The notes under the pieces are model-generated. The model was not told the origin of the DNA. It did no database searches and saw only the letters and a list, made by a program, of their open reading frames with translations. The translations under genes and the position numbers were made by a program. From Microlunatus phosphovorus NM-1 (lineage in GTDB: Bacteria; Actinomycetota; Actinomycetes; Propionibacteriales; Propionibacteriaceae): a DNA stretch of 64,000 nucleotides. The stretch spans positions 744,001-808,000 of the forward strand of contig NC_015635.1 in the NCBI RefSeq assembly GCF_000270245.1, given 5' to 3'. This document shows positions 1 to 64,000 of this stretch, in pieces; the first letter of the stretch is position 1, and each line of letters opens with the position of its first letter.

Positions 1-1
1 G

Positions 2-715
2 CTCACCTCGGTCGGCATCGGTCTGATCGAGTTCATCGAGATCTATGTGATCTTGACCAACGTGCCCGTCTTCGGCGGTCTGAGTTTTGCCCAAGCCGCG
101 TTGGTGTTCGCCCTGGCCAATACGAGCTTCGCCCTCGCGGACCTGGTGTTCGGCCAGCTCGACACGGTGCCCTCCCTGCTGCGAATGGGCCGGCTCGAGG
201 TGATGCTGGTGCGACCGCTGCCGCTGTTGGTCCAGCTCGTCACCAGCGACTTCCAACTGCGCCGACTCGGCCGGGCCGCGGTCGGTCTGGTGATCATGGT
301 CATCGCGTTGACCCAGTTGGACCTCGCCCTCACGCCCGCGACGCTCTACCTGCTGATCATCACACCGCTCGTGGGCGCGGCGATCTACGGTGCGCTGTTC
401 GTGCTGGCCGGCGGCCTGCAGTTCTTCCTGATCGACGGAGCCGAGTTCACCGCGGCCTTCCTCTACGGCGGCTCGTACGCCGGGCAGCTGCCGGGCAGCG
501 TGCTGCTGCCGCCGGTCCGGATCTTGTTCACTTTCGTCATCCCGGCGACCGCCACCGCCTACCTGCCCGGTCTGCTCATCCTCGGGCTGCCCGGCCCCGC
601 GTTCCTGCCGGCCTGGCTCGGCTGGTTCGCGCCCGTGTTCGCCGTCTGGGCCTGGGTATTGGCCCTGCTCGCCTGGCGCGCCGGCATTCGCCGATTCACC
701 GGAGCTGGAGGTTGA
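2..715 (+). CDS. ABC-2 type exporter permease, 5' end cut by window edge
   Basis: The frame is already open at base 2, and the first in-frame start-like codon (GTG at 47) lies inside a hydrophobic stretch, so the true start is upstream of the window. The visible 237 residues form several membrane helices with short loops and a charged break around GQLDTVPSLLRMGRLEVML. This pattern fits the DUF990/ABC-2 permease family, which works as a pair of membrane subunits exporting a drug or lipid-like substrate. It is followed at once by its ATPase: the stop TGA (713-715) lies 2 bases before that ATG. The substrate cannot be read from the sequence. Confidence 0.85.
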   Translation, partial: LTSVGIGLIEFIEIYVILTNVPVFGGLSFAQAALVFALANTSFALADLVFGQLDTVPSLLRMGRLEVMLVRPLPLLVQLVTSDFQLRRLGRAAVGLVIMVIALTQLDLALTPATLYLLIITPLVGAAIYGALFVLAGGLQFFLIDGAEFTAAFLYGGSYAGQLPGSVLLPPVRILFTFVIPATATAYLPGLLILGLPGPAFLPAWLGWFAPVFAVWAWVLALLAWRAGIRRFTGAGG

Positions 716-717
716 TC

Positions 718-1686
718 ATGACCACTCGAGAGCCGATCGTCGAGTTCGCCGACCTGCGGCGCTCGTTCGTCGTCCGCCAGAAGGCCGGCAAAGTGCGGCG
801 TACCAAGAAGGTCGTGCACGCCGTCGACGGGATCAGCGTGCGGATCGAGGCCGGCGAGTCGTGCGGCTACATCGGCGCCAACGGCGCGGGCAAGTCGACC
901 ACCATCAAGATGATCACCGGCATCCTGGTGCCGACATCCGGCTCGGTACGCACCTGCGGCCTCGACCCGGTGCCGCAGCGGCGGACCCTCGCCCGCGAGA
1001 TCGGGGTGGTGTTCGGTCAGCGCAGCCAGCTGTGGTGGGACCTTCCGCTGCGCGATTCGTTCCAGATCCTGGCGGCGATCCACCGACTCGACCCGACCGT
1101 CGCGCGGGAACGGACCGATCAGCTGATCGACGGCCTGGGCATTGCCGACCAGCTCGACACCCCGGTACGTCAGTTGTCCCTTGGCGAACGGATGCGTGGC
1201 GAGGTGGCGGCTGCCTTGGTGCACAGCCCGCGGCTGCTGGTGCTGGACGAGCCGACCATCGGGCTGGACATGATCAGCAAAGAGCGGTTGAGGCACTTCC
1301 TGATTGCCGAGCGGGCCGAGCACGGCACCACGCTGCTGCTCACCACCCATGACATGAGCGACATCGAGCGGCTCTGCGATCGAGTGCTCGTCGTCGACCA
1401 TGGTCGGCTGGTGTACGACGGCTCGTTGCCCGACCTGGCCCAGCGCGTTGCCCTGCAGCGCGTGCTGGTCGTCGACCTCTGGGAGCCGCACGCGCCGCTG
1501 CAGCTCAGCGGGGCGACCTGGATCGAGAGCGAGGGCGGCGGCATCCGCCAGCGACTTGCCTTCTCACCCAGTCGGACCACCGCAGCGAAGGTGCTGGCCG
1601 AGGTCTCGGCGCAGGTCGAGGTACGCGACCTCACCTTGGAAGAGCCGGCCATCGAGGACATCGTCCGGACGCTCTACGCGAGCTGA
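718..1686 (+). CDS. ABC exporter ATP-binding protein (DrrA/NatA-like)
   Basis: This is the cytoplasmic ATPase that powers the ABC-2 exporter. Walker A GANGAGKST is at about residues 53-61, the signature LSLGE at 153-157, Walker B LLVLDE at 173-178 and the H-loop His at about 211. At 322 residues it has the usual nucleotide-binding domain plus a C-terminal regulatory tail, as in DrrA/NatA-type exporters. I chose ATG 718 because GGAG at 707-710 sits 7 bases upstream. A TTG at 712 in the same frame overlaps the previous stop and is less likely. It is translationally coupled to the permease. Natural substrate unknown. Confidence 0.93.
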   Translation: MTTREPIVEFADLRRSFVVRQKAGKVRRTKKVVHAVDGISVRIEAGESCGYIGANGAGKSTTIKMITGILVPTSGSVRTCGLDPVPQRRTLAREIGVVFGQRSQLWWDLPLRDSFQILAAIHRLDPTVARERTDQLIDGLGIADQLDTPVRQLSLGERMRGEVAAALVHSPRLLVLDEPTIGLDMISKERLRHFLIAERAEHGTTLLLTTHDMSDIERLCDRVLVVDHGRLVYDGSLPDLAQRVALQRVLVVDLWEPHAPLQLSGATWIESEGGGIRQRLAFSPSRTTAAKVLAEVSAQVEVRDLTLEEPAIEDIVRTLYAS

Positions 1687-1825
1687 ATGGTCGTACTCGC
1701 TGGGTCCGCCCTTCGAGCCCGGCTACTTCGTCGTCGTTCGGAGAGGAAGAACGCCTCTCCTCTCTCCTTCTCAGCACGCCGGCGGGCGGCCCCGGCCGCT
1801 CGCACTCCGGCTAGGCCGATTGACG

Positions 1826-1969
1826 TCAGAGAACCCTCACCTGACATCGGATTCCCGGGACTGCTGCGAGCTTGCGATCCGTGGTCAGCAGAGGCTCGCC
1901 CAAGGCTTCGGCGAGGGCGACGTAGGTGCTGTCTGGGCCGAGACCCTTGTCCCTGGCGAAGGTGACTCC
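1826..1969 (-). pseudogene. Relic of a PIN-domain (VapC-type) toxin, C-terminal end only
   Basis: Reading the minus strand gives about 47 codons ending in TGA (1826-1828). They have the hallmark C-terminal half of a PIN ribonuclease: DSTYVALAEALGEPLLTTD followed by RKLAAVPGI. The conserved Asp of TTD is kept, but the first two thirds of the domain and any start codon are absent. The frame begins directly after the stop of the next gene upstream on the same strand. No VapB-like antitoxin is adjacent. I infer a deletion remnant of a toxin-antitoxin locus rather than a functional gene. The rest of the 1687-1969 gap shows no other gene. Confidence 0.72.
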
Positions 1970-2485
1970 TCAACCAACCGTGACGTCTTTGCCGTTGGAC
2001 GGTCCGTTCGTGCGCGGAAAGAGATCCGTGGTCAGGAACGAGGCATGGACGTGCGCGGTGATCTGCGCCGTACCCCGGCGATTGGCGCGGTAGGGCATGT
2101 CGAAGGCGAGCTCTTCACCAGGCTCCAGCACGTCGTTCGGCTCCACGCCGGTGGACACGTCGGGGAAGAAGACGTATAGCTCCTGGACCAACGCATCATC
2201 GGGCAACAGGGGCTCGGACCGGCTGCCGCCGGCACGGGTCTCCAACATGGTCGGCGCGTTGGCGCTGAGTTGCACCACGTCGGAGGATGCCTTGATGTGG
2301 ACGGTGACGTCGTGCAGCCGGATCCCCCGAGGTGCGTCGGCATTGCGCACCTTCACCGTGTAAGTGCCCTCGGCCCTGGGATTTAGGTTGCGGGTCACAT
2401 CGGCGACGCGTACCTCGACCTCGGTCTGGAGGTAGTGGCTGGTCAACTCGGTGAGGTCGGACAGGGTGCTGGTGCTGGTGGTCAT
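1970..2485 (-). CDS. Uncharacterised beta-rich protein coupled to an FAD oxidoreductase
   Basis: I do not recognise this 171-residue protein. It has no signal peptide or membrane segment and is rich in alternating hydrophobic/polar strands such as YTVKVRN, RLHDVTVHIKASSD and GTAQITAHVHASF. This suggests an immunoglobulin-like beta-sandwich. It is acidic and has few Cys. The start ATG at 2483-2485 overlaps the stop of the oxidoreductase as ATGA, and AAAGGA lies about 7 bases upstream, so translation is coupled. An in-frame upstream extension is possible but would lie inside the oxidoreductase gene. The neighbour suggests a partner or substrate protein for the flavoenzyme; that is inference. 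Confidence 0.75.
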   Translation of the reverse strand: MTTSTSTLSDLTELTSHYLQTEVEVRVADVTRNLNPRAEGTYTVKVRNADAPRGIRLHDVTVHIKASSDVVQLSANAPTMLETRAGGSRSEPLLPDDALVQELYVFFPDVSTGVEPNDVLEPGEELAFDMPYRANRRGTAQITAHVHASFLTTDLFPRTNGPSNGKDVTVG

Positions 2486-3933
2486 GTCAGTGTCCTTTCG
2501 AAGATGTTGGTGTTCGGATCTGGGCGTGCTGGTGTGGACGTCCGGCTGATTGCGTCGAGCAGTGCGGCGCGACCGGGTCGGTCGGGTGGGCAGAGCGGAT
2601 ACCCGAGCCACGGCCCGACGTGGGCCCGGATCTCCGGATCGGCGAAGACCTCGGCCGGCGTGGCCAGCAGCGAGGCGATCATGGAGTGGGCCCGCAGCAG
2701 CACCGGGTCGGTGCGAGCTCCGGCGGCCAGGGCGCTGCTGCCTGCCCAGGCAGGGTCGCTGGTGTGATAGACCTCGCCGGCGGCCTGGGCCCTCATCTCG
2801 GCCACCCGGTGCCGGCCGAAGTCGATGGTGGACACCAGATAGGGCACCAGCCGCTCGTCGAGCAGCCCGGCATACCTCGCGGCCGGCGAGCGCTCAGATC
2901 TCGAGTCGCCGGACCCGGAGCCAGACTCGACCACCGCATCTCGTAGGGCCACCGCCGACAGCGCCCCCAGACTGAGCCCTCGGCCCAGGAACGGGCTGTT
3001 GGTGGCCCAGGCGTCGCCGACCGCCACCAGCCCTTCGACTACGGGTACGCCGTTCGGCGCGTAGTCGCGAACGATGTCCTGCAGTCCGGCCAGTGGCTGT
3101 ACGTCGCCGAGTGGCGGCCCCTCGAGCCAGCGCTCGTCGATCCCGCTGGCCCGGAGCGCGGCCTCCCAGACTGCCGGCTCCCGCAGCGTTCGGACGGTCC
3201 GGTCGCCCGAGCCGACGATGATCGCCAGCCCTCGGCAGTTGTCGTCACTGGGAAGGGTCAGCACCGAGTACGACTCATGATGGGTCAAAGCCCCGCCGGT
3301 GCCGGCCGGCGCCGGCGACCCGGCCCGACTGTGTCGCGTGTAGTAGGTCAACGACTCCGTCGATCGCTGTTCCGCCGGCCCGAGTCCGTACGCTGCCAGC
3401 CAGCCCGGCACCGGAGTCCGGTGACCGCTCGCGTCGACCACCAGGTCGGCCGTCAGGGTGTCGGTCTGCGTGCGTACGCCGACCACGCGCCCCCGATCGA
3501 GCAACAGCCCGGTCGCCCGCCGGCCGCGCAGGATCTGTACGCCTGGCTCGGCTTCGGCGACCGAAGCCACCGCCGCCTCCAGCACCGGCCGGCGCGCGGT
3601 GACGGTGTGGAACCGCTCGTCGCCCTCCTGCCAGCCACCGGTCAGCTCCGCGGGATACAGGTGCAGCAGATTGCTGCGGACACCGCCGAGCGTCAGCAGT
3701 GCCTCGACGGCATCCGGCAGTTCGGCGTCCATCACCTGGTGCCAGCGGGGCAGTGCGATGTGCGGCTGCCGGAACTGGTTCACCCCGGGGCGCGCCCAGT
3801 CCGTCCAGGGGTGCCCGTTCGTCGGTGGCGGTGCGCTGTCACGCTCCAGCACGATCACCCGCGAGCCGGCTCTGGCAAGCAGCAGCGCGGTGGTCAGCCC
3901 GGTGGGTCCGGCCCCAAGCACGATCACGTTCAT
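2482..3933 (-). CDS. FAD-dependent oxidoreductase (PHBH/halogenase-like fold)
   Basis: The protein starts with the Rossmann dinucleotide motif VIVLGAGPTG (GxGxxG at residues 7-12) and an Glu-ending second strand (VIVLERD). It has a GD-type motif, VEGLVAVGDAWATNSPFLGRG, at about residues 315-335, typical of class A flavoprotein monooxygenases and FAD halogenase-like enzymes. I see no WxWxIP halogenase motif, so a halogenase role is not supported. I chose the ATG at 3931-3933 because GGAG sits six bases upstream; an ATG two codons earlier abuts the SD too closely. It is the first gene of a two-gene unit with the beta-rich protein. A regulator gene lies 106 bp upstream on the same strand. Confidence 0.85.
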   Translation of the reverse strand: MNVIVLGAGPTGLTTALLLARAGSRVIVLERDSAPPPTNGHPWTDWARPGVNQFRQPHIALPRWHQVMDAELPDAVEALLTLGGVRSNLLHLYPAELTGGWQEGDERFHTVTARRPVLEAAVASVAEAEPGVQILRGRRATGLLLDRGRVVGVRTQTDTLTADLVVDASGHRTPVPGWLAAYGLGPAEQRSTESLTYYTRHSRAGSPAPAGTGGALTHHESYSVLTLPSDDNCRGLAIIVGSGDRTVRTLREPAVWEAALRASGIDERWLEGPPLGDVQPLAGLQDIVRDYAPNGVPVVEGLVAVGDAWATNSPFLGRGLSLGALSAVALRDAVVESGSGSGDSRSERSPAARYAGLLDERLVPYLVSTIDFGRHRVAEMRAQAAGEVYHTSDPAWAGSSALAAGARTDPVLLRAHSMIASLLATPAEVFADPEIRAHVGPWLGYPLCPPDRPGRAALLDAISRTSTPARPDPNTNIFERTLT

Positions 3934-4039
3934 CGGCATCTCCTTTCGTGATGCCGGTGATGGTCCGCCGGAAAGCTGCTCACCCACCAGGTCAGTCCAT
4001 GCTCACTTCGTGCTCACTGCCCCTGTCGGACCGAAGGGC

Positions 4040-6133
4040 CTATCCGGGCGAGGGATCTATCCAGGGACCAGCGAGCTCGCGGTCCCACAGCACCTCCACC
4101 AGACGTTCGATCGCCCGGACGAGGTGTCGGCGGTAGGTGCTGAACGGCAGATCGAGGACTTCCGCGGCCGCCTCCTGGGACGGCGTGCCGCTCAGATAGG
4201 TGCGTTCCAGCACTCGGCGATGCTCGTCGCCACCACGCTCGGCACTCAGGCCGGCGATGGTGTCGCGGAGCAGTTGGGCGAGCGCGTTCGTGGGATCGGC
4301 CTCGCCATCGGCGACCAGGTTGCTGGTCAGCAGCTCGGAGGAGTCCAGTCCGCCGGTCCGGGTCAGCCGGCGCAGTGCGGACCGGACGGACGCGTCGAAC
4401 TCCGTCCTGGACAGCGGCGCCGGTCGCAGCAGGTGGGCCGGTGGTGGCCCGATCTCGCCGGTCAGCTCGCGAGTCGCCATCATCTCGAAGAACGCCGGGA
4501 CCGGGAACCGGCGTCGATCCCACCCGTACGCGACGATCCGGTGAGCGCCCAGTTCCAGGACCAGCATCCGGCTGAGCCCCAGATACTGGAAGTAGCGGTC
4601 GTAGTGGTCGGTGTCGGGAGCGACGATGAACGTCCAGGCCGCTGGGACCGTGCACCACTCGAGGAGGCAGGAGACCCCGTTGACCAGCAGCTGCAGGGGA
4701 TCGCCCTGGTAGGCGCTGGTGGCCCCGCCGAATCGGTTGACATTGATCCGCTCGCCCGTTCGTAGCGGCCCACGCTCGCGGACCAGGTCCCAGATCGCTT
4801 TGACGATCGGATCGTCAGTCATCAGGTCGGCAGGCCCGGGGAGATAGAGCTGGATCGAGAACGCCGCCGGTCCGTCGTCGGCTTGGACGTGGTACGCGCA
4901 GCGCGGCTGGTCGGCCAGCCACCGGCGGGCCAGGGAGGCTGACCAAGGCCCCTCGTTCGCCTCGATCACGGTGACGATCTGCTCGCGTTCCGCCGCCGAG
5001 GCTCGTGGCACGCTGAGCCGGCCACGATCGCGCAGCACCGAGGTGTCCGCGGCCAACGGAGTTCGGCGGTGCAGCAGCAGGATCTCGGCTGCCGCGCGGT
5101 CTGGGTGGGCATTGGCCGGGTCGTGGATCCGGTCGAGAAAGAAGGACCGGACCAGGCTGTGCACCCTGGCGTACTCGGCGGGGGAGCGATGCTCCAGCTG
5201 GGCCTCGAACAGCTCGCGAACCACGTCGTGAAGGTAGAGACCGAGAGCGCCACGCCGAACGTACGGGCGGGACTCGAGCCAGTCGAAGACCTCCTCGGCT
5301 CGACCGGGGATCGCATAGCTGAGCAGGTCCACGGTGGTCCGGGTCGCGTGCGCGCAGACCGCCAGCCCGGTGCGATGGTCGTCGTCAGGGACGTCGTCGA
5401 TGATCAGCGAGCAGAGCCGACTGACGGCATCAGGGGCGTCGGCCAGCTCGGCCGGCCGTCGCCCGCTGCGATCGACCTCGGCCAGCATGGCGAGAGCGAG
5501 CGGGTATCCGCGGCCCAGGTCGGCGAGCCGTGCGGTCTGGTCGGTCACGCCCAGTGCCGACAGGAGCCGACGGCTTGTGGCGTCGTCGAGACGGCCCAGC
5601 GGATGCACGTGGAGCAGCTGCCGCCAACCGGGATCCAGCCACCAATCAGGACCGGGTTCGTCGCGACCGGCAAGCACGGTGACGGCGTCGGCGGGGCGGG
5701 CCGGGAGCAGCTCCGTACGCAGCCAACGATCCAGTGGCTCGAGCAGCTCGTAACCATCGACCAGCAGCAGCGTGTTCGGGCGTTCGTCCGCGGCTCGGAC
5801 GAGCCGCTGCACGGCCATCGGTGAACATTCGACGTCGCGAGCATCCAAGTAGCAGGTGGGATGACCCAGACGGCCGGCCTGCCGAGCCATCGCTCCGAGG
5901 AGCATCGTCTTGCCGATCCCACCGGGGCCGTGGACGAAGTGCACACGTACGTCAGTGGCCCCAGCCACGGCGTCGAAGATCGCAGCCAACTCCTGATCGC
6001 GTCCCACGAAGGCGTCGTCGCGGGCTGCACCGAGGCGCCCGGCGAGCTGTGCCGCGTCCGGGGTCTCACCATCTGGTCCACGATCCGGGGCTGCGGATCG
6101 TGACTGAGTCGCCTCCCGGTCTGGAGCCGTCAC
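4040..6133 (-). CDS. Large STAND-like ATPase with C-terminal helix-turn-helix
   Basis: This 697-residue protein starts with GTG. It carries a P-loop ATPase domain at its N terminus: FVGRDQELAAIF then Walker A GPGGIGKT at 69-76 and a Walker B-like LLLVDG at 122-127. The middle (about 340-600) contains a region resembling an acetyltransferase-type fold. The last 60 residues (RRVLERTYLSGTPSQEAAAEVLDLP then STYRRHL) look like a sigma-region-4/LuxR-like DNA-binding helix-turn-helix. Proteins of this layout are usually large signal-integrating activators. It lies just upstream of the FAD oxidoreductase unit on the same strand and probably controls it. The ligand is unknown. The weak SD leaves the start uncertain. 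Confidence 0.8.
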   Translation of the reverse strand: MTAPDREATQSRSAAPDRGPDGETPDAAQLAGRLGAARDDAFVGRDQELAAIFDAVAGATDVRVHFVHGPGGIGKTMLLGAMARQAGRLGHPTCYLDARDVECSPMAVQRLVRAADERPNTLLLVDGYELLEPLDRWLRTELLPARPADAVTVLAGRDEPGPDWWLDPGWRQLLHVHPLGRLDDATSRRLLSALGVTDQTARLADLGRGYPLALAMLAEVDRSGRRPAELADAPDAVSRLCSLIIDDVPDDDHRTGLAVCAHATRTTVDLLSYAIPGRAEEVFDWLESRPYVRRGALGLYLHDVVRELFEAQLEHRSPAEYARVHSLVRSFFLDRIHDPANAHPDRAAAEILLLHRRTPLAADTSVLRDRGRLSVPRASAAEREQIVTVIEANEGPWSASLARRWLADQPRCAYHVQADDGPAAFSIQLYLPGPADLMTDDPIVKAIWDLVRERGPLRTGERINVNRFGGATSAYQGDPLQLLVNGVSCLLEWCTVPAAWTFIVAPDTDHYDRYFQYLGLSRMLVLELGAHRIVAYGWDRRRFPVPAFFEMMATRELTGEIGPPPAHLLRPAPLSRTEFDASVRSALRRLTRTGGLDSSELLTSNLVADGEADPTNALAQLLRDTIAGLSAERGGDEHRRVLERTYLSGTPSQEAAAEVLDLPFSTYRRHLVRAIERLVEVLWDRELAGPWIDPSPG

Positions 6134-6194
6134 GCAGCCAGGCTAATGCCTGCTCGGTGGGCCGAGCCAGGCTCAAGGTCAGGGGCGAAATGAC

Positions 6195-6227
6195 TCGCGC
6201 CCCTCGCCGGGTTGGCGAGGGGCGCGA
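6195..6227. terminator. GC-rich hairpin between pspC-like gene and regulator
   Basis: A perfect 14-bp inverted repeat (6195-6208 and 6214-6227) encloses a five-base loop. It lies just past the stop of the minus-strand PspC gene and upstream of the regulator start. There is no strong T-run, so it may be a Rho-assisted or intrinsic-like terminator. Confidence 0.6.
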
Positions 6228-6267
6228 TCGCGGGGGGAGGGAGGATCGAGAGCTTGGGTGGAGACGA

Positions 6268-6465
6268 TCAGTAGACGGAGGCCTTGCGCTCATCGGGGAT
6301 CAGCAGCCAGCCGGCGAGATAGATGAGGAACTGCGGGCCCGGCAGGAACAGACTGATCACGAAGATCAGCCGAACCACGTTGCTGGAAAGACCGAAGCGG
6401 CGGGCGATTGCCGAGCACACCCCTGCGATGACTCGGTCATTGGACGGGCGGGCGAGGCTGGCCAT
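6268..6465 (-). CDS. PspC-domain small membrane protein
   Basis: The 65-residue product, MASLARPSNDRVIAGVCSAI at its start, has the PspC signature: R-x-x-x-x-VIAGVC then IARRFGLSSNVVRLIF, followed by a membrane helix and GWLLIPDE. PspC domains sit in the membrane and take part in envelope-stress or signalling systems. I chose the ATG at 6463-6465, with AAGGA nine bases upstream. A longer in-frame start exists but lacks family support. It is monocistronic and divergent from purC, with a hairpin terminator behind it. Confidence 0.88.
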   Translation of the reverse strand: MASLARPSNDRVIAGVCSAIARRFGLSSNVVRLIFVISLFLPGPQFLIYLAGWLLIPDERKASVY

Positions 6466-6634
6466 GATGGGTGATCCTTCTTCCGGATAGACGGTGGCGG
6501 AGCCGGACGGGCTCTCGACATCCACCATGCCTGCGCGGCCGGGAGAAGTCACGGGTTCCGCCGGGAGATCCGGGGTCGTTCAGGGTCTGGCCAGGGCAGC
6601 TCTCCCCAAGCCCGGGCCTGGCAGGATGGGCCGC

Positions 6635-7519
6635 GTGACGTTGCCGACCTCTGCCCGTTATGCCGACCGGCTCGACTATCCGCTGATTCATCGTGGCAAG
6701 GTTCGCGAGCTGTACGCGTACGAGGACGACCGGCTGCTGATGGTCGCGACCGACCAGATCTCCGCGTTCGACTTCGTGCTGGACAGCCTGATCCCGGACA
6801 AGGGGGCGGTGCTGACCCAGCTCTCCTTGTGGTGGTTCGGCCAGCTCGCCGATGTGGTCGACAACCACGTGGTCTCGGTCGAGGTTCCCGAGGCGGTGAG
6901 CGGTCGGGCGATCATCTGTGAACGCCTCGAGATGATCCCGGTCGAATGCGTCGCCCGCGGCTATCTGACGGGCTCCGGCTGGCTGGAGTACCAGCAGTCT
7001 CAGTCGGTGTGCGGGGTCCCACTCCCGGCGGGGCTGCACGACGGCTCCCGACTCGACGAGCCGATCTTCACCCCGGCCACCAAGGCCGCGCTGGGGGAGC
7101 ACGACGAAAATGTGTCGTACGAGGTCGTGGTCGACACAGTCGGGGCCGAGACGGCTGAGCGGATCCGCGACTTGACGCTCGCGGTCTACGGCACTGCGGA
7201 GGCGATCGCGCGGGAGCGGGGCATCATCCTGGCCGACACCAAGTTCGAGTTCGGCCGACGGCCCGACGGGACGATCGTGCTGGCCGACGAGGTGCTGACG
7301 CCCGATTCATCCCGATTCTGGGATGCCGCTGCCTGGGATCGGGGCGTGCTGGACTCCTACGACAAGCAGTTCGTCCGCAACTGGCTGCTGCACGAGTCGG
7401 GCTGGGACCGGAGCAGCGGCGATGCCCCACCTCCGCTCCCGGACGCAGTCGTCGCAGCGACCCGGGAGCGTTATCTGGAGGCGTACGGGCGGCTCACCGC
7501 CAGCCCGTTCGCGGACTGA
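6635..7519 (+). CDS. purC: Phosphoribosylaminoimidazole-succinocarboxamide synthase
   Basis: PurC joins CAIR and aspartate with ATP hydrolysis to make SAICAR, step eight of purine synthesis. Family motifs are clear: HRGKVRELYAYED near the N terminus, MVATDQISAFDFVL, IPVECVARGYLTGSGW and the late ILADTKFEFG followed by LADEVLTPDSSRFW. At 294 residues it matches the normal length of the actinobacterial enzyme. I chose GTG 6635; the in-frame ATG at 6626 has an SD too close to it, and the GTG follows AGG at a spacing of nine. It opens the purC-purS-purQ group. Confidence 0.96.
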   Translation: MTLPTSARYADRLDYPLIHRGKVRELYAYEDDRLLMVATDQISAFDFVLDSLIPDKGAVLTQLSLWWFGQLADVVDNHVVSVEVPEAVSGRAIICERLEMIPVECVARGYLTGSGWLEYQQSQSVCGVPLPAGLHDGSRLDEPIFTPATKAALGEHDENVSYEVVVDTVGAETAERIRDLTLAVYGTAEAIARERGIILADTKFEFGRRPDGTIVLADEVLTPDSSRFWDAAAWDRGVLDSYDKQFVRNWLLHESGWDRSSGDAPPPLPDAVVAATRERYLEAYGRLTASPFAD

Positions 7520-7626
7520 CCACTCTGGAGCAGAACTTCCAGGAGATCGTCGCCACCTTGTGACGCCCGATCTCGTGACGTCGCCGACGACCTGCGGCCG
7601 CCGCGACCATGAGTAGGCTGGCCGCC

Positions 7627-7872
7627 ATGGCGCGAGTAGTGGTCGACGTGATGCCCAAGCCCGAGATCTTGGACCCGCAGGGCAAGGCGGTGACGGGCGC
7701 ACTGGGTCGGCTGGGCTACGAGGGTCTGACCGTGCGGCAGGGCAAGCGATTCGAGGTCGAGGTGGCCGGTGAAGTCACTGACGAGCGCCTGGTCGAGATC
7801 CGGGACGCCGCGGAGAAGCTGCTGGCCAACACCGTGATCGAGACCTTCGACGTCCGGATCGACGAGGTCTGA
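7627..7872 (+). CDS. purS: Phosphoribosylformylglycinamidine synthase subunit PurS
   Basis: This 81-residue protein is the small structural subunit of the three-part FGAM synthase (PurS, PurQ, PurL). The complex amidates FGAR to FGAM in the cytoplasm using glutamine and ATP. It reads [20 protein letters not shown] and has the canonical GxxxLGYEG segment and a C-terminal [15 protein letters not shown] 7627 is preferred over an in-frame ATG at 7609 because it fits the family length. Its stop overlaps the purQ start (TGATG at 7870-7874), so the two are translationally coupled. Confidence 0.95.
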
Positions 7873-8549
7873 TGGCACCCAAGATCGGCGTCGTCACCTT
7901 TCCCGGCTCACTCGACGATCATGACGCGCTGCGCGCGGTCCGCATCGGTGGAGCCGAGCCGGTCTCGCTGTGGCACGGCAGCGACTCCCTGAACGGAGTC
8001 GACGCGGTGATCCTGCCCGGCGGGTTCTCCTACGGTGACTATCTGCGTTGCGGCGCTATCGCCCGGTTCGCACCGGTGATGGAGCAGGTGATTGCCGCTG
8101 CGAAGCAGGGGATGCCGGTGCTCGGCATCTGCAACGGCTTCCAGGTGCTGTGCGAAGCCCACCTGCTGCCCGGCGCTCTCATTCGCAACGAGCGGCAGAC
8201 GTTCATCTGCCGCGATCAGCGACTGCGCGTCGAGTCGGTCGACACCACTTGGACGTCGGCGTTCGCCAAGGACCAGGAGATCACCATCGTGCTGAAGAAC
8301 GGCGAGGGACGCTACGTCGCCGACGTCGACACGCTGGCCCGCCTGGAAGGTGAGGGCCGGGTGGTCTTCCGCTACCTCGACAACCCGAACGGCTCGCTCA
8401 ACGACATCGCCGGGATCTGCAACGAGCGGGGCAACGTCGTCGGCCTGATGCCGCATCCCGAGCACAACGTCGAGTCGCTGACCTCGCCCAGTCTGGACGG
8501 CCAGCCCTTCTTCGCCAGCGTGCTCGACTTTCTCGCCGCCAAGGTCTGA
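7872..8549 (+). CDS. purQ: Phosphoribosylformylglycinamidine synthase subunit PurQ
   Basis: PurQ is the class I glutamine amidotransferase subunit of FGAM synthase. It releases ammonia from glutamine for PurL. The nucleophile elbow GICNGFQVL places the catalytic Cys at residue 87, and the His-Glu pair of the triad is in MPHPEHNVE near residue 197. The 225-residue length is normal. Its ATG overlaps the purS stop. The next family member, purL, starts 667 bp later because relic DNA has been inserted between them, which is unusual for a tightly coupled set. Confidence 0.97.
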
Positions 8550-8582
8550 CCCGGAATCTGCGACCCGGGTGTGAACGAGTGC

Positions 8583-8639
8583 GCGATTTGTCAAACACAG
8601 AGCCCGCGATTTGTTAGATAGAAGCTCGGCAATCTGTTA
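8583..8639 (+). repeat. Three 23-bp-spaced direct repeats upstream of the DUF4143 relic
   Basis: The 11-mer GCGATTTGTCA (8583), GCGATTTGTTA (8606) and GCAATCTGTTA (8629) recurs at exactly 23-bp steps. The unit around each core is partly conserved. These AT-richer bases end directly before the first codons of the decayed ATPase. A regulator binding array for the lost gene is a plausible reading. Confidence 0.7.
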
Positions 8640-8642
8640 AGT

Positions 8643-9130
8643 ATGGGCCATGTCTATAGCCGGATCCTCGATGCGGCCACCCCGGGCGAAGACGACAAAC
8701 CATCGAGGCAGACTGTTGCCAGCTACCGCGAGCACCTCATCCGGATCTTCGTGCTGGATCCGGTGCCTGCCTGGATTCCGGCATTCTCGCCGTTGAAGCG
8801 CCTCACTCATTCGCCGAAGCACCATCTGGTCGACCCCGGCCTCGCCGCACGACTGGCCGGCGTCAGCATCGATGGGCTCCTTCGCGGCGAGGGTGATCGG
8901 GTGACGGCGAGACCGGACACGAATACCTGGCTCGGCGCGCTCTTCGAATACTCGCCATCGAAGTCAAGCTCAGTGGCACGATCGGCGACAAGGATGTACG
9001 TCACCTCAACTGGCTGCGCGACCAGCTCGGTGAACGGCTGGTCGAACGAGTCGTCATCCATGCCGGGCAGTACGCCTACCGCCGCCCAGACGGTGTCGCC
9101 GTCGTACCGCTCGCGCTGCTGGGTCCATAG
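8643..9130 (+). pseudogene. Decayed DUF4143-type ATPase (C-terminal remnants, frameshifted)
   Basis: From about 8643 to 8947 the frame encodes part of the DUF4143 domain of the AAA-type ATPase family: SYREHLIRIFVLDPVPAW, then LTHSPKHHLVDPGLAARL and WLGALFE. The matching C-terminal part, ILAIEVKLSGTIGDKDVRHL to VAVVPLALLGP and TAG at 9128-9130, is in a different frame and directly abuts it. So about 50-60 residues are deleted at the joint with a frameshift. The whole N-terminal P-loop domain is missing. Intact members pair an ATPase with a nuclease-like C terminus of unclear role. This copy should be non-functional and splits purQ from purL. Confidence 0.8.
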
Positions 9131-9216
9131 CAAGAGCGTTGAGTACGCGGGAGCGGGGCAGGCCATCCATTGATCGGTGGCCGACTCGGCGGCCCGAGCC
9201 CAGGTAGCGTTGCGCC

Positions 9217-11490
9217 GTGGCCGACACCGTCGAGAATGCAGCATCCAGTCCTGATCAGCCGCAGCCGTGGGCTGAGCTCGGATTGAAGGAGGATGAGTAC
9301 CTCCGCATCCGCGAGATCCTGGGCCGCCGGCCGACAGGTGCCGAGCTGGCCATGTACTCGGTGATGTGGTCGGAGCACTGCTCCTACAAGTCGTCCAAGG
9401 TGCATCTGCGGAAGTTCGCCGAGGTGCCGGCGGAGACACCGGCCGGCAAGCTGCTGGCCGGGATCGGTGAGAACGCCGGCGTGATCGACATCGGCCAGGG
9501 CTATGCGGTCACCTTCAAGGTCGAGTCGCACAACCATCCCTCCTACGTGGAGCCCTATCAGGGCGCTGCGACCGGGGTCGGTGGCATCGTCCGCGACATC
9601 CTGGCCATGGGCGCCCGGCCGATCGGTGTGATGGATCCACTGCGCTTCGGCCCGCTGGATGCTCCGGATACGGCTCGCGTGCTGCCGGGTGTGGTGGCCG
9701 GAGTCGGCGGTTACGGCAACTGTCTCGGACTGCCGAACATCGGTGGCGAGGTCGTCTTCGACCAGTCCTACCTCGGCAACCCGCTGGTCAACGCACTCTG
9801 CATCGGCGTGCTGCGGCATGAGGACCTGCACCTGGCCAAGGCGACCGGCGTCGGCAACAAGGCGATCCTCTACGGCGCCGCGACCGGCGGCGACGGCATC
9901 GGCGGGGCTTCGATCCTTGCCTCGGAGACCTTCGACGACACCAAGCCGTCGAAGCGGCCGGCAGTGCAGGTCGGCGACCCGTTCATGGAGAAGCTGCTGA
10001 TCGAGTGCACCCTCGAGCTGTTCGCAGCCAAGCTGATCACCGGCATCCAGGACTTCGGCGCGGCCGGCATCTCCTGTGCCACCTCGGAGCTGGCCGCGGC
10101 CGGTGACGGTGGCATGCACGTCGATCTGGACCTGGTGCCGCTGCGGGACTCCACGCTCAGCCCCGAAGAGATCTTGATGAGCGAGTCCCAGGAACGGATG
10201 ATGGCGATCGTCGAGCCCGACGACGTCGAGGCGTTCCTGGCCATCTGCCGCAGATGGGACGTCCAGGCGACGGTGATCGGCGAGGTCACCGACGGCGACC
10301 GATTGATCATCGACTGGCACGGCGAGACGATCGTCGATGTCGACCCCAAGACCGTGGCGCACGAGGGGCCGGTTTACGAGCGGCCGCTCGCCCGGCCGGA
10401 CTGGCTGGATGCGGTGCAGGCCAGCGGAGTGGACGGACTGTCTCGACCGGCCAGTGGCCCCGAGCTCGCCGACACTCTGCTGCGGCTGGTCGGCTCGCCG
10501 AACCTCTGCGACAAGTCCTGGGTGACCGACCAGTACGACCGTTACGTCCGTGGCAACTCGGTGCTGGCGCAGCCGGAGGACTCCGGCATGCTGCGGATCG
10601 ACGACGCCTCCGGTTTGGGCGTCGCGTTGGCCACCGACTGCAATGGCCGGTTCGCCTATCTGAACCCGCGCCGGGGCGCTCAGCTGGCGTTGGCTGAGGC
10701 GTACCGGAACGTGGCTGTCAGTGGCGCTCAACCGGTGGCGATCACCGACTGCTTGAACTTCGGCTCGCCGGAGGACCCGGCGGTGATGTGGCAGTTCTCC
10801 GAGGCGATCGAGGGTCTGATCGAGGGCTGTCTCGAGCTCGGTACGCCGGTGACCGGCGGCAACGTCAGCTTCTACAACCAGACCGGCGACACCGCAATCC
10901 TGCCGACCCCGGTAGTGGGGGTGCTCGGCGTGATCGACGACGTCACAGCCCGGACCCCGGTCGGTTTCGCCCCGAGCGGGGAAGTGGACGGAGCGGAGAT
11001 CTGGCTGCTGGGGGAGACCCGCGACGAGTTCGCCGGCTCGGTCTGGGCCGATGTCGTCCATGGGCATCTGGGTGGGCAACCGCCGGCACTGGACCTCGAC
11101 CACGAGAAGCGGCTGGCTGGACTGCTGGTCCGGGCTGCCCGTCGTGGACTGCTGAACAGTGCGCACGACCTGTCCGAAGGCGGGCTGGCGCAGGCATTGG
11201 TCGAGTCGGCGCTCCGCTACGGCGTCGGGGCCTCGGTTTCGCTCGGCGACGACGACCCGTTCGTGGCCCTGTTCTCCGAGAGCACCGGCCGCGTACTGGT
11301 CTCGCTGTCGTCCGCCAACGCGCCCGAGCTGATCGACCTCGCGACAGAGGCCGGCATCCCGTTCCGACGTCTGGGCACCACCGGTGGCGATTCACTCGAG
11401 GTCGAAGGCCAGTTCACCCTGTCGCTGGACGAGATACGTACGGTCTGGCAAGCCCCCATCCCCGCCGCCTTGGCCGCCGCCGGACACTGA
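9217..11490 (+). CDS. purL: Phosphoribosylformylglycinamidine synthase subunit PurL
   Basis: PurL is the ATP-dependent catalytic subunit that converts FGAR plus ammonia to FGAM. The 757-residue size is that of the small actinobacterial/Bacillus type that needs PurS and PurQ. Motifs include [36 protein letters not shown], the IGGEVVFD region and [11 protein letters not shown] in the second half. It begins with GTG 9217. The SD is weak. Expression probably depends on its own promoter or readthrough over the relic between 8550 and 9216. Confidence 0.97.
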
Positions 11491-11500
11491 GCCGAGCTCG

Positions 11501-11530
11501 CCCACCCGACGTCGCACCATTTCGGGTGGG
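11501..11530 (+). terminator. Hairpin after purL
   Basis: CCCACCCGA (11501-11509) pairs with TCGGGTGGG (11522-11530) across a 12-base loop, 11 bases past the purL stop. No T-run follows. It sits at the edge of a dispersed palindromic repeat. Confidence 0.45.
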
Positions 11531-11540
11531 CCTGATTCCG

Positions 11541-11610
11541 ACTTCGCACCAGCTGCTGCCACCTCGCACCACGTAGACCTGGTGCGCAGTAGATGCAGTT
11601 GGTGCGAAGT
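11541..11610. repeat. Intergenic repeat family A, copy 1 (nested palindrome)
   Basis: ACTTCGCACCA (11541-11551) is complementary to TGGTGCGAAGT (11600-11610). Inside it, ACCTCGCACCA (11561-11571) nearly pairs with TGGTGCGCAGT (11580-11590). The whole 70 bases can fold as one long stem. The same words recur at 13927-14055. Confidence 0.75.
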
Positions 11611-11675
11611 GGGAGCCGGGGACCCGGGATGTAGCTGGGACTGGGCTAGAGCCGCCGTGGGTAAGCGGGTCTGGG

Positions 11676-12458
11676 TTACGGTCCGCCCTGCTTGATCCGA
11701 TCGGCGTACGCAGCTCGCAGCCGGTCGTTGTTCTCATCGCCGCCCGGGATGTTGGCCGAGATCAGCACCGGTACCGGCTTACCGGCCTCGATCAGCAGGC
11801 CGCAGGCCTCGGTCACCATCATCTGCGCGATCAGGGCGCTGGTGACGGTCGAGGTGGCCAGGATCGGTCCTTGCGGAGAGCCGTCGGGTGCGTCCGGTAG
11901 TTCGAGTACGGCATCGCCGAAGGCACCGCAGTTGTCGATCACCACATCGGCGTACTCGAACAGCCGCTTGCCGCTCGGATGCCGGGACGTGATCTTGCTG
12001 GTGTGGTCCATCGAGGTCACCGCGATCAGCTTGTGACCACGCTCGGTGACCAGTCTGGCCAACTCGACGGTGGATCCGTTGCCGCCGGAATTGGAGCAGA
12101 TGACGAAGACGTCTTGAGGCTGGATGTTGTGCACCTCGAGCAGCTGTGCGGCGAGGGTGTCGTCCCGCTCCAGATGGGGATCCATCACCTCCGCGATCGA
12201 CTTGGGCCCGAAGAAGGCCAGATCGGTGATGGAGATCTTGTTCGCCGGCACCAGTCCACCGGCCCGGCCGGCGATCTCCATGGCAAACGAACGCGAATGA
12301 CCGGTGCCGAACACCTGCACCACTCCACCGTTGGCCACGGAGTCCGCCAGCAAGGTCGCGGCCGCGGTGATGGCATCCTGCTGAGTGTCGGTGACCTTCT
12401 GCACTGCTTCCGCTAGCACCGTCGCTGCGGTCTGCTGGTTGACCCGCTTGTGACTCAT
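11676..12458 (-). CDS. SIS-domain protein (UPF0309-like sugar-phosphate binding)
   Basis: The 260-residue protein has a SIS fold. The sugar-phosphate binding loop VQVFGTGHSRSFAMEIAGRAGG is near residues 47-68, and a second loop, VICSNSGGNGSTVELA, is near 118. GAFGDAVLELP with a C-terminal ISANIPGGDENND is typical of the UPF0309 group. SIS proteins bind or isomerise phosphosugars, often amino sugars; the exact substrate is not known. The start is ATG 12458 with GGGG upstream. It diverges from an M20 peptidase across a short region holding a GACCT-AGGTC inverted repeat. Confidence 0.87.
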   Translation of the reverse strand: MSHKRVNQQTAATVLAEAVQKVTDTQQDAITAAATLLADSVANGGVVQVFGTGHSRSFAMEIAGRAGGLVPANKISITDLAFFGPKSIAEVMDPHLERDDTLAAQLLEVHNIQPQDVFVICSNSGGNGSTVELARLVTERGHKLIAVTSMDHTSKITSRHPSGKRLFEYADVVIDNCGAFGDAVLELPDAPDGSPQGPILATSTVTSALIAQMMVTEACGLLIEAGKPVPVLISANIPGGDENNDRLRAAYADRIKQGGP

Positions 12459-12490
12459 CGTCGCCCCTGAAGCATGTGACTAATTGACCT

Positions 12491-12506
12491 GACCTATATC
12501 AAGGTC
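12491..12506. promoter_or_regulatory. Small inverted repeat in the SIS/M20 divergent promoter
   Basis: GACCT-ATATCA-AGGTC lies between the two divergent genes. The AT-rich centre could also serve as a -10 element. A regulator site is possible but the arms are only five bases. Confidence 0.3.
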
Positions 12507-12545
12507 GTGAGAATCCTACTCCCAGTGCCCCGTAGGCTCCCAACC

Positions 12546-13889
12546 ATGGATCTTGCCCAGGCTGTGCGTGATGAGTTCCTCGGAGTCCGAGCCGACCTGG
12601 AGGCGCTGATCGCGATCCCCTCCGTCAGCGCCGATCCGGAGCGCGTCGACGATCTGCAGCGCAGTGCCGAGGCTGTGGTGGCACTGCTGCAGCAGGCCGG
12701 CTGCCCGGAAACCGAGATCGTCAGTGCTGGTGGCGGCCCGGCTGTGATCGGACGGTATCCGGCGCCACCCGGTGCCCCGACGATCTGCCTGTATGCCCAT
12801 CACGATGTCCAACCGACGGGCGACGAGTCATTGTGGACGAGTCCGCCCTTCGAGCCCCGGCAGCGTGGCGATCGGCTGCACGGCCGCGGCTCCGCCGACG
12901 ACAAGGCCGGAATCATGATGCATCTGGCCATGTTGCGCGCCTTCGGCGGGCGGCCGCCGATCGGAGTGACGTTGTTCATCGAGGGTGAGGAGGAAGTTGG
13001 GTCGCCGACGTTGGGCGCCCTCCTCGCCGCGCATCGCGACAAGCTGGTCGCCGATGTGTACGTGATCGCGGACTCCTCCAACTGGGCCATCGGCGAGCCG
13101 GCGTTCACCACCACGCTGCGCGGGATGGCTGACTGCATTGTCGAGGTCCGTACGCTGCGGCACGGGGTTCATTCCGGGCTCTTCGGCGGAGTTGCTCCGG
13201 ATGCCCTGACGACGCTGTGTCGGTTGCTCGCCACGTTGCACGACGAGGACGGGAATGTGGCGATCGAGGGTCTGCACAGCGGACCTGGCCCGGACCTGCT
13301 CTATCCGCCCGAGCGGCTCCAGTCCGAATCCGGAATGCTCGACGGCGTCAGGCTGCTCGGCAGCGGCTCTGTCGTGGAGCGGTTGTGGAACAGGCCCGCG
13401 GTCGCGGTGATCGCCCTCGACACGACACCGATCGCCAAAGCGTCCAATACCTTGCTCCCGAGCGCTCGCGCGAAGATCAGCCTCCGAGTGGCCCCCGGAG
13501 ACGACGCGGTACGGGCACTCGGCTGCCTTCGTCGGCACCTGGAGACCCATGCCCCATGGGGAGCGCAGGTGACGGTCACCGAGGGCGAGGTCGGCCAGCC
13601 GGCCGTCATCGGCTTCGAGGGTCCTGTTGCCGACCTGGCGCGGGCTGCCGTCCGCGCAGCCTGGGGTCGGGACCTGGTGCTGGTCGGGCAGGGCGGGTCC
13701 ATCCCGCTGGTTGCCGAGTTCGCAGACGCCTTCCCCGGCGCCGCCATTCTCATCACGGCCGTCGCCGATCCGGATGCCCGCTGGCACGGCATCGACGAGG
13801 GCGTACATCTTGGTGACTTCGAAGCCGCCTGCGTCGCCGAAACACTGTTCGTCCAGGCACTCGCGGACGGCCGGTCCGACTCTGCCTGA
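12546..13889 (+). CDS. M20-family dipeptidase (zinc metallopeptidase)
   Basis: This 447-residue enzyme has the M20 two-zinc signature in order: CLYAHHDVQPTG, GRGSADDKAGI with the bridging Asp, IEGEEEVGSP with the general-base Glu, VIADSSN and the late HGIDEGVH. A lid domain lies between, with LRHGVHSGLFGG. Such cytoplasmic enzymes cleave dipeptides or N-acyl amino acids. I chose ATG 12546 because it starts the conserved N-terminal helix; an in-frame ATG at 12507 would add only an arginine-rich leader. It is monocistronic, and family A repeats follow it. Confidence 0.93.
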   Translation: MDLAQAVRDEFLGVRADLEALIAIPSVSADPERVDDLQRSAEAVVALLQQAGCPETEIVSAGGGPAVIGRYPAPPGAPTICLYAHHDVQPTGDESLWTSPPFEPRQRGDRLHGRGSADDKAGIMMHLAMLRAFGGRPPIGVTLFIEGEEEVGSPTLGALLAAHRDKLVADVYVIADSSNWAIGEPAFTTTLRGMADCIVEVRTLRHGVHSGLFGGVAPDALTTLCRLLATLHDEDGNVAIEGLHSGPGPDLLYPPERLQSESGMLDGVRLLGSGSVVERLWNRPAVAVIALDTTPIAKASNTLLPSARAKISLRVAPGDDAVRALGCLRRHLETHAPWGAQVTVTEGEVGQPAVIGFEGPVADLARAAVRAAWGRDLVLVGQGGSIPLVAEFADAFPGAAILITAVADPDARWHGIDEGVHLGDFEAACVAETLFVQALADGRSDSA

Positions 13890-13926
13890 TGTGTCGCCCC
13901 GGGGCGGTGGTCGAGCCCCGACATCC

Positions 13927-14055
13927 ACTTCGCACCATTTCGTGCGACTGGGCACCACGTGTACCTGGTGCGCAGTGACAGCAGCTGGTGCGAAGTCGGA
14001 ATCAGGCCACTCGAAATGGTGCGCAGTGACAGCGACTGGTGCGGAGTCGGAATTG
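13927..14055. repeat. Intergenic repeat family A, copy 2 (51-bp period)
   Basis: ACTTCGCACCA (13927-13937) pairs with TGGTGCGAAGT (13986-13996), as in copy 1. TGGTGCGCAGTGACAGC occurs at 13966 and again at 14017. TGGTGCGAAGTCGGAAT at 13986 recurs as TGGTGCGGAGTCGGAAT at 14037. This gives a 51-bp tandem step. The sequence shares its core words with 11541-11610. Confidence 0.78.
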
Positions 14056-14088
14056 GGCGCCGGTGGCTGACCCGAGGGGTTGCTGATA

Positions 14089-14134
14089 CCACCGATCGAC
14101 TGGCATACCAGTTATCAGACCAGTTGATCGGTGG
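14089..14134. repeat. Long imperfect stem upstream of a small gene
   Basis: CCACCGATCGACTGG (14089-14103) pairs with CCAGTTGATCGGTGG (14120-14134) with one mismatch and a 16-base loop. The words ACCAGTT and AGACCAG recur from 14107 to 14205. Between 14056 and 14287 I see no gene. A structured leader or regulator sites for the 71-residue gene are possible. Confidence 0.5.
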
Positions 14135-14287
14135 GCGTCGAGAAATGGTGGTGAAGGTCATCATTTAAGCGTCTGAATCGAGTCAGACCAGGGTAGACCA
14201 GTTGCTAGACTTGGGATCGGACCTGAACACGTAAAGGGTCCAGGCAATGGCGCCTCCATACGAAATCTCTCGAATGGAGGGGAACTC

Positions 14288-14503
14288 ATGTTGGAGTCCT
14301 TCAATGCCGCTCGTGCGCGGCGCATCAACGGACGTCGTTCGCGGCTGGAGCAGAATCGTCTGCAGGCCGAGCTCGGCACCTTCGCCTCGGACGTCGACCT
14401 CGCCCGTTTCGACATCGAGCCGAGCGGCCAAGGCCCCGACCAGCGGACCAAGGAGCTGCGTGAACTGCACCAGCTGCTGTCGCTGAAGGTGGTCAACTAC
14501 TGA
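14288..14503 (+). CDS. Small basic helical protein, unknown function
   Basis: A 71-residue protein with no signal peptide. It looks mostly alpha-helical, with an Arg-rich start (FNAARARRINGRRSRLEQNR) and a Leu/Glu-rich end (RTKELRELHQLLSLKVVNY). Coding support is an excellent SD, GGAGGGG eight bases before ATG 14288, and a clean GC-hairpin terminator after the stop. I do not recognise a family. DNA or RNA binding would fit the basic N terminus, but that is speculative. It stands alone in a 730-bp gap between the M20 peptidase and zwf. Confidence 0.7.
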   Translation: MLESFNAARARRINGRRSRLEQNRLQAELGTFASDVDLARFDIEPSGQGPDQRTKELRELHQLLSLKVVNY

Positions 14504-14525
14504 TCCTGACCAGTTGGTCCTGACG

Positions 14526-14556
14526 GCCGGGGCGGGTTCACCTAACCCGCCCCGGC
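14526..14556 (+). terminator. Perfect 13-bp hairpin after the small basic gene
   Basis: GCCGGGGCGGGTT (14526-14538) and AACCCGCCCCGGC (14544-14556) form a perfect stem with a five-base loop, 22 bases after the stop codon. This is a strong terminator-like structure without a clear T-run. Confidence 0.75.
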
Positions 14557-14622
14557 TACCATCAGATGCGGAAAATCGGACCCCGGTGGACGCGCCGAAA
14601 TTGCGGATGCGAATATTCCCGT

Positions 14623-16125
14623 GTGCCAGACGTCACCCCACCCGCGCAGACCATCGCCTACCCGGCCCCTGGGAGCCGGCCGCGCCCACCTCGTGATCCG
14701 GCGCTACCGCCACACGTCATCGTGCTCTTTGGAGCCACCGGTGACCTGTCCAAGCGCAAGCTGATCCCCGGCCTGGCCCACTTGGCCCTGTCGGAGCTCG
14801 CACCCGACATCCAGGTTGTCGGCACCTCGCTGGAGCCGCTGACCGACGACGAATTCCGGGCCTTCGCCAAAGAGGCGCTCGACCGGTTCTCACACCGATC
14901 GCTCACCAACGAGCAGTGGGAGCACTTCGCCAAGCGGCTGACCTATGTCTCGCAGGGGAATGGCGCCGAGGGCCTGGCCACCGCGGTTGGTGCGGCGGAA
15001 GAGAGGCTCGGCGGCTCCGCGCCCCGGCTGCACTATCTCAGCGTGCCGCCCGTCGCCGCTCCGGCGGTCATCAGGATGATCAAGGATGCCAACCTGGTCG
15101 AGTACTCCCGGGTGGTGATGGAGAAGCCCTTCGGCACCGATCTGCAGAGTGCCGTGGAGCTCAACGCCGGTCTGCACGAGACCTTTGACGAGTCGCAGAT
15201 CTTCCGCATCGATCACTTCCTCGGCAAGGAAGCGGCACAGAACATCCTGGCGTTCCGCTTCGCCAATGGTCTGTTCGAGCCGATCTGGAACCGCAACTTC
15301 ATCGATCACGTCCAGATCGACATCCCTGAGACGCTCGGGCTCGACAAGCGCGCCATGTTCTACGAGTCGACCGGTGCCTACAAGGACATGGTGGTCACCC
15401 ACCTGTTCCAGGTGCTCGCCTTCGTCGCGATGGAGCCGCCGACCGCGCTGGAGCCATTCGCGATCAGCGAGGAGAAGAACAAGGTCTTCCGCTCGATGCT
15501 GCCGATCAAGCCGGAACACGTGGTACGCGGGCAGTATTCGGGTTATCGCGACGAGCCGGGAGTGGCCCCCGATTCCGACACCGAGACGTTCATCGCCTTG
15601 AAGTGCGGCATCGACAACTGGCGCTGGGCCGGGGTGCCGTTCTATCTGCGCACCGGGAAGCGGCTCGCCGAGGGGCAGCGGATCATCTCGATCGCGTTCA
15701 AGGAAGCCCCCCGCTCCATGTTCCCGCCCAACTCCGGCGTCGGCTCCCATGGTCCGGACCACCTGACCTTCGATCTGGCCGACGAGTCCAAGGTGTCGTT
15801 GTCGTTCTACGGCAAGCGGCCCGGGCCGGGGATGAAGATGGAGAAGTTGTCCATGCAGTTCTCCACCCAGGAGACCGCGCACGCCGCCGACGTGCTCGAG
15901 GCGTACGAGCGGCTGATCATGGATGCGATGCGTGACGATCACACGCTGTTCACCACGGCCGACGGCATCGAGAGCCTCTGGGAGCGGTCGATTCCGCTGC
16001 TCGCGGATCCGCCGCCGGTCAAGCCGTATCCGCAGGGCAGCTGGGGTCCCAACTCGATCCATCAGCTGGTCGCGCCCAACGCCTGGCGGCTGCCCTTCGA
16101 GCGGGTCTGGCGCGAGAAGATCTGA
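14623..16125 (+). CDS. zwf: Glucose-6-phosphate 1-dehydrogenase
   Basis: Zwf oxidises glucose-6-phosphate to 6-phosphogluconolactone with NADP, the entry to the pentose phosphate pathway. The coenzyme loop [12 protein letters not shown] lies near residue 40, [10 protein letters not shown] in the middle, and the active-site RIDHFLGKE near residue 203. The C terminus has the PYPQGSWGP motif. I take GTG 14623, giving 500 residues; an ATG at 14566 would add a poorly conserved Arg/Cys-rich leader overlapping the terminator of the previous gene region. The gene is alone, not beside tal or opcA as in many actinobacteria. Confidence 0.95.
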
Positions 16126-16143
16126 GGACGGGTTGCCTCCGGG

Positions 16144-17901
16144 TCAGCTGGTCAGTGCACCAGCGACCCGGAGGAACTCAGCTGCCGCGTGCGGGCCGAC
16201 CGTCTCGCCCAGACAGTAGGTGCGGTAGGCCCGTCGCCTTTCGGCGAGTGGGTCGTCACCGTGCAGGTGGTCCAGGGCGGCGTCGAGAGTGGAGAGATCC
16301 GGCTCGATCACGTACGCGACCTGGGCCATCGGGAAGTTCGTGACGAACTCCTGACCGCTGTTCAGCACCGCGCACATGGCGAACGGCTTGCCGGAGGCGA
16401 GGTAGTCCGAGGCGATCGAAGAGACGTCGGTGATCAAGGCATCCGACGCGTTGAAACAGGCCGGCACATCCCAGTCCTTCTCAGCCTGCTTGCCCCACAC
16501 ATGCTGTCGCCCGCTGGCCGCCTTGTCGGCAGCCAGAAGGTCATGGATCGCCTTGATCCGACCCGCGTCGGTGCGGTCGTTGTAGCTCAGCGGGTGTGGC
16601 CGGAAGACCACGGTCGAGCCGCGATCCAGCACGGCCTTGATGATGGTCAGCCCGTTGGGCAGCGAACTGTAGTTGGTGCTCGGCCGGCCGCCCTTCCAGG
16701 TGGGTGCATAAAGCACGGTGCGGGCCGACTCCGGCGGCAGCGGCTCATCGCGTACCTCGATGGCTTCGACCTGCGGGCGCCCGACGATCTCGAAGCGACC
16801 GGGCGGCACCTCGATCCCGTGCGCGGCATACCGGTCCACGCCCTGCTGGCCGGAGACGAACAGCTTGGAGTACGTGGCGTGCCGCGGGTTGTAGTTGGCC
16901 TGTTTGTCGGAGTCCCCGTGGTTCAGCCAGACATGGGTCATCGGATAGCGCTGGAAGGTCGAATTCGCGGCGCTGCCCTGGACGTAGAAGGCCGCCTTCA
17001 TCGAGGGCACCACCATGGAGTCCAGGTGGTCGGACATCTTCTTGTCGGTCCGCGGCACCAGGATGGGTGACTTGGTCAGCTTGGCGATCTCGCCGACCGT
17101 CGCCGGGTTGCGGGTGATGACGACGTACGGCTTGTTCAGCCGCTCCAGGTAGGGCAGCCACATCCCGAGCTGATAGCGCACGCCCACGGTGGTGGCGTAG
17201 TAGACGACGAACGCCGGCTGATACTTCCGCAGCGCGGCCGGGGTGTCGCGTTCGATCCGGCGGCTGGCGGCGTTCGCCCGCAGCCCGTAGCGGATCGCGA
17301 GCAGGCTGAGCGGCACCGTGACCAGCGACGGCAGGAGCAGCGACCAACCCGGTGCTGCGACGGCCACCAAGAGCGCGGCAACCACGATCGCGAGCACGTT
17401 GCCGGCGGTGATCCAGCCCGGTGAGAACGGGGACTTGGGCACCGGCTGAACCCCGGGCAGGTTGCGGACCACGATCTTGGTGGTGCTGAGCAGGGTCTTG
17501 ATCAAGGGCTCGGCCATCACCAACAGCAACAAGACCGCCAGCGCCAGCCAGGCGAGCCCTGCCTCGACCGCGCTCGCGGCCGAGCGTCGGTGCAGGTAGG
17601 CGCCGCCGATCGCCACCACCAGCAGCAGCCGGACGCTGACGAAATAGCCGAGCAGAGCCGTCTTCGGCTTCGGGAAGAAGTCAGACCAGCGCCGCGCGAG
17701 AATCCCGATCAGGGCGGCCAGTCCGGCCAAGGCCCCGACGACGCCGAGCACGGCTGACGAGGAGGCGACCAGCAGACACACGGCAACGACAGCACCGAGG
17801 TTGATCACGTTGCGGATGCCGAAATCACCCAGCTCGCTCCGTAGCTGGCGTAGCCGCCGCTGCCATACCGACGAATCAGCGGATGCGGACCTCGAAGCCA
17901 T
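16144..17901 (-). CDS. CDP-glycerol glycerophosphotransferase-family membrane protein
   Basis: The 585-residue protein has two parts. Roughly residues 30-210 hold about five to six membrane helices. Residues 220-580 hold a GT-B-like transferase: YPMTHVWLNHGDSDKQ, ADRYA-type acceptor region, RTVLYAPTWKGG, VVFRPHPLSYND and DALITDVSSIASDYL. The last three are the nucleotide-binding signature of TagB/TagF enzymes that move glycerol phosphate from CDP-glycerol to wall polymers. A role in a teichoic acid-like or capsular polymer is inferred. ATG 17901 opens the gene. It is monocistronic, convergent with zwf and divergent from purF. Confidence 0.86.
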   Translation of the reverse strand: MASRSASADSSVWQRRLRQLRSELGDFGIRNVINLGAVVAVCLLVASSSAVLGVVGALAGLAALIGILARRWSDFFPKPKTALLGYFVSVRLLLVVAIGGAYLHRRSAASAVEAGLAWLALAVLLLLVMAEPLIKTLLSTTKIVVRNLPGVQPVPKSPFSPGWITAGNVLAIVVAALLVAVAAPGWSLLLPSLVTVPLSLLAIRYGLRANAASRRIERDTPAALRKYQPAFVVYYATTVGVRYQLGMWLPYLERLNKPYVVITRNPATVGEIAKLTKSPILVPRTDKKMSDHLDSMVVPSMKAAFYVQGSAANSTFQRYPMTHVWLNHGDSDKQANYNPRHATYSKLFVSGQQGVDRYAAHGIEVPPGRFEIVGRPQVEAIEVRDEPLPPESARTVLYAPTWKGGRPSTNYSSLPNGLTIIKAVLDRGSTVVFRPHPLSYNDRTDAGRIKAIHDLLAADKAASGRQHVWGKQAEKDWDVPACFNASDALITDVSSIASDYLASGKPFAMCAVLNSGQEFVTNFPMAQVAYVIEPDLSTLDAALDHLHGDDPLAERRRAYRTYCLGETVGPHAAAEFLRVAGALTS

Positions 17902-18009
17902 GGATGCGACCTTAACCGCCGAGAGCGGCGAAATTCGTCACTCACTGTTCGCGCCGCGCGGTGTTGTCGTCGGGACCGCGCCCTACCACAGAGGCGGTAG
18001 CATGAGGCA

Positions 18010-19554
18010 GTGCCACGCGCTGACGGTCGCCTCAACCACGACCTCGACCCCCATGAGCGCGGGCCCCAGGACGCATGTGGAGTCTTCGGCGTCTGGGCCC
18101 CCGGGGAAGAGGTAGCCAAGCTCACCTACTTCGGGCTCTACGCACTGCAGCACCGCGGCCAGGAGGCCGCCGGGATCGCGGTCAGCAACGGATCCCAGAT
18201 CATGGTCTTCAAGGACATGGGCCTGGTCTCCCAGGTGTTCGACGAGTCCACCCTGAACTCGCTCCGCGGCCACCTCGCGATCGGGCACGCGCGCTACTCG
18301 ACCACCGGCGCGAGTGTGTGGAAGAACGCCCAGCCCACCTTCCGGCCGACCGCCACCGGTGCGATCGCGCTGGGTCACAACGGCAACCTGACCAACACCT
18401 TGGAACTGCAGGCCTGGCTGGCGGAGCGGGACGTGCCGGATGACTCTCTGGTGCCGGGTGCTCTTTCGAACGAGGCGACCAACGACACCTCGCTGGTCAC
18501 CGCGCTGCTGGCGACCTATCCGGGTCTGACCATCGAGCAGGCATCGCTGGAGGTGCTGCCGCACCTCAAGGGTGCGTTCAGCCTGGTGTACATGGACGAG
18601 GAGACGCTGTACGCGGCCCGCGACCCGCAGGGCATCCGGCCGCTCGTCCTCGGTCGGCTCGAGCGTGGCTGGGTGGTGGCCAGCGAGACCGCGGCCCTCG
18701 ACATCGTCGGCGCGTCGTACGTGCGTGAGGTCGCGCCGGGGGAGCTGATCTGCATCGACGGCGCCGGACTGCGCAGCAGCAGGTTCGCCGAGCCGGACCC
18801 CAAGGGCTGCCTGTTCGAGTACGTCTATCTGGCCCGGCCGGACACGATGATCAACGGCCGACGACTGCATTCGGTGCGGGTCGAGGTCGGTCGCATCCTG
18901 GCGCGTGAGTACCCGGTCGAGGCCGACCTGGTGATTCCGGTGCCGGAGTCCGGTACGCCGGCGGCGATCGGTTACGCCGAGGAGTCCGGGATCCCGTACG
19001 GCCAGGGCCTGGTGAAGAACTCCTATGTGGGCCGGACCTTCATCCAGCCCAGCCAGACCATCCGCCAGCTGGGCATCCGGCTGAAGCTGAACCCGCTGCG
19101 CGACGTGATCGCCGGCAAGCGGCTGGTGGTGGTCGACGACTCGATCGTCCGTGGCAACACCCAGCGGGCGCTGGTGCGGATGCTGCGCGAGGCCGGAGCC
19201 CTCGAGGTGCACGTCCGGATCTCCTCCCCGCCGGTGAAGTGGCCCTGCTTCTACGGGATCGACTTCGCGAGCCGGGCGGAGCTGATCGCCAACGGCTTGT
19301 CGGTGGACGAGATCTGCCGCTCCATCGGGGCCGACTCGCTCAGCTACGTCAGCCTGGAAGGCCTGGTAGCTGCGACCGAAGTCGGCATGGACCGGCTCTG
19401 CCGGGCCTGTTTCGACGGCGTCTATCCGGTCGAGCTGCCGCTGGCCGAGCGGCTCGGCAAGCATGTGCTGGAGGACGAGTCGCGTACCGATGTCGACGGA
19501 CTGGCCACGTCGGCCGCAGGAGTGGGAGCCGCGGATGCCCTCTCCCGGCCGTGA
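18010..19554 (+). CDS. purF: Amidophosphoribosyltransferase
   Basis: PurF catalyses the first committed purine step, PRPP plus glutamine to phosphoribosylamine. With the GTG 18010 start the nucleophile Cys is residue 23 (DACGVFG), so a 22-residue propeptide would be removed, as is usual in this class. Ntn-hydrolase motifs HRGQEAAGIA and GHARYSTTG, and the PRPP loop VVVDDSIVRGNT, are intact. Four Cys-containing positions late in the chain (KWPCFYG, DRLCRACFDG) fit the Fe-S type enzyme. It is followed 38 bp later by purM and probably co-transcribed. Confidence 0.97.
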   Translation: MPRADGRLNHDLDPHERGPQDACGVFGVWAPGEEVAKLTYFGLYALQHRGQEAAGIAVSNGSQIMVFKDMGLVSQVFDESTLNSLRGHLAIGHARYSTTGASVWKNAQPTFRPTATGAIALGHNGNLTNTLELQAWLAERDVPDDSLVPGALSNEATNDTSLVTALLATYPGLTIEQASLEVLPHLKGAFSLVYMDEETLYAARDPQGIRPLVLGRLERGWVVASETAALDIVGASYVREVAPGELICIDGAGLRSSRFAEPDPKGCLFEYVYLARPDTMINGRRLHSVRVEVGRILAREYPVEADLVIPVPESGTPAAIGYAEESGIPYGQGLVKNSYVGRTFIQPSQTIRQLGIRLKLNPLRDVIAGKRLVVVDDSIVRGNTQRALVRMLREAGALEVHVRISSPPVKWPCFYGIDFASRAELIANGLSVDEICRSIGADSLSYVSLEGLVAATEVGMDRLCRACFDGVYPVELPLAERLGKHVLEDESRTDVDGLATSAAGVGAADALSRP

Positions 19555-19592
19555 TGCCAGCAACGTCCCCGCACTCCTGAGAGGCTCCGCTT

Positions 19593-20675
19593 GTGACCGG
19601 AACTAGTGCCACCGAGCAGTCGGCGTACGCGCAGGCTGGGGTGGATATCGAGGCCGGGGACCGGGCCGTCGAGCTGATGAAGGAGTGGGTCGGCAAGACG
19701 CGCCGGCCTGAGGTGCTCGGTGGGCTGGGCGGCTTCGCGGGACTCTTCGACGCCGCACCGCTGGCCCGGCTGAGGCATCCGGTGCTCGCCACCTCGACCG
19801 ACGGCGTCGGCACCAAGGTCGCCATCGCCCAGGCGATGGACGTCCACGACACGATCGGCTTCGACCTGGTCGGCATGGTCGTCGACGACCTGGTGGTCTG
19901 CGGCGCCGAGCCGCTGTTCATGACCGACTACATCGCGACCGGCAAGGTCGTACCGGAGCGGATCGCCGCCATCGTCAAGGGCATCGCCGAGGCGTGTGTG
20001 CAGGCCGGCTGCGCGCTGGTCGGTGGGGAGACCGCCGAACACCCCGGACTGCTGGAGCCCGACGAGTACGACGTGGCCGGGGCCGCCACCGGCGTGGTGG
20101 AACGGGACGCCATCTTGGGCCCGGACCGCGTGCAGCCGGGCGATATCGCGATCGCGATGGCGTCGTCCGGTCTGCACTCCAACGGCTACTCGCTGGCCCG
20201 CCATGTGTTCTTCACCCAGGCCGGTTGGGCGCTGGATCGTGATGTTCCGGAGTTGGGTCGCACCCTGGGCGAGGAACTGCTGGTGCCGACCCGGATCTAC
20301 AGCGGTGACTGCCTGAGGCTGCTCGCCGAGGCCGAGGTGCACGCGATGAGTCACGTGACGGGCGGTGGACTGGCCAACAACCTGGCCCGGGTCGTGCCGG
20401 ACTCGATCCGGGTGCGGATCGACCGCGGGACCTGGGCGCCACCGCCGATCTTCGACGTCGTGCAGCAGGTCGGCAGGGTCTCGCAGCCGGACCTGGAGGC
20501 CACCCTCAACATGGGCGTCGGCATGGTCGCCCTGGTGGCCCCGGACGCCGTCGATGCCGCGTTGGCCGCCCTCGCCGACCGTGGGCTGCCGGCCTGGATC
20601 TGCGGAGCGGCCGAGGCAGTGCCCCTGGGCGACGGCGAGCGGGTCGTACTCGAGGGCAATCACGCACCTGCCTGA
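19593..20675 (+). CDS. purM: Phosphoribosylformylglycinamidine cyclo-ligase
   Basis: PurM (AIR synthetase) closes the imidazole ring of FGAM using ATP. It has YAQAGVDIEAGDRAVELMK at the N terminus, then LATSTDGVGTKVAIA, the MVVDDLVVCGAEPLFMTDY block and ALVGGETAEHPG, and SSGLHSNGYSLAR in the second domain. Length 360 is normal. The start is GTG 19593 with GAGAGG eight bases upstream. It continues the purF transcription unit and is followed by a DUF3073 gene, a conserved actinobacterial arrangement. Confidence 0.97.
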   Translation: MTGTSATEQSAYAQAGVDIEAGDRAVELMKEWVGKTRRPEVLGGLGGFAGLFDAAPLARLRHPVLATSTDGVGTKVAIAQAMDVHDTIGFDLVGMVVDDLVVCGAEPLFMTDYIATGKVVPERIAAIVKGIAEACVQAGCALVGGETAEHPGLLEPDEYDVAGAATGVVERDAILGPDRVQPGDIAIAMASSGLHSNGYSLARHVFFTQAGWALDRDVPELGRTLGEELLVPTRIYSGDCLRLLAEAEVHAMSHVTGGGLANNLARVVPDSIRVRIDRGTWAPPPIFDVVQQVGRVSQPDLEATLNMGVGMVALVAPDAVDAALAALADRGLPAWICGAAEAVPLGDGERVVLEGNHAPA

Positions 20676-20700
20676 CCCCTCTCAATCTCAGGGTGGCAAC

Positions 20701-20728
20701 TTGCAGCATTGCTCGCATTGGGTAGCCT
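20701..20728 (+). promoter_or_regulatory. Possible promoter for the DUF3073 gene
   Basis: TTGCAG (20701-20706), a 16-base spacer and TAGCCT (20723-20728) resemble a sigma-70-type -35/-10 pair. The gene start is 80 bases downstream. Judged by eye only. Confidence 0.3.
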
Positions 20729-20807
20729 TTGCCTTACGACTGTTCATTCATCCTGCGCCGTGGCCTGAGCCAGCGGCAGACGACAAGTGCGAGGGGGTCG
20801 ACCCGAC

Positions 20808-21053
20808 ATGGGGCGCGGCCGTGCGAAGGCAAAGCAGACCAAGGTGGCCCGAGAGCTGAAGTACCGCTCCGTGGACACCGATTTCAGCTCCCTGGAGCGA
20901 GAGCTCCGCGGAGCGGATTATGGGCACCACATCCCCTCGGCGTACGAGGACGATGAGATCCCGTCGGGTTACGAGGATCTCGCCGCTCGCTACAACGATG
21001 ACGACGACGATGACGACGGGTTCGACCAGTACGACCTGCGTAAGTCGGGATAA
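20808..21053 (+). CDS. DUF3073 small protein
   Basis: The 81-residue protein MGRGRAKAKQTKVARELKY is the canonical start of the actinobacterial DUF3073 family. It is followed by an acidic tail with seven consecutive Asp residues at about 65-71. The very basic head and very acidic tail are typical; function is unknown. ATG 20808 is the family start, with GAGGGG about eleven bases upstream. It usually sits downstream of purM, as here, but likely has its own promoter. Confidence 0.9.
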   Translation: MGRGRAKAKQTKVARELKYRSVDTDFSSLERELRGADYGHHIPSAYEDDEIPSGYEDLAARYNDDDDDDDGFDQYDLRKSG

Positions 21054-21157
21054 TCCGGTCACGCTCAGTTGAGCCCGCGGAGCTTTGTAGCCGCTCGGTG
21101 CGATCTGACCTCGGGCCACACTCGGTCTGCCTTTCGGCGGCGCATAGCCTTGTTGGC

Positions 21158-21778
21158 ATGAGTCAGTTCCCTCCCTCGGCACCCGACCCCGAGAACCACC
21201 CGTACGGGCAATCACCTGCCGGACCCGGTGGTGGTCAGCCCGGCTACGGTCAGCAGGGTTATCCGCCGCCGGGCGGCTACGGCCAGCAGCCGGGTCAACC
21301 CGACCAGCCTCCGCAGCAGCCGTACCCGCCACAGAGCTACCCACCACAGGCCTACTCGCAACAGGGCTATCCGCAACAGCCCTACCCGCAACAGGGCTAT
21401 CCGCAACAGCCCCAACAGCCGTACCCGCCGCAGGCCTACCCGCCGCAGGGGCCGCTGTCGCCCAGCGACGAGCGGATGTGGGCGACCCTGACCAACATCT
21501 CGATCCCGTTCTTCGGCTTCGTGGGGCCGCTGATCACGTACCTGCTGTTCAAGGATCGCGATCCGTGGCTGCGGGCGGCGACGGCCGAGGCGCTCAACTT
21601 CTCGATCCTCTACGGGATCGCGCAGTTGATCAGTTCGATCTTGCTTCTTGCCACCATCGGCGGGGTCTTGATGGGGCTGTTGTGGATCGCGGCCCTGGTG
21701 CTGTGCATCCTGGCGGCGATCGCGACCAACAAGGGCGAGCAGTACAGGTACCCGGTCAACTGGCGCCTGATCAAGTGA
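21158..21778 (+). CDS. DUF4870-domain membrane protein with Pro/Gln/Tyr-rich head
   Basis: Residues 1-105 are a low-complexity region made of repeated GYPQQPYPQQ-like units. Residues 107-206 hold the DUF4870 membrane module: DERMWATLTNISIPFFGFVG, WLRAATAEALNFSILYGIA, two more hydrophobic helices, and the ending RYPVNWRLIK. DUF4870 proteins have three to four membrane helices and unknown function. I chose ATG 21158 as the start of the Pro-rich head; an upstream in-frame ATG has no SD. The codon-level repeats make the head likely to vary in length between strains. Confidence 0.85.
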   Translation: MSQFPPSAPDPENHPYGQSPAGPGGGQPGYGQQGYPPPGGYGQQPGQPDQPPQQPYPPQSYPPQAYSQQGYPQQPYPQQGYPQQPQQPYPPQAYPPQGPLSPSDERMWATLTNISIPFFGFVGPLITYLLFKDRDPWLRAATAEALNFSILYGIAQLISSILLLATIGGVLMGLLWIAALVLCILAAIATNKGEQYRYPVNWRLIK

Positions 21779-21794
21779 GGCTGATCAAGTGAGG
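21767..21794 (+). repeat. 14-bp tandem duplication across a stop codon
   Basis: CTGATCAAGTGAGG occurs twice in a row, and each copy contains the last codons and TGA stop of the DUF4870 gene. The second copy is non-coding. It looks like a recent slippage duplication. Confidence 0.7.
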
Positions 21795-21843
21795 CAGCTC
21801 ACGTGATGCGGTCGCTGACCCGAGCACGCGGCACTCTTGTCTC

Positions 21844-22857
21844 ATGAGTGCGCGACCAGGGAGCCGCTGGGAGGCCGACCTCCTGCCGGGGTATGAGGCA
21901 CTGGAGATCCCGCTGCCCGATGCTGCCCGGGCGCAAGGCGAGCCGGACGATGTCGAGATGGTGGCGACCCTGGTTCGCCGGGCCGGGGGAGAGCTGTCCG
22001 AGCACGCGGTGCTCTACCTCCACGGTTGGAACGACTACTTCTTCCAGGCCCACCTGGCCGACGCGCTCTCTGCTGCAGGCTTCGCGTTCTACGCCCTCGA
22101 CCTGCGACGCTACGGCCGCAGCCTGCGCCTGGGGCAGCTGAAGGGCTTCATCACGGACCTGACCGAGTACGACGCCGAGATCGGCGCAGCCTGGGACCTC
22201 ATCTCGGCTGAGCATGAGCACATCACCTTGCTGGGTCACTCCACCGGCGGACTCACCGCGACATTGTGGGCAGCCGCTCATCCGGGACAGGCCCGAGGTG
22301 TGATCCTCAACTCCCCGTGGCTGGACCTCCAGGGCTCGGCGATGGTGCGGGCACTGGGTGGTCCGGTGATCGATGCTCTCGGCGGGAATCGCCCGACCAC
22401 TGTGCTGCCGCTGCCGGACACCGGCTTCTACGCCCGGACGATCCACGCCTCGCTGGAGGGGGAGTGGGACTACGATCTCGAGCTGAAGACCAGCCCGTCA
22501 CCTGCCATTCGGGTCGGCTGGCTGCGTGCGGTGCTGCAGGGCCACCAGAAGGTCGCTGCAGGTCTGGGGCTGCAGGTGCCGGTGCTGGTGATGACGTCGG
22601 CGAAGTCGGACTTCGCGCGCAAATGGCATCAGGGACTGCATGCAGCGGACGCGGTGCTCGATGTCGAGCAGATAGCCCGTCGCGCCACAAGGCTCGGCCG
22701 GCACGTGACGATCGTCAGATTCGCCGACGGTCTGCACGACTTGTTCCTGTCCCGCCGAGACGTCCGTGAGCAGGCCCTCGACGAGGTGGTCCGCTGGTCC
22801 GGTGCGTACGTGCTGGGTGCCAGTCTCGCGCCCGCGGTCGGCGCATTGCCCGGTTAG
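21844..22857 (+). CDS. Alpha/beta hydrolase (serine lipase/esterase, monoacylglycerol-lipase-like)
   Basis: The protein has an alpha/beta-hydrolase core. AVLYLHGWNDYFFQ forms the oxyanion strand, the elbow LLGHSTGG places the nucleophile Ser at residue 133, and a late FADGLHDLFLSR holds the catalytic His. It resembles the serine aminopeptidase S33/monoacylglycerol lipase group. There is no signal peptide, so it is cytoplasmic. The natural ester is unknown. ATG 21844 starts 62 bp after the DUF4870 stop. NDH-2 follows after 24 bp, so the two may share a transcript. Confidence 0.87.
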   Translation: MSARPGSRWEADLLPGYEALEIPLPDAARAQGEPDDVEMVATLVRRAGGELSEHAVLYLHGWNDYFFQAHLADALSAAGFAFYALDLRRYGRSLRLGQLKGFITDLTEYDAEIGAAWDLISAEHEHITLLGHSTGGLTATLWAAAHPGQARGVILNSPWLDLQGSAMVRALGGPVIDALGGNRPTTVLPLPDTGFYARTIHASLEGEWDYDLELKTSPSPAIRVGWLRAVLQGHQKVAAGLGLQVPVLVMTSAKSDFARKWHQGLHAADAVLDVEQIARRATRLGRHVTIVRFADGLHDLFLSRRDVREQALDEVVRWSGAYVLGASLAPAVGALPG

Positions 22858-22881
22858 GGTAGGCACTGCTTCAATGGGGCG

Positions 22882-24153
22882 GTGACTGAGATGCCTCACG
22901 TAGTGGTCATCGGCGGCGGCTTCGGTGGGCTGTCCGCCACCACAGCACTCGCGAAGGAGGGATTCCGGGTTACGCTGATCGACCGGCATCCGTACAACAC
23001 CTTCCATCCGCTGCTCTATCAGGTCGCCACCGGTGGTCTGAACCCCGGCGATGTCACCTATTCGCTGCGCTATTTCAGCGCCCGCTACGACAACGTTCAC
23101 TTCCGGCGGACCACCGCGATCGGTATCGACCACGAGCAGCGCCAGGTGCTCTGCGAGGACGGGGTGCACATCGACTACGACTATCTCGTCGTGGCGAACG
23201 GCATCACCACCAATCACTTCGGCATCCCCGGCGCGGCGGAGAACAGTATGTCGATGTACACCCGCGCCGAGGCGCTGCGGGTGCGAGACATGATCTTCGG
23301 TGGGATCGAGACCATCGCCGGCATGTCGGAGGAGCACACCGGCGGCTTCACCGTCGTGGTGGTCGGCGGCGGTGCCACCGGTGTGGAGATCGCCGGTCAG
23401 CTGGCCGAGCTGAAGAGCCACGCCGTGCCGAACGTCTGGCCCGAGCTCAACCCGGCCTTGGTGCGCATCGTCCTGGTCGAGATGGGTCCGGTGCTGCTCG
23501 CCCCGTTCGACGACAAGCTGCGCCGCTACACACTGCGGGAGCTGGTCAAGCGAGGCGTCGACGTCCGGCTCAAGACCGCGATCTCGGCGGTGCACCCCGA
23601 TCGGGTGGACTTCGACAATGGCCAGACCATGTCGTGCGATCTGGTCATCTGGGCCGCCGGCATCGCCGGTTATCCGATGCTGCGTGACTGGGGGCTGCCG
23701 ATCGGCAGGGGCGGTCGGATCGAGGTGCATCCCGATCTGCGCACGATCAACGACGACCGGGTGTTCGCGATCGGCGACGCGAGCATCATCGTCGAGAATC
23801 CGTTGCCGCAGCTCGCGCAGCCGGCGCTGCAGACCGGCAAGCACGCTGCCGAGCAGATCGCCCGGATTCATCTGGGCCAGCCCACGCAGCCGTTCGAGTA
23901 CTACGACAAGGGCACGATGGCGACCATCGGCCGGGCCGATGCGGTGGTAGAGCTGCCCAACGGACTGAAGCTGACCGGGCTGGTCGCCTGGCTCGGCTGG
24001 ATCGCGCTGCATGTCATGTTCCTGTTGGGCAGCCGTAACCGCATCCAGACGCTGGTCAACCTCGCGGTGCGCTATTCCGGGCTGGGCAAGTCCGGCGTCA
24101 TCATCGGCGACGGGGCTCCGACTCCGAGGCTCAAGGCGCTGAAGGACGAGTGA
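22882..24153 (+). CDS. ndh: Type II NADH:quinone oxidoreductase
   Basis: This single-subunit flavoenzyme passes electrons from NADH to quinone without pumping protons, on the cytoplasmic membrane face. It has two dinucleotide-binding motifs: VVVIGGGFGGLSA at the N terminus for FAD and VVVVGGGATGVEIAGQLAEL near residue 160 for NADH. ARVFAIGDAS-type sequence (DRVFAIGDAS) closes the FAD site. The C-terminal WLGWIALHVMFLLGSRNR is the amphipathic membrane-binding segment typical of NDH-2. Start GTG 22882 is used; ATG 22891 is an alternative three codons later. Confidence 0.93.
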   Translation: MTEMPHVVVIGGGFGGLSATTALAKEGFRVTLIDRHPYNTFHPLLYQVATGGLNPGDVTYSLRYFSARYDNVHFRRTTAIGIDHEQRQVLCEDGVHIDYDYLVVANGITTNHFGIPGAAENSMSMYTRAEALRVRDMIFGGIETIAGMSEEHTGGFTVVVVGGGATGVEIAGQLAELKSHAVPNVWPELNPALVRIVLVEMGPVLLAPFDDKLRRYTLRELVKRGVDVRLKTAISAVHPDRVDFDNGQTMSCDLVIWAAGIAGYPMLRDWGLPIGRGGRIEVHPDLRTINDDRVFAIGDASIIVENPLPQLAQPALQTGKHAAEQIARIHLGQPTQPFEYYDKGTMATIGRADAVVELPNGLKLTGLVAWLGWIALHVMFLLGSRNRIQTLVNLAVRYSGLGKSGVIIGDGAPTPRLKALKDE

Positions 24154-24162
24154 CAGCCGATA

Positions 24163-24190
24163 GCCACACCGCCGACATCGGCGATGTGGC
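24163..24190 (+). terminator. Hairpin after ndh
   Basis: GCCACACCGCCGA (24163-24175) and TCGGCGATGTGGC (24178-24190) pair with one mismatch and a two-base loop, nine bases past the ndh stop. Confidence 0.65.
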
Positions 24191-24316
24191 CGGTGTTCTG
24201 TGATGGACCTCCATGGGTGCTTCTCAAACCCCCGAGACCGCTCCACGCGCTGATTTCCCCGTCGTAGAAGGGCGTCCCATGGCCAGCGGCCCCGCCCGGG
24301 CGCCTTCGGTACGAAC

Positions 24317-24337
24317 CCCGTCGGAAATTCCGACGGG
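24317..24337. terminator. Second palindrome in the ndh-tRNA gap
   Basis: CCCGTCGGAA and TTCCGACGGG flank a single central base. The perfect 10-bp arms could be a bidirectional terminator or a dyad site. Confidence 0.5.
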
Positions 24338-24347
24338 TTGTCGCGTC

Positions 24348-24578
24348 GAAGCAGCCACAAGTCGCCACTCGATATCGCCTCCTTCGCTGAGAGGCGAGGA
24401 TTGGTTGCTTTAAGCGCCGTGAAGCATCCAGAGGTCGCCTCTCGGTAGCGGGCCTGAAATCGAGTGGCGTGTATTGGCTGCTTCAGCCGCGCAGCAGTCT
24501 GGAGTCGCCGCTCGATACCAGCTCCGAATCGGCCCCGCGGGATCGAGTCGTGCGGTGAGGCACCAGTCTGCTGACAGA
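24348..24578. repeat. Intergenic repeat family B, five alternating copies plus tail
   Basis: A roughly 25-bp element with core ATCGAGTGGCGACNTNTGGNTGCTTC occurs in alternating orientation. Minus copies are at 24348-24373, 24421-24447 and 24493-24517; plus copies are at about 24390-24411 and 24459-24484. The array is closed by CACCAGTCTGCTGACAGA (24561-24578). The same core and the same closing 18-mer occur at 49395-49420 and 49578-49595. No gene is visible in 24154-24763. Confidence 0.78.
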
Positions 24579-24763
24579 AACCCGCCCCGACCAGCCTGCC
24601 GACACTCACCTCACACCAGTTAGGGCAGGGGCCGAGGCTGATATATCACTTCTCTAGGTCCAATCCAGGCCTATCGCGAGCCCGCCCAGACTCGCCAAGG
24701 GCAGACACCGGAATCTACGCTTCAAACCCGCCATGGTGGCAGTTTGAACAACGAGCTTTTGGG

Positions 24764-24837
24764 TGGCCAGGGCCGGGGTCGAACCGGCGACCTTTCACTT
24801 TTCAGGCGAACGCTGCTACCAGCTGAGCTACCTGGCC
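24764..24837 (-). tRNA. tRNA-Phe (GAA)
   Basis: The minus strand folds as a 74-base tRNA with a perfect 7-bp acceptor stem (GGCCAGG with CCTGGCC), a D-arm with GCTCAGCTGGTAGC, a T-arm GGTTCGACCCC and the anticodon loop CTGAAAA giving GAA. CCA is not encoded. It lies downstream of tRNA-Asp on the same strand. Confidence 0.96.
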
Positions 24838-24902
24838 AAACCCCGGTCTGCGGACAGACCGGACACCAAAGCGGTGACCACACGATGCGATCACCGCTTC
24901 CG
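24838..24902 (-). other. tRNA spacer with two hairpins
   Basis: CCGGTCTG/CAGACCGG with a four-base loop and AAGCGGTGA/TCACCGCTT with a longer loop lie between the two tRNAs. They may guide processing of the joint precursor or stop part of the transcripts. Confidence 0.4.
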
Positions 24903-24976
24903 CGACCCCGACGGGACTCGAACCCGCGACCTCCGCCGTGACAGGGCGGCGCGCTAACCAACTGCGCCACGGGGCC
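24903..24976 (-). tRNA. tRNA-Asp (GTC)
   Basis: The minus strand gives a 74-base cloverleaf: acceptor GGCCCCG with CGGGGTC (one G-U pair), D-arm GGCGCAGTTGGTTAGCGC, anticodon loop CTGTCAC giving GTC and T-arm GGGTTCGAGTCCC. It precedes tRNA-Phe on the same strand. A TATAGT hexamer at 25010-25015 (minus) lies about 34 bases upstream and may be its -10 box. Confidence 0.96.
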
Positions 24977-25081
24977 TTGGTGTGCACTCCTCATCGGGGC
25001 GCCCGCGAAACTATAGCGCAGGTCAGCCGATGGTTCGAATCGAGAAATCTGGCTGGTCGCTCCGCTGATCGTGCCGGTCAC

Positions 25082-26164
25082 TCAGGTGGTCGAGCGCTCG
25101 ATCAGCGTGACCAGACCGTCGAAGACGGCTGACGTGTAGCTGCCGGTCGTGATGGCGGAATCGACCGCTGTTGCCAGTCGTTCGGCCAGCTCGCTGCGGT
25201 CATAGTTCACCGTGGTCAGAGGTGGCTCGGCCAGTGCCGAGGTGGGCACGTCATCGACCCCGATGACCGCGAGATCGATGGGCGCGGACAGCTCGAGCCG
25301 CCGCATCCCCCGCAGGATGGCGAATGCGGTGGCATCGTTGTAGGCGCACACGCCGGTGACGGCAGGCGCGGTCTCGCGCCACGCGGCGACCGCCGCTCGG
25401 GCATCATCTCCGCGGACCGCGACCGTCCGGACATCGGGTGCCGGCAGGTCAGCCTGCCGGCAGGCCAGCTCGACACCGGCCAGCCGGGGCCGGGCAAAGG
25501 CCTCCAGTCGTGGATCGTCCGGCCACGCGTAGCCCAACTGGCGGTGTCCGCGAGCGACCAGATGCTGGACCTGGAGCTGTCCTACCTCCCGATCGACGCG
25601 CTCCAACTCACCACGGCCAGTGCCACTTGCCGTGAACGCGAGAACGGTCGCCTGGATGCCGACCGCGTGCATCGCCGCCAGCTGAGCGTCATCGATGTCG
25701 TCGAACACGACCACGGCGGCCGGCGTGATCGATCGCCACAACAGGTCGGTGCCGGCGCCGCCGTGGTCACCGGGGTCGGTGGTGTGGGTCACGAATGGAT
25801 GGCCGCGCGCGGCGAAGGCCGGCGTGAGCCGACGAAAGAGCTGGCCCATGTTGTCGCCGACCGGCCAGTCGGAGACCAGCCCGAGCACCAGGTTGCTCCG
25901 GCCGGTCGCGAGCGCACGGGCGGCGGCCGACGGGGCGTAGCCGAGCCGTCCTGCGGCCTCCAGCACTCGACGACGAGTGCTTTCGGGGATGGATTGGTGT
26001 GCCCGGTTGTTCAGCACGTAGCTCACGGTCGTCGCTGATACACCAGCCGCACGCGCGACATCCTTGGCCGTCACCTTGCGTGCCGGCACCTTGCTCGGTG
26101 TCAGTGCCGGTGCCGGTGCCGGGGGAGCTGCAGCCCGGCTGCTGCGGGTCTCAGAGTCTTCCAT
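25082..26164 (-). CDS. LacI-family transcriptional regulator
   Basis: A 360-residue regulator. After a Pro/Ala-rich 30-residue leader comes the LacI headpiece VTAKDVARAAGVSATTVSYVLNNRA at about 31-55, then the hinge RLGYAPSAAARALATG and the periplasmic-binding-like effector domain ending in VDDVPTSALAEPPLTTVNYD. It diverges from an MFS transporter and a GH3 glucosidase, so it most likely represses that pair and is released by a glucoside or a product of it. I found no convincing symmetrical operator in the 131-bp gap. ATG 26164 is the only start upstream of the headpiece with a sensible position. Confidence 0.9.
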   Translation of the reverse strand: MEDSETRSSRAAAPPAPAPALTPSKVPARKVTAKDVARAAGVSATTVSYVLNNRAHQSIPESTRRRVLEAAGRLGYAPSAAARALATGRSNLVLGLVSDWPVGDNMGQLFRRLTPAFAARGHPFVTHTTDPGDHGGAGTDLLWRSITPAAVVVFDDIDDAQLAAMHAVGIQATVLAFTASGTGRGELERVDREVGQLQVQHLVARGHRQLGYAWPDDPRLEAFARPRLAGVELACRQADLPAPDVRTVAVRGDDARAAVAAWRETAPAVTGVCAYNDATAFAILRGMRRLELSAPIDLAVIGVDDVPTSALAEPPLTTVNYDRSELAERLATAVDSAITTGSYTSAVFDGLVTLIERSTT

Positions 26165-26295
26165 TTTCGGAATCCCCCCGCCTGTCGATTGACACCTGTT
26201 CCTGAGAGCAGCAGCCTATGCGAGAGGCCTGATGCGGTTCACTGACTCGGGTCACTTAAAAATAGCTTGAGAACCACCCAAAGGAGGTTGGTCGG

Positions 26296-27621
26296 ATGAG
26301 TAGCTCAGGGAGCAGCGTCCCAGGGGACGGATCCGGATCGGGGACGATCACGAATCCGCATGAGCATCACTGGTTCAGTGAGCCGACGGAGAAGGCGCCG
26401 GGCAAATATGTGGGCTGGTTGATCGCGGCCCAGCTGTTCTTCTTCATCGCGTTGCTGGGGCCGGCGATTGTCGGCATCGGATTGAAGATCAACGATCTGG
26501 TGCATCGGGGCTCGATCCCGGAGGACGGCGCGATCGCAGCGGCGGCGGTGCTCGGTGGTGTCGGCGCGTTCTTCGCGACGGTGGCGAACGTGGTGTTCGG
26601 CAAAGTGTCGGACCGGACCACGTCGAAGTGGGGTCGGCGGCGGATCTGGATCGTCCTGGGCACGGTCATCATGACGGTCGCGTTCGTGATCATGGCGTTG
26701 GCGCCGAACTTGGCGACAGCGACGGTCGGCTGGGCGTTGGCGCAGTTGGGCGCGAACATGACGCTGGCGCCGTTCATCGCCACGATCGCTGATCAGGTGC
26801 CGAAGTTCCAGCGTGGCAGCATCACCGCGGCGTTGGGCATCGCGCAGAACGTGGGCATCCTGGGCGGCACCTATGTGGCGGAGTGGTTCCAGACGAACAT
26901 GTTGGTGATGTTCGTCGGCCCGTCGCTGCTGGCGATCGTGGTGATGGTGATCTTCGCGGTGATCCTGCCGGACAAGGTGTTGCCGGTGAAGCCGCCGAAG
27001 ATGAGCTTCGCGGAGACGGTGCAGACGTTCTGGGTGTCGCCGACGAAGTATCCGGACTATGCGTTGGCGTGGTGGTCACGGTTCTTGATCACCTTTGCCA
27101 GTTTCGTGTTCACCACGTTCCGGTTCTTCTACATCCAGATCCACCTGGAGGTGCCGGAGACTCAGGTCGCGAGTGTGATCTCAACCAGCGTGTTGATCTA
27201 CACGATCGCGTTGGTCGCGACCGCCTGGGCGGCTGGGAAGCTGTCGGACAAGCTCGGCAAGCGGAAGATCTTCGTGTGGACCTCGACGGCAGCGTTCGCG
27301 ATCTGCACGGTGGCGTTGGTGCATATCGGCTCGGTCTCGCAGTACTACATCCTGGAGGCTGTGATGGGTGCCGCCTACGGTGTCTATGTCGGGGTCGACC
27401 TGGCGCTGGTGGTCGATGTGCTGCCGAACCCGGATGATTCGGGCAAGGACCTGGGTGTGTTCAACATCGCCAACGCGATCCCGCAGACCTTTGCCCCGAT
27501 GATCGCCGGCATTCTGGTCTACGTCGGCACCTACCCGAACTTCGGCCTACCCCTGTATGTCGCCGGAGCCGCAGCCTTACTCGGAGCCGCGGTCATCTTC
27601 CCGATCAAGAAGGTCAGATAG
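26296..27621 (+). CDS. MFS sugar transporter (GPH/SLC45-like)
   Basis: The 441-residue membrane protein has a polar N terminus and then about twelve hydrophobic helices. The MFS loop GKVSDRTTSKWGRRR follows helix 2 and is repeated in the second half as GKLSDKLGKRK. The DRTxSxWGRRRxW form is typical of glycoside-pentoside-hexuronide and SLC45-type carriers that import sugars or glycosides with protons. A strong SD (AAAGGAGG) is eight bases before ATG 26296. Only three bases separate its stop from the GH3 start, so import and hydrolysis are coupled. Confidence 0.9.
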   Translation: MSSSGSSVPGDGSGSGTITNPHEHHWFSEPTEKAPGKYVGWLIAAQLFFFIALLGPAIVGIGLKINDLVHRGSIPEDGAIAAAAVLGGVGAFFATVANVVFGKVSDRTTSKWGRRRIWIVLGTVIMTVAFVIMALAPNLATATVGWALAQLGANMTLAPFIATIADQVPKFQRGSITAALGIAQNVGILGGTYVAEWFQTNMLVMFVGPSLLAIVVMVIFAVILPDKVLPVKPPKMSFAETVQTFWVSPTKYPDYALAWWSRFLITFASFVFTTFRFFYIQIHLEVPETQVASVISTSVLIYTIALVATAWAAGKLSDKLGKRKIFVWTSTAAFAICTVALVHIGSVSQYYILEAVMGAAYGVYVGVDLALVVDVLPNPDDSGKDLGVFNIANAIPQTFAPMIAGILVYVGTYPNFGLPLYVAGAAALLGAAVIFPIKKVR

Positions 27622-27624
27622 CAG

Positions 27625-29880
27625 GTGGCTGTCGGACTCGACATCCCCCGCCTTCTCGGCGAGCTCACGCTCGCCGAGAAGGCGAGTCTGGTCAGTGGCT
27701 CGGGCTTCTGGTTCACTCAGCCGGTCGAGCGGCTCGGTATCCCGGCGATCATGGTGTCCGACGGACCCCATGGCTTGCGGGCCCAGCCGCCCGGCGGCGG
27801 CGACCACGTCGGCTTGGGCAGCTCGCTTCCGGCGACGTGTTTCCCGACGGCCTCGGCGATCGCCTCGGCCTGGAATCCCGAGTTGCTGCACCGCATCGGG
27901 CAGGCGCTGGCCCAAGAGGCTCGTGCCTGCAACCTGTCGGTGATCCTCGGTTCGGGCATCAACATGAAGCGCTCACCGTTGTGCGGACGAAATTTCGAGT
28001 ACTTCTCGGAGGATCCGTACCTGGCCGGCGAACTCGCGGTCGGGATCGTGGACGGCATCCAGTCCTGTGGCGTCGGCACCTCGGTCAAGCACTGGGCCGC
28101 CAACAATCAGGAGACCGACCGGCTCCGGTGCGATTCCCAGGTTGATGAGCGGACGCTGCGGGAGATCTACTTCCCCGCGTTCGCACGGGTGGTCGAGAAG
28201 TCCCAGCCGTGGACGATCATGTGCTCCTACAACAAGGTGAACGGCACCTCGGCCTCGGAGAACACCTGGCTGCTCGACACGGTGCTCCGCGAGGAGTTCG
28301 GCTTCGAGGGGCTGGTCGTCTCTGACTGGGGCGCGGTCTATCACCCGGTGCCGGCCGTCCAGGCCGGCTGCGACCTCGAGATGCCCCCGAGCAAGGGACG
28401 TAGCGAGGCCGCGATCGTTGCCGCGGTCGAGTCGGGAGAGTTGAGTGTGGACGTGCTCGACGCTCGGGTGCGGACCGTCCTGGAGCTGGTCGCCAAGGGC
28501 ATGCACGCTCTCGAACTGGACGAGTCGTTCGACATCGATGCCCACCACGCCCTGGCCCGGCAGGCCGCGGCGGAGTCGGTGGTGCTGTTGAAGAACGATG
28601 GCCTGTTGCCGCTCACGGTCGAGGCGAACATTGCCGTGATCGGCGAGTTCGCCCGGACACCGCGGTATCAGGGTGCGGGGTCCTCGCAGGTCGTGCCGAC
28701 CCGGCTGGACACCGTGCTGGAGGAGTTGCAGACCGTCTACGGCGAGCTGCCGTTCGCGGCGGCCTACGGGGTCGGTGACACCTCGAACGATGCGGTGCTG
28801 TTGGTCGAGGCGGAGCAGGTGGCCGCCGCAGCCGACATCGTCGTGATGCTGATCGGGTTGCCGGCGGCCGAGGAGTCCGAGGGCTTCGATCGGACTCACC
28901 TGAACCTGCCGGATAACCAGCTGACGGCGTTGGCGGCAGTGGCCGAGGCCAACCCGAATGTGGTCGTGGTGCTGGCCAACGGCTCGACGGTCGTCCTCGG
29001 CGATGTGCTGCCCAGGGCGTCGGCCCTGGCCGAGGCATGGCTGGGTGGCCAAGCCGCCGGTGGCGGCATCGTCGACGTCCTGACCGGCGCGGTCAACCCG
29101 TCCGGCCGGTTGGCCGAGACGATTCCGAACCGGCTGGAGGACAACTCCTCATACCTGAACTTCCCCGGCGAAGAGCAGTCTGTGCGCTACGGCGAGGGGA
29201 TCTTCATCGGCTACCGCGGATACGACAGACAGCACCTGGATGTCGCGTTCCCGTTCGGCTTCGGACTGTCCTACACCAGCTTCGAGCTGTCCGATATCAA
29301 GGTCAGGATGCGCGGGTCGGTGGCTGACGAGACGCTCGGCGCCACCGTCGAGGTAACCGTCACCAACACCGGGGACGTGGACGGCTCGGAGGTCGTCCAG
29401 GTCTACGTGCAGGACGTCGTCTCCACCGTCGCCCGGCCGGTCCAGGAGCTGAAGGGGTTCGCCAAGGTGGCTGTCCCCGCAGGCGGCGCGGTCCAGGTCA
29501 GCATCGAGTTGGACCAGCGAGCCTTCTCCTACTGGTCGCCGCGGTATCGGCGGTGGGTCGTGGAGGCCGGTGATTTCGAGATCTCCGTGGGTTCGAGTTC
29601 TCGCGACCTGGCGCTGAGCCAGTCGGTCACTGTCGAGGCCGCCACGCTGCTGCCCCCGCTCACCCGGGACTCGACCTTGCAAGAGTGGCTGGCTGATCCT
29701 GCCGGCCGTCAGCTGGTGGAGCGAGAGGTGGCTGCCGGCCAACCGGGCGCAGGGATGCAGGAAGGGCTGCTCGAGGTCATCGGGAACTTCCCGATGAACG
29801 CCCTGGCCAACCTCAATCTGAGTCTCGACCACGACTCGCTCGACCGGGTTGCGGCGGAGTGGGCCGGCCAGCAGCGCTGA
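27625..29880 (+). CDS. GH3 family beta-glucosidase
   Basis: The 751-residue enzyme has the GH3 layout: a TIM-barrel domain with GRNFEYFSEDPYLAG and KHWAANNQE, the nucleophile Asp234 in GLVVSDWGAV, an alpha/beta sandwich with AAESVVLLKNDGLLPL, then a fibronectin-like domain (VTVTNTGDVDGSEVVQVYV, PVQELKGFAKV). It has no signal peptide, so it acts in the cytoplasm on glycosides brought in by the MFS carrier just upstream. Substrate (beta-glucoside or beta-xyloside) is not certain. It starts with GTG 27625. A roughly 70-residue C-terminal tail extends past the usual end of the family. Confidence 0.93.
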   Translation: MAVGLDIPRLLGELTLAEKASLVSGSGFWFTQPVERLGIPAIMVSDGPHGLRAQPPGGGDHVGLGSSLPATCFPTASAIASAWNPELLHRIGQALAQEARACNLSVILGSGINMKRSPLCGRNFEYFSEDPYLAGELAVGIVDGIQSCGVGTSVKHWAANNQETDRLRCDSQVDERTLREIYFPAFARVVEKSQPWTIMCSYNKVNGTSASENTWLLDTVLREEFGFEGLVVSDWGAVYHPVPAVQAGCDLEMPPSKGRSEAAIVAAVESGELSVDVLDARVRTVLELVAKGMHALELDESFDIDAHHALARQAAAESVVLLKNDGLLPLTVEANIAVIGEFARTPRYQGAGSSQVVPTRLDTVLEELQTVYGELPFAAAYGVGDTSNDAVLLVEAEQVAAAADIVVMLIGLPAAEESEGFDRTHLNLPDNQLTALAAVAEANPNVVVVLANGSTVVLGDVLPRASALAEAWLGGQAAGGGIVDVLTGAVNPSGRLAETIPNRLEDNSSYLNFPGEEQSVRYGEGIFIGYRGYDRQHLDVAFPFGFGLSYTSFELSDIKVRMRGSVADETLGATVEVTVTNTGDVDGSEVVQVYVQDVVSTVARPVQELKGFAKVAVPAGGAVQVSIELDQRAFSYWSPRYRRWVVEAGDFEISVGSSSRDLALSQSVTVEAATLLPPLTRDSTLQEWLADPAGRQLVEREVAAGQPGAGMQEGLLEVIGNFPMNALANLNLSLDHDSLDRVAAEWAGQQR

Positions 29881-29952
29881 GGGCCCGGGATATAACGTCA
29901 CACCCAAATCCCCCATCGCAGTCCTGAGCTGCCCAACAGTAAGGACGATGAC

Positions 29953-31014
29953 GTGCCGCTGTCTCCCCATCGACGTCGATTCGCCAGAATCGCCGCCGTA
30001 CTCATCCTGACCGCCGCCCTGGTCGGCGGTGCGGTCAGTGCCACCGCGCACACCTCCAAGCACCAATCGCTGCGCGGACTGAAGATCTTGTTGACCAACG
30101 ACGACTCCATGCAAGATGCGCGCCCGAACCAGTCCGACGGCCGCGGTCTGTACGAGATCCGCAAGGCGCTCTGCGCGGTCGGCGCCGATGTCGTGGTGAT
30201 CGCGCCCTGGTCGGTGCAGAGCGGTCGTGGCACCGCGGTCACCAACAGCGGCACCATGCAGGTGGGCACCAAGGAGCTCGGCGCGAAGTACGTGAACGAC
30301 TGCAAGGACGCACCATCCAAGGGCTTGGTCTTCGGCCTTTGTGTCGACATCGCCCCGTGCAGTGCCACCAGCCCTGGCGCGACGCCTTCCGACACCGTCA
30401 AGTTCGCCACCCGCGGCGGACTGCATGATCTGGCCAACTGGGAGGGCGAGCCGGATCTCGTCGTGAGTGGCAGCAACTCCGGCAACAACGTGGCCAACTC
30501 CGTCACCGACTCCGGCACCGTGGGTGCCACGATCGCAGCTATCGAGGATGACATTCCGGCCGTCGCCTTCAGCTCCGCGAGCAATGCCGCCGGCGTCTTC
30601 CCGGACAGCAACTACGCTGCGACTGCCGAGTGGGGCGCTCGATTCCTGATCGGGCTGCGGTCCGAGGGTCTGCTCAAGCAGAGCAAGTTCGCCCTGAACG
30701 TGAACTACCCCAACATCGATGACGACAAGAAGGCCAAGAAGGCGGTCTGGGCGAGCATCAGCGACGGGATGTTTGCGTTCCATTACTACACGCGGCAGCC
30801 GGATGGCAGCTACGCCGTCGCCATCAAGCTGTGCAGCGGTCTGCCGACCTGTGAGGTGACCCGCCCGGATGCCGACAAGGTCTGGGTCATCGACAAGAAT
30901 CACATCACCGTGGTGCCGATCAACTGGGATCGCACCTACGCGCATTCGGTCGACGGCAAGCGGGAGTTGGCGAAGGTGAAGAGCTTCGTCGAGAAGAAGG
31001 CGCCTCGCCCCTGA
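29953..31014 (+). CDS. Exported SurE-like 5'/3'-nucleotidase
   Basis: Residues 1-32 form a signal peptide or anchor (RRRFARIAAVLILTAALVGG then AVSATAHT). The rest is SurE-like: metal-binding ILLTNDDS with the Asp pair, VVVIAPWSVQSGRGTAVT and PDLVVSGSNSGNN with its Asn, then GTVGATIAAIEDDIPAVAFS. Classical SurE is a cytoplasmic nucleoside-monophosphate phosphatase, so export is notable and suggests phosphate scavenging outside the cell. Four Cys in an insertion (residues about 116-137) could form disulfides. GTG 29953 follows AAGGA at eight bases. Monocistronic, with a strong terminator behind. Confidence 0.87.
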   Translation: MPLSPHRRRFARIAAVLILTAALVGGAVSATAHTSKHQSLRGLKILLTNDDSMQDARPNQSDGRGLYEIRKALCAVGADVVVIAPWSVQSGRGTAVTNSGTMQVGTKELGAKYVNDCKDAPSKGLVFGLCVDIAPCSATSPGATPSDTVKFATRGGLHDLANWEGEPDLVVSGSNSGNNVANSVTDSGTVGATIAAIEDDIPAVAFSSASNAAGVFPDSNYAATAEWGARFLIGLRSEGLLKQSKFALNVNYPNIDDDKKAKKAVWASISDGMFAFHYYTRQPDGSYAVAIKLCSGLPTCEVTRPDADKVWVIDKNHITVVPINWDRTYAHSVDGKRELAKVKSFVEKKAPRP

Positions 31015-31056
31015 GGTCAGCTCTCCGCCCGTGACGGGCGGACCCGGTCGCTGGTG

Positions 31057-31090
31057 AGCCGGCTGGAGACGATGACGTCTCCAGCCGGCT
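31057..31090. terminator. Bidirectional terminator between convergent genes
   Basis: AGCCGGCTGGAGAC (31057-31070) and GTCTCCAGCCGGCT (31077-31090) are perfect 14-bp arms around GATGAC, with a TTTT nearby on the plus strand. A shorter stem CCGCCCG/CGGGCGG precedes it at 31025-31041. The position between the SurE-like gene and the convergent kinase gene fits termination for both. Confidence 0.85.
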
Positions 31091-31107
31091 TGGCCCATTT
31101 TGGGGTG

Positions 31108-31866
31108 TCAGCGATAGCGGGCTGCGACTGCAGCTGCCTCAGCCCCGTAGCCGGAGCCGTGCGTCACGGCATGGACGAGCAGCGGATGGAGCTGGTGTAA
31201 GCCGATCAGCTCCCGCCACCCGCTGGGCAGCCGGGCCGCGGTGGCGTACGCGTCGGTGATCGTGCGTAGCTCCGGCGCCCCGAACAGGTGCAACATCGCC
31301 AGATCGGTGAGGCCGTGGCCGCCGTGGGCCGCCGGGTCGATCAGCACGACGCCGCGCTCGGTGAAGATCACGTTGCCGGCCCACAGATCGCCGTGGATCC
31401 GGGCCGGTAGCCGGTCATCGTCGTACACCCCGTCCATGAGCCGTTGGGCGAGCCGGTCGATCAACTGCCGCGCGGCGGTGCTGAGATTGCCGATCCGGTA
31501 CGCGGCCTCGGCGTACGGCAGCAGCCGCTGCTCGGCATAGAACCGGCCCCAGGTCGAGGTGGGCCGCAAGCTCATCGGCTGGGTGCCGATGTAGCCGTCA
31601 CCGCTCCAGCCATCCGGTGGGCAGCCGTAGGTTGGTGCGCCGGCGGCATGTGTGGCCGCGAGTGCCACGCCGAACTCCCTCGCTGCCCGCCGCCCCGGCG
31701 CGGCAGGCGTCAGCCGCTGCAGGACGAGACGCGCCGGGTTCACCTCGCGAACCTCCACGATCCGCGCCGCGGTCGGCCCCGCCGCCGCGAGCCAGGCGAG
31801 CCCGGCGGCCTCGACCAGGTAGGCGTCGGGACCGGACGGATGTGTCTTGACGAAGCTGTCGCTCAT
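31108..31866 (-). CDS. Fructosamine kinase family protein
   Basis: The 252-residue protein has the fructosamine/ketosamine 3-kinase core: a phosphotransferase loop ARIHGDLWAGNVIF near residue 158 and the metal-binding LIDPAAHGGHGLTDLAML near residue 175. An N-terminal ATP-lobe starts at FVKTHP. These enzymes phosphorylate sugar adducts on proteins or amino acids so that they break down. The enzyme is slightly short for the family (about 290). It is six bp behind a LacI regulator on the same strand and may share its transcript. Confidence 0.88.
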   Translation of the reverse strand: MSDSFVKTHPSGPDAYLVEAAGLAWLAAAGPTAARIVEVREVNPARLVLQRLTPAAPGRRAAREFGVALAATHAAGAPTYGCPPDGWSGDGYIGTQPMSLRPTSTWGRFYAEQRLLPYAEAAYRIGNLSTAARQLIDRLAQRLMDGVYDDDRLPARIHGDLWAGNVIFTERGVVLIDPAAHGGHGLTDLAMLHLFGAPELRTITDAYATAARLPSGWRELIGLHQLHPLLVHAVTHGSGYGAEAAAVAARYR

Positions 31867-31872
31867 CGCGAT

Positions 31873-32955
31873 CTAGGTCTCGCTGAGTGGGGCGGTCGAG
31901 TCCCGGATGACCAGGCGGGTGGCCAGCTCGATGTGGCGGGTGCCGACCATCGAGTTGTTGATCAGCTGGGTCAGCGAGCGGGTGGCGACCTGGCCCATCT
32001 CGACCAGGGGCTGGGCGATGGTGGTCAATGGGGGAGTTGTCCGGCTCGCCATGAAGCTGTCGTCGAAACCGATCACGCTGAGCTCCTGCGGCACGCGGAT
32101 GGAGCGGCGGCGAGCCTCCTCCATCAGGCCCTGGGCGATCTCGTCGCCGGCGGCGAAGACCGCGGTCGGCCGGTCGGCGCGGTCGAGCAGCAGCGGTGCG
32201 ATGGCGCGGCCCGCGTCGTAGTTGAACTCGCAGTGGGTGATCATCGAATCGTCGATCGGCGCCCCGCTGGCGCGCAGCGCCGACAGGTAGCCGGCCAGCC
32301 GGGCCTTGCCGATATCGCCGCTGATCAGACCACCGGCATGCGCGATCCGCCGATGTCCCAGCCCCAAGAGGTGCTCGGTGGCCGTCACTCCGCCGGCGTA
32401 GTTGGTGGCGCCGATGGTCACGCAGTTCGTGTCGCCGACGCGGACCGGATCGACGACCACGAGGGGAAACCCGGCTTCCACGACGTTCTTGATCGACGGC
32501 TGGGAGGCGTCGACGGTGATCAGGATCGCGCCCGCTCGGTTGGTGGCGCGGAGCCGCTGGAGGTCGAGGTCGACATCGTCGCCATGGAGCTGTGGCCCGA
32601 TGACCAGCTCGTAGCCGTCGGCCTGAGCGGCGGTGTTGATCCCGTCGATGACGCTGACCATGTACGCGTTCTGCCAGGCCGGGACGGCGACCTCGATCAG
32701 CCCGGTGTGCCGGGGCGCCCGGTTCACCGGACGGTAGGAGGCCTCGCGTAGATGTTTCTGGACGCGTCGCCGGGTCTCGGCGGAGACGTCCTCGCGCTCG
32801 TTCAACACCTTGGAGACGGTCGCGACGGAGACGCCTGCGGCGGAGGCTATCTCGGCGAGCGTGGGTCTGGTGCGCGCTATGACGATGCTCCTAGTCGAAA
32901 GATTTCGACAACGGTAGCAGAACGCGCGCTCAGAACGACCTACCTCGTAGTTCAT
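31873..32955 (-). CDS. LacI-family regulator with doubtful start
   Basis: A LacI regulator: headpiece PTLAEIASAAGVSVATVSKVLNER, hinge ASYRPVNRA and effector domain ending VIGFDDSFMASRTTPPLTTI. Intact relatives start within a few residues of ARTRPTLAEIA. Here that position is preceded by a perfect SD (AGGAG, 32888-32892) seven bases before an ATA codon (32878-32880), with no ATG, GTG or TTG there. The only standard in-frame start is ATG at 32953-32955. The 5' stretch holds the palindrome GTCGAAAGATTTCGAC (32894-32909), a likely autoregulatory operator. It probably governs the neighbouring plus-strand hydrolase locus. Confidence 0.85.
   Translation of the reverse strand: MNYEVGRSERAFCYRCRNLSTRSIVIARTRPTLAEIASAAGVSVATVSKVLNEREDVSAETRRRVQKHLREASYRPVNRAPRHTGLIEVAVPAWQNAYMVSVIDGINTAAQADGYELVIGPQLHGDDVDLDLQRLRATNRAGAILITVDASQPSIKNVVEAGFPLVVVDPVRVGDTNCVTIGATNYAGGVTATEHLLGLGHRRIAHAGGLISGDIGKARLAGYLSALRASGAPIDDSMITHCEFNYDAGRAIAPLLLDRADRPTAVFAAGDEIAQGLMEEARRRSIRVPQELSVIGFDDSFMASRTTPPLTTIAQPLVEMGQVATRSLTQLINNSMVGTRHIELATRLVIRDSTAPLSET
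32894..32909. promoter_or_regulatory. LacI-type operator O1
   Basis: GTCGAAAGATTTCGAC is a perfect dyad (GTCGAAA/TTTCGAC) just upstream of the regulator's SD. It shares TCGAAA with the operator at 33039-33062. Confidence 0.65.
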
Positions 32956-33038
32956 CCAGGGTGGAGATCTCTGGATTGGAGGCCAGATCTGCGCTTTTGA
33001 CGCCGTCGAAATCTATCGGTGAGTTTCCGGCCATCTCT

Positions 33039-33062
33039 TCGAAACATATCGAAATGTTTCGA
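33039..33062. promoter_or_regulatory. LacI-type double operator O2
   Basis: TCGAAACAT (33039-33047) and ATGTTTCGA (33054-33062) are perfect 9-bp arms around ATCGAA. It can also be read as two overlapping TCGAAA-n-TCGA sites. It lies directly before the truncated ABC permease, where a sugar operon promoter is expected. Confidence 0.65.
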
Positions 33063-33068
33063 CCTACC

Positions 33069-33870
33069 GTGTGGAGGATCCGGCAGTTCTTCTCGATCAC
33101 CATCCCGCAGCTGAAGTACACGATCATCACCTCGTCGACTCTGATGCTGGTCGGCTCGCTGACCTACTTCGACCTGATCTTCGTGCTGACCGGCGGCGGA
33201 CCGGGCGATGCGACCCGCATTCTCGCCCTGGACATGTACATCATCATCCTGCCGATCTACTACGTGGTCATCACCACCTTCAAGAACCAAGGTGACTACT
33301 TCAGCTCGAACCCGCTGTCATTGCCGATCCCGCCCACCTTCACCGCCTACGGGCAGGTCATCGAAGCCGGCCTCGGCCTGGCCATCCCGTTGCAGGCGAC
33401 GATCATCCCGATCTATCTGATCATCACCAAGATCCACATGTACGACTCCTTGGGGGCGCTGATCCTCCCCTCGATCGCGTTCGGGCTGCCGCTCACGGTG
33501 CTGATCTTGAGCAACTTCCCCCGCGACGTGCCGAAGGAGCTGTTCGAGTCGATGCGGCTGGAAGGCTGCACCGACTGGCAGATGGCCTGGCGACTGGCGT
33601 TCCCGCTGACCAGACCGGCGGTGGTCACCGTCGGGATCTACAACGGCCTGAACGTGTGGAACGGGTTCCTGTTCCCGCTGATCTTGACCCAGAGCCCGGA
33701 CAAGCGGGTGATGCCGCTGGGTCTGTGGGCGTTCCAGGGTGAGTACAGCGTGAACATCCCGGCCGTGCTTGCTGCCGTGGTGCTGTCCACGCTACCGATC
33801 CTGGTGCTGTACGTGGTCGGTCGTCGCCAGCTGCTCAGCGGCCTGCGGCAGGCTTCGGCAAATGGCCGAA
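33069..33870 (+). pseudogene. Collapsed sugar ABC importer: permease 1 end fused to gutted permease 2
   Basis: One open frame carries three pieces. Residues after GTG 33069 match the C-terminal part of a MalF-type permease (QFFSITIPQLKYTI to ATRILALDMY, ending near 33240). It runs straight into the first helix of a MalG-type permease (IIILPIYYVVITTFKNQG). Near 33375 the segment VIEAGLG joins LAIPLQATIIPIYL, omitting about 45 residues with two helices. The remainder to GRRQLLSGL looks normal with its EAA loop (MRLEGCTDWQMAWRLAFPL). The usual C-terminal GFGK end is frameshifted, so the frame runs on to 34109. No binding-protein gene is present. I infer at least three deletions. Confidence 0.8.
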
Positions 33871-33978
33871 CCGTTGGCCGAACCCCCTCGGCAGACCGGC
33901 GTGCGGCGGCGCGCGGGTCTGCTGAGAGGCTGGCACCGCGTCAATCCCCGGCATCGGGGTCGAACACGAGGAGAGGTC

Positions 33979-35091
33979 ATGATCAAGGGAGTCAACCTCG
34001 GCAACTGGCTGGTCCTGGAGAAGTGGATGAGCCCGAGCCTGTTCGAGGGCACCACGGCCGAGGACGAGACCGCGCTCTGCCAGCAGCTCGATCCTGCCCT
34101 GAAGCTTGAGCGCTTCCGTACCCATCGCAACGGCTACATCTCCGAACGCGACTTCGCCTACCTCGCCGGGCTCGGCATCGAGGCGGTGCGGATCCCGGTG
34201 CCGTACTTCGTGTTCGGCGATGTAGGGCCGTTCGTCGGTTGCATCGAGTATGTGGACGCCGCGTTCGAGTGGGCTGCGGAGTACGGATTGAAGGTCATGC
34301 TGGACCTGCACACCGTGCCCGGCAGCCAGAACGGGTTCGACAACGGCGGACTGTGCGGGGTGTGCCGCTGGCACCGTGATCCAGAAGGTGTCGCGTTCGT
34401 GCTCGACCTGCTCGAGCGCCTCACTCTTCGTTATCGCAGCCACCAGGCGTTCTGGGCGATCGAGATCGTCAACGAGCCGATCTCTCCGGAGCTGTGGGTC
34501 GCGCTGGACATCCCGTCTCGCTATCCCGCGGCGAACCCGGAGGACGCGGTCGGCTCCGAAGGAGTGCCGAGCGACTTCCTCCGACAGTTCTACCGCGACG
34601 CGTACCGGCGGATCCGGGCCGCGGACCCGGCCGTGACGATCGTGTTCCACGATGGGTTCCGGCTGGCCGAGTGGGGCAGCTTCTTCGCCGACGAGGGCTT
34701 CGAGAACTACCTGCTCGACACCCATCTCTATCTGATGGTGCACACCTGGACCGCCGGCGACACCGATGTCGACGGCTATCTGCGCTACATCGACACCGAT
34801 TTCCGGCCCGCGCTGGCAGCCGCTGCCCAACACAGCCCGCTGATCGTGGGGGAGTGGTGCATGAACACCGCCGCCGGGGCGATCGTCACCGCGGACCGGG
34901 CCACCCGCCGTGACTACTACCGACGGCTGACCGAGGCGCAGCTGGACGCCTGGTCGGTGACCCAAGGCTGGTTCTACTGGAGCTACAAGCTCCAGGTCAG
35001 GGGAGCCGGCCTGGACGGCTGGGATCTCGGCAAGGCGGTGTCCCTCGGCTACTTCCCCGCCGGCTGGCTCACCCCGACCTCCGACAGCTGA
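33979..35091 (+). CDS. GH5 family glycoside hydrolase (exo-1,3-glucanase/cellulase-like)
   Basis: The 370-residue protein starts KGVNLGNWLVLEKWMSPSLF, the mark of the GH5 exo-beta-1,3-glucanase/endoglucanase branch. The general acid Glu166 is in EIVNEPIS and the nucleophile Glu292 in LIVGEWCMN. HTVPGSQNGFDNGG matches family substrate-site loops. There is no signal peptide, so it works on imported oligosaccharides. ATG 33979 has SD GAGGAGAGG upstream. It sits behind the broken ABC permeases and before the GH120 enzyme, so its original transporter is probably lost; another carrier may serve it. Confidence 0.9.
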   Translation: MIKGVNLGNWLVLEKWMSPSLFEGTTAEDETALCQQLDPALKLERFRTHRNGYISERDFAYLAGLGIEAVRIPVPYFVFGDVGPFVGCIEYVDAAFEWAAEYGLKVMLDLHTVPGSQNGFDNGGLCGVCRWHRDPEGVAFVLDLLERLTLRYRSHQAFWAIEIVNEPISPELWVALDIPSRYPAANPEDAVGSEGVPSDFLRQFYRDAYRRIRAADPAVTIVFHDGFRLAEWGSFFADEGFENYLLDTHLYLMVHTWTAGDTDVDGYLRYIDTDFRPALAAAAQHSPLIVGEWCMNTAAGAIVTADRATRRDYYRRLTEAQLDAWSVTQGWFYWSYKLQVRGAGLDGWDLGKAVSLGYFPAGWLTPTSDS

Positions 35092-35140
35092 CCGATCCCA
35101 CTCGTCTACCGAAGCAAAGACTCGAAAGCGAACCCACCTC

Positions 35141-37141
35141 ATGCGAGAACTGCACGTCGCCCTGGCTGGATCCGATCAGCAGGACGGTTCGGCCGATCGG
35201 CCGCTGCGGACGATCAATCGGGCCTCCGCCCTCGCCCAACCCGGCGACACCGTCGTCGTCCACGCCGGTGAGTACCGCGAATGGGTGCAACCTCAGCGGG
35301 GCGGGCTCAGCAACCTGCGTCGCATCACCTACACCGCCGCACCCGGTGAGCATGTGGTGATCAAGGGCTCCGAGCGAATCACCGGCTGGACTCCGGTGGC
35401 CGGCGGGGTTGGAGGCGGCGCGATCGTCGGCAGCGGGGTGTGGCAGGTCGGCGTGCCCAACAGCTTGTTCGGTGACTTCAACCCGTACGCGGAGGAGGTC
35501 GACGGGGACTGGATCGTCTACGCCGACCTGTCGACCCCGAAGAAGCATCTCGGCGATGTCTATCTGAACGGGGCCAGCTTCTTCGAGGTCGCCAGTATCG
35601 CCGAGGTCGCGGATCCGCCGTTGCGTACCGAGGTCGTCGACAACTGGACCGGCATCACGGACCCCATCAGGGATCCCGAGCAGACCCAGCGGGTCTGGTA
35701 TGCCGAGGTCGGGGATCAGGCGACCATCATCTGGGCCAACTTCTTCGGCACCGACCCCAATGTCGAGTTGGTCGAGATCAACGTCCGTCGCTCGGTGTTC
35801 TATCCGCTGGTGCACCACCTCGACTACATCACCGTGCGGGGGTTCGAGCTCGCCCAGGCGGCCACTCCCTGGGCGCCGCCGACCGCCGACCAGCCGGGCC
35901 TGATCGGGCCGAACTGGGCGAAGGGCTGGATCATCGAGGACAACGTCATCCACGACGCGAAGTGCTCCGCGATCTCCCTGGGCAAGGAACACTCCACCGG
36001 ACAAAACTTCGCGACCATCCGACGCGACAAGCCCGGCTACCAGTACCAGCTCGAGTCGGTGTTCTCCGCCCGCCAGCTCGGCTGGGACCGCGACCACATC
36101 GGCTCCCATCTCGTCCGCCGCAACACCATCTACGACTGCGGCCAGAACGGCATCGTCGGTCACCTCGGCTGTGTGTTCTCGACCATCGAGGACAACCACA
36201 TCTACAACATCGCGCTCAAGCGCGAGTTCTACGGGTACGAGATCGCCGGCATCAAGCTGCACGCCGCCATCGACGTGGCCATCCGGCACAACCGGATCCA
36301 CGACTGCTCGCTCGGCATCTGGCTGGATTGGCAGACCCAGGGCACCCGGGTGTCGCGGAACCTGCTCTATGCCAACAACCGCGACCTGTTCGTCGAGGTC
36401 AGCCACGGGCCGTATCTGGTCGAGCACAACATCCTCGGCTCCAAGGCGTCGCTGGAGGTGTTCAGCCAGGGCGGGGCGTACGTGCACAACCTGGTCTGCG
36501 GCACGGTGGCACTGGCCCCCGTCGTGGAGCGCCCGACGCCCTACCATCGACCGCACAGCACCCAGGTTGCCGGCTACGCCGCCATCCACGGTGGTGACGA
36601 TCGGCACATCGGCAACATCTTCCTCGGCGGGGATCCCGCGGCTGCCTATCACCCGACCTCCCGGGTCTGGGGGGCGCTCGGCTACGGCACCACCGGCTAC
36701 GACGGTCACCCGGCGTCCCGAGAGGACTACCTCGCCCAGGTGAACGATCCGACCCTCGGCGATCACGAGCGGTTCGCCGACGTGAAGCAGCCGGTCTATA
36801 TCCGCGACAACGTCTATGCGCCGGGGGCCGGGGCATATGAGGCCGAGCTGGGTGCGACCGTGATCGTTGATGACGTCGCCGTCGAGGTCGTCGAGGACGG
36901 CGATCAGGTGTTCTTGGAGACCACATTGCCGGCCGGGTTCGATGACGTTCGACTGGCCGTGACCGGTGGCGAGGACCTGCCGCCGGTCCGGTTCGTCGAC
37001 GCCGAGTTCGAGGAGCCCGACGGCACCCTGGCCGTGTTGGCTGTCGACCTGCTGGGCACCGACAAGGCTCCGGACGGCTCCTATCCGGCCGGTCCCATCG
37101 CCGACCTCGCGTCCGGGGCGAGCCACATCCCCGTCTGGTAG
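35141..37141 (+). CDS. GH120 family beta-xylosidase
   Basis: The 666-residue protein is a right-handed parallel beta-helix with an inserted beta-sandwich (about residues 80-190). Blocks such as HVALAGSDQ, DTVVVHAGEYREWV, ATPWAPPTADQPGLIGPNW, KCSAISLGKE, CGQNGIVGHLG and EIAGIKLHAAIDV closely match, from memory, the Thermoanaerobacterium XylC type enzyme. The two catalytic acids are Asp396 (GIWLDWQ) and Glu419 (FVEVSHGPY), 23 residues apart as in XylC. It releases xylose from xylo-oligosaccharides in the cytoplasm; no signal peptide is present. It forms a unit with the GH5 gene 49 bp upstream and suggests a hemicellulose-oligosaccharide role for the LacI locus. Confidence 0.93.
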   Translation: MRELHVALAGSDQQDGSADRPLRTINRASALAQPGDTVVVHAGEYREWVQPQRGGLSNLRRITYTAAPGEHVVIKGSERITGWTPVAGGVGGGAIVGSGVWQVGVPNSLFGDFNPYAEEVDGDWIVYADLSTPKKHLGDVYLNGASFFEVASIAEVADPPLRTEVVDNWTGITDPIRDPEQTQRVWYAEVGDQATIIWANFFGTDPNVELVEINVRRSVFYPLVHHLDYITVRGFELAQAATPWAPPTADQPGLIGPNWAKGWIIEDNVIHDAKCSAISLGKEHSTGQNFATIRRDKPGYQYQLESVFSARQLGWDRDHIGSHLVRRNTIYDCGQNGIVGHLGCVFSTIEDNHIYNIALKREFYGYEIAGIKLHAAIDVAIRHNRIHDCSLGIWLDWQTQGTRVSRNLLYANNRDLFVEVSHGPYLVEHNILGSKASLEVFSQGGAYVHNLVCGTVALAPVVERPTPYHRPHSTQVAGYAAIHGGDDRHIGNIFLGGDPAAAYHPTSRVWGALGYGTTGYDGHPASREDYLAQVNDPTLGDHERFADVKQPVYIRDNVYAPGAGAYEAELGATVIVDDVAVEVVEDGDQVFLETTLPAGFDDVRLAVTGGEDLPPVRFVDAEFEEPDGTLAVLAVDLLGTDKAPDGSYPAGPIADLASGASHIPVW

Positions 37142-37168
37142 GCCGCGGACATCGCGGGACCTGCGACT

Positions 37169-37212
37169 TATGGATGATGGAATCCCCGACATCGGGGATT
37201 CCATCATCCATA
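37169..37212. terminator. Perfect 21-bp palindrome after the GH120 gene
   Basis: Perfect 21-bp arms (37169-37189 and 37192-37212) enclose only CA. The left arm contains TGGATGATGGAATCCCCGA. It is 27 bases past the GH120 stop and 63 bases before the ArsR gene. It would end transcription in both directions or bind a dimeric protein. Confidence 0.7.
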
Positions 37213-37238
37213 GAGAGAGCGGGCAGCATTTTCGAGCT

Positions 37239-37269
37239 ATTGACAGTCTGATTTGTCAATTAGTACGGT
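37239..37269 (+). promoter_or_regulatory. Promoter with embedded operator for the ArsR-SRPBCC pair
   Basis: ATTGACA (37239-37245) and TGTCAAT (37254-37260) form a dyad whose left arm is also a consensus -35 TTGACA. A TACGGT at 37264-37269 at an 18-base spacing is a possible -10. Transcription would start close to GTG 37276, giving an almost leaderless mRNA and simple autorepression. Confidence 0.6.
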
Positions 37270-37275
37270 TCAGCT

Positions 37276-37884
37276 GTGCCCACTTCCGAAGCCGTCGCTT
37301 ACGCAGAGCTTGCGGTGATCGACGATCCGGTCGTGGCCGCGGCGCTGCTCGATCCCAAGCGAGCGCTGGTGCTGTCGGCACTTCAGGAGTCCGGGTCGGC
37401 GACCACCGTCGCGGCGGCGATCGGGCTGACCAGGCAACAGGTGAACTACCACCTGCGAGTGCTCGAGGCGCAAGGTCTCGCCGTCGAGGTGGGCACCCGA
37501 CAGCGCCGGGGACTCACCGAGCGAGTCGTTCGGGCCACAGCCCGGGGCTATGTGGTCTCGCCGGCCGTGCTCGGGACGCTGGGTGCCGATCCGCGCCGGA
37601 TGGACCGGCTTTCGGCGCGCTATCTGATTGCCCTCGCCGCCCGGGTGGTCCGGGAGGTCGCGGCTCTGATGCGGGCCGCGGACGGGGCCGGCAAGCAGCT
37701 GCCCACGCTGTCCCTGGACACCGATTTGCGCTTTGCGACTCCCGCCGATCGTGCCGCTTTCACCGCGGAGCTCGCCGAAAGCCTCCGTATGCTCGCCGCC
37801 AAGTACCACGACGAAGGATCGCCCACGGGGCGTTGGCATCGTGTCCTGGTCGCCGCCTACCCCAAGCCACCCGAGGAGGAATGA
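37276..37884 (+). CDS. ArsR-family (winged helix) regulator
   Basis: The 202-residue protein has a winged-helix DNA-binding domain at about residues 18-85: LLDPKRALVLSALQESGSAT then AIGLTRQQVNYHLRVLEAQGLAVEV. The C-terminal half has no known metal motif (no Cys), so it is not a metal sensor. Such ArsR-like proteins in front of SRPBCC genes are common in Actinobacteria and probably respond to a small hydrophobic ligand or act with the partner. GTG 37276 is near the predicted transcription start. Its TGA overlaps the next ATG. Confidence 0.9.
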   Translation: MPTSEAVAYAELAVIDDPVVAAALLDPKRALVLSALQESGSATTVAAAIGLTRQQVNYHLRVLEAQGLAVEVGTRQRRGLTERVVRATARGYVVSPAVLGTLGADPRRMDRLSARYLIALAARVVREVAALMRAADGAGKQLPTLSLDTDLRFATPADRAAFTAELAESLRMLAAKYHDEGSPTGRWHRVLVAAYPKPPEEE

Positions 37885-38744
37885 TGACGAAGTCCCCAGA
37901 ATCAGGCCCGACCGAGTCAGATTCGACAGGATCCGATCCGCTAGGGCCGTCGTCCGGCGACTCGGCTGCTGCTCCCCGAGAGCGGGTGATCGATCTGAGT
38001 GTCGAGGTCGTCGGCACACCGCAGGAGGTGTGGGCGGCGATCGCCACCGGACCCGGCGTCTCCTCCTGGTATGTGCCGACCACGGTCGAGGAGCAGACCG
38101 GCGGAGCGATGACCAACCGGTTCGGCGACGGGCCGGAGATGCTCATTCCCGGTCGGGTCGCAGCCTGGGAACCGCCGGAGCGGGTCGTGTTCGACGGCGG
38201 CGAAGGCGTACCCGGACTGGCGTTCGAGTGGCTGGTCGAAGCGCGCGATCAGGGCACCTGTGTGGTGCGGTTGGTGAACAGCGGGTTCGTCGAGGGCACA
38301 CCGTGGGACGACCAGTACGACGGGATGTCCGAGGGCTGGGGTCTGTTCCTGGCCAACCTGCAACTCCACCTGGCGCACTTCGCCGGTCGGTCGGCGACTT
38401 CCATGCTGCCGATGGCGCTCTGGCCGATGTCGGTCGAGCGAGCGTGGTCGACGCTGATCGAAGGGCTCGGCCTCCCCGCCGCACCGGCAGTCGGGGAGGC
38501 GATCGTGGTCCATGATGCGGATGCGCCGTCGTTCAGCGGTCGGGTCGCCGAGCACGGCCCCGGTCGGCTGATCGTGCTGTTGGAGACACCGGCACCGGGC
38601 ACCGCGATCCTCGCGTGCGAAGGTGCCGGGGAGCAGTGCGGGGTCTCGATCTGGCAGTACCTGTACGGCGATGACGCGGCTGTGTTGGCCGAGCGCGACA
38701 CTCCCCGGTGGAATGCCTGGCTGCAGGCGCACGCCGTCGAGTGA
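37884..38744 (+). CDS. SRPBCC/AHSA1-like ligand-binding protein, two-domain
   Basis: The 286-residue protein starts at ATG 37884, overlapping the ArsR stop; GAGGAGG lies four bases upstream, and ATG 37881 is too close to that SD. Residues about 35-175 hold an AHSA1/START-like domain: VIDLSVEVVGTPQEVWAAIATG, GVSSWYVPTTVE and GWGLFLANLQLHLAHF. A second degenerate copy (WPMSVERAWSTLIEGLGL to the C terminus) follows. These folds bind hydrophobic ligands or help Hsp90-type chaperones; the ligand is unknown. Cotranscribed with its ArsR regulator. Confidence 0.87.
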   Translation: MTKSPESGPTESDSTGSDPLGPSSGDSAAAPRERVIDLSVEVVGTPQEVWAAIATGPGVSSWYVPTTVEEQTGGAMTNRFGDGPEMLIPGRVAAWEPPERVVFDGGEGVPGLAFEWLVEARDQGTCVVRLVNSGFVEGTPWDDQYDGMSEGWGLFLANLQLHLAHFAGRSATSMLPMALWPMSVERAWSTLIEGLGLPAAPAVGEAIVVHDADAPSFSGRVAEHGPGRLIVLLETPAPGTAILACEGAGEQCGVSIWQYLYGDDAAVLAERDTPRWNAWLQAHAVE

Positions 38745-38791
38745 CGGAACGCGGCATGGCAACTGGAGCGTGACCACCCCGACTCGGGACC

Positions 38792-39790
38792 TCAGATGAT
38801 CTGGACCTTGATCTGATCGGGGCTCTGTGCCGCGATGAGTGCCTGCGCGTAGTCCTCCAACGGGTAGGTGGCGGTGATCATAGTGACCAACTCGTTCTGC
38901 AGCTCGACCATCCGCTCGGCAGCCTCGGCGTACTTGTCGGCGAGTGAGTTCGATCCGATGATCGTGAGCTCTTTCGCGAACACCTCGTACGGGCTCAAGG
39001 CGACGGAGGCCGTCGGTGAGGCGACGCCCATCTGGATGAGCCGGCCGCGGGGGCCGAGCGCGCCGAGCGCCTGCGCGATCGCTGCCGGATGGCCGCTGGC
39101 GTCCAGGGCGATGTCGAACACCTGCCGGTCCAGCTCCCCGGCAGAGGTGGCCCCCTCGATCGCGCCCAACTCCAGGGCCGCCTGACGACGAGCCGGGTTG
39201 GGTTCGACGATGCGTACGCCCGCTGCTCCCTCGGCCCGAGCCAGAGCGACGGCCATCAGACCGATCGAGCCGGCTCCGAAGACGACGATCTCGTGGTCCT
39301 GCCAATCCGGCACCCGATCCAGTGCGTGCAGTACGCAGCCGAGAGGCTCGATCAGCGGAGCGGCGCGGTGCATGATCGAGGGATCGAGACGATGAACGGT
39401 CCGGCGGGGCACCGTCACGTACTCCGCACATGAGCCGTCGATGGCGACGCCGATCGGGATCAGTTTCGTGCACAGATTGGTCGCCCCGCGCCGGCACGAC
39501 CCACATGTGCCGCAGGCGATGTTCGGGTTGACGCCGACATAGTCGCCCTCGACGAACTCGCTCACCCCTCGGCCGACCTCGGTGATGTAGCCGGCGAACT
39601 CGTGGCCGGGCACCACCGGGAACCGGCCGTGCGGATAGTCGCCATGGACCAGGTGCAAGTCGGTGCCGCAGACGCCGGTACCGACCGGTGCGAGGACGAC
39701 CCACCCTTCGTGTGCAGTCGGAACGGGGAGGTCGCGGACGTCGACGCCGCCGTGGCCGTCAGCCACCACGGCTCGCATTGTCCTGGTCAT
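38792..39790 (-). CDS. Zinc-dependent alcohol/polyol dehydrogenase
   Basis: A medium-chain dehydrogenase of 332 residues. Catalytic zinc site: CGTDLHLVHGDYP then FPVVPGHEFAG. The structural zinc cysteines are in NPNIACGTCGSCRRGATNLC. The Rossmann nucleotide loop is VVFGAGSIGLMAVALAR, followed by an IVEPN region that favours NAD. Related to sorbitol, threonine and L-iditol dehydrogenases. Beside a GntR regulator, sugar kinases and a polyol-type importer, it probably oxidises a sugar alcohol to a ketose. The start is ATG 39790. It is divergent from the GntR gene. Confidence 0.9.
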   Translation of the reverse strand: MTRTMRAVVADGHGGVDVRDLPVPTAHEGWVVLAPVGTGVCGTDLHLVHGDYPHGRFPVVPGHEFAGYITEVGRGVSEFVEGDYVGVNPNIACGTCGSCRRGATNLCTKLIPIGVAIDGSCAEYVTVPRRTVHRLDPSIMHRAAPLIEPLGCVLHALDRVPDWQDHEIVVFGAGSIGLMAVALARAEGAAGVRIVEPNPARRQAALELGAIEGATSAGELDRQVFDIALDASGHPAAIAQALGALGPRGRLIQMGVASPTASVALSPYEVFAKELTIIGSNSLADKYAEAAERMVELQNELVTMITATYPLEDYAQALIAAQSPDQIKVQII

Positions 39791-39823
39791 GATGGCTGCA
39801 CGGTATCTCTCGACGACACAATC

Positions 39824-39842
39824 TGTCTAGACGGTGCAGACA
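39824..39842. promoter_or_regulatory. Possible GntR operator
   Basis: TGTCT and AGACA arms flank AGACGGTGC in the gap between the divergent dehydrogenase and GntR genes. TGTCTAGAC is a frequent GntR-type word. Judged by eye. Confidence 0.4.
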
Positions 39843-39903
39843 ATGCTGGCTGTCAAGCCTGGATGGACGGTAGCGATAGCATCAGCCAGCAAGGAGGCGA
39901 CAG

Positions 39904-40656
39904 GTGGCACAATTGATCGAACGGACATCTCCGGTCCCGTACTACGAGCAGTTGTTCGGGATTCTCAAGGATCGCATCGTCGGCGGCGAGTTCCCCGTTG
40001 GTGAGCGGCTGCCGAGTGAGTTGGAGCTCGGCCGGGAATTCGGACTCGCGCGAGCAACGGTGCGCCAGACTCTGTCGAAGCTGGAGTCCGAAGGCTATGC
40101 CCGCCGGGTCGCGCGGCGCGGCGTCTTCGCCGCGACCCCGGACGCGTCGCAAGGCTGGCTGGTGCAGGACACGGAAGGATTTCTGGAGTCGCAGATTCGC
40201 CACGGGCGTACCGGGATCGAGACGACCGTGATCGAGGCCGGCTATCTCGTGCCGCCGCAGCATACCGCCGAGGCGCTCGGGCTCCAGCCGGACGAGCAGG
40301 CCTTTGCGCTCAAACGCGCCCGCTCGCTCGATGGCAAACCTGCCTTGTTCAGCACGAACTGGTTGCCGCGTGAGAGCGGCGCCGTGGTGGCCGCGGCACC
40401 AGACGTGCTCAACGGCACCGGCTCGTTGAACAGCACCCTTCGCAACGCTGGATTCGTGATCAACGGGGCGCGGCGAGTCATTCATGCGATGCGAGCACCG
40501 AAGGAGGTCGCGCGCCATCTCGGGGTCGGGCCTGGTGCTCCCGTGCTGCGCATCCGCTCCCTGTCCTGGGACCAGCAGGACCGCTACTTCGACTACTACG
40601 AGACCTGGGTGCTCACCGGGACTGTGCCACTCGAGCTGAACATCGTCGCGACCTGA
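39904..40656 (+). CDS. GntR-family (HutC/UTRA) transcriptional regulator
   Basis: The 250-residue regulator has the GntR winged helix at about residues 10-75: PVPYYEQLFGILKDRIVGGE, ERLPSELELGREFGLARATVRQTLSKLESEGYARR. A UTRA ligand domain follows, with GLQPDEQAFALKRAR and DYYETWVLTG near the end. UTRA domains bind sugar phosphates or similar effectors. GTG 39904 has SD GGAGG seven bases upstream. Position between the dehydrogenase and the kinase/aldolase operon makes it the probable local repressor. Confidence 0.92.
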   Translation: MAQLIERTSPVPYYEQLFGILKDRIVGGEFPVGERLPSELELGREFGLARATVRQTLSKLESEGYARRVARRGVFAATPDASQGWLVQDTEGFLESQIRHGRTGIETTVIEAGYLVPPQHTAEALGLQPDEQAFALKRARSLDGKPALFSTNWLPRESGAVVAAAPDVLNGTGSLNSTLRNAGFVINGARRVIHAMRAPKEVARHLGVGPGAPVLRIRSLSWDQQDRYFDYYETWVLTGTVPLELNIVAT

Positions 40657-40695
40657 CGAGCCCGGGCTTGCCGACCTGTCGTGGCACCGGCCTGC

Positions 40696-42036
40696 TCAAC
40701 AGACACCGACCACCGGGGCCCCGCCGAGCGCTGCGGCAGGATCAGGTGCCCAGCCGCAAGCCGTCGCGGCCACCAGCGCCGCGCCGACGGCGGTGACCTC
40801 GGGTTCGGGGATGGGGACTGCGCGATAGCCGTTCACGGACTCCTTGATCTCCACCCAGCCGGGCGACCGTGCCCAGCCTCCGGCCAGTCGCACCACGTTG
40901 GGGTCGAGAGAACTGCCACCGACGGCGGTCACCGATTCGCGACCCGCACAGGCAAGCGCCCCGAGCACGGCCGAAGCCCGGGCCCGAGGATCGCGAGGGG
41001 CGTCGGGCCGGTACGCGGGTTGGGTGCCACCCCGACGACCGGGTTGGAAGTAGCCGGCTTCCAACACCGCTGCCGGGCGTGCCGTACCGTCGAGCAGGGC
41101 GTGGATCCACGGTTCGACGGCCGGGTCCTGGTCCGCCCAGGCGACATTGCGCGCCAGCTCGACGACACGCAGCAGCGTGGTTCCGGTCGACCGGATGCCC
41201 GGCGCGATGTCGACTCGAGGGTTGTCTCTGGGGGGTGGCAGCGGCGACTGAGTGACCACGACCTCGGCTGTTCCCATCGAGTCGAGGATTGCGCCGGGCA
41301 CCATCTGATCGACGCCCCAGCCTCCGACCGGGTGGTCATGCCCGCCGGCGATCACGAGCGCGTCACCGGCGATCACGCCGGCCGACCGCAGGGCCGACGA
41401 CCGCACCGGGCCCACGATGTCGCCGGCTCGGAGCACGACCGGCAGCAGTTCGCCGGAGCCGAGCGAGGCTGTCACCCGGTTGCCTGCCCAGGCTCGGCTG
41501 CTCGCCCTCCAGGCGCCCGTCCGGGAGGCCAGGGTGTCACTGAGGAAGCTGCGACCGGCCCACAACACCGCAGGCAGATCGGCCAGCGCGACCCAGCTGT
41601 GTGCTGATTCGAAGCCGGGCTGCCGGCGGGCCCAGGCCCAGCCGACCATGGTGCGTGCCGCGTCGCTGGCCACATCGAACGACTCGTCGTCGAGCCGTGA
41701 GCGCAGCTCGTGCAGGATCGCCTGGCGGCGCGGATCGAACCAGGCCAGGGCCTGGATCAGCGGTCGGAGGTGGGGATCCAGCAGCAACCCGTCCTCACCG
41801 ATCCCCACGGTACAGAGCGCGTGGACCTCGTATTCGTCGGCGCACACCTCGCCGATCAGTGCCTCGACGAGGCCGAACAGCACTGATCCGTCGATGCTGA
41901 GTCCCTGCGCGTCGCGCGGCGTCGGTCGCCCGGCCCGTCCTCGGACGGCACCGTCGTGGTCGATGGTGACCACCTTGACGTTGGTGCTGCCAATATCGAC
42001 GCCGCACGCCACCGGTTCTCGCCTGGTGCTGCGCAC
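40696..42036 (-). CDS. FGGY-family carbohydrate kinase 1 (last gene of operon)
   Basis: FGGY kinases phosphorylate ketoses and polyols with ATP. This one has ACGVDIGSTNVKVVTID at the start, the catalytic Asp in AGGHDHPVGG near residue 230, and the ATP-site GSSLDPNVVRLAGGWARSPGW near the end. The GGHDHP form differs from the GxGDN motif of xylulokinase and is closer to kinases of tetroses or less common ketoses. I chose GTG at 42034-42036 because AGAGGAGG sits eight bases upstream; a TTG at 42081 would add a weak leader. Length 446 is at the short end. Confidence 0.87.
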   Translation of the reverse strand: MRSTRREPVACGVDIGSTNVKVVTIDHDGAVRGRAGRPTPRDAQGLSIDGSVLFGLVEALIGEVCADEYEVHALCTVGIGEDGLLLDPHLRPLIQALAWFDPRRQAILHELRSRLDDESFDVASDAARTMVGWAWARRQPGFESAHSWVALADLPAVLWAGRSFLSDTLASRTGAWRASSRAWAGNRVTASLGSGELLPVVLRAGDIVGPVRSSALRSAGVIAGDALVIAGGHDHPVGGWGVDQMVPGAILDSMGTAEVVVTQSPLPPPRDNPRVDIAPGIRSTGTTLLRVVELARNVAWADQDPAVEPWIHALLDGTARPAAVLEAGYFQPGRRGGTQPAYRPDAPRDPRARASAVLGALACAGRESVTAVGGSSLDPNVVRLAGGWARSPGWVEIKESVNGYRAVPIPEPEVTAVGAALVAATACGWAPDPAAALGGAPVVGVC

Positions 42037-42087
42037 GGGCCTTGCCTCCTCTGCGGCTGACGATGACCGCGGCGCGACCAAACATAC

Positions 42088-43521
42088 TCAGTCGTATCCG
42101 AGGGCAACCATCGCCGCTTTGTGCTGCTGACCGATCTGTCGTTCGAGCGGGCGCCGCGGGAGCTGCTCGAATGCGACGCTCCAGGTCGGGAAAGCGCCGG
42201 TGAGCGCCGACGCCGCCTGCATGGCTGCGCCCTTGGTGACGTATTCGTCGAGCTCGGGGATGACGACCGGTGCGTCGACCATCTGCGTCAAGACCGTCTG
42301 CACGGCGACACTGGCGGCGGCCCCGCCGATCAGCAGCAACCGATCGACGCGCAGACCACAGGCGGCCAGCGCTTCCAGCATCGCGACCTGGCTGGCCACG
42401 GTCCCCTCGATCACTGCCCGGGCGAAGTTGACCCGGGTGAAGTTCGCGAGCGAGGCGTCATGGAGCGATCCCCGGGCATGGGGCAGGTCTGGTGTCCGCT
42501 CGCCCTCGAAGAAGGGCAACAGGGTCAGGCCATCGGCACCCGGGCGAGCCTGCAGCGCGAGCTCGGACAACTCGGCATACGTGCAGCCGAGCAGACCGGC
42601 ACCGGCATCGAAATTGCGGGCCGCGTTCAGCGTCGCGACCAGCGGCAGATGGTGGCCGGTCGCATCGGCGTAGCTGCAGACGTACCCGCTGAGATCGTGG
42701 ACCGGCACCGACGAGCGGGTATAGACGACCCCGGAGGTGCCGAGCGACATCACCGCCTCGCCGTCGGTGATGTCGAGTGCCAGCGCGGCCGCGGCATTGT
42801 CACCGCTCCCGACCCCGATCGGGATGCCGGCAGGGATTCCGGGTATGCCGGAGCCGGTGACACCGGACCGATCGAGCGGGCCGAGGATTCTCGGCAGGAT
42901 CGCTGACTTGCCCAGGGCATGCTCGAAGAGGTCCGGGCAGTAGTCGTTCGTCTCCCCTGACCAATAGGCGGTCCCGCTCGCCTCCGACCGGTCGGTGGTC
43001 AGCTCGTCGAGTCCTCCCGACCCGGCGCTTCCGGGTCCAGGGCCATAGCCCTTCAGGCGCCAGGTCAGCCAATCGTGCACCACTGCGACCGCGGCGGTCC
43101 GCCGGGTGGCTTCGGGACCGGTGTCGCGCAGCCAGCGCAGCTTGGTCGCGGTGTCGGACAGAGTCAGCGGCAGTCCGGTGCGGAGGATCCATTCCTCTCT
43201 GCCGAGCTCGGCGTTCAAAGCCACCATGTGGGCGTGCGAGCTGGTGTCGTTCCACAGCGGAGAATCGCACACCACCATCCCGGCGGCGTCGAGAAAGATC
43301 GGGGTGTGCTGCTGCCCGCTCACCGAGATCGCCGCTACGTCGTCGAGTCCGCCGACGCGCTGCACAGCGGTGAGCAAGGCCTCCCACCACGTCTCCGGGG
43401 GCAGGATGGTACGCAGCGGATGCCGCGCCTTGCCGTGGCGTACTTCGCGGCCGGTGGCGAGCTCGCGGACCGTCACCTTGCAGCTCTGGGTGGATGAGTC
43501 GATTCCGGCAACCAGTGTCAT
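42088..43521 (-). CDS. FGGY-family kinase 2 (xylulokinase-like)
   Basis: A 477-residue FGGY kinase. Features: LVAGIDSSTQSCKVTVRE at the start, AISVSGQQHTPIFLD, PLWNDTSSHAH, the xylulokinase-type catalytic GVGSGDNAAAALAL near residue 245, MSLGTSGVVYT and the ATP-site LLLIGGAAASVAVQTVLTQM. The SGQQH and GxGDN motifs favour D-xylulose as substrate, giving xylulose-5-phosphate. It lies between two other FGGY kinases on the same strand, with gaps of about 50 bp, so the three belong to one operon. Start ATG 43521. Confidence 0.9.
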   Translation of the reverse strand: MTLVAGIDSSTQSCKVTVRELATGREVRHGKARHPLRTILPPETWWEALLTAVQRVGGLDDVAAISVSGQQHTPIFLDAAGMVVCDSPLWNDTSSHAHMVALNAELGREEWILRTGLPLTLSDTATKLRWLRDTGPEATRRTAAVAVVHDWLTWRLKGYGPGPGSAGSGGLDELTTDRSEASGTAYWSGETNDYCPDLFEHALGKSAILPRILGPLDRSGVTGSGIPGIPAGIPIGVGSGDNAAAALALDITDGEAVMSLGTSGVVYTRSSVPVHDLSGYVCSYADATGHHLPLVATLNAARNFDAGAGLLGCTYAELSELALQARPGADGLTLLPFFEGERTPDLPHARGSLHDASLANFTRVNFARAVIEGTVASQVAMLEALAACGLRVDRLLLIGGAAASVAVQTVLTQMVDAPVVIPELDEYVTKGAAMQAASALTGAFPTWSVAFEQLPRRPLERQIGQQHKAAMVALGYD

Positions 43522-43567
43522 CGTTCGCTCCCTGGTTGCCGCGCCGAGCCGACGGTCGGCAGGGCGA

Positions 43568-45043
43568 TCACGAGGGAAAGCCCTTCAGATACGCCCACTG
43601 CTGCTGGATGCCGGAGCGCCACTCGGCCAATCGGTCGTGCCGAGTCGCGTCGACGTCGACACCGTACGGGTCGGTCGTCGCCCACTGGTCTGCCTCGTCG
43701 GCCATGCCGGAGACGAGCACCTGCGCACCCCGTGAGACGACCTCGGGAAAGCGTGACACCACGAGCGGCATGCCCAGCAGATCGGCCTTGAGCTGCAACC
43801 AGAGCGGGTTCCTGCTGGCCGGCCCGATGACCTTGATCTGAGCGGGCTGAACGCCGAACAACTCCAGCACGTCGAGGAACTCCAGCGCCAGGCCGAGGAA
43901 ACAGCCGAGCACGATATCTGCCGCCGAGGTCTGCGAGCCGACGCCGGCGATGAGCCCACGAGCCGACGCATCCTTGGCCGGCGGGGGACTGCCCCGAAAC
44001 TGCGGCAGCACGAGCGGGACAGCGGCCAGGCCGAGTCGGTCGCCCACGTACTGTCGGTGCAGTTCCGCCAGGCAGCCGGTCAGCTGCTGCACATCGAGGC
44101 CCAGCAGATTCTGCAGCGTCGCGAAGGCGGAGCCCCCGGTGGGGATGGAGGCAAAGAGCGTGTAGTCGGAGCCCGCGCAGGCCAGGCCATTGGCCAGCTT
44201 CGCCCGCTCGGCCTGGGGGCCGAGGCTCGGGGTCTCCTGCAGGAACAGCAGACCCTCGGTGGTGCCAGTGGAGTTCAGCAGCTCGCCTGGGTGCAGGCCG
44301 GCGCCGATCGCGCCGACCATATGGTCGTGACCGGCGACGTGGACCCTGACGCCCGCGTCGATCCCGACCTCACGGGCGAACCGGGCGGTGACCAGGACGC
44401 CTTCACCGGCCGGACGCAGGGCCGGGAACGCGTTGACGTCCAGCCCGAGCAAGGCGCAGATCTCGTCCGACCAGGTCCGGCTGGACAAGTCCAAGGCCAT
44501 GGTCCGGCTGGCCAGTGACGGCTCGGACCAGCGTTCCCCGGTCAGCACGGCAGCCAGATATTCGGCGATGTTCAGCCATTGGGGACCGCCGACGGCGTCT
44601 CCCGGGCGCTCGCCGTCGGGCAGCCGGTCGATGGCCCAGGCCGTCTTGGACAGCCCATAGTTGCCGCTCACCGGGAGGCCGGTCACCCGATAGATCAGAC
44701 TGCGCTGTTCGGGTGTCAACCGAGTGAGGTAGCCAGCACCGCGTTGGTCATGCCAGAGGATCATCGGCGAAGCCAGGGATACGTCGGACCGGACGAGCCC
44801 GCCGGACTCACCGACGCCGGTGAGGGCGATCCGTTGGACGAGGTCCCGTTGGACGGACGGCAGCTCTCGGATGAATCTTCTGACGGCGCCGAGCAAGGCG
44901 GGGATGTCGTAGATCTCCCCGGCACCATCGGTGGTCGTCGGTGTCGGGTGTTGTACGGCGGTGAGCAGTTGAGCCTCGGCATCGAAGAGGCACAGCTTGA
45001 TGCCGGTCGTGCCGACATCGACCGTGATCGTGGGGATCCCCAT
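43568..45043 (-). CDS. FGGY-family carbohydrate kinase 3
   Basis: A 491-residue FGGY kinase: PTITVDVGTTGIKLCLFD at the start, ILWHDQRGAGYL, catalytic VHVAGHDHMVGAIGAG near residue 245, LLNSTGTTEGLLF and VIGPASRNPLWLQLKADLLG for the ATP site. The GHDH motif resembles kinase 1 more than kinase 2, suggesting duplication followed by divergence. The substrate could be a ketose produced by the dehydrogenase, such as a tagatose- or erythrulose-like sugar; this is not decided by sequence. It follows the aldolase by 65 bp. Start ATG 45043. Confidence 0.88.
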   Translation of the reverse strand: MGIPTITVDVGTTGIKLCLFDAEAQLLTAVQHPTPTTTDGAGEIYDIPALLGAVRRFIRELPSVQRDLVQRIALTGVGESGGLVRSDVSLASPMILWHDQRGAGYLTRLTPEQRSLIYRVTGLPVSGNYGLSKTAWAIDRLPDGERPGDAVGGPQWLNIAEYLAAVLTGERWSEPSLASRTMALDLSSRTWSDEICALLGLDVNAFPALRPAGEGVLVTARFAREVGIDAGVRVHVAGHDHMVGAIGAGLHPGELLNSTGTTEGLLFLQETPSLGPQAERAKLANGLACAGSDYTLFASIPTGGSAFATLQNLLGLDVQQLTGCLAELHRQYVGDRLGLAAVPLVLPQFRGSPPPAKDASARGLIAGVGSQTSAADIVLGCFLGLALEFLDVLELFGVQPAQIKVIGPASRNPLWLQLKADLLGMPLVVSRFPEVVSRGAQVLVSGMADEADQWATTDPYGVDVDATRHDRLAEWRSGIQQQWAYLKGFPS

Positions 45044-45108
45044 TCGGGCAGCCCTCCTCCGTTGGTTCCTGCTCAGCCTTCTCAGTCCGCTCAGTCTGGT
45101 CGAACCGC

Positions 45109-45948
45109 TCAGCCGGTGCTCGGGTTGAACATGCGGATGCGGCGTTCCACGACATCGGCAATGGCGCTCACCGCGTTCTTGGACACGCGGATCAGCGAGA
45201 CCTCATCCGGATTTGCGATGTAGGCCTCGCCGAATGTACGGATCATGGCGTTGCGCAGGTCGCTGGCGACATTGACCTTGACCACCCCGAACTCGTGCAG
45301 CCGGGCGAACTGCTCCTCAGGCAGGCCGGAGCCGCCGTGGATGACCAACGGCACCGGGGAGGCCGCCTGGATCTCGCCCAGCAGCTCGAAGTCGATCCGG
45401 GCGTCCGGCGCATAGCCGTGCACGTTGCCGACCGATACGGCGAGCATGTCGCAACCGACCGCATCGACGAACTCGCTCACTTGCGCCGGGTCGGTGGAGT
45501 CGGCGTGATCCGGCCCAACCTCGTCCTCCTTGCCGCCGATGCTGCCGAGTTCAGCTTCCAAGGCGATGTCCGGCCCACACATCACCCGCGCTCGGGCTGA
45601 GGTCTCGACATTCTCGGTGTACGGATGCTCGGACGCGTCGATCATGATCGAGGTGAACCTCGCGGCCAAGGCGTCCTCGACCGCTTGGAGTGTCTTGCCG
45701 TGGTCGAGATGCAATGCCACCGGCACGTCGCAGCTGGCCAGGCGTCTGGAGACCATGTCGTGGATGTACTCGAAGCCGGACAGCACGGCATTGGTCGGCG
45801 CGCACTGGATGAAGGTCGGGACGCCAACCCGTTCGATGGCGCGGACGATGCCCATCGTGGTCTCGATGTTGGTGGTGTTGAACGCGCCGGCAACCAGGTG
45901 CCGGAAGGTGCATTCGGCGATGACCTCGTGTCCACTGACCAAAGGCAT
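45109..45948 (-). CDS. Class II fructose/tagatose-bisphosphate aldolase family protein
   Basis: This 279-residue zinc aldolase splits ketose bisphosphates into triose phosphates. Zinc ligands are His83 in ALHLDHGKT, then GNVHGYAP and VIHGGSGLP; the phosphate loop is KVNVASDLR. FNTTNIET matches the class II N-terminal motif. The family is shared by fructose-1,6- and tagatose-1,6-bisphosphate aldolases (GatY/KbaY) and by related sugar-catabolic aldolases. ATG at 45946-45948 has AGGAA seven bases upstream; an upstream in-frame ATG lacks family support. It is the first gene of the minus-strand kinase operon. Confidence 0.92.
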   Translation of the reverse strand: MPLVSGHEVIAECTFRHLVAGAFNTTNIETTMGIVRAIERVGVPTFIQCAPTNAVLSGFEYIHDMVSRRLASCDVPVALHLDHGKTLQAVEDALAARFTSIMIDASEHPYTENVETSARARVMCGPDIALEAELGSIGGKEDEVGPDHADSTDPAQVSEFVDAVGCDMLAVSVGNVHGYAPDARIDFELLGEIQAASPVPLVIHGGSGLPEEQFARLHEFGVVKVNVASDLRNAMIRTFGEAYIANPDEVSLIRVSKNAVSAIADVVERRIRMFNPSTG

Positions 45949-46045
45949 GATCGGGTTCCTCTCGGTACGGACTGTCAGTGCTGCCCGGTTGGGATTGACA
46001 GGCGTCGACGGCACTCAACATACTTCTCTTGTCCATCCAGTATGG

Positions 46046-46059
46046 CTTGTATGTACAGT
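46046..46059. promoter_or_regulatory. Operator-like dyad in the divergent aldolase/importer promoter
   Basis: CTTGTATGTACAGT has near-perfect CTTGTA/TACAG symmetry, typical of GntR binding sites. It lies in the 155-bp gap between the kinase operon and the binding protein gene. Confidence 0.4.
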
Positions 46060-46103
46060 ACGGGTGGAATCAGGATGCCTCCAGGCCCGAAGAAGGGGTA
46101 CGA

Positions 46104-47495
46104 ATGAACCACTTGTCGATTCCACGACGCCGGCTCCTACGGCTGACCGCGACTGCCGCTGCGGTCGCCGTGGCCGCGGTGCCGCTGGCCGCGTGCACCA
46201 CCGACGGGAGCGCACCGTCCGGTAGCGGTGGCGGCGACGTCACGATCAACGTGGCGCTGGCCGCCAACCCGCAGATGAAGACCGCCGAGTCACTGATCAG
46301 TGATTTCGAGGCCAAGAACCCTGGGATCAAGGTCAAGTTCACCACCTTGCCTGAGAACGATCTGCGGCCCGCGGTCACCAAGGATGTGGCCACCAACTCG
46401 GGTCAGTTCGACGTCGCCATGATCGGTTCCTACGAGGTGCCGATCTGGGCGCAGAAGCAGTGGTTGGTGCCGCTCGACGACTACGTGGCCAAAGACACCG
46501 CGTGGGACCAGGCCGATCTGCTCCAGCCGATCCGCGACATCGTCTCCTCCGACGGCAAGCTCTACGGGGCGCCGTTCTACGGCTCGTCGTCGTTCCTGTT
46601 CTATCGCAAGGATCTGGCGAAGAAGGCCGGCGTCACGATCTCGGAGACTCCGACCTGGGACGAGATCGCGGCCGCCGCGGCCAAGATGGAGGACAAGGAC
46701 AAGGACATCTCCGGCATCTGCCTGCGTGGCCTGCCCGGCTGGGGACAGAACCTGGCCGCGATCACCACCGTGATCAACACCTTCGGCGGGCGCTGGTTCG
46801 ACATGGACTGGAACCCGCAGCTGACCGACCCGAAGACCAAGCACGCAGTCCAGTTCTACGTGGACCTGCTCCGCAAGAACGGTCAGCCCGATGCCGCCAA
46901 GGACGGCTGGGAGGGCTGCCTGCAGCGGATGAGTCAGGGCAAGTCGGCGATGTGGTACGACGACACCGTCTTCGCCGGCTCGGTGCTGGACCAGGCCAAG
47001 CCGGAGGTGGCCGAGAACATCGGTTTCGCGATGGCGCCGACCGGGCCGGCGAACCTGCCGTCGGGCTGGCTGTGGTCGTGGGGTCTGGGCATCACCAAGA
47101 GCTCGAAGAACCCCGACGCCGCTTGGAAGTTCATCTCCTGGGTGACCAGCAAGGAGTACATCAAGCTCGCCGGTGAGAAGGCCGGTTGGGACTCCATCCC
47201 GCCGGGCTCGCGGCAGTCGACGTACGAGATCCCTGAGTACAAGAAGGCCGCGGAGGCGTACGCCGATCTGACCCTGCAGTCGATCTCCAAGGCCAATCCG
47301 AAGCAGCCGACGGTCGACCAGGTCCCGTACACCGGTGTGCAGTACGTGCAGATCCCGGAGTTCGTCGACATCGGTGACTACGTGTCGCAGCAGATCGCTG
47401 GTGCGATCAGCGGGACGCAGTCGGTGGATGCCGCGCTGGACAAGAGCCAGGAGTACACCACGCAGGTGATGAAGGACGCCGGCTACCTCAAGTAG
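46104..47495 (+). CDS. Sugar/polyol ABC importer, substrate-binding lipoprotein
   Basis: The 463-residue protein starts with a signal peptide: RRRLLRL (twin-Arg-like), a hydrophobic core, and lipobox LAAC with acceptor Cys31. The body is an extracellular-solute-binding family 1 protein: VKFTTLPENDLRPAVTKDVA, YGAPFYGSSSFLFYRKDLAKKAG, TPTWDEIAAAAAKM. The ending with IPEFVDIGDYVSQQIAGAISG resembles mannitol/sorbitol-binding proteins (MtlE/SmoE group). Anchored outside the membrane, it hands the polyol to the permeases. ATG 46104 has GAAGGGG upstream. It is the first gene of the plus-strand importer unit. Confidence 0.93.
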   Translation: MNHLSIPRRRLLRLTATAAAVAVAAVPLAACTTDGSAPSGSGGGDVTINVALAANPQMKTAESLISDFEAKNPGIKVKFTTLPENDLRPAVTKDVATNSGQFDVAMIGSYEVPIWAQKQWLVPLDDYVAKDTAWDQADLLQPIRDIVSSDGKLYGAPFYGSSSFLFYRKDLAKKAGVTISETPTWDEIAAAAAKMEDKDKDISGICLRGLPGWGQNLAAITTVINTFGGRWFDMDWNPQLTDPKTKHAVQFYVDLLRKNGQPDAAKDGWEGCLQRMSQGKSAMWYDDTVFAGSVLDQAKPEVAENIGFAMAPTGPANLPSGWLWSWGLGITKSSKNPDAAWKFISWVTSKEYIKLAGEKAGWDSIPPGSRQSTYEIPEYKKAAEAYADLTLQSISKANPKQPTVDQVPYTGVQYVQIPEFVDIGDYVSQQIAGAISGTQSVDAALDKSQEYTTQVMKDAGYLK

Positions 47496-47610
47496 CCAGC
47501 CTGCACCACAGGTGCCGGGCGGGAACTCGCTGCCGCGATCCGCGGTTCCTGCCCGGCGCACCCGTTGGCTTTCCGCAACTCCTGCGGATTCTCATCCTTG
47601 GATTGGATCG

Positions 47611-48552
47611 ATGATGTCCACTCTCACCAAAGCCCGGCCAGAACCGGCCGAACAGGCGCCGAGCGGTGATCTGAGCAGAGCGGATCGATGGCGGCTCCGC
47701 GGACCGCTGCTGCCGGCCCTGGTCTTCACCCTGGTGCTGACCCAGATCCCGTTCGTACTGACGATCTTCTACAGCTTCCGCCGCTGGAACCTGCTGGCGG
47801 GCGGTGAGCAGGGGTTCAACTGGGGCCGCAACTACGTCGATGTGTTCACCGACCCCATCTTCTGGAAGTCGATCCTCAACACGCTGCTGATCACCGGGGT
47901 GTCCACGATCGCCTGCATCGTGTTCGGCCTGCTGGTCGCCATGGCTCTGAATCACAGCTTCCCGGGACGTGGCTTCGCCCGGACACTCGCGATCACTCCG
48001 TTCTTCGCGATGCCGGTCGCCGTCACTCTGTTTTGGCGTTCGGCGATGTTCGACCCCACCTTCGGGTTCTTCGGCTTCGTCTCCCGCACTCTGGGACTGC
48101 CGTCGGTCTCGTGGCTGAGTGACTATCCGCTGGTGGCGCTGATCATCCTGCTTACCTGGCGGTTCTGCCCCTTCGCCTTGTTGATCATGCTGGCCGGGCT
48201 ACAGGGAGCGCCGCAGGACCAGCTGGAGGCGGCCCAGGTCGACGGGGCCGGCTGGCTCAGTCGATTCCGCTACATCGTGCTGCCGCACCTGCGCCCATTC
48301 ATCGAGCTGGCCTCGCTGCTGCTGGCGATGAACCTGATCCAGACCTTCGGCGAGATCGCTCTGCTGACAGCGGGCGGTCCGGCGTATGCGACCACCAACA
48401 TCACCTTCTACATCTATCTGAAGGCGTTCAACGCGTTCGACTTCGGCTTCGCCTCCGCCCTGGGCGTGGTGTCGCTGGTGTTGACGATCGCGCTGGTCTC
48501 CCCGGCGCTGCGCCTGCTGTCCGGAATCTTCCAGGCGGAGGGACGCCGATGA
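47611..48552 (+). CDS. Sugar/polyol ABC importer permease 1 (MalF-type)
   Basis: The 313-residue protein has six membrane helices. The EAA loop EAAQVDGAGWLSRFRYIVLPHL near residue 205 contacts the ATPase. TAGGPAYATTNITFYIY lies near the end, as in mannitol/sorbitol-type permeases. It probably starts at ATG 47611 (ATG 47614 is next to it); the SD is weak. Its stop overlaps the start of permease 2 as ATGA (48549-48552). The complex lacks its own ATPase here, so a shared MsmX/UgpC-like ATPase elsewhere must drive it. Confidence 0.93.
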   Translation: MMSTLTKARPEPAEQAPSGDLSRADRWRLRGPLLPALVFTLVLTQIPFVLTIFYSFRRWNLLAGGEQGFNWGRNYVDVFTDPIFWKSILNTLLITGVSTIACIVFGLLVAMALNHSFPGRGFARTLAITPFFAMPVAVTLFWRSAMFDPTFGFFGFVSRTLGLPSVSWLSDYPLVALIILLTWRFCPFALLIMLAGLQGAPQDQLEAAQVDGAGWLSRFRYIVLPHLRPFIELASLLLAMNLIQTFGEIALLTAGGPAYATTNITFYIYLKAFNAFDFGFASALGVVSLVLTIALVSPALRLLSGIFQAEGRR

Positions 48553-49364
48553 CTACCAAGCAGCTCAAGAGCATTGGCATCGCCGTCGGTGGTTGGGCCG
48601 GCAGCTTGGTGCTCTTCTTCCCGATCGCCTACATGGTCTTGAAGAGCTTCCAGACCGAGATCGATGCGGCCACACCCAGTCCGAAGCTGATCTTCACGCC
48701 GACGCTGGCCAACTATGCAGAGGCCATCAGTGCCGGGGTCGGCCCGTACGCGGTCAACTCGATCGTGGTGGTCGTCCTTTCCACCCTGATCGTCCTGGTG
48801 TTGGCCGTGCCGGCCGCGTACGCGTTGTCCATCCGGCAGATCGACAAGGCGCAGGATGCGTTGTTCTTCTTCATCTCCACCAAGATGATGCCGATCGCCG
48901 CCGGCATCATCCCGGTCTATGTCGTTGCGTCAGCGCTCGGGCTGCTGAACACGCTCACGGTGCTGGTCATCATGCACATCGGCATGAACCTGCCGTTGGC
49001 GATCTGGATGATCCGCTCCTTCATGCAGGAGATCCCCTTCGAGGTGCTGGAAGCAGCCTCGGTCGACGGTGCCTCCGGCCGGCGGGTGATGTTCTCGATC
49101 ATCCTGCCGCTGGTCCGGCCGGGTCTGGCCTCCACGGCGCTGTTGTGTGCGGTCTTCTCCTGGAACGAGTACTTCTACGCGGTGAACCTGACCACCTCGA
49201 AGTCCACCCTCCCGCTGTTCCTGCAGAAGTTCCTCAGTTTCGGCGAGCTCTACACCGCGCATGTGGCTGCGGTCGCCACCTTGGTCAGTCTTCCGGTGAT
49301 CATCGCCGGCTGGCTGGCGCAGAAGTCCCTGGTGCGTGGCCTGCTCTTCGGCGCGGTCAAATAG
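48549..49364 (+). CDS. Sugar/polyol ABC importer permease 2 (MalG-type)
   Basis: The 271-residue protein has six hydrophobic helices. The EAA loop is LEAASVDGASGRRVMFSIILPLVRPG near residue 180. SWNEYFYAVNLTTSKSTLPLFLQKF is typical of MalG-type subunits for polyols. The start ATG 48549 is coupled to permease 1. It ends the importer operon and is followed by a 336-bp gap filled with dispersed repeats. Confidence 0.93.
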   Translation: MTTKQLKSIGIAVGGWAGSLVLFFPIAYMVLKSFQTEIDAATPSPKLIFTPTLANYAEAISAGVGPYAVNSIVVVVLSTLIVLVLAVPAAYALSIRQIDKAQDALFFFISTKMMPIAAGIIPVYVVASALGLLNTLTVLVIMHIGMNLPLAIWMIRSFMQEIPFEVLEAASVDGASGRRVMFSIILPLVRPGLASTALLCAVFSWNEYFYAVNLTTSKSTLPLFLQKFLSFGELYTAHVAAVATLVSLPVIIAGWLAQKSLVRGLLFGAVK

Positions 49365-49394
49365 GCCCGGCCAGGTCAGTATGACAGGCATGAG

Positions 49395-49420
49395 ATCGAG
49401 TGGCGACCTCTGGTTGCTTC
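49395..49420 (+). repeat. Intergenic repeat family B, solo copy
   Basis: The 26-base element starting ATCGAGTGGCGACCTCTGG and ending TGCTTC matches the core of the array at 24348-24517. Confidence 0.72.
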
Positions 49421-49463
49421 GAACCGGGCCGTGCGCAGCGGTTGGCTTCCACGGCCACGTCTG

Positions 49464-49595
49464 GCGCCCGCGGGCCAAAGACGATCGGCGGTGAGGCGTG
49501 CCTGCCGTACGGTTCGCGCCCGTGGGCCACAAACGACCGCAGATGAGACGGGATGGCTCGTAGGTCTGGCGCGCGTCTCTGTCAGCAGACTGGTG
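49464..49595. repeat. Intergenic repeat family C, copy 1 (52-bp period) with family B tail
   Basis: GCGCCCGCGGGCCAAAGACGA at 49464 recurs as GCGCCCGTGGGCCACAAACGA at 49516 and as a truncated start at 49568, all 52 bp apart. TCTGTCAGCAGACTGGTG at 49578-49595 is the exact reverse complement of 24561-24578. The same family C core recurs four times at 59359-59545. I see no gene in 49365-49700. Confidence 0.78.
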
Positions 49596-49700
49596 TCTCT
49601 CCCGAGGAAGGACATGCGTCAGGCCCTTCATTGTCAGCGGACCCACCACAATTTGACGCAAGCCCGTCCTCGCGTCGGCCAAGTCCCGGTTTGACGCCCT

Positions 49701-50378
49701 TCATCGCGCGGCGATGGATCGCCAGAGGGTGGCGGCGGCCAAGGTCGCCCAGTCATCGGGGAGTCCGCCACGGACGGCATCGCCCATCACCGCGCCACCG
49801 AAGATGAACTCGATCACCTGCTGATAGTCCACGTCCTCCCGCAGGGTGCCCTCTGACACGCCGCGGCGGAAGAAGTCGTGCAGGGCGCCGATCCTGGGCC
49901 GGATCAGTCGGTCTCGCCAAGTGCTGAGGAAGGTCTCGTCGCTGGCCAGCAGCCGGCCGACCGAGGCGTAGCCGACCTCCCTGGCGACGGTGTCGCGGAT
50001 GGTGCTGACCAGCGTCGTGAAACTCTCCTCGGTCACCACCTCGGGGATCGGCATTCTGGGTTTGGGAAACTGTTCGGCGATTCTGACCATCAGGTCGTAG
50101 CGATCGGTGTAGCGGCGGTAGAGCGTGGTCTTGGCCACCCCGGACAGCGCGCTGACGGCTTCCATGGTGACCGCGTCCGGGCCGGAGGTGCGCATGATCT
50201 GGCGTACGGCAGCCGCGATCTTCTCGTCGGTACGCTGCCGCGCCTCACCTCGGCGGACGCCGCTGCTCGGTTGCTCTTGAGCCGGTTGCTCTTGAGCCGG
50301 TTGCTCTTGAGCCGGTTGCTCTTGAGCCGGTTGCCCTCGAGTTGGTTGCCCCTGGGTCGGTTGACGTTGAGTTGTCAC
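49701..50378 (-). CDS. TetR-family regulator with PAQEQ-repeat N terminus
   Basis: The 225-residue regulator has an unusual head: residues about 14-37 repeat the five-residue unit PAQEQ. Then comes the TetR helix-turn-helix, KIAAAVRQIMRTSGPDAVTMEAVSALSGVAKTTLYRRYTDRYDLM, and a C-terminal ligand domain. GTG 50378 has GGAGG upstream. It is divergent from a two-adaptor MFS efflux operon and likely represses it. The repeat comes from a 15-bp minisatellite and changes of copy number would keep the frame. Confidence 0.9.
   Translation of the reverse strand: MTTQRQPTQGQPTRGQPAQEQPAQEQPAQEQPAQEQPSSGVRRGEARQRTDEKIAAAVRQIMRTSGPDAVTMEAVSALSGVAKTTLYRRYTDRYDLMVRIAEQFPKPRMPIPEVVTEESFTTLVSTIRDTVAREVGYASVGRLLASDETFLSTWRDRLIRPRIGALHDFFRRGVSEGTLREDVDYQQVIEFIFGGAVMGDAVRGGLPDDWATLAAATLWRSIAAR
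50269..50373. repeat. 15-bp coding minisatellite in the tetR gene
   Basis: GGTTGCTCTTGAGCC is repeated exactly four times (50269-50328) and then in three degenerate copies up to 50373. Every unit is a multiple of three, so the frame of the regulator is preserved. Confidence 0.9.
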
Positions 50379-50536
50379 GATCCTCCGTTTCCGATCCCGA
50401 CAGGATAGGACTACGATCTCGTACCGCTACGGTGACCGTAGCGTTATGGGTGAGAGCTGAGGCTTCGCCGACCCGCCGGTGGTGGGCGGCGTCCGCGTTC
50501 GGACTCTTGCTCCGGTGTTGGTCGTGAGGAGTTCCG

Positions 50537-52171
50537 ATGTCTGTTCGTCGTGGTCAGCTGCGCCGAGTTGGTGCTGTGGCCGGGTCGGTCGCGCTGCTCG
50601 TGGGATTGGCGTCCTGCTCGGCCGATGGTCACACGGCGGCTGCCGCCAAGACGGCCACTGTCACCCGGGGCGATGTCACCGCCGGGGTGTCGGCGAACGG
50701 CTCCTTCGCCGCCGTCACGAGTGAGAATCTCGGGTTCGCAGCGGGCGGCAAGCTGACCTCGGTCAAGGTCAAGGTCGGCGATCATGTCGAGGCGGGCCAG
50801 GTGCTGGCCAAAATCGACTCCCGCGTCGCACGGCGCGCGCTCGAGCAGGCCGAGGCCAACCTGGCGGCGCAGCAGGCCGGTCTGGGTCGGATCAGCGACG
50901 CGACGACGGTCTCCGGGGCGCAGAGCAGCGTCGACCAGGCCCGCAATGTCGTCAGTGCGACCAAGGGGCAAGCCGCGGCGGGGGCCGAGGCCGACCAGCG
51001 GGCCATCGATCGGACCAAGGTTCAACTGAACACCGATGAGGACGCACTCAGCTCTGCGCGGGGTGCCTTGTCGGATCTGGAGTCGCAGTGCAGCCAGGCT
51101 GCTTCGGCTGCGTCCGCTGCCAAAGCCAACGCCAAACTGCTGCAGACGGCGATGCAACAACTGCAGTCCAGTGACCCTGAGGTGGTTGCTCAGGCCCAGC
51201 AGACGCTGCAGCAGTTGAACAGCCAGCTTGCGGCGCCGACGAACACCAGCAATGCGACTGCCTGCGCGTCAGTGCCGACCGCGAAGGCCGCGGTGACGGC
51301 GGCCAAACAGAAGGTCGTCGCCGACAAGACCGCCTTGGTTGCCGCCCAGCAGAAGAAGAAGGTCGATGCCGCATCCGGCAAGCTGGCGGTCGAGAACGCG
51401 CAACAAGCGGTGGTAGCTGCGCAGAACGGGCTGAACGCCAGCGCTGCCGACCGGCCGCACAGCCTGGACCAGCAGCAAGCGTTGGTAGATGCCGCGCAGG
51501 CCGCGGTCGACACCGCGCAGAAGACGGTCGACGACACCGAACTGGTGGCGCCGGCCGATGGCACGATCACGGTGATCAACGGCAGAAGGGGCGAGTACGT
51601 CGCCCCCAGCACCGGGACCACGGCCCTGGCCCCGGGTTCGGAGGCCGCCATCCCCGGCTCGAGTACGGCGGTCAGCGCGACCGGCGCCAGCCGTCCGGGC
51701 GGCACGCAATTCATGGTCTTGTCCGACATCGACAAGGTGCAGCTCGTCCTGCCGTTCGAGCAGTCCGACGCGGCACGGCTCAAGCCGGGCCAGTCAGTCT
51801 CCGTGCAGCCTGACGCGCTGCCGGGGGTCGAGCTGGCCGGGACGGTGATCTCGGTGTCGCCCTCCAGCACGGTGACTGCGGGCGCGATCAGCTACCTGGC
51901 CACGATCGGCATGGATGAGTCCAACAGCAAACTCAAGGACGGTCAGACGGCTCGAGCCACCGTGATCACCCGGAAGCGCTCCGAGGTGCTCACTGTGCCG
52001 AACCAGGCTGTGCACCAGCAGGGTGGCTCAAGTGCGGTGGTGCTGCTGAACAGCGACGGCAGTCAGCAGACGGTGCTGTTCCAGGCCGGCGCCGTCGGTG
52101 CCGAGACCACCGAGGTGAAGTCGGGACTGACCGAGGGCCAGCACGTCGTGTTGCCGGATGGGGCCAACTGA
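50537..52171 (+). CDS. Efflux adaptor lipoprotein (MacA/HlyD-like, long coiled coil)
   Basis: The 544-residue protein has a lipoprotein signal with LASC (Cys27). A biotinyl-lipoyl-like domain begins VTRGDVTAGVSANGSFAAV and resumes ELVAPADGTITVINGRRGEYV. Between them lies a long Ala/Gln-rich helical hairpin (about residues 100-325) with two Cys (QCSQ, ACAS). A beta-barrel domain and a tail (VPNQAVHQQG) follow. Such adaptors usually link an inner-membrane pump to an outer partner. In a monoderm, it likely spans the wall. SD GAGGAG precedes ATG 50537. First gene of the efflux operon. Confidence 0.9.
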   Translation: MSVRRGQLRRVGAVAGSVALLVGLASCSADGHTAAAAKTATVTRGDVTAGVSANGSFAAVTSENLGFAAGGKLTSVKVKVGDHVEAGQVLAKIDSRVARRALEQAEANLAAQQAGLGRISDATTVSGAQSSVDQARNVVSATKGQAAAGAEADQRAIDRTKVQLNTDEDALSSARGALSDLESQCSQAASAASAAKANAKLLQTAMQQLQSSDPEVVAQAQQTLQQLNSQLAAPTNTSNATACASVPTAKAAVTAAKQKVVADKTALVAAQQKKKVDAASGKLAVENAQQAVVAAQNGLNASAADRPHSLDQQQALVDAAQAAVDTAQKTVDDTELVAPADGTITVINGRRGEYVAPSTGTTALAPGSEAAIPGSSTAVSATGASRPGGTQFMVLSDIDKVQLVLPFEQSDAARLKPGQSVSVQPDALPGVELAGTVISVSPSSTVTAGAISYLATIGMDESNSKLKDGQTARATVITRKRSEVLTVPNQAVHQQGGSSAVVLLNSDGSQQTVLFQAGAVGAETTEVKSGLTEGQHVVLPDGAN

Positions 52172-52205
52172 GCGCGCCGGCGTACGGCGACGAAGGAGCA
52201 TGAGC

Positions 52206-53006
52206 ATGAGTGAGCAGTCGACCGCGACGGCGACGGGCGACGCCGAGGCCACCGATGTCGATTCGACGGTTGAGCATCCGGTCGTCTCCGATCAGGAGAA
52301 GCCCGAGTCCGGTGCTGACCCGGCTGCCGGGGGCGAGGACGGCAAGCGGCCGATGCGTCCGGCCACCAAGATCCGGCTTTTCGTGATCGGCGGCGTCGCG
52401 CTGATCGTCGCGGTGGTTTTCATCGTCTACTACGTGGTCTATGCGCGCAGCTATGTGTCGACCGACAACGCACAGATCGACGGCAACCAGATCTCGATCA
52501 ACGCCCCGACCGCGGGCACCTTGATCGATTGGGACGCCACCCAGGGCACCCAGGTGGCCGCCAACGAGCCGGTCGGCCGAATCGCCATCCAGAACGGGTA
52601 TTCCCAGCCCCAGTTGGTGGTCCGGGCGCCCGCCGACGGCACCATCGCCGTCAACAACGGCGTACCCGGCTCCTTCGTGGCGGCCGGCACCCAGCTCGCT
52701 ATCGCGTACGACGGGTCGGACGTGTTCGTGACGGCGCGAGTTGATGAGACCGAGATCAACGACGTCCACGTCGGGGCCCCGGTGAAGATCTCTGTCGACG
52801 CGTTCCCGAATGCGCAGTTGACCGGGCAGGTGGCCGAGATCAAGATCGGCGCCGCCGGGGTGTTCTCTCCGTTCGGCCAGTCGAACACGACAGGCAACTT
52901 CCAGAAGGTCACCCAGGTGATCCCGGTCAAGATCACCATCGACGACCTGGAGGGGTTGGCGCTGGCGCCCGGCATGAACGTGACGGCGCGCATCCACCGT
53001 GGCTGA
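52206..53006 (+). CDS. HlyD/EmrA-family efflux adaptor
   Basis: The 266-residue protein has an acidic cytoplasmic head of about 55 residues, one membrane helix (IRLFVIGGVALIVAVVFIVYY) and an EmrA-like body: YVSTDNAQIDGNQISINAPTAG, VRAPADGTIAVNNGVPGSFV, ARVDETEINDVHVGAPVKI. It lacks the coiled-coil hairpin of full EmrA, so it is short. I chose ATG 52206 with AAGGAG seven bases upstream. It overlaps the following MFS gene by eight bases. It should link the MFS pump to the envelope, but its relation to the first adaptor is unclear. Confidence 0.88.
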   Translation: MSEQSTATATGDAEATDVDSTVEHPVVSDQEKPESGADPAAGGEDGKRPMRPATKIRLFVIGGVALIVAVVFIVYYVVYARSYVSTDNAQIDGNQISINAPTAGTLIDWDATQGTQVAANEPVGRIAIQNGYSQPQLVVRAPADGTIAVNNGVPGSFVAAGTQLAIAYDGSDVFVTARVDETEINDVHVGAPVKISVDAFPNAQLTGQVAEIKIGAAGVFSPFGQSNTTGNFQKVTQVIPVKITIDDLEGLALAPGMNVTARIHRG

Positions 53007-54561
53007 GCTGACGAAGTCTCCCGAGACTTCCGCACCTGCCGCACCTGCCGCGCCACCGGCGGATCCGACCCAGACCCAACACTGGCTCGGGCCGCTGCTG
53101 GTGCTGGTCGTCGGCATGTTCATGTGTGTGCTCGACACCAGCATCGTCAATGTCGCCGTACCCACCATCCAGACCGAGTTCGGCGGCAGCACCGCCAGGG
53201 TCGCGTGGATCAGCACCGCGTACAGCCTGGTGCTCGGCGTCATCGTCCCGACGACCGCCTGGCTCGGCGACCGAGTCGGTCTCGGCCGGCTCTACACCTA
53301 CTCGCTGATCGGCTTCGCCGCCGGCTCTGCCTTGTGCGGGGTGGCGTGGAGTCTCAACAGCCTGATCGCCTTCCGGGTCATCCAGGCGGTGCCTGGCGGG
53401 ATCCTGCCGGTGATCACCATGACGATGATCTATCGCCTGGTACCGCGGAACCGGATCGGCTCGGCGATGGGCATCTACGGCATCGGGGTCATCGCCGCAC
53501 CGGCGCTCGGTCCCACCTTGGGCGGCTATCTGGTCGAGTACGTGAACTGGCGGCTGATCTTCTACATCAATGTTCCGGTGGCCGTCCTGGGCGTGCTGCT
53601 GGCGCTGTGGATGCTGCCGAAGTTCCACCAGCAGCCGACGTACAAATTCGACGTGTTCGGCTTCGTCGCCATCGCGACCGGGCTGGTGGCGATCCTGCTG
53701 GCCTTCTCCGAAGGTGCGGGTTGGGGCTGGACCAGCCCGAAGACACTGGGCCTGATCGTCGGCGGAGTGCTCTGCCTGGCGCTGTTTGTGGTCATCGAAC
53801 TGGAGGTAGAGCATCCGCTGCTGGATCTCGCGGTGTTCCGGACCTGGCCGTACGTCAACTCGCTACTGATCGTCACCATCATCAGCATCGGGATGTTCTC
53901 CACCTTGTTCTACATCCCCGTCTATCTGCAGTCGGTGCTCGGCCTACCGCCCCTGCATGCCGGTCTGGTGGTGTTGCCGCAAGCGCTGCTGATGGCCTTG
54001 ATCGCGCCCATCTCCGGGCGGCTGTACGACAAGCTGGGGCCGCGGTGGCTGGTGTTCACGGGTCTGCTCATCGTGGCCTTCGCCAATCACCTGATGACCG
54101 GGCTGACCCTGACCACGACCAAGGAACAGATCATCGGCTGGACGTGTGTGAACGCGTTCGGACTCGGCCTGGCCATGATGTCGGTTCAGACCAGCGGTCT
54201 CGCGGCCCTCGACCACCGGCTCACCAACAGCGGTGCGGCGTTCAACAACGTGGTCCAGCGGGTGGCCGCCGGACTCGGCCTCGCCGCACTGTCCGCGATG
54301 GTCGCCTCCCAGCAAGTGCAGCTGACCGCGGACCGCTATGGGCTGATCTCGGCGAGCGATCCGCAGCTCGCCCACCTGGGGATCCTTGGTCAGTATCAGT
54401 TCCTCAAGCTCACCGCGCTGCAGATCACCACCACCTCGATCACGAACCTGTTCCAGGTCACCAGCATGATCACCCTTGTGGGCGCCGGGATCGCCTTGCT
54501 GATGCGCTCCGGCCCGGCTCATCACCATGACGGCGATCACCCGCCGGTGATGGCGGAGTAG
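52999..54561 (+). CDS. DHA2-family MFS drug exporter (EmrB-like)
   Basis: A 520-residue transporter with about fourteen membrane helices. Motifs: MCVLDTSIVNVAVPTIQTEF in helix 1 (motif D1), AWLGDRVGLGRLYTYS (motif A), RVIQAVPGGILPVITMTMIYRLVPRNRIG (motif B region) and GPTLGGYLVEYVNWRLIFYINVP (motif C). This is the EmrB/QacA proton-drug antiporter type. GTG 52999 overlaps the upstream adaptor gene. With the TetR regulator divergent, it forms an inducible efflux system; the drug is unknown. Confidence 0.93.
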   Translation: MAELTKSPETSAPAAPAAPPADPTQTQHWLGPLLVLVVGMFMCVLDTSIVNVAVPTIQTEFGGSTARVAWISTAYSLVLGVIVPTTAWLGDRVGLGRLYTYSLIGFAAGSALCGVAWSLNSLIAFRVIQAVPGGILPVITMTMIYRLVPRNRIGSAMGIYGIGVIAAPALGPTLGGYLVEYVNWRLIFYINVPVAVLGVLLALWMLPKFHQQPTYKFDVFGFVAIATGLVAILLAFSEGAGWGWTSPKTLGLIVGGVLCLALFVVIELEVEHPLLDLAVFRTWPYVNSLLIVTIISIGMFSTLFYIPVYLQSVLGLPPLHAGLVVLPQALLMALIAPISGRLYDKLGPRWLVFTGLLIVAFANHLMTGLTLTTTKEQIIGWTCVNAFGLGLAMMSVQTSGLAALDHRLTNSGAAFNNVVQRVAAGLGLAALSAMVASQQVQLTADRYGLISASDPQLAHLGILGQYQFLKLTALQITTTSITNLFQVTSMITLVGAGIALLMRSGPAHHHDGDHPPVMAE

Positions 54562-54619
54562 TTCGACCTGGCGCGGCCGGTTGACGTGTGCGTGGCGGGT
54601 CAGTGCGATGCGTCAGGGC

Positions 54620-54928
54620 TCATGACGCCAAGTAGCGCTCCAGAGCTTCGCGAGCGATTTCCGAGACACTTCTATGTTCAGCGGCGGCGCGTGCCTTGAG
54701 CTGGTCGCGAGTCTGTTCGGGGATCGCGAGTCGGAGCTGTGGGGAGCGACGGCCCGGAGCGCTCAAGGACGGACGACCAACTCCCCGACGCACCTCCTCC
54801 GCGAACTCGTCTGCGCGACCCTCGGTCAAGCGGGTGCCATCAGCGAGGCGTACATCCTCCTGATCAAGGTCGATCGTGCCGCCATCGACCACTTCGGCGT
54901 TCATGATGCGCACCTTGCTTCTAGCCAT
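54620..54928 (-). CDS. Orphan ribbon-helix-helix antitoxin-like protein
   Basis: A 102-residue protein whose C-terminal part, PQLRLAIPEQTRDQLKARAAAEHRSVSEIAREALERYL, is a ribbon-helix-helix DNA-binding domain. The N-terminal half (VVDGGTIDLDQEDVRLADGTRL) is the acidic extension seen in many BrnA/CopG-like antitoxins of this type. No toxin gene is adjacent on either side: the MFS exporter ends at 54561 and nothing is found upstream to 55109. GAGAGG precedes ATG 54928 by eight bases. The operator-like AT-rich stretch upstream supports self-regulation. Confidence 0.8.
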   Translation of the reverse strand: MARSKVRIMNAEVVDGGTIDLDQEDVRLADGTRLTEGRADEFAEEVRRGVGRPSLSAPGRRSPQLRLAIPEQTRDQLKARAAAEHRSVSEIAREALERYLAS

Positions 54929-54970
54929 CGTGACTACCTCTCGACTGCGTCCATCGCCTCCAGACTCACA

Positions 54971-54998
54971 ATAGTAGGACTAATAATAGTGGTCGCAA
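54971..54998 (-). promoter_or_regulatory. AT-rich promoter/operator of the antitoxin gene
   Basis: On the minus strand TTGCGA (54993-54998), a 16-base spacer and TACTAT (54971-54976) form a promoter. The spacer and -10 hold repeated TAGT/ACTA words from 54972 to 54990, a probable RHH binding site. It stands out from the GC-rich surroundings. Confidence 0.5.
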
Positions 54999-55109
54999 TC
55001 GGGGCCTGGTGCTCAAAATCCACCAATTACTTCGTGATGGGAATTTGACTCTCAACGACACACTCTCGGCGTGTCGGGCCTCTTGACGCCATTGAGAGGC
55101 AGGGATCCG

Positions 55110-56306
55110 TCACGTGCGTGAGGGGCGGAGCGCGACCAATGTGTGCGCACTGGCGATCAACAGGAGAGCGGAGCTGGCGACGAGGATGCCGGTCACTCCG
55201 TAGGTATCGATGACCGCACCGCCGAGGACGGCGCCCCCCAGCATGGAGCCCTGGATCGCGGCGACCAGGATGCCGCCGCCGCTCTCTGCGTTGTCCGGAA
55301 TGGTGCGCGTGAGCCAGGTCGACCAGCCCACCGGTGTCATTCCGACCGCGAAGCCGAACCCAGCAACGACGGCGATGGTCGCGATCTGCGAGGTGCCGAG
55401 GACCAGCAGGCTGGCTACCAGCAGACCCTGCGTGGCGCCGACCACGGCGAGGGTGCTGCGGAGATTGCGCTTCAGCAGCGGAGCCGCGGTGGTCGCGCCG
55501 ACGAAGTTCGCGATGCCGAGCGCCAACAAGGTGAGCGATACGCCGTTCACGCCGAAGTGCGGGACCTGCTCGAGGAACGGGCGCAGATAGGTGGCGAAGG
55601 TCTGCCGGCCGCCGAACATCAGCATCACGGCGAGCATCCCGAGGGCGATCTGCGGGAGACGCAGGGTGTGCCACAGACCGGACAGAGGCGTGGTCCGGGT
55701 CGCCGGCATCGACGGCAAGGTGAGCACCTGAGTGACCAGCGCCACCATTGCCAAGACGGCGGCGCCGAGGAACACCCCGCGCCAGCCGATCTGGCCGCCG
55801 AGGAAGGCGCCCAGCGGAGCGGCGGCGACACCGGCGACGGCGCCGCCACCGAAGATGATCGACAACGCCTTCGGCACGTCCGGCTTGGGCACCAGCCGCA
55901 GCGCGAGGGATGCTGACAGTCCCCAGAAGCCGCCCACCGCGATGCCCAGTGCCAGTCGGGCAACCATCAGCGGAGCGAAGCTCGGCGCCAACGCGACCCC
56001 GAGGTTCGAGACGACCTGCGCGAGCGTCAGCACCAGCAGCACCCGCCGGCGATCGGCGCCACCGATCGCCGGAGCGATGAACAGGCTGGTCAGCACGGCG
56101 ACGATGGCTGAGGCCGACACTGCTTGACCGGCGAGTCCTTCGGTCACCGCCAGATCGGTGGCCATCGGCGTGAGCAGGCTCATCGGCAGCATCTCCGAGG
56201 CGTTCAGCGACACCACGCCCAGGGCAAGTGCCCAAACCGCCGGCCAGGCAGCTCGCTCTGGGCTCGGGGTCGTGGGGTTGGCACCTGATGTCGCGCTAGT
56301 GGACAA
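55110..56306 (-). CDS. DHA1-family MFS exporter (AraJ/YdhP-like)
   Basis: A 398-residue membrane protein with about twelve helices. SEMLPMSLLTPMATDLAVTEGLAGQAVSASAIVAVLTSLFIAP marks the sugar-efflux/AraJ branch of DHA1. GGADRRRVLLVLT is the motif A loop and a second loop, PLLKRNLRS, precedes helix 8. Such proteins export sugars, purine analogues or drugs. The start is TTG 56306, weakly supported; GAGAG lies upstream. It diverges from a TetR regulator, with two TGTCC-type palindromes between, so it is almost certainly controlled by it. Confidence 0.88.
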   Translation of the reverse strand: MSTSATSGANPTTPSPERAAWPAVWALALGVVSLNASEMLPMSLLTPMATDLAVTEGLAGQAVSASAIVAVLTSLFIAPAIGGADRRRVLLVLTLAQVVSNLGVALAPSFAPLMVARLALGIAVGGFWGLSASLALRLVPKPDVPKALSIIFGGGAVAGVAAAPLGAFLGGQIGWRGVFLGAAVLAMVALVTQVLTLPSMPATRTTPLSGLWHTLRLPQIALGMLAVMLMFGGRQTFATYLRPFLEQVPHFGVNGVSLTLLALGIANFVGATTAAPLLKRNLRSTLAVVGATQGLLVASLLVLGTSQIATIAVVAGFGFAVGMTPVGWSTWLTRTIPDNAESGGGILVAAIQGSMLGGAVLGGAVIDTYGVTGILVASSALLLIASAHTLVALRPSRT

Positions 56307-56350
56307 CGTCGCTCGTCTCTCTCGTCGGGCGTGGGGGTCGGCCTAGTAAC

Positions 56351-56367
56351 TGGACATCTAGTGTCCA
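56351..56367. promoter_or_regulatory. TetR operator 1
   Basis: TGGACATCTAGTGTCCA has 6-bp arms (TGGACA/TGTCCA) around TCTAG, between the divergent MFS and TetR genes. Confidence 0.75.
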
Positions 56368-56387
56368 CATATTCACCATAGTCGAAC

Positions 56388-56405
56388 CGGACACGAACTG
56401 TCCAG
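56388..56405. promoter_or_regulatory. TetR operator 2
   Basis: CGGACACGAACTGTCCAG keeps GGACA/TGTCC arms around CGAAC. With site 1 it gives two similar dyads 37 bases apart, one nearer each gene. Confidence 0.7.
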
Positions 56406-56424
56406 TTCTTGTTAGGCTGGATTC

Positions 56425-57096
56425 GTGAGCACACAGCCGCGCGACCCGAGTGATGGCGAGCATCGGACTCTGCGGAAGGACGCCGAAGCCAATCGACGCC
56501 GATTGCTGATCGCGGCGCGAGAGCTGTTCGCCGAGCGCGGCCTGGATGTCACCCTGCACGACATTGCTGCCCGCGCCGGTGTTGGCGTCGGCACCGCATA
56601 TCGTCGCTTCGCGAACAAGGGCGAGATCATGGACGCCCTGTTCGGGCTCCAGGTCGAGGAGATTTCCAGGCTTGCTGACGAGGCGCTTGCCGACTCGGAT
56701 CCGTGGCGGGCGCTGGCCACCTATCTGGAACAGGTGATGGCCCTCCAGGCCAAGGACCGTGGTCTCGCGCAGATCCTGAGTGGCCGACGGATCCGCACCG
56801 AGCAACACGACTGGAGCCGGTCGGTCATCGCGCCCAAGGTCAACGCCATCACCGCCCGTGCGAAGGAGGCCGGCGTGCTGCGTGACGACGTCGAGGGGAC
56901 CGACCTGGTCTTCATCCAGGTTGGGCTCAATGCCATTGCGGAGCGATCCCGCGAGGTCTCACCCGAGCTGTACCGCCGCTATCTGCACCTGATGCTCGAC
57001 AGCATCCGAGCCCATCCCGACCAACTCGACCTGCCGGTGCCGGCGTTCACCGTCGATCAGACCCACGCCGCCATGGGTCTTGGTCCTGAAGTCTGA
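56425..57096 (+). CDS. TetR-family regulator of the divergent MFS gene
   Basis: The 223-residue regulator has a clear helix-turn-helix at about residues 20-70: RRRLLIAARELFAERGLDVTLHDIAARAGVGVGTAYRRFANKGEIMDALF. The rest is an all-helical ligand-binding domain. GTG 56425 follows the second operator by only 20 bases, and a TAGGCT at 56413-56418 may be a -10 box giving a nearly leaderless mRNA. It likely represses both itself and the MFS exporter until a toxic compound binds. Confidence 0.92.
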   Translation: MSTQPRDPSDGEHRTLRKDAEANRRRLLIAARELFAERGLDVTLHDIAARAGVGVGTAYRRFANKGEIMDALFGLQVEEISRLADEALADSDPWRALATYLEQVMALQAKDRGLAQILSGRRIRTEQHDWSRSVIAPKVNAITARAKEAGVLRDDVEGTDLVFIQVGLNAIAERSREVSPELYRRYLHLMLDSIRAHPDQLDLPVPAFTVDQTHAAMGLGPEV

Positions 57097-57187
57097 CGGT
57101 GACTTGATTGGGGTGACGGTGGCCGGGGAAACTGGGGCACCGATAGTCCGGAGGCAGCCGGTGTGGTCGCGTCGTAGGGTCGTACTG

Positions 57188-57985
57188 ATGAACGGCAACG
57201 AGACGCCCATGCCGCGGACCGGGCAGCCGCAGGATGACACTGCCGATGGCTGGTTTCCCGAGAGCGTCGCCGCCGAGTATGACGATCCGGGTGGTGCGAA
57301 TGCGCCCGAGACCATCGAGCCCGTGGTGAGTGTGCTCGAAGAGCTGGCGGACGGTGGTCCGGTGCTGGAGTTCGCGGTTGGCACCGGTCGGATTGCGGCC
57401 CCGCTTGCGGAGCGAGGTGTGCCGCTGGGCGGCATCGAGTTGAGCCGCGCCACGGCGGCCCGCGTTGCCGACAAGCCTGGCGGTGCTGCAGTCGAGGTCA
57501 CCATCGGCGATATGACCTCGGCCCGGGTGCCGGGTGAGTACTCGCTGGTGTATCTGGTCTTCAACACCATCAGCAATGTGACGACTCAGGACGGTCAGGT
57601 CGACGTGTTCGTCAATGCGGCAGCGCATCTGCGGCCTGGCGGGCTGTTCCTGATCGAGGTCGGGTTGCCCGACTTGCGACGCCTGCCGCCGGGGCAGGAC
57701 ACCGTGCCCTTCACTGTGGCTCCCGATCGCCGTGGCGGCGGGTACGTCGGTTTCGACCAGTACGACGTCGTCAGCCAGGAGTTCACGTCCAACCACGTCA
57801 CGGTGTCGCCGGACGGCGTCGGACGGTTCCGCCGGATCCCGTTCCGGTATGCCTGGCCGGCTGAGATGGACCTGATGGCCCGCATCGCCGGGATGCGTCT
57901 GGCGTACCGCTGGGCAGACTGGGATCGATCACCGCTGACTGCCGACAGCACCAAGCACATCTCGGTCTGGACCAAGACCGTCTGA
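57188..57985 (+). CDS. Class I SAM-dependent methyltransferase
   Basis: The 265-residue enzyme has the SAM-binding motif I PVLEFAVGTGRIAAPLAERG near residue 61, motif II VTIGDMTSARV and motif III LRPGGLFLIEVGLPDLRRLP. It contains AAEYDDPG at the N terminus, common in small-molecule methyltransferases. The methyl acceptor is unknown. ATG 57188 has TAGGG upstream. It is 92 bp after the TetR gene and may be part of the same transcript, but nothing ties them functionally. Confidence 0.87.
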   Translation: MNGNETPMPRTGQPQDDTADGWFPESVAAEYDDPGGANAPETIEPVVSVLEELADGGPVLEFAVGTGRIAAPLAERGVPLGGIELSRATAARVADKPGGAAVEVTIGDMTSARVPGEYSLVYLVFNTISNVTTQDGQVDVFVNAAAHLRPGGLFLIEVGLPDLRRLPPGQDTVPFTVAPDRRGGGYVGFDQYDVVSQEFTSNHVTVSPDGVGRFRRIPFRYAWPAEMDLMARIAGMRLAYRWADWDRSPLTADSTKHISVWTKTV

Positions 57986-58110
57986 CAGTCGCATCGGTTA
58001 CCGACGGCAAGTGCGCAGACAGCCGTCTGGCGATGCTGTCGGCGCTCTGTATCACGGACGTCTCGGGTGGGTCCGGTGTGTGAACGTGCCCGCAAACGTG
58101 AGGAGAAGTG

Positions 58111-58239
58111 ATGAGCGACGACGACGTTCCAGCGGAGTTTCCGCAGCCCGAACCCGAAGGCGGCGAGCAGAACTCCGACTACAGCGTTCCCGACGTGAGT
58201 GAGGAAGGTGTTGACGATGACTCTAGTGCAGTCGGCTGA
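58111..58239 (+). CDS. 42-residue acidic protein, overlaps lysin-like gene
   Basis: ATG 58111 is preceded by a strong SD (AGGAGA, about seven bases). The frame encodes 42 residues, very acidic (start MSDDDVPAEFPQPEPEGG, end VDDDSSAVG), no Cys, no membrane segment, and ends at TGA 58237-58239. It overlaps the start of the next gene (ATG 58217) by 23 bases, a coupling typical of real gene pairs. I do not recognise a family. It could be a partner, inhibitor or immunity-like protein for the lysin-like product; that is speculation. Confidence 0.6.
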   Translation: MSDDDVPAEFPQPEPEGGEQNSDYSVPDVSEEGVDDDSSAVG

Positions 58240-59065
58240 GAAGTTGATCGAGCGAGCTCGAGGTACGACGCGCAACGAACCTGGCATGTGCCTGTGGCAG
58301 TCACAGGAGTGGTACCGCTCGCCCCACATGTACCCGGACGCCACTCGCCAGTGGAAGGCCGCCCAGCACCGCCACGCTGGTGACAGGAATCCACCAGCCG
58401 GTGCCCATGTCATGTGGACAGGTGGTTCCAAAGGCCATGGGCACTCGGCTATCAGCCTCGGCGGCGGTCGTATCCGCACCATCGACTTCAAGGTTGCCGG
58501 TCGCACCGGTGAGACCGATCTGGGTTGGGTGGAGAGGGCTTGGGGCTTGCGGTACGAAGGCTGGACCGAGGACATCGGTGGGGTTCGTGTGCCCTGGCTC
58601 GCTCCGGGCTCGGTCCGAGCCATCGCGGCCAACCCCAACCGCGTAGCCGTCGGCGACGTGGTGATCGTCGTCACGGCAGCAGCGCCGCTACTCGGCCGCA
58701 ATAAGCCAGGCGGGAACAAGACAGGGGCTGATCTCAATCCCGGACGCACCTTCAAGGTCACGGCGGTGAAGGATGGATGGGCAACCGACGGGAAGAGCTG
58801 GTATTCCACTGACTACCTGTGGCCAAGGCTCCGTCCCAATCCGGCCAACAAGGCAGACATCAAGGAGAACGACACGGTCAGGGTCACCGCGAAGTCGGGA
58901 CTTCGGGCGCGTCGGTTTCCGGGTGGACCGATCAGCACTGACAAGAATGGTCGACCGGTGGTCCGTGATCGAGGATGGAAGTTCACCGTCAAGAAGCCGC
59001 CCGTCAGCGGCTGGGTCACTGGCGGCAGCAACTGGTATTCGAGTGAGCACCTGGAGCGGATCTGA
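58217..59065 (+). CDS. Lysin-like protein: CHAP/NlpC-type domain plus SH3-like repeats
   Basis: The 282-residue protein starts EKLIERARGTTRNEPGMCLW, with a candidate catalytic Cys25 followed by RQWKAA, AGAHVMWTGG and His76 in GHGHSAISLG. This is the Cys-His layout of CHAP/NlpC-P60-like amidase domains in phage endolysins. The C-terminal two thirds holds two SH3-like wall-binding repeats, each ending with SWYSTDYL or NWYSSEHL. No signal peptide is present. ATG 58217 has GAGGAAGG upstream and is preferred to GTG 58199. It lies beside tRNA-Glu without any other phage gene, so it looks like a domesticated or stranded lysin. Confidence 0.75.
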   Translation: MTLVQSAEKLIERARGTTRNEPGMCLWQSQEWYRSPHMYPDATRQWKAAQHRHAGDRNPPAGAHVMWTGGSKGHGHSAISLGGGRIRTIDFKVAGRTGETDLGWVERAWGLRYEGWTEDIGGVRVPWLAPGSVRAIAANPNRVAVGDVVIVVTAAAPLLGRNKPGGNKTGADLNPGRTFKVTAVKDGWATDGKSWYSTDYLWPRLRPNPANKADIKENDTVRVTAKSGLRARRFPGGPISTDKNGRPVVRDRGWKFTVKKPPVSGWVTGGSNWYSSEHLERI

Positions 59066-59215
59066 AACCCTCGGACGGCCTTGTCCCGTGGTGTGAGCTG
59101 GGCGGGCCGCCGACGGTCCCGCTCCTGCGGCCTCAGTCATCGCGTCGACTTCTTCGCCAGGTGAACATCCTGGTCACGTGACCCGTGAGGCGCGGCACGA
59201 GGCGCCTTGCGATGG

Positions 59216-59289
59216 TATCCCCAACGGGATTCGAACCCGCGCTGCCGCCTTGAAAGGGCGGTGTCCTAGGCCGCTAGACGATGGGGACC
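59216..59289 (-). tRNA. tRNA-Glu (TTC)
   Basis: The minus strand folds as a tRNA. Acceptor GTCCCCA pairs with TGGGGAT (one G-U), D-arm CGTCTAGCGGCCTAGGACACC, anticodon loop CTTTCAA gives TTC, and T-arm GGGTTCGAATCCC. No CCA is encoded. It lies between a lysin-like gene and a repeat array. Confidence 0.96.
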
Positions 59290-59358
59290 TGTCGAACCGA
59301 ACAGACTCTACCTAACCTTCGGCGATCTGGCCGACTCGGCGCGAGATGCGCACGGCTG

Positions 59359-59545
59359 GCCCCCGCGGGCCAAAAGACGATCGCGGGTCGGGCGTAGCGA
59401 GCGCACGTTTCGCGCCGGCAGCCACAGATGATGACGGACCAAGCGCAACCCACGTACGTTTCGCGCCCGCGGGCCAAGGACGCCCGCAAGTCAGGCGGGG
59501 ATCGCGTACGGCTGGCGCCCACGGGCCAAAGACGATTGCCGGCAA
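59359..59545. repeat. Intergenic repeat family C, copy 2 (four units)
   Basis: Units starting GCGCCCGCGGGCCAAAGACG-like begin at 59359, 59412, 59463 and 59515, steps of 51-53 bp. The first and last keep CAAAAGACGA/CAAAGACGA. They match the pair at 49464 and 49516. No gene lies in 59290-59552. Confidence 0.78.
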
Positions 59546-59552
59546 CCAGGCC

Positions 59553-60851
59553 TCAGGCGAAGACGGTGATGTGCACGTGGTTCTTGTGGTTGGCGGAGTC
59601 GCTGCCGCGGCTGGCCATGTAGCGCCAGCCTTCCTTGTCCCGCTGGATGTTCCAGATGTGCTGGTCCCAGATCACGTAGTTGATGCCGAGCGACTTGGCG
59701 TTGGCCTTGGCCCACAGCGCGACCTCCTTGCCGAGCGCCTTGCCCGCTGCCGTCTTGTACTTCGGGATCATCAGGTCGAGCGCGCGGCCCGAGGGATGGT
59801 CCGGCAGCGGGTCCGGGCGGACGCCGCCGATCGAGGTGATCTGCGGGAACTTCGCCCGGACGGCGCGATGGACCTTGATGGCGTTCGGCTTCAAGCCCTT
59901 CTCCACCGGGTAGGCCGGAATCAAAGGCTTGGTCGTCGACAGATACTGCGCCGTGACCCAGCGCACCGCATTGTCGTAGACGATCTGCATCCGACCGTTG
60001 GTCACCACACCCGTGATGCTGAGCAGGGTGCCGATCCCGACCTCGGTGATCGAGGTGAAGTCGTCATTCGGGGTCGAGCGGATGATCAGGGTCGTGGTGG
60101 CGTACCGAGTGCCGGTGACCTTGGGCAGATTGGGATCGGGGGTGATGGGGCCAGGGTTGGCCGGCGTGGTGAGGTACTGCGCCGTCACCCAGCGGACCGC
60201 GTTGCGGTAGATGATCTGCGCTCGGCCGTTCTGGACCGTGCCGGTGATCGACACGGTGGCACCCTTGGGGATTTCGCCGACCACCTTGTAGTTCGAGCCC
60301 GAGGTCGTCCGGATCAGCAGATCCGCGGTGGCCACCCGAGTGCCCGTGATCGCGGGCAGCCCGGTGCCGCGCTGCAGATACTGGGAGGCGATCCAGCCAG
60401 TCGTCGAACTGTGTTTCACCTCGGTGTAGCCGCGTGATGCCTTGCCGGTCAGGGTGACGCTGGTGCCGCGCGCCAGCACCCTGATCCGGGGGTACGAGAG
60501 GCCAGGACCCTTGCGCAGATTGACATCGGTGGTGGTGACCCGGGTCTGGTTGGTGGTGGCATCGGGCAGCGACGAGCCGCCCTTGAGGTACTGGCTGGAC
60601 ACGTACGCAGTGCCCGAACCGAACTTGATCTTGGTCCAACCCCCGGAGATCGAGACGGCGGTCACGGTCTGGCCGCGATAGAGCCCGCCGACGATCTTCG
60701 CGCTCGTGCTCGGCTTCGAGCGGATGTTCACAGCCGTGGTAGCGGTCATGGTGCTGACGGCGATGGCAGGAAAGACACCGAACCCGGCCACCAGCCCGGT
60801 CATCGCGACGACGGTCGTCGAGACGAGGGCTCTGCGTGTGATGGTGCTCAC
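59553..60851 (-). CDS. Secreted SH3b-repeat protein with C-terminal LAS/VanY-like peptidase domain
   Basis: The 432-residue protein has a signal peptide (RRALVSTTVVAMTGLVAGFG). Four bacterial SH3 repeats follow, each with a TTAVNIRSKPS-, DVNLRKGPG-, DLLIRTTSG- or TLIIRSTPN-type start and an ending such as WIASQYLQ or WVTAQYLT. The C-terminal domain (about 320-432) has GGVRPDPLPDHPSGRALDLM and a final KNHVHITVF. This His/Asp/His pattern is that of VanY/ARB_07466-type peptidases that trim peptidoglycan. GTG at 60849-60851 follows CGGAGA; an in-frame start further upstream would disrupt the signal peptide. Confidence 0.9.
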   Translation of the reverse strand: MSTITRRALVSTTVVAMTGLVAGFGVFPAIAVSTMTATTAVNIRSKPSTSAKIVGGLYRGQTVTAVSISGGWTKIKFGSGTAYVSSQYLKGGSSLPDATTNQTRVTTTDVNLRKGPGLSYPRIRVLARGTSVTLTGKASRGYTEVKHSSTTGWIASQYLQRGTGLPAITGTRVATADLLIRTTSGSNYKVVGEIPKGATVSITGTVQNGRAQIIYRNAVRWVTAQYLTTPANPGPITPDPNLPKVTGTRYATTTLIIRSTPNDDFTSITEVGIGTLLSITGVVTNGRMQIVYDNAVRWVTAQYLSTTKPLIPAYPVEKGLKPNAIKVHRAVRAKFPQITSIGGVRPDPLPDHPSGRALDLMIPKYKTAAGKALGKEVALWAKANAKSLGINYVIWDQHIWNIQRDKEGWRYMASRGSDSANHKNHVHITVFA

Positions 60852-61109
60852 TGGATGTCTCCGTTTCACCGGTGTCAGCCGGGGCTTTGATGGCTCGGCG
60901 TCACTGGTGCGACTTTTGCCACACCAGTCACACAAACCTCAGACATCGCAGGACTCTAAACGTGTCACAACCGTTACCGCAAGATCTGAGTTGCCATTTG
61001 GTCACTTTGGCAAGACGACACGCCGCAGAGATCGCGAAAACTACATTGTTGTTATTCTCAGGTTCGGGTCGTAGCTGGGCGGGCGGATAACATCGGGGCG
61101 GTGATCGCC

Positions 61110-61454
61110 ATGACTGCCGCCGAGTTCGATGAGCTGGTGGCTGAGGCCCTCGACACGATTCCGGAGGAGTTGGCGACCCTGATCGACAACTGCGTGATCC
61201 TGGTCGAGGACTATCCGCCGCCCGATCGTCCGTCGGATCTGCTCGGCCAGTACGAGGGCATTCCCTTGACCGAGCGCGGTGAGTTCTACAGCGGCGTACT
61301 GCCTGACAAGATCACGATCTACCGCCAGCCGACGCTGGCGATCTGCGATGCGTTCGAGCACGTCGTCGAGGAGGTGCACATCACCGTGGTGCACGAGATC
61401 GCGCATCATTTCGGGATCGATGACGTCCGGCTCCACGAGCTCGGCTACGGCTGA
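61110..61454 (+). CDS. Small metallopeptidase-family protein (HEXXH zincin)
   Basis: The 114-residue protein carries the zinc-binding HEIAHHFGIDD at residues 95-105, a form of the extended HExxHxxGxxD motif of metzincin-type enzymes. It matches the widespread actinobacterial family often labelled metallopeptidase (DUF1025). DTIPEELATLIDNCVILVED is the usual start, and LLGQYEGIPLTER the usual middle. Substrate unknown; it is cytoplasmic. I use ATG 61110 because the SD-like GGGGCG is nine bases upstream; GTG 61101 in the same frame is an alternative. Confidence 0.9.
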   Translation: MTAAEFDELVAEALDTIPEELATLIDNCVILVEDYPPPDRPSDLLGQYEGIPLTERGEFYSGVLPDKITIYRQPTLAICDAFEHVVEEVHITVVHEIAHHFGIDDVRLHELGYG

Positions 61455-61505
61455 CCCTTGGCGTACGTGTTGCCTCGGGCCGGCCGAGCGGCACTCCAGG
61501 CTGGA

Positions 61506-61811
61506 TCAGACCAAGATCACGTACGCCATTGCGGACAGGCAGGCCAGGGAGGCCACCGTGGTCAGCAGCGCTGCGTTGCGTCCGACGGCGGTCTCCGTGG
61601 TCAGTTGGCGGCGCTGTACGCGGCTGCGGATGCGTACGCCCGCCACCAGGGCACCGGCGATCAGCAGCGCGATGCCGACGGCGGCCACCAGTGGAACCGA
61701 GACCTCGGCCAACAGTCGTAGCACGCCCAAGAGGCAGACCACGCCGGCCAGGGTGGTCCGGGTCCAGGCCAGCCGAGTGCGTTCGGCGGGCATCGTCGGT
61801 TCGATGGACAT
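61506..61811 (-). CDS. DUF202 membrane protein
   Basis: The 101-residue protein contains the DUF202 signature PAERTRLAWTRTTLAGVVCLLGVLRLL, with two to three hydrophobic helices after it. The family is of unknown function (YidH-like). It lies just after another DUF202 gene on the same strand with a gap of 22 bp, as these genes usually come in pairs. ATG 61811. It ends the minus-strand operon. Confidence 0.88.
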   Translation of the reverse strand: MSIEPTMPAERTRLAWTRTTLAGVVCLLGVLRLLAEVSVPLVAAVGIALLIAGALVAGVRIRSRVQRRQLTTETAVGRNAALLTTVASLACLSAMAYVILV

Positions 61812-61833
61812 CGTCAGTTCAGAAGCGCCACGG

Positions 61834-62220
61834 CTATACCAGGCCGACCGCGATGATGGCGAGCAGGGCCACGGCAGCCAGGACCCCGGTCAGCAGGGGC
61901 ATGGCCGGTGAAGAGGGAAGCGGTTCGCCGGTACGCATCGCCCGTTCGTGGCGGGTCCAGCGCAAGAACGAGCCGGCCGCGCAAACCAGTCCGCAGACGA
62001 GCAGCAGCAGCGAGACGAGCTTGAGCTCGAATCGGAGCTGTCCGACGGCGTGGGCGAACGCGGCGACACCGGCGCCGGCCGCCAAGAAGCCCAATGAAGT
62101 GCGTATCCAGGCGAGGAAGGTGCGTTCGTTGGCCAGGGAGAAGCGCGGATCGGGCTCGGAGCCGACGCCGTAGACCGCCCGCGGCCAGCGGCGGTCTGCT
62201 TCGGGATCGGTGTCGGTCAC
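61834..62220 (-). CDS. DUF202 membrane protein (YidH-type)
   Basis: The 128-residue protein has SLANERTFLAWIRTSLGFLAAGAGVAAFAH, the YidH/DUF202 hallmark, and three membrane helices. The start is GTG at 62218-62220, overlapping the EamA stop (GTGA), so translation is coupled to that gene and the weak SD is explained. Function is unknown; some family members have been linked to membrane or polyphosphate proteins. It forms a pair with the following DUF202 gene. Confidence 0.88.
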   Translation of the reverse strand: MTDTDPEADRRWPRAVYGVGSEPDPRFSLANERTFLAWIRTSLGFLAAGAGVAAFAHAVGQLRFELKLVSLLLLVCGLVCAAGSFLRWTRHERAMRTGEPLPSSPAMPLLTGVLAAVALLAIIAVGLV

Positions 62221-63104
62221 GACTTGGATGCTACTGGCGTCGCGCGGCGGAGCTTCAGGTTCTGCCCCAGCAGCACCGAGAGCAACACGATGGCGGCGCC
62301 GACGAGTTGCCAGCCGTTGAGCGCCTGGTCGAGTACCACCCAGCCAAGGCCGGCCGCGATCACCGGGTTGAGCAGCGCAAGAAAGCTGACGGCGGTGGCG
62401 GGTAGGCGCTGCAGACCCCAGAACCACAGGCCATAGGCGAGGATTCCGCTGATCAGCACGAGATAGATCAACCCGCCGATGTTGGCGGGTGTCAATGAGG
62501 TGGGCAGGCCTTCGATCGCCAGGGTGAAAGGCAGCAGGGCGAGTCCGCCGAGCAGGAACGTCCACCCGGTGAAGCCGGCCGCGCCCCAGCCGGGTGGGTG
62601 CCCCCAGCGCTTCGTCAGCACGGTGGCAAAGCCCATCATGATCACGCCGACCGTCATTGCGAGAATGCCCCACCCGTCGAGCCGGGCACTGGAGCGCAGC
62701 ACCAGCAGGCTGACGCCCAGGATCCCGAGACCGCCGGCGACGATATCGATCGTACGGATTCCTTTGTGGAGCAGGGGAACCGAGAGGACGACCACGATCA
62801 GTGGGGTCACCGAATTGATCACTGCCGCGACACCGCCGGGCAGCAGATAGGCAGCGATGAAGAGCAGCGGGAAGAACGCCGAGCAATAGAGCACAGACAG
62901 CAGCAGGAACCGGCCCCACCAGCCGCGCGGCGGCCAGGTACGAGTCGCGAGGACGAGCACGAGCCCGGTGGGGAGGGATCGCATCATGGAGGCGAGCATG
63001 GGCCGGCCGGGCGGCAGGAACTGCGTCGTGAGCAGGTAGGTGGTGGCGAAGATGATGGGGGTGAGTGTGGCGAGATAGGCCCATCGGCTGCGGGGATGGC
63101 TCAT
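62217..63104 (-). CDS. EamA-family (DMT) transporter
   Basis: The 295-residue protein has ten hydrophobic helices in two EamA repeats. Features: LTPIIFATTYLLTTQFLPPGRPML at the start, AAYLLPGGVAAVINSVTPLIVVVLSVPLL, and in the second half LLNPVIAAGLGWVVLDQALNGWQLVGAAIVLLSV. These carriers export or exchange metabolites. The ATG at 63102-63104 overlaps the stop of the upstream gene (ATGA), and the next gene overlaps it in turn, so the operon is tightly coupled. Confidence 0.92.
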   Translation of the reverse strand: MSHPRSRWAYLATLTPIIFATTYLLTTQFLPPGRPMLASMMRSLPTGLVLVLATRTWPPRGWWGRFLLLSVLYCSAFFPLLFIAAYLLPGGVAAVINSVTPLIVVVLSVPLLHKGIRTIDIVAGGLGILGVSLLVLRSSARLDGWGILAMTVGVIMMGFATVLTKRWGHPPGWGAAGFTGWTFLLGGLALLPFTLAIEGLPTSLTPANIGGLIYLVLISGILAYGLWFWGLQRLPATAVSFLALLNPVIAAGLGWVVLDQALNGWQLVGAAIVLLSVLLGQNLKLRRATPVASKS

Positions 63105-63811
63105 GCGGCGGAGTGAGTGGCGTCGGGCAGCAGATAGCTGCGGTCGGGCGCGGCAATCCAGGTGGCGCAGGAGCCGAGTGCGTGGGGAGGAACGTATCCG
63201 GCCTGCAGATCGGTACGCGACATCGGCGTTGCTCCGGTGATTTCGGCGATCTGGCGGAGTGCGCCGGGGTCGTCGGGGATGACGACCGGCAGGACGGTCA
63301 GGAGCTGCCGGATGTGATTGACCTCGAACGTGCCGATCAGCTCCTCGCTGATCGCTGGGGCGACGACGACCAGGGGTCGCGAGGTGGGCAGCTGCCGTTC
63401 CAGGACGCCGAGCAGCTCCCGAATCGTGATGATCGGCTCGGTGCTGACCAGAACAGCAGGGTGTCGCAGCACTGACCATCCGGTCGGCTGATCGGTGACG
63501 AGGTCGCGGGAGGCATAGCCGGCGCGGATCGTGGTGACGCCTGGTGAGTCGATCGCAGTTTGGAGCTCGGCGCGTTCCTCGGGGGTCAGGGCCGTTGACT
63601 CGGCGCTGTTCGGCGGGCGGCGGGCCTGTAGCTCGGAGAGGTAGTGCGGAGTGGGGGAGTCGGGAGTGAATCTTGGAATGTCACGCGCGGGTGGCGCCAG
63701 CATCTCGCGTACTCGTCGCTCGTTGGTCCGGCGATCCTTCAACGCACCGAAGACGATCACGGCCACTCCTACGACGAGCACCGCGATCAGCCCGATCTGC
63801 CAGCCCTCCAC
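63101..63811 (-). CDS. Membrane-anchored GroEL apical-domain-like protein
   Basis: The 236-residue protein has one N-terminal membrane helix (residues 7-24) followed by KDRR, which places the rest in the cytoplasm, then a linker to about 85. Residues 90-230 match the GroEL apical domain in order: RAGYAS (96-101), QPTG, IRELLGVLE (130-138), RPLVVVA (145-151), VNHIR (164-168), IAEITGAT (188-195) and ALG (211-213). The equatorial ATPase and hinge domains are missing. GTG 63811 starts it. It leads an overlapping operon with EamA and DUF202 genes. Not a truncated groEL, because the membrane helix and linker are intact. Function unknown; substrate holding at the membrane is plausible. Confidence 0.75.
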   Translation of the reverse strand: MEGWQIGLIAVLVVGVAVIVFGALKDRRTNERRVREMLAPPARDIPRFTPDSPTPHYLSELQARRPPNSAESTALTPEERAELQTAIDSPGVTTIRAGYASRDLVTDQPTGWSVLRHPAVLVSTEPIITIRELLGVLERQLPTSRPLVVVAPAISEELIGTFEVNHIRQLLTVLPVVIPDDPGALRQIAEITGATPMSRTDLQAGYVPPHALGSCATWIAAPDRSYLLPDATHSAA

Positions 63812-63927
63812 GGCGGCCAGCCTGCCACATCGTTGACCTATGTAGCCTGGTCGGACGTAGCTGTGAGCGGCTGAGATCTGGGCGGGTGCTGAGAACGGCG
63901 GTCGGTGCGCGGGATGGGAGGTAAACG

Positions 63928-64000
63928 ATGACAGGCTTCGAGACCTGGATCGACCGACAGATCCGAGAGGCGACCGAGCGTGGTGAGTTCGACAACCTGC
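63928..64000 (+). CDS. DUF1992 (DnaJ subfamily C member 28-like) protein, 3' end outside window
   Basis: ATG 63928 has a strong SD (GGGAGG, seven bases). The first 24 codons, FETWIDRQIREATERGEFDN included, match the conserved start of the DUF1992 domain. Family members are small soluble proteins of unknown role. The window ends before the stop. It is divergent from the GroEL apical-like operon, so the two may share the 116-bp promoter region. Confidence 0.85.
   Translation, partial: MTGFETWIDRQIREATERGEFDNL

Follow-up and report, generated by a model that had tools for sequence, protein, structure and literature searches.

The analysed stretch of 64,000 nucleotides (hereafter the window) belongs to the genome of Microlunatus phosphovorus NM-1, which consists of a single 5.68 Mb contig. 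Close to the right end of the window lies a gene for a stand-alone GroEL apical-domain membrane protein; its location and that of the neighboring genes and features are listed in Table 1. Besides the apical domain, the ORF holds only an anchor and a linker. Two full-length GroEL frames are present elsewhere in this genome, away from the apical gene. The GTG start of the first DUF202 gene (position 62220) was our choice, and its frame is open further upstream. The C-terminal part of the exported SH3-repeat protein was given no name by Pfam at E ≤ 0.01. A DnaJC28-type gene (PF09350; 63928-64000, plus strand), divergent from the apical gene, continues in L084, and integrase-like and transposase-like ORFs adjoin the locus just to the right of the window (L084, from ∼10700).

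Table 1. Genes and features of the apical-domain locus (window positions).
Feature	Position	Strand	Remarks
Exported SH3-repeat protein	59553..60935	-	PF08239, E = 4.2e-35
Zincin-like metallopeptidase	61101..61454	+	PF06262, E = 1e-31; convergent
DUF202 membrane protein 2	61506..61811	-	PF02656, E = 3.2e-9; starts 22 bases past the end of the first
DUF202 membrane protein 1	61834..62220	-	PF02656, E = 6.2e-16
EamA-family transporter	62217..63101	-	PF00892, E = 7.4e-34; start overlaps the apical-gene stop (ATGA)
Stand-alone GroEL apical-domain membrane protein	63101..63811	-	236 aa; GTG start, TGA stop
Apical domain, residues 73-235	63107..63595	-	GroEL 173-340 by alignment
Linker, residues 40-72, probably disordered (low confidence)	63596..63694	-	P41, R43, P46, P55-x-Y57
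N-terminal membrane helix (∼residues 4-25) and DRR positive flank (26-28)	63728..63802	-	
Probable -10 hexamer CAGGCT	63819..63824	-	7 nt ahead of the start codon

The upstream regions of the homologous genes (described below) share a NANNCT pattern, which was picked after viewing 20 of the 51 upstream stretches. It occurs 4-9 nt ahead of the start in 40 of the 51 members, compared with a 7% background in comparable upstream windows, and looks like the -10 element of a leaderless transcript.

A Pfam search with the 236-aa protein gave no match at E ≤ 1. The NCBIfam GroEL models do match it, with E-values down to 3.9e-14 and scores far below the curated cut-offs set for full GroEL, and a GroEL chain from the PDB matches residues 74-214 (E = 2.7e-11). 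The initial annotation, made from the sequence alone, had called the protein a stand-alone apical domain and had proposed a profile-profile comparison and a structure prediction. In the former, hhalign aligned 20 stand-alone proteins with 12 GroELs over 162 columns (99.3%, E = 1.2e-20, 26% identity), residues 73-235 corresponding to E. coli GroEL 173-340. The latter, an AlphaFold2 model built from four stand-alone sequences only, had a mean pLDDT of 73.3 and a pTM of 0.63; GroEL structures were among the AlphaFold2 training data. All 50 Foldseek matches listed for this model were of the GroEL/Cpn60 type (best E = 1.3e-12), and full-length GroELs also ranked first in a search against viral models. 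The predicted fold is that of the apical domain, with target-normalized TM-scores of 0.83-0.84 against the isolated apical fragments 1srv and 1jon.

These matches are confined to GroEL ∼170-340, and the equatorial ATPase domain is absent, as had been claimed. The hinge is affected too: since the alignment begins at GroEL 173 and ends at 340, there is no complete intermediate domain either. The parts of GroEL responsible for the seven-fold ring and the ATP-driven cycle are missing from this protein. Chance similarity or a sequencing artefact was ruled out by the E-values, the hhalign result and the family-wide homologues, while a broken GroEL gene was ruled out by the two full-length GroEL frames and by the position of the stand-alone proteins on a separate side of a tree branch (see below).

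In the AlphaFold2 model, a helix spans residues 3-38 and residues 39-72 have pLDDT values below 50; at this confidence the model lends no support to a linker docked in the groove. Several positions of the anchor and linker are strongly conserved among the 51 members: D26 and Y57 in all, P55 in 50, P41 in 49, R27 in 48 and P46 in 47. Lysine and arginine are commoner behind the helix than ahead of it in 51/51 members, so that, by the positive-inside rule, the domain should face the cytoplasm in an N-out/C-in single-pass protein, which agrees with the orientation proposed initially. The P-x-Y motif of the linker (residues 55-57; 63641-63649, minus strand) is kept in divergent members too and is a possible docking site for a partner. 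In eight hand-picked pairs (58-93% identical) dN/dS values were 0.11-0.50 by the NG86 method, and YN00 gave 0.055 and 0.067 for two of these pairs. The single-helix anchor, the cytoplasmic apical domain and the absence of both the equatorial ATPase domain and the parts that form the ring are each shown or strongly predicted, and we consider it practically certain that the anatomy of the protein is that of a natural membrane-tethered apical domain.

To establish how far this form extends, matches were collected from genomes of increasing taxonomic breadth. Of the 57 family genomes, at least 46 had a stand-alone homologue listed, one of them (G054) being a short frame matched over the apical part only; the eleven genomes with none listed are G020, G022, G025, G031, G032, G038, G040, G044, G045, G051 and G053. 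All 20 genomes of the genus, the window genome included, carry one, in G001 as two pieces. Among the matches listed, none of the 39 order genomes outside the family had a stand-alone form, their matches sitting in long GroEL frames. Among the matches listed for 293 order, 394 class and 396 phylum genomes, the form was found in no other family. The four loci found in genomes with a name comprise one from Microlunatus kandeliicorticis and three from Propionibacteriaceae MAGs. In G156, two stand-alone apical matches (contigs C93 and C71) represent paralogues or contamination. A tree built from 70 apical sequences separated the 51 stand-alone proteins from 18 GroELs and that of E. coli by a branch with 100/100 support and a length of 1.96; program warnings concerned long branches within the stand-alone group and unsettled bootstraps.

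A profile of the anchor and linker matched in 9 of the 394 class genomes (two true matches) and 6 of the 396 phylum genomes (one true match). Of the resulting twelve distinct loci, the ten besides the two true ones were searched with the family profile, G866 being left out. By eye, L057, L058, L060 and L063 belong to a single different kind of membrane protein; among the matches listed, L126 and L125 score only over profile positions 1-55, i.e., the helix and linker. With the full profile, only the window genome and G019 rose above the GroEL level among the matches listed for the 394 class genomes, three of which belong to the family. As this result rests on the matches listed, independent apical-only proteins may exist elsewhere.

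Gene neighborhoods were counted in 36 anchored loci of 40 fetched. The overlapping operon with an EamA gene and two DUF202 genes, as initially described, is present in the window, but it is a local arrangement: EamA follows the apical gene in 5/36 loci and DUF202 in 12/36. The anchored form itself is kept across much of the family. The zincin-like metallopeptidase gene lies on the opposite strand in 21 loci and on the same strand in two, and the DnaJC28-type gene is upstream on the other strand in five. No groES or groEL was present among the neighbor proteins looked at. The most persistent neighbor is the SH3-repeat protein, encoded downstream on the same strand in 31/36 loci, on the opposite strand in one and out of view in four; in two of these four (G010 and G024) an SH3 match is nearby on the same contig. 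In G193, G201 and G248 (g21) the stand-alone protein is present with no SH3 match, while G040, G213, G220 and G285 (g22) have SH3 matches and only two apical matches, taken as two GroELs (up to five candidates scored per genome in both cases). Obligate pairing is therefore unsupported, and the link between the two genes looks positional, because in some genomes only one of the two had a match.

The residues which bind substrate and co-chaperone in the GroEL groove are 199, 203, 204, 234, 237, 259, 263 and 264, together with 222 and 226, according to the accessible part of PMC7289027; the first eight were tested here in the 51 stand-alone proteins (GroEL numbering). Six are mostly hydrophobic: 204 (F45 L6), 234 (L40 I5), 237 (L42 I4), 259 (L34 V5 R4), 264 (V31 A17) and the mixed position 199 (Y12 L11 W9 H8). 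The other two are polar, charged or small: Tyr203 of GroEL corresponds to D17 A12 E7 R5, and Val263 to E24 A16 R5, with Val or Ile in only 5/51 members. In the weighted family, large hydrophobic residues account for only 2% at 203 and 12% at 263. Three positions beside the groove are near-fixed (231 R49, 261 T47 and 265 N51); ranked by entropy among 138 columns, N265 is first, R231 fourth, F204 fifth and T261 tenth, while 199 (rank 99) and 201 (rank 84), on the same surface, are variable. In GroEL, bound substrate can be crosslinked to residues 229, 231, 261 and 201, as stated in the accessible part of PMC1885994. The mean share of large hydrophobic residues is 0.67 for the eight groove positions versus 0.68 for 44 other hydrophobic GroEL positions; groove hydrophobicity is no better kept than elsewhere, and its retention may therefore reflect the fold as much as function. 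Judging from the alignment, the groove is retained but its chemistry is altered, as conserved 204, 231, 261 and 265 occur alongside non-hydrophobic 203 and 263.

The likeliest mechanism, to which we assign a probability of roughly 0.45, is that the protein acts on the cytoplasmic side of the membrane as a selective receptor or holdase for peptides, independently of ATP. Equally tentative is the accompanying scenario of a single event in an ancestor of Propionibacteriaceae that freed the apical domain, with attachment to the membrane and a retuning of the groove, which would now hold particular hydrophobic segments at the cytoplasmic face, those of nascent membrane or exported proteins being one possibility. 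The anchored, cytoplasm-facing domain would bind peptides as a receptor or holdase without an ATP cycle. Since the groove, with Arg 231, Thr 261 and Asn 265 near-fixed and polar, charged or small residues at 203 and 263, appears retuned, it would probably not accept every unfolded chain but only selected segments, e.g., those of membrane or exported proteins as they emerge at the membrane, and the conserved P-x-Y motif could serve for docking of a partner. Homology, fold, the minichaperone-like extent, family conservation, the conserved groove residues and topology argue for this mechanism. Against it stand the missing hydrophobic residues that GroEL requires at 203 and 263, the variability of 199 and 201, the groove hydrophobicity being no better kept than elsewhere, and the lack of a persistent partner naming a client. 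Single apical domains also lack the avidity of the ring.

A promiscuous membrane-tethered holdase, i.e., a natural counterpart to the engineered minichaperone, would fit the domain boundaries, nearly those of the engineered fragments, and the six groove positions that are still mostly hydrophobic. However, most members carry D, E, A or R in place of Tyr203 and Val263, and according to the accessible part of PMC1885994 polypeptide binding by GroEL is abolished when any hydrophobic residue of the groove is made hydrophilic. The suggestion in the initial annotation that the protein works like a promiscuous GroEL fragment thus found no support, and we regard this explanation as unlikely. Position 263 also bears on whether the protein regulates the cell's own chaperonins, either by competing with GroEL for GroES or by drawing GroES, or clients of GroEL, to the membrane. 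Substrate and co-chaperone use the same groove residues (PMC7289027, accessible part) and two full-length GroEL frames occur in the genome, but the rarity of Val or Ile at 263 and the missing groES and groEL among the neighbors make such a role quite improbable.

Reuse of the fold with no chaperone function, as an envelope scaffold or adaptor, perhaps together with the exported SH3-repeat protein, is suggested by the frequency of that gene downstream and by the strong conservation of D201, G205, W218 and S225, which lie outside the groove positions. Considering that the SH3 link looks positional and that three groove-side positions (231, 261 and 265) rank with the best-conserved columns, this explanation seems rather unlikely. 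Fast evolution, long branches and the lack of a known activity would suit a decaying, functionless GroEL fragment, but the single origin, the fixed anchor and linker residues, the promoter element common to 40/51 members and dN/dS below 1 in 8/8 pairs make decay very hard to credit.

If the receptor or holdase mechanism is true, a chaperone-like factor would be added at the actinobacterial membrane, and there would be a class of natural mini-chaperonins that are anchored in the membrane and independent of ATP. A natural family of apical-only membrane proteins offers a test of how far client binding by GroEL depends on the ring and the ATP cycle, and of which groove residues determine selectivity.

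A literature search, whose scope excluded most subscription papers and all preprints, found no account of such a protein, judged by titles and the opening of abstracts; the initial annotation likewise knew of none. With the group I chaperonin GroEL/Cpn60 it has in common the predicted apical fold with its helices H and I, the invariant Asn265 and, for the greater part, the hydrophobic groove; it differs in having no equatorial or complete intermediate domain, in the added membrane anchor, in the polar, charged or small residues at 203 and 263, and in overall sequence (26% identity). Chaperonin-derived domains have been reused outside the standard ring in the eukaryotic chaperonin-like proteins PIKfyve/Fab1 and MKKS/BBS, which are group II (CCT-type) relatives, neither bacterial nor apical-only. 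As far as the literature search shows, isolated apical domains have been described so far only as engineered fragments; the accessible part of PMC9138447 gives these minichaperones as GroEL residues 191-345 and 190-333. The stand-alone protein covers nearly the same stretch with the same predicted fold, and in the model it would fold as a unit with boundaries of ∼191-345; it differs from the engineered fragments in being natural, predicted to be membrane-bound and apparently changed in its groove.
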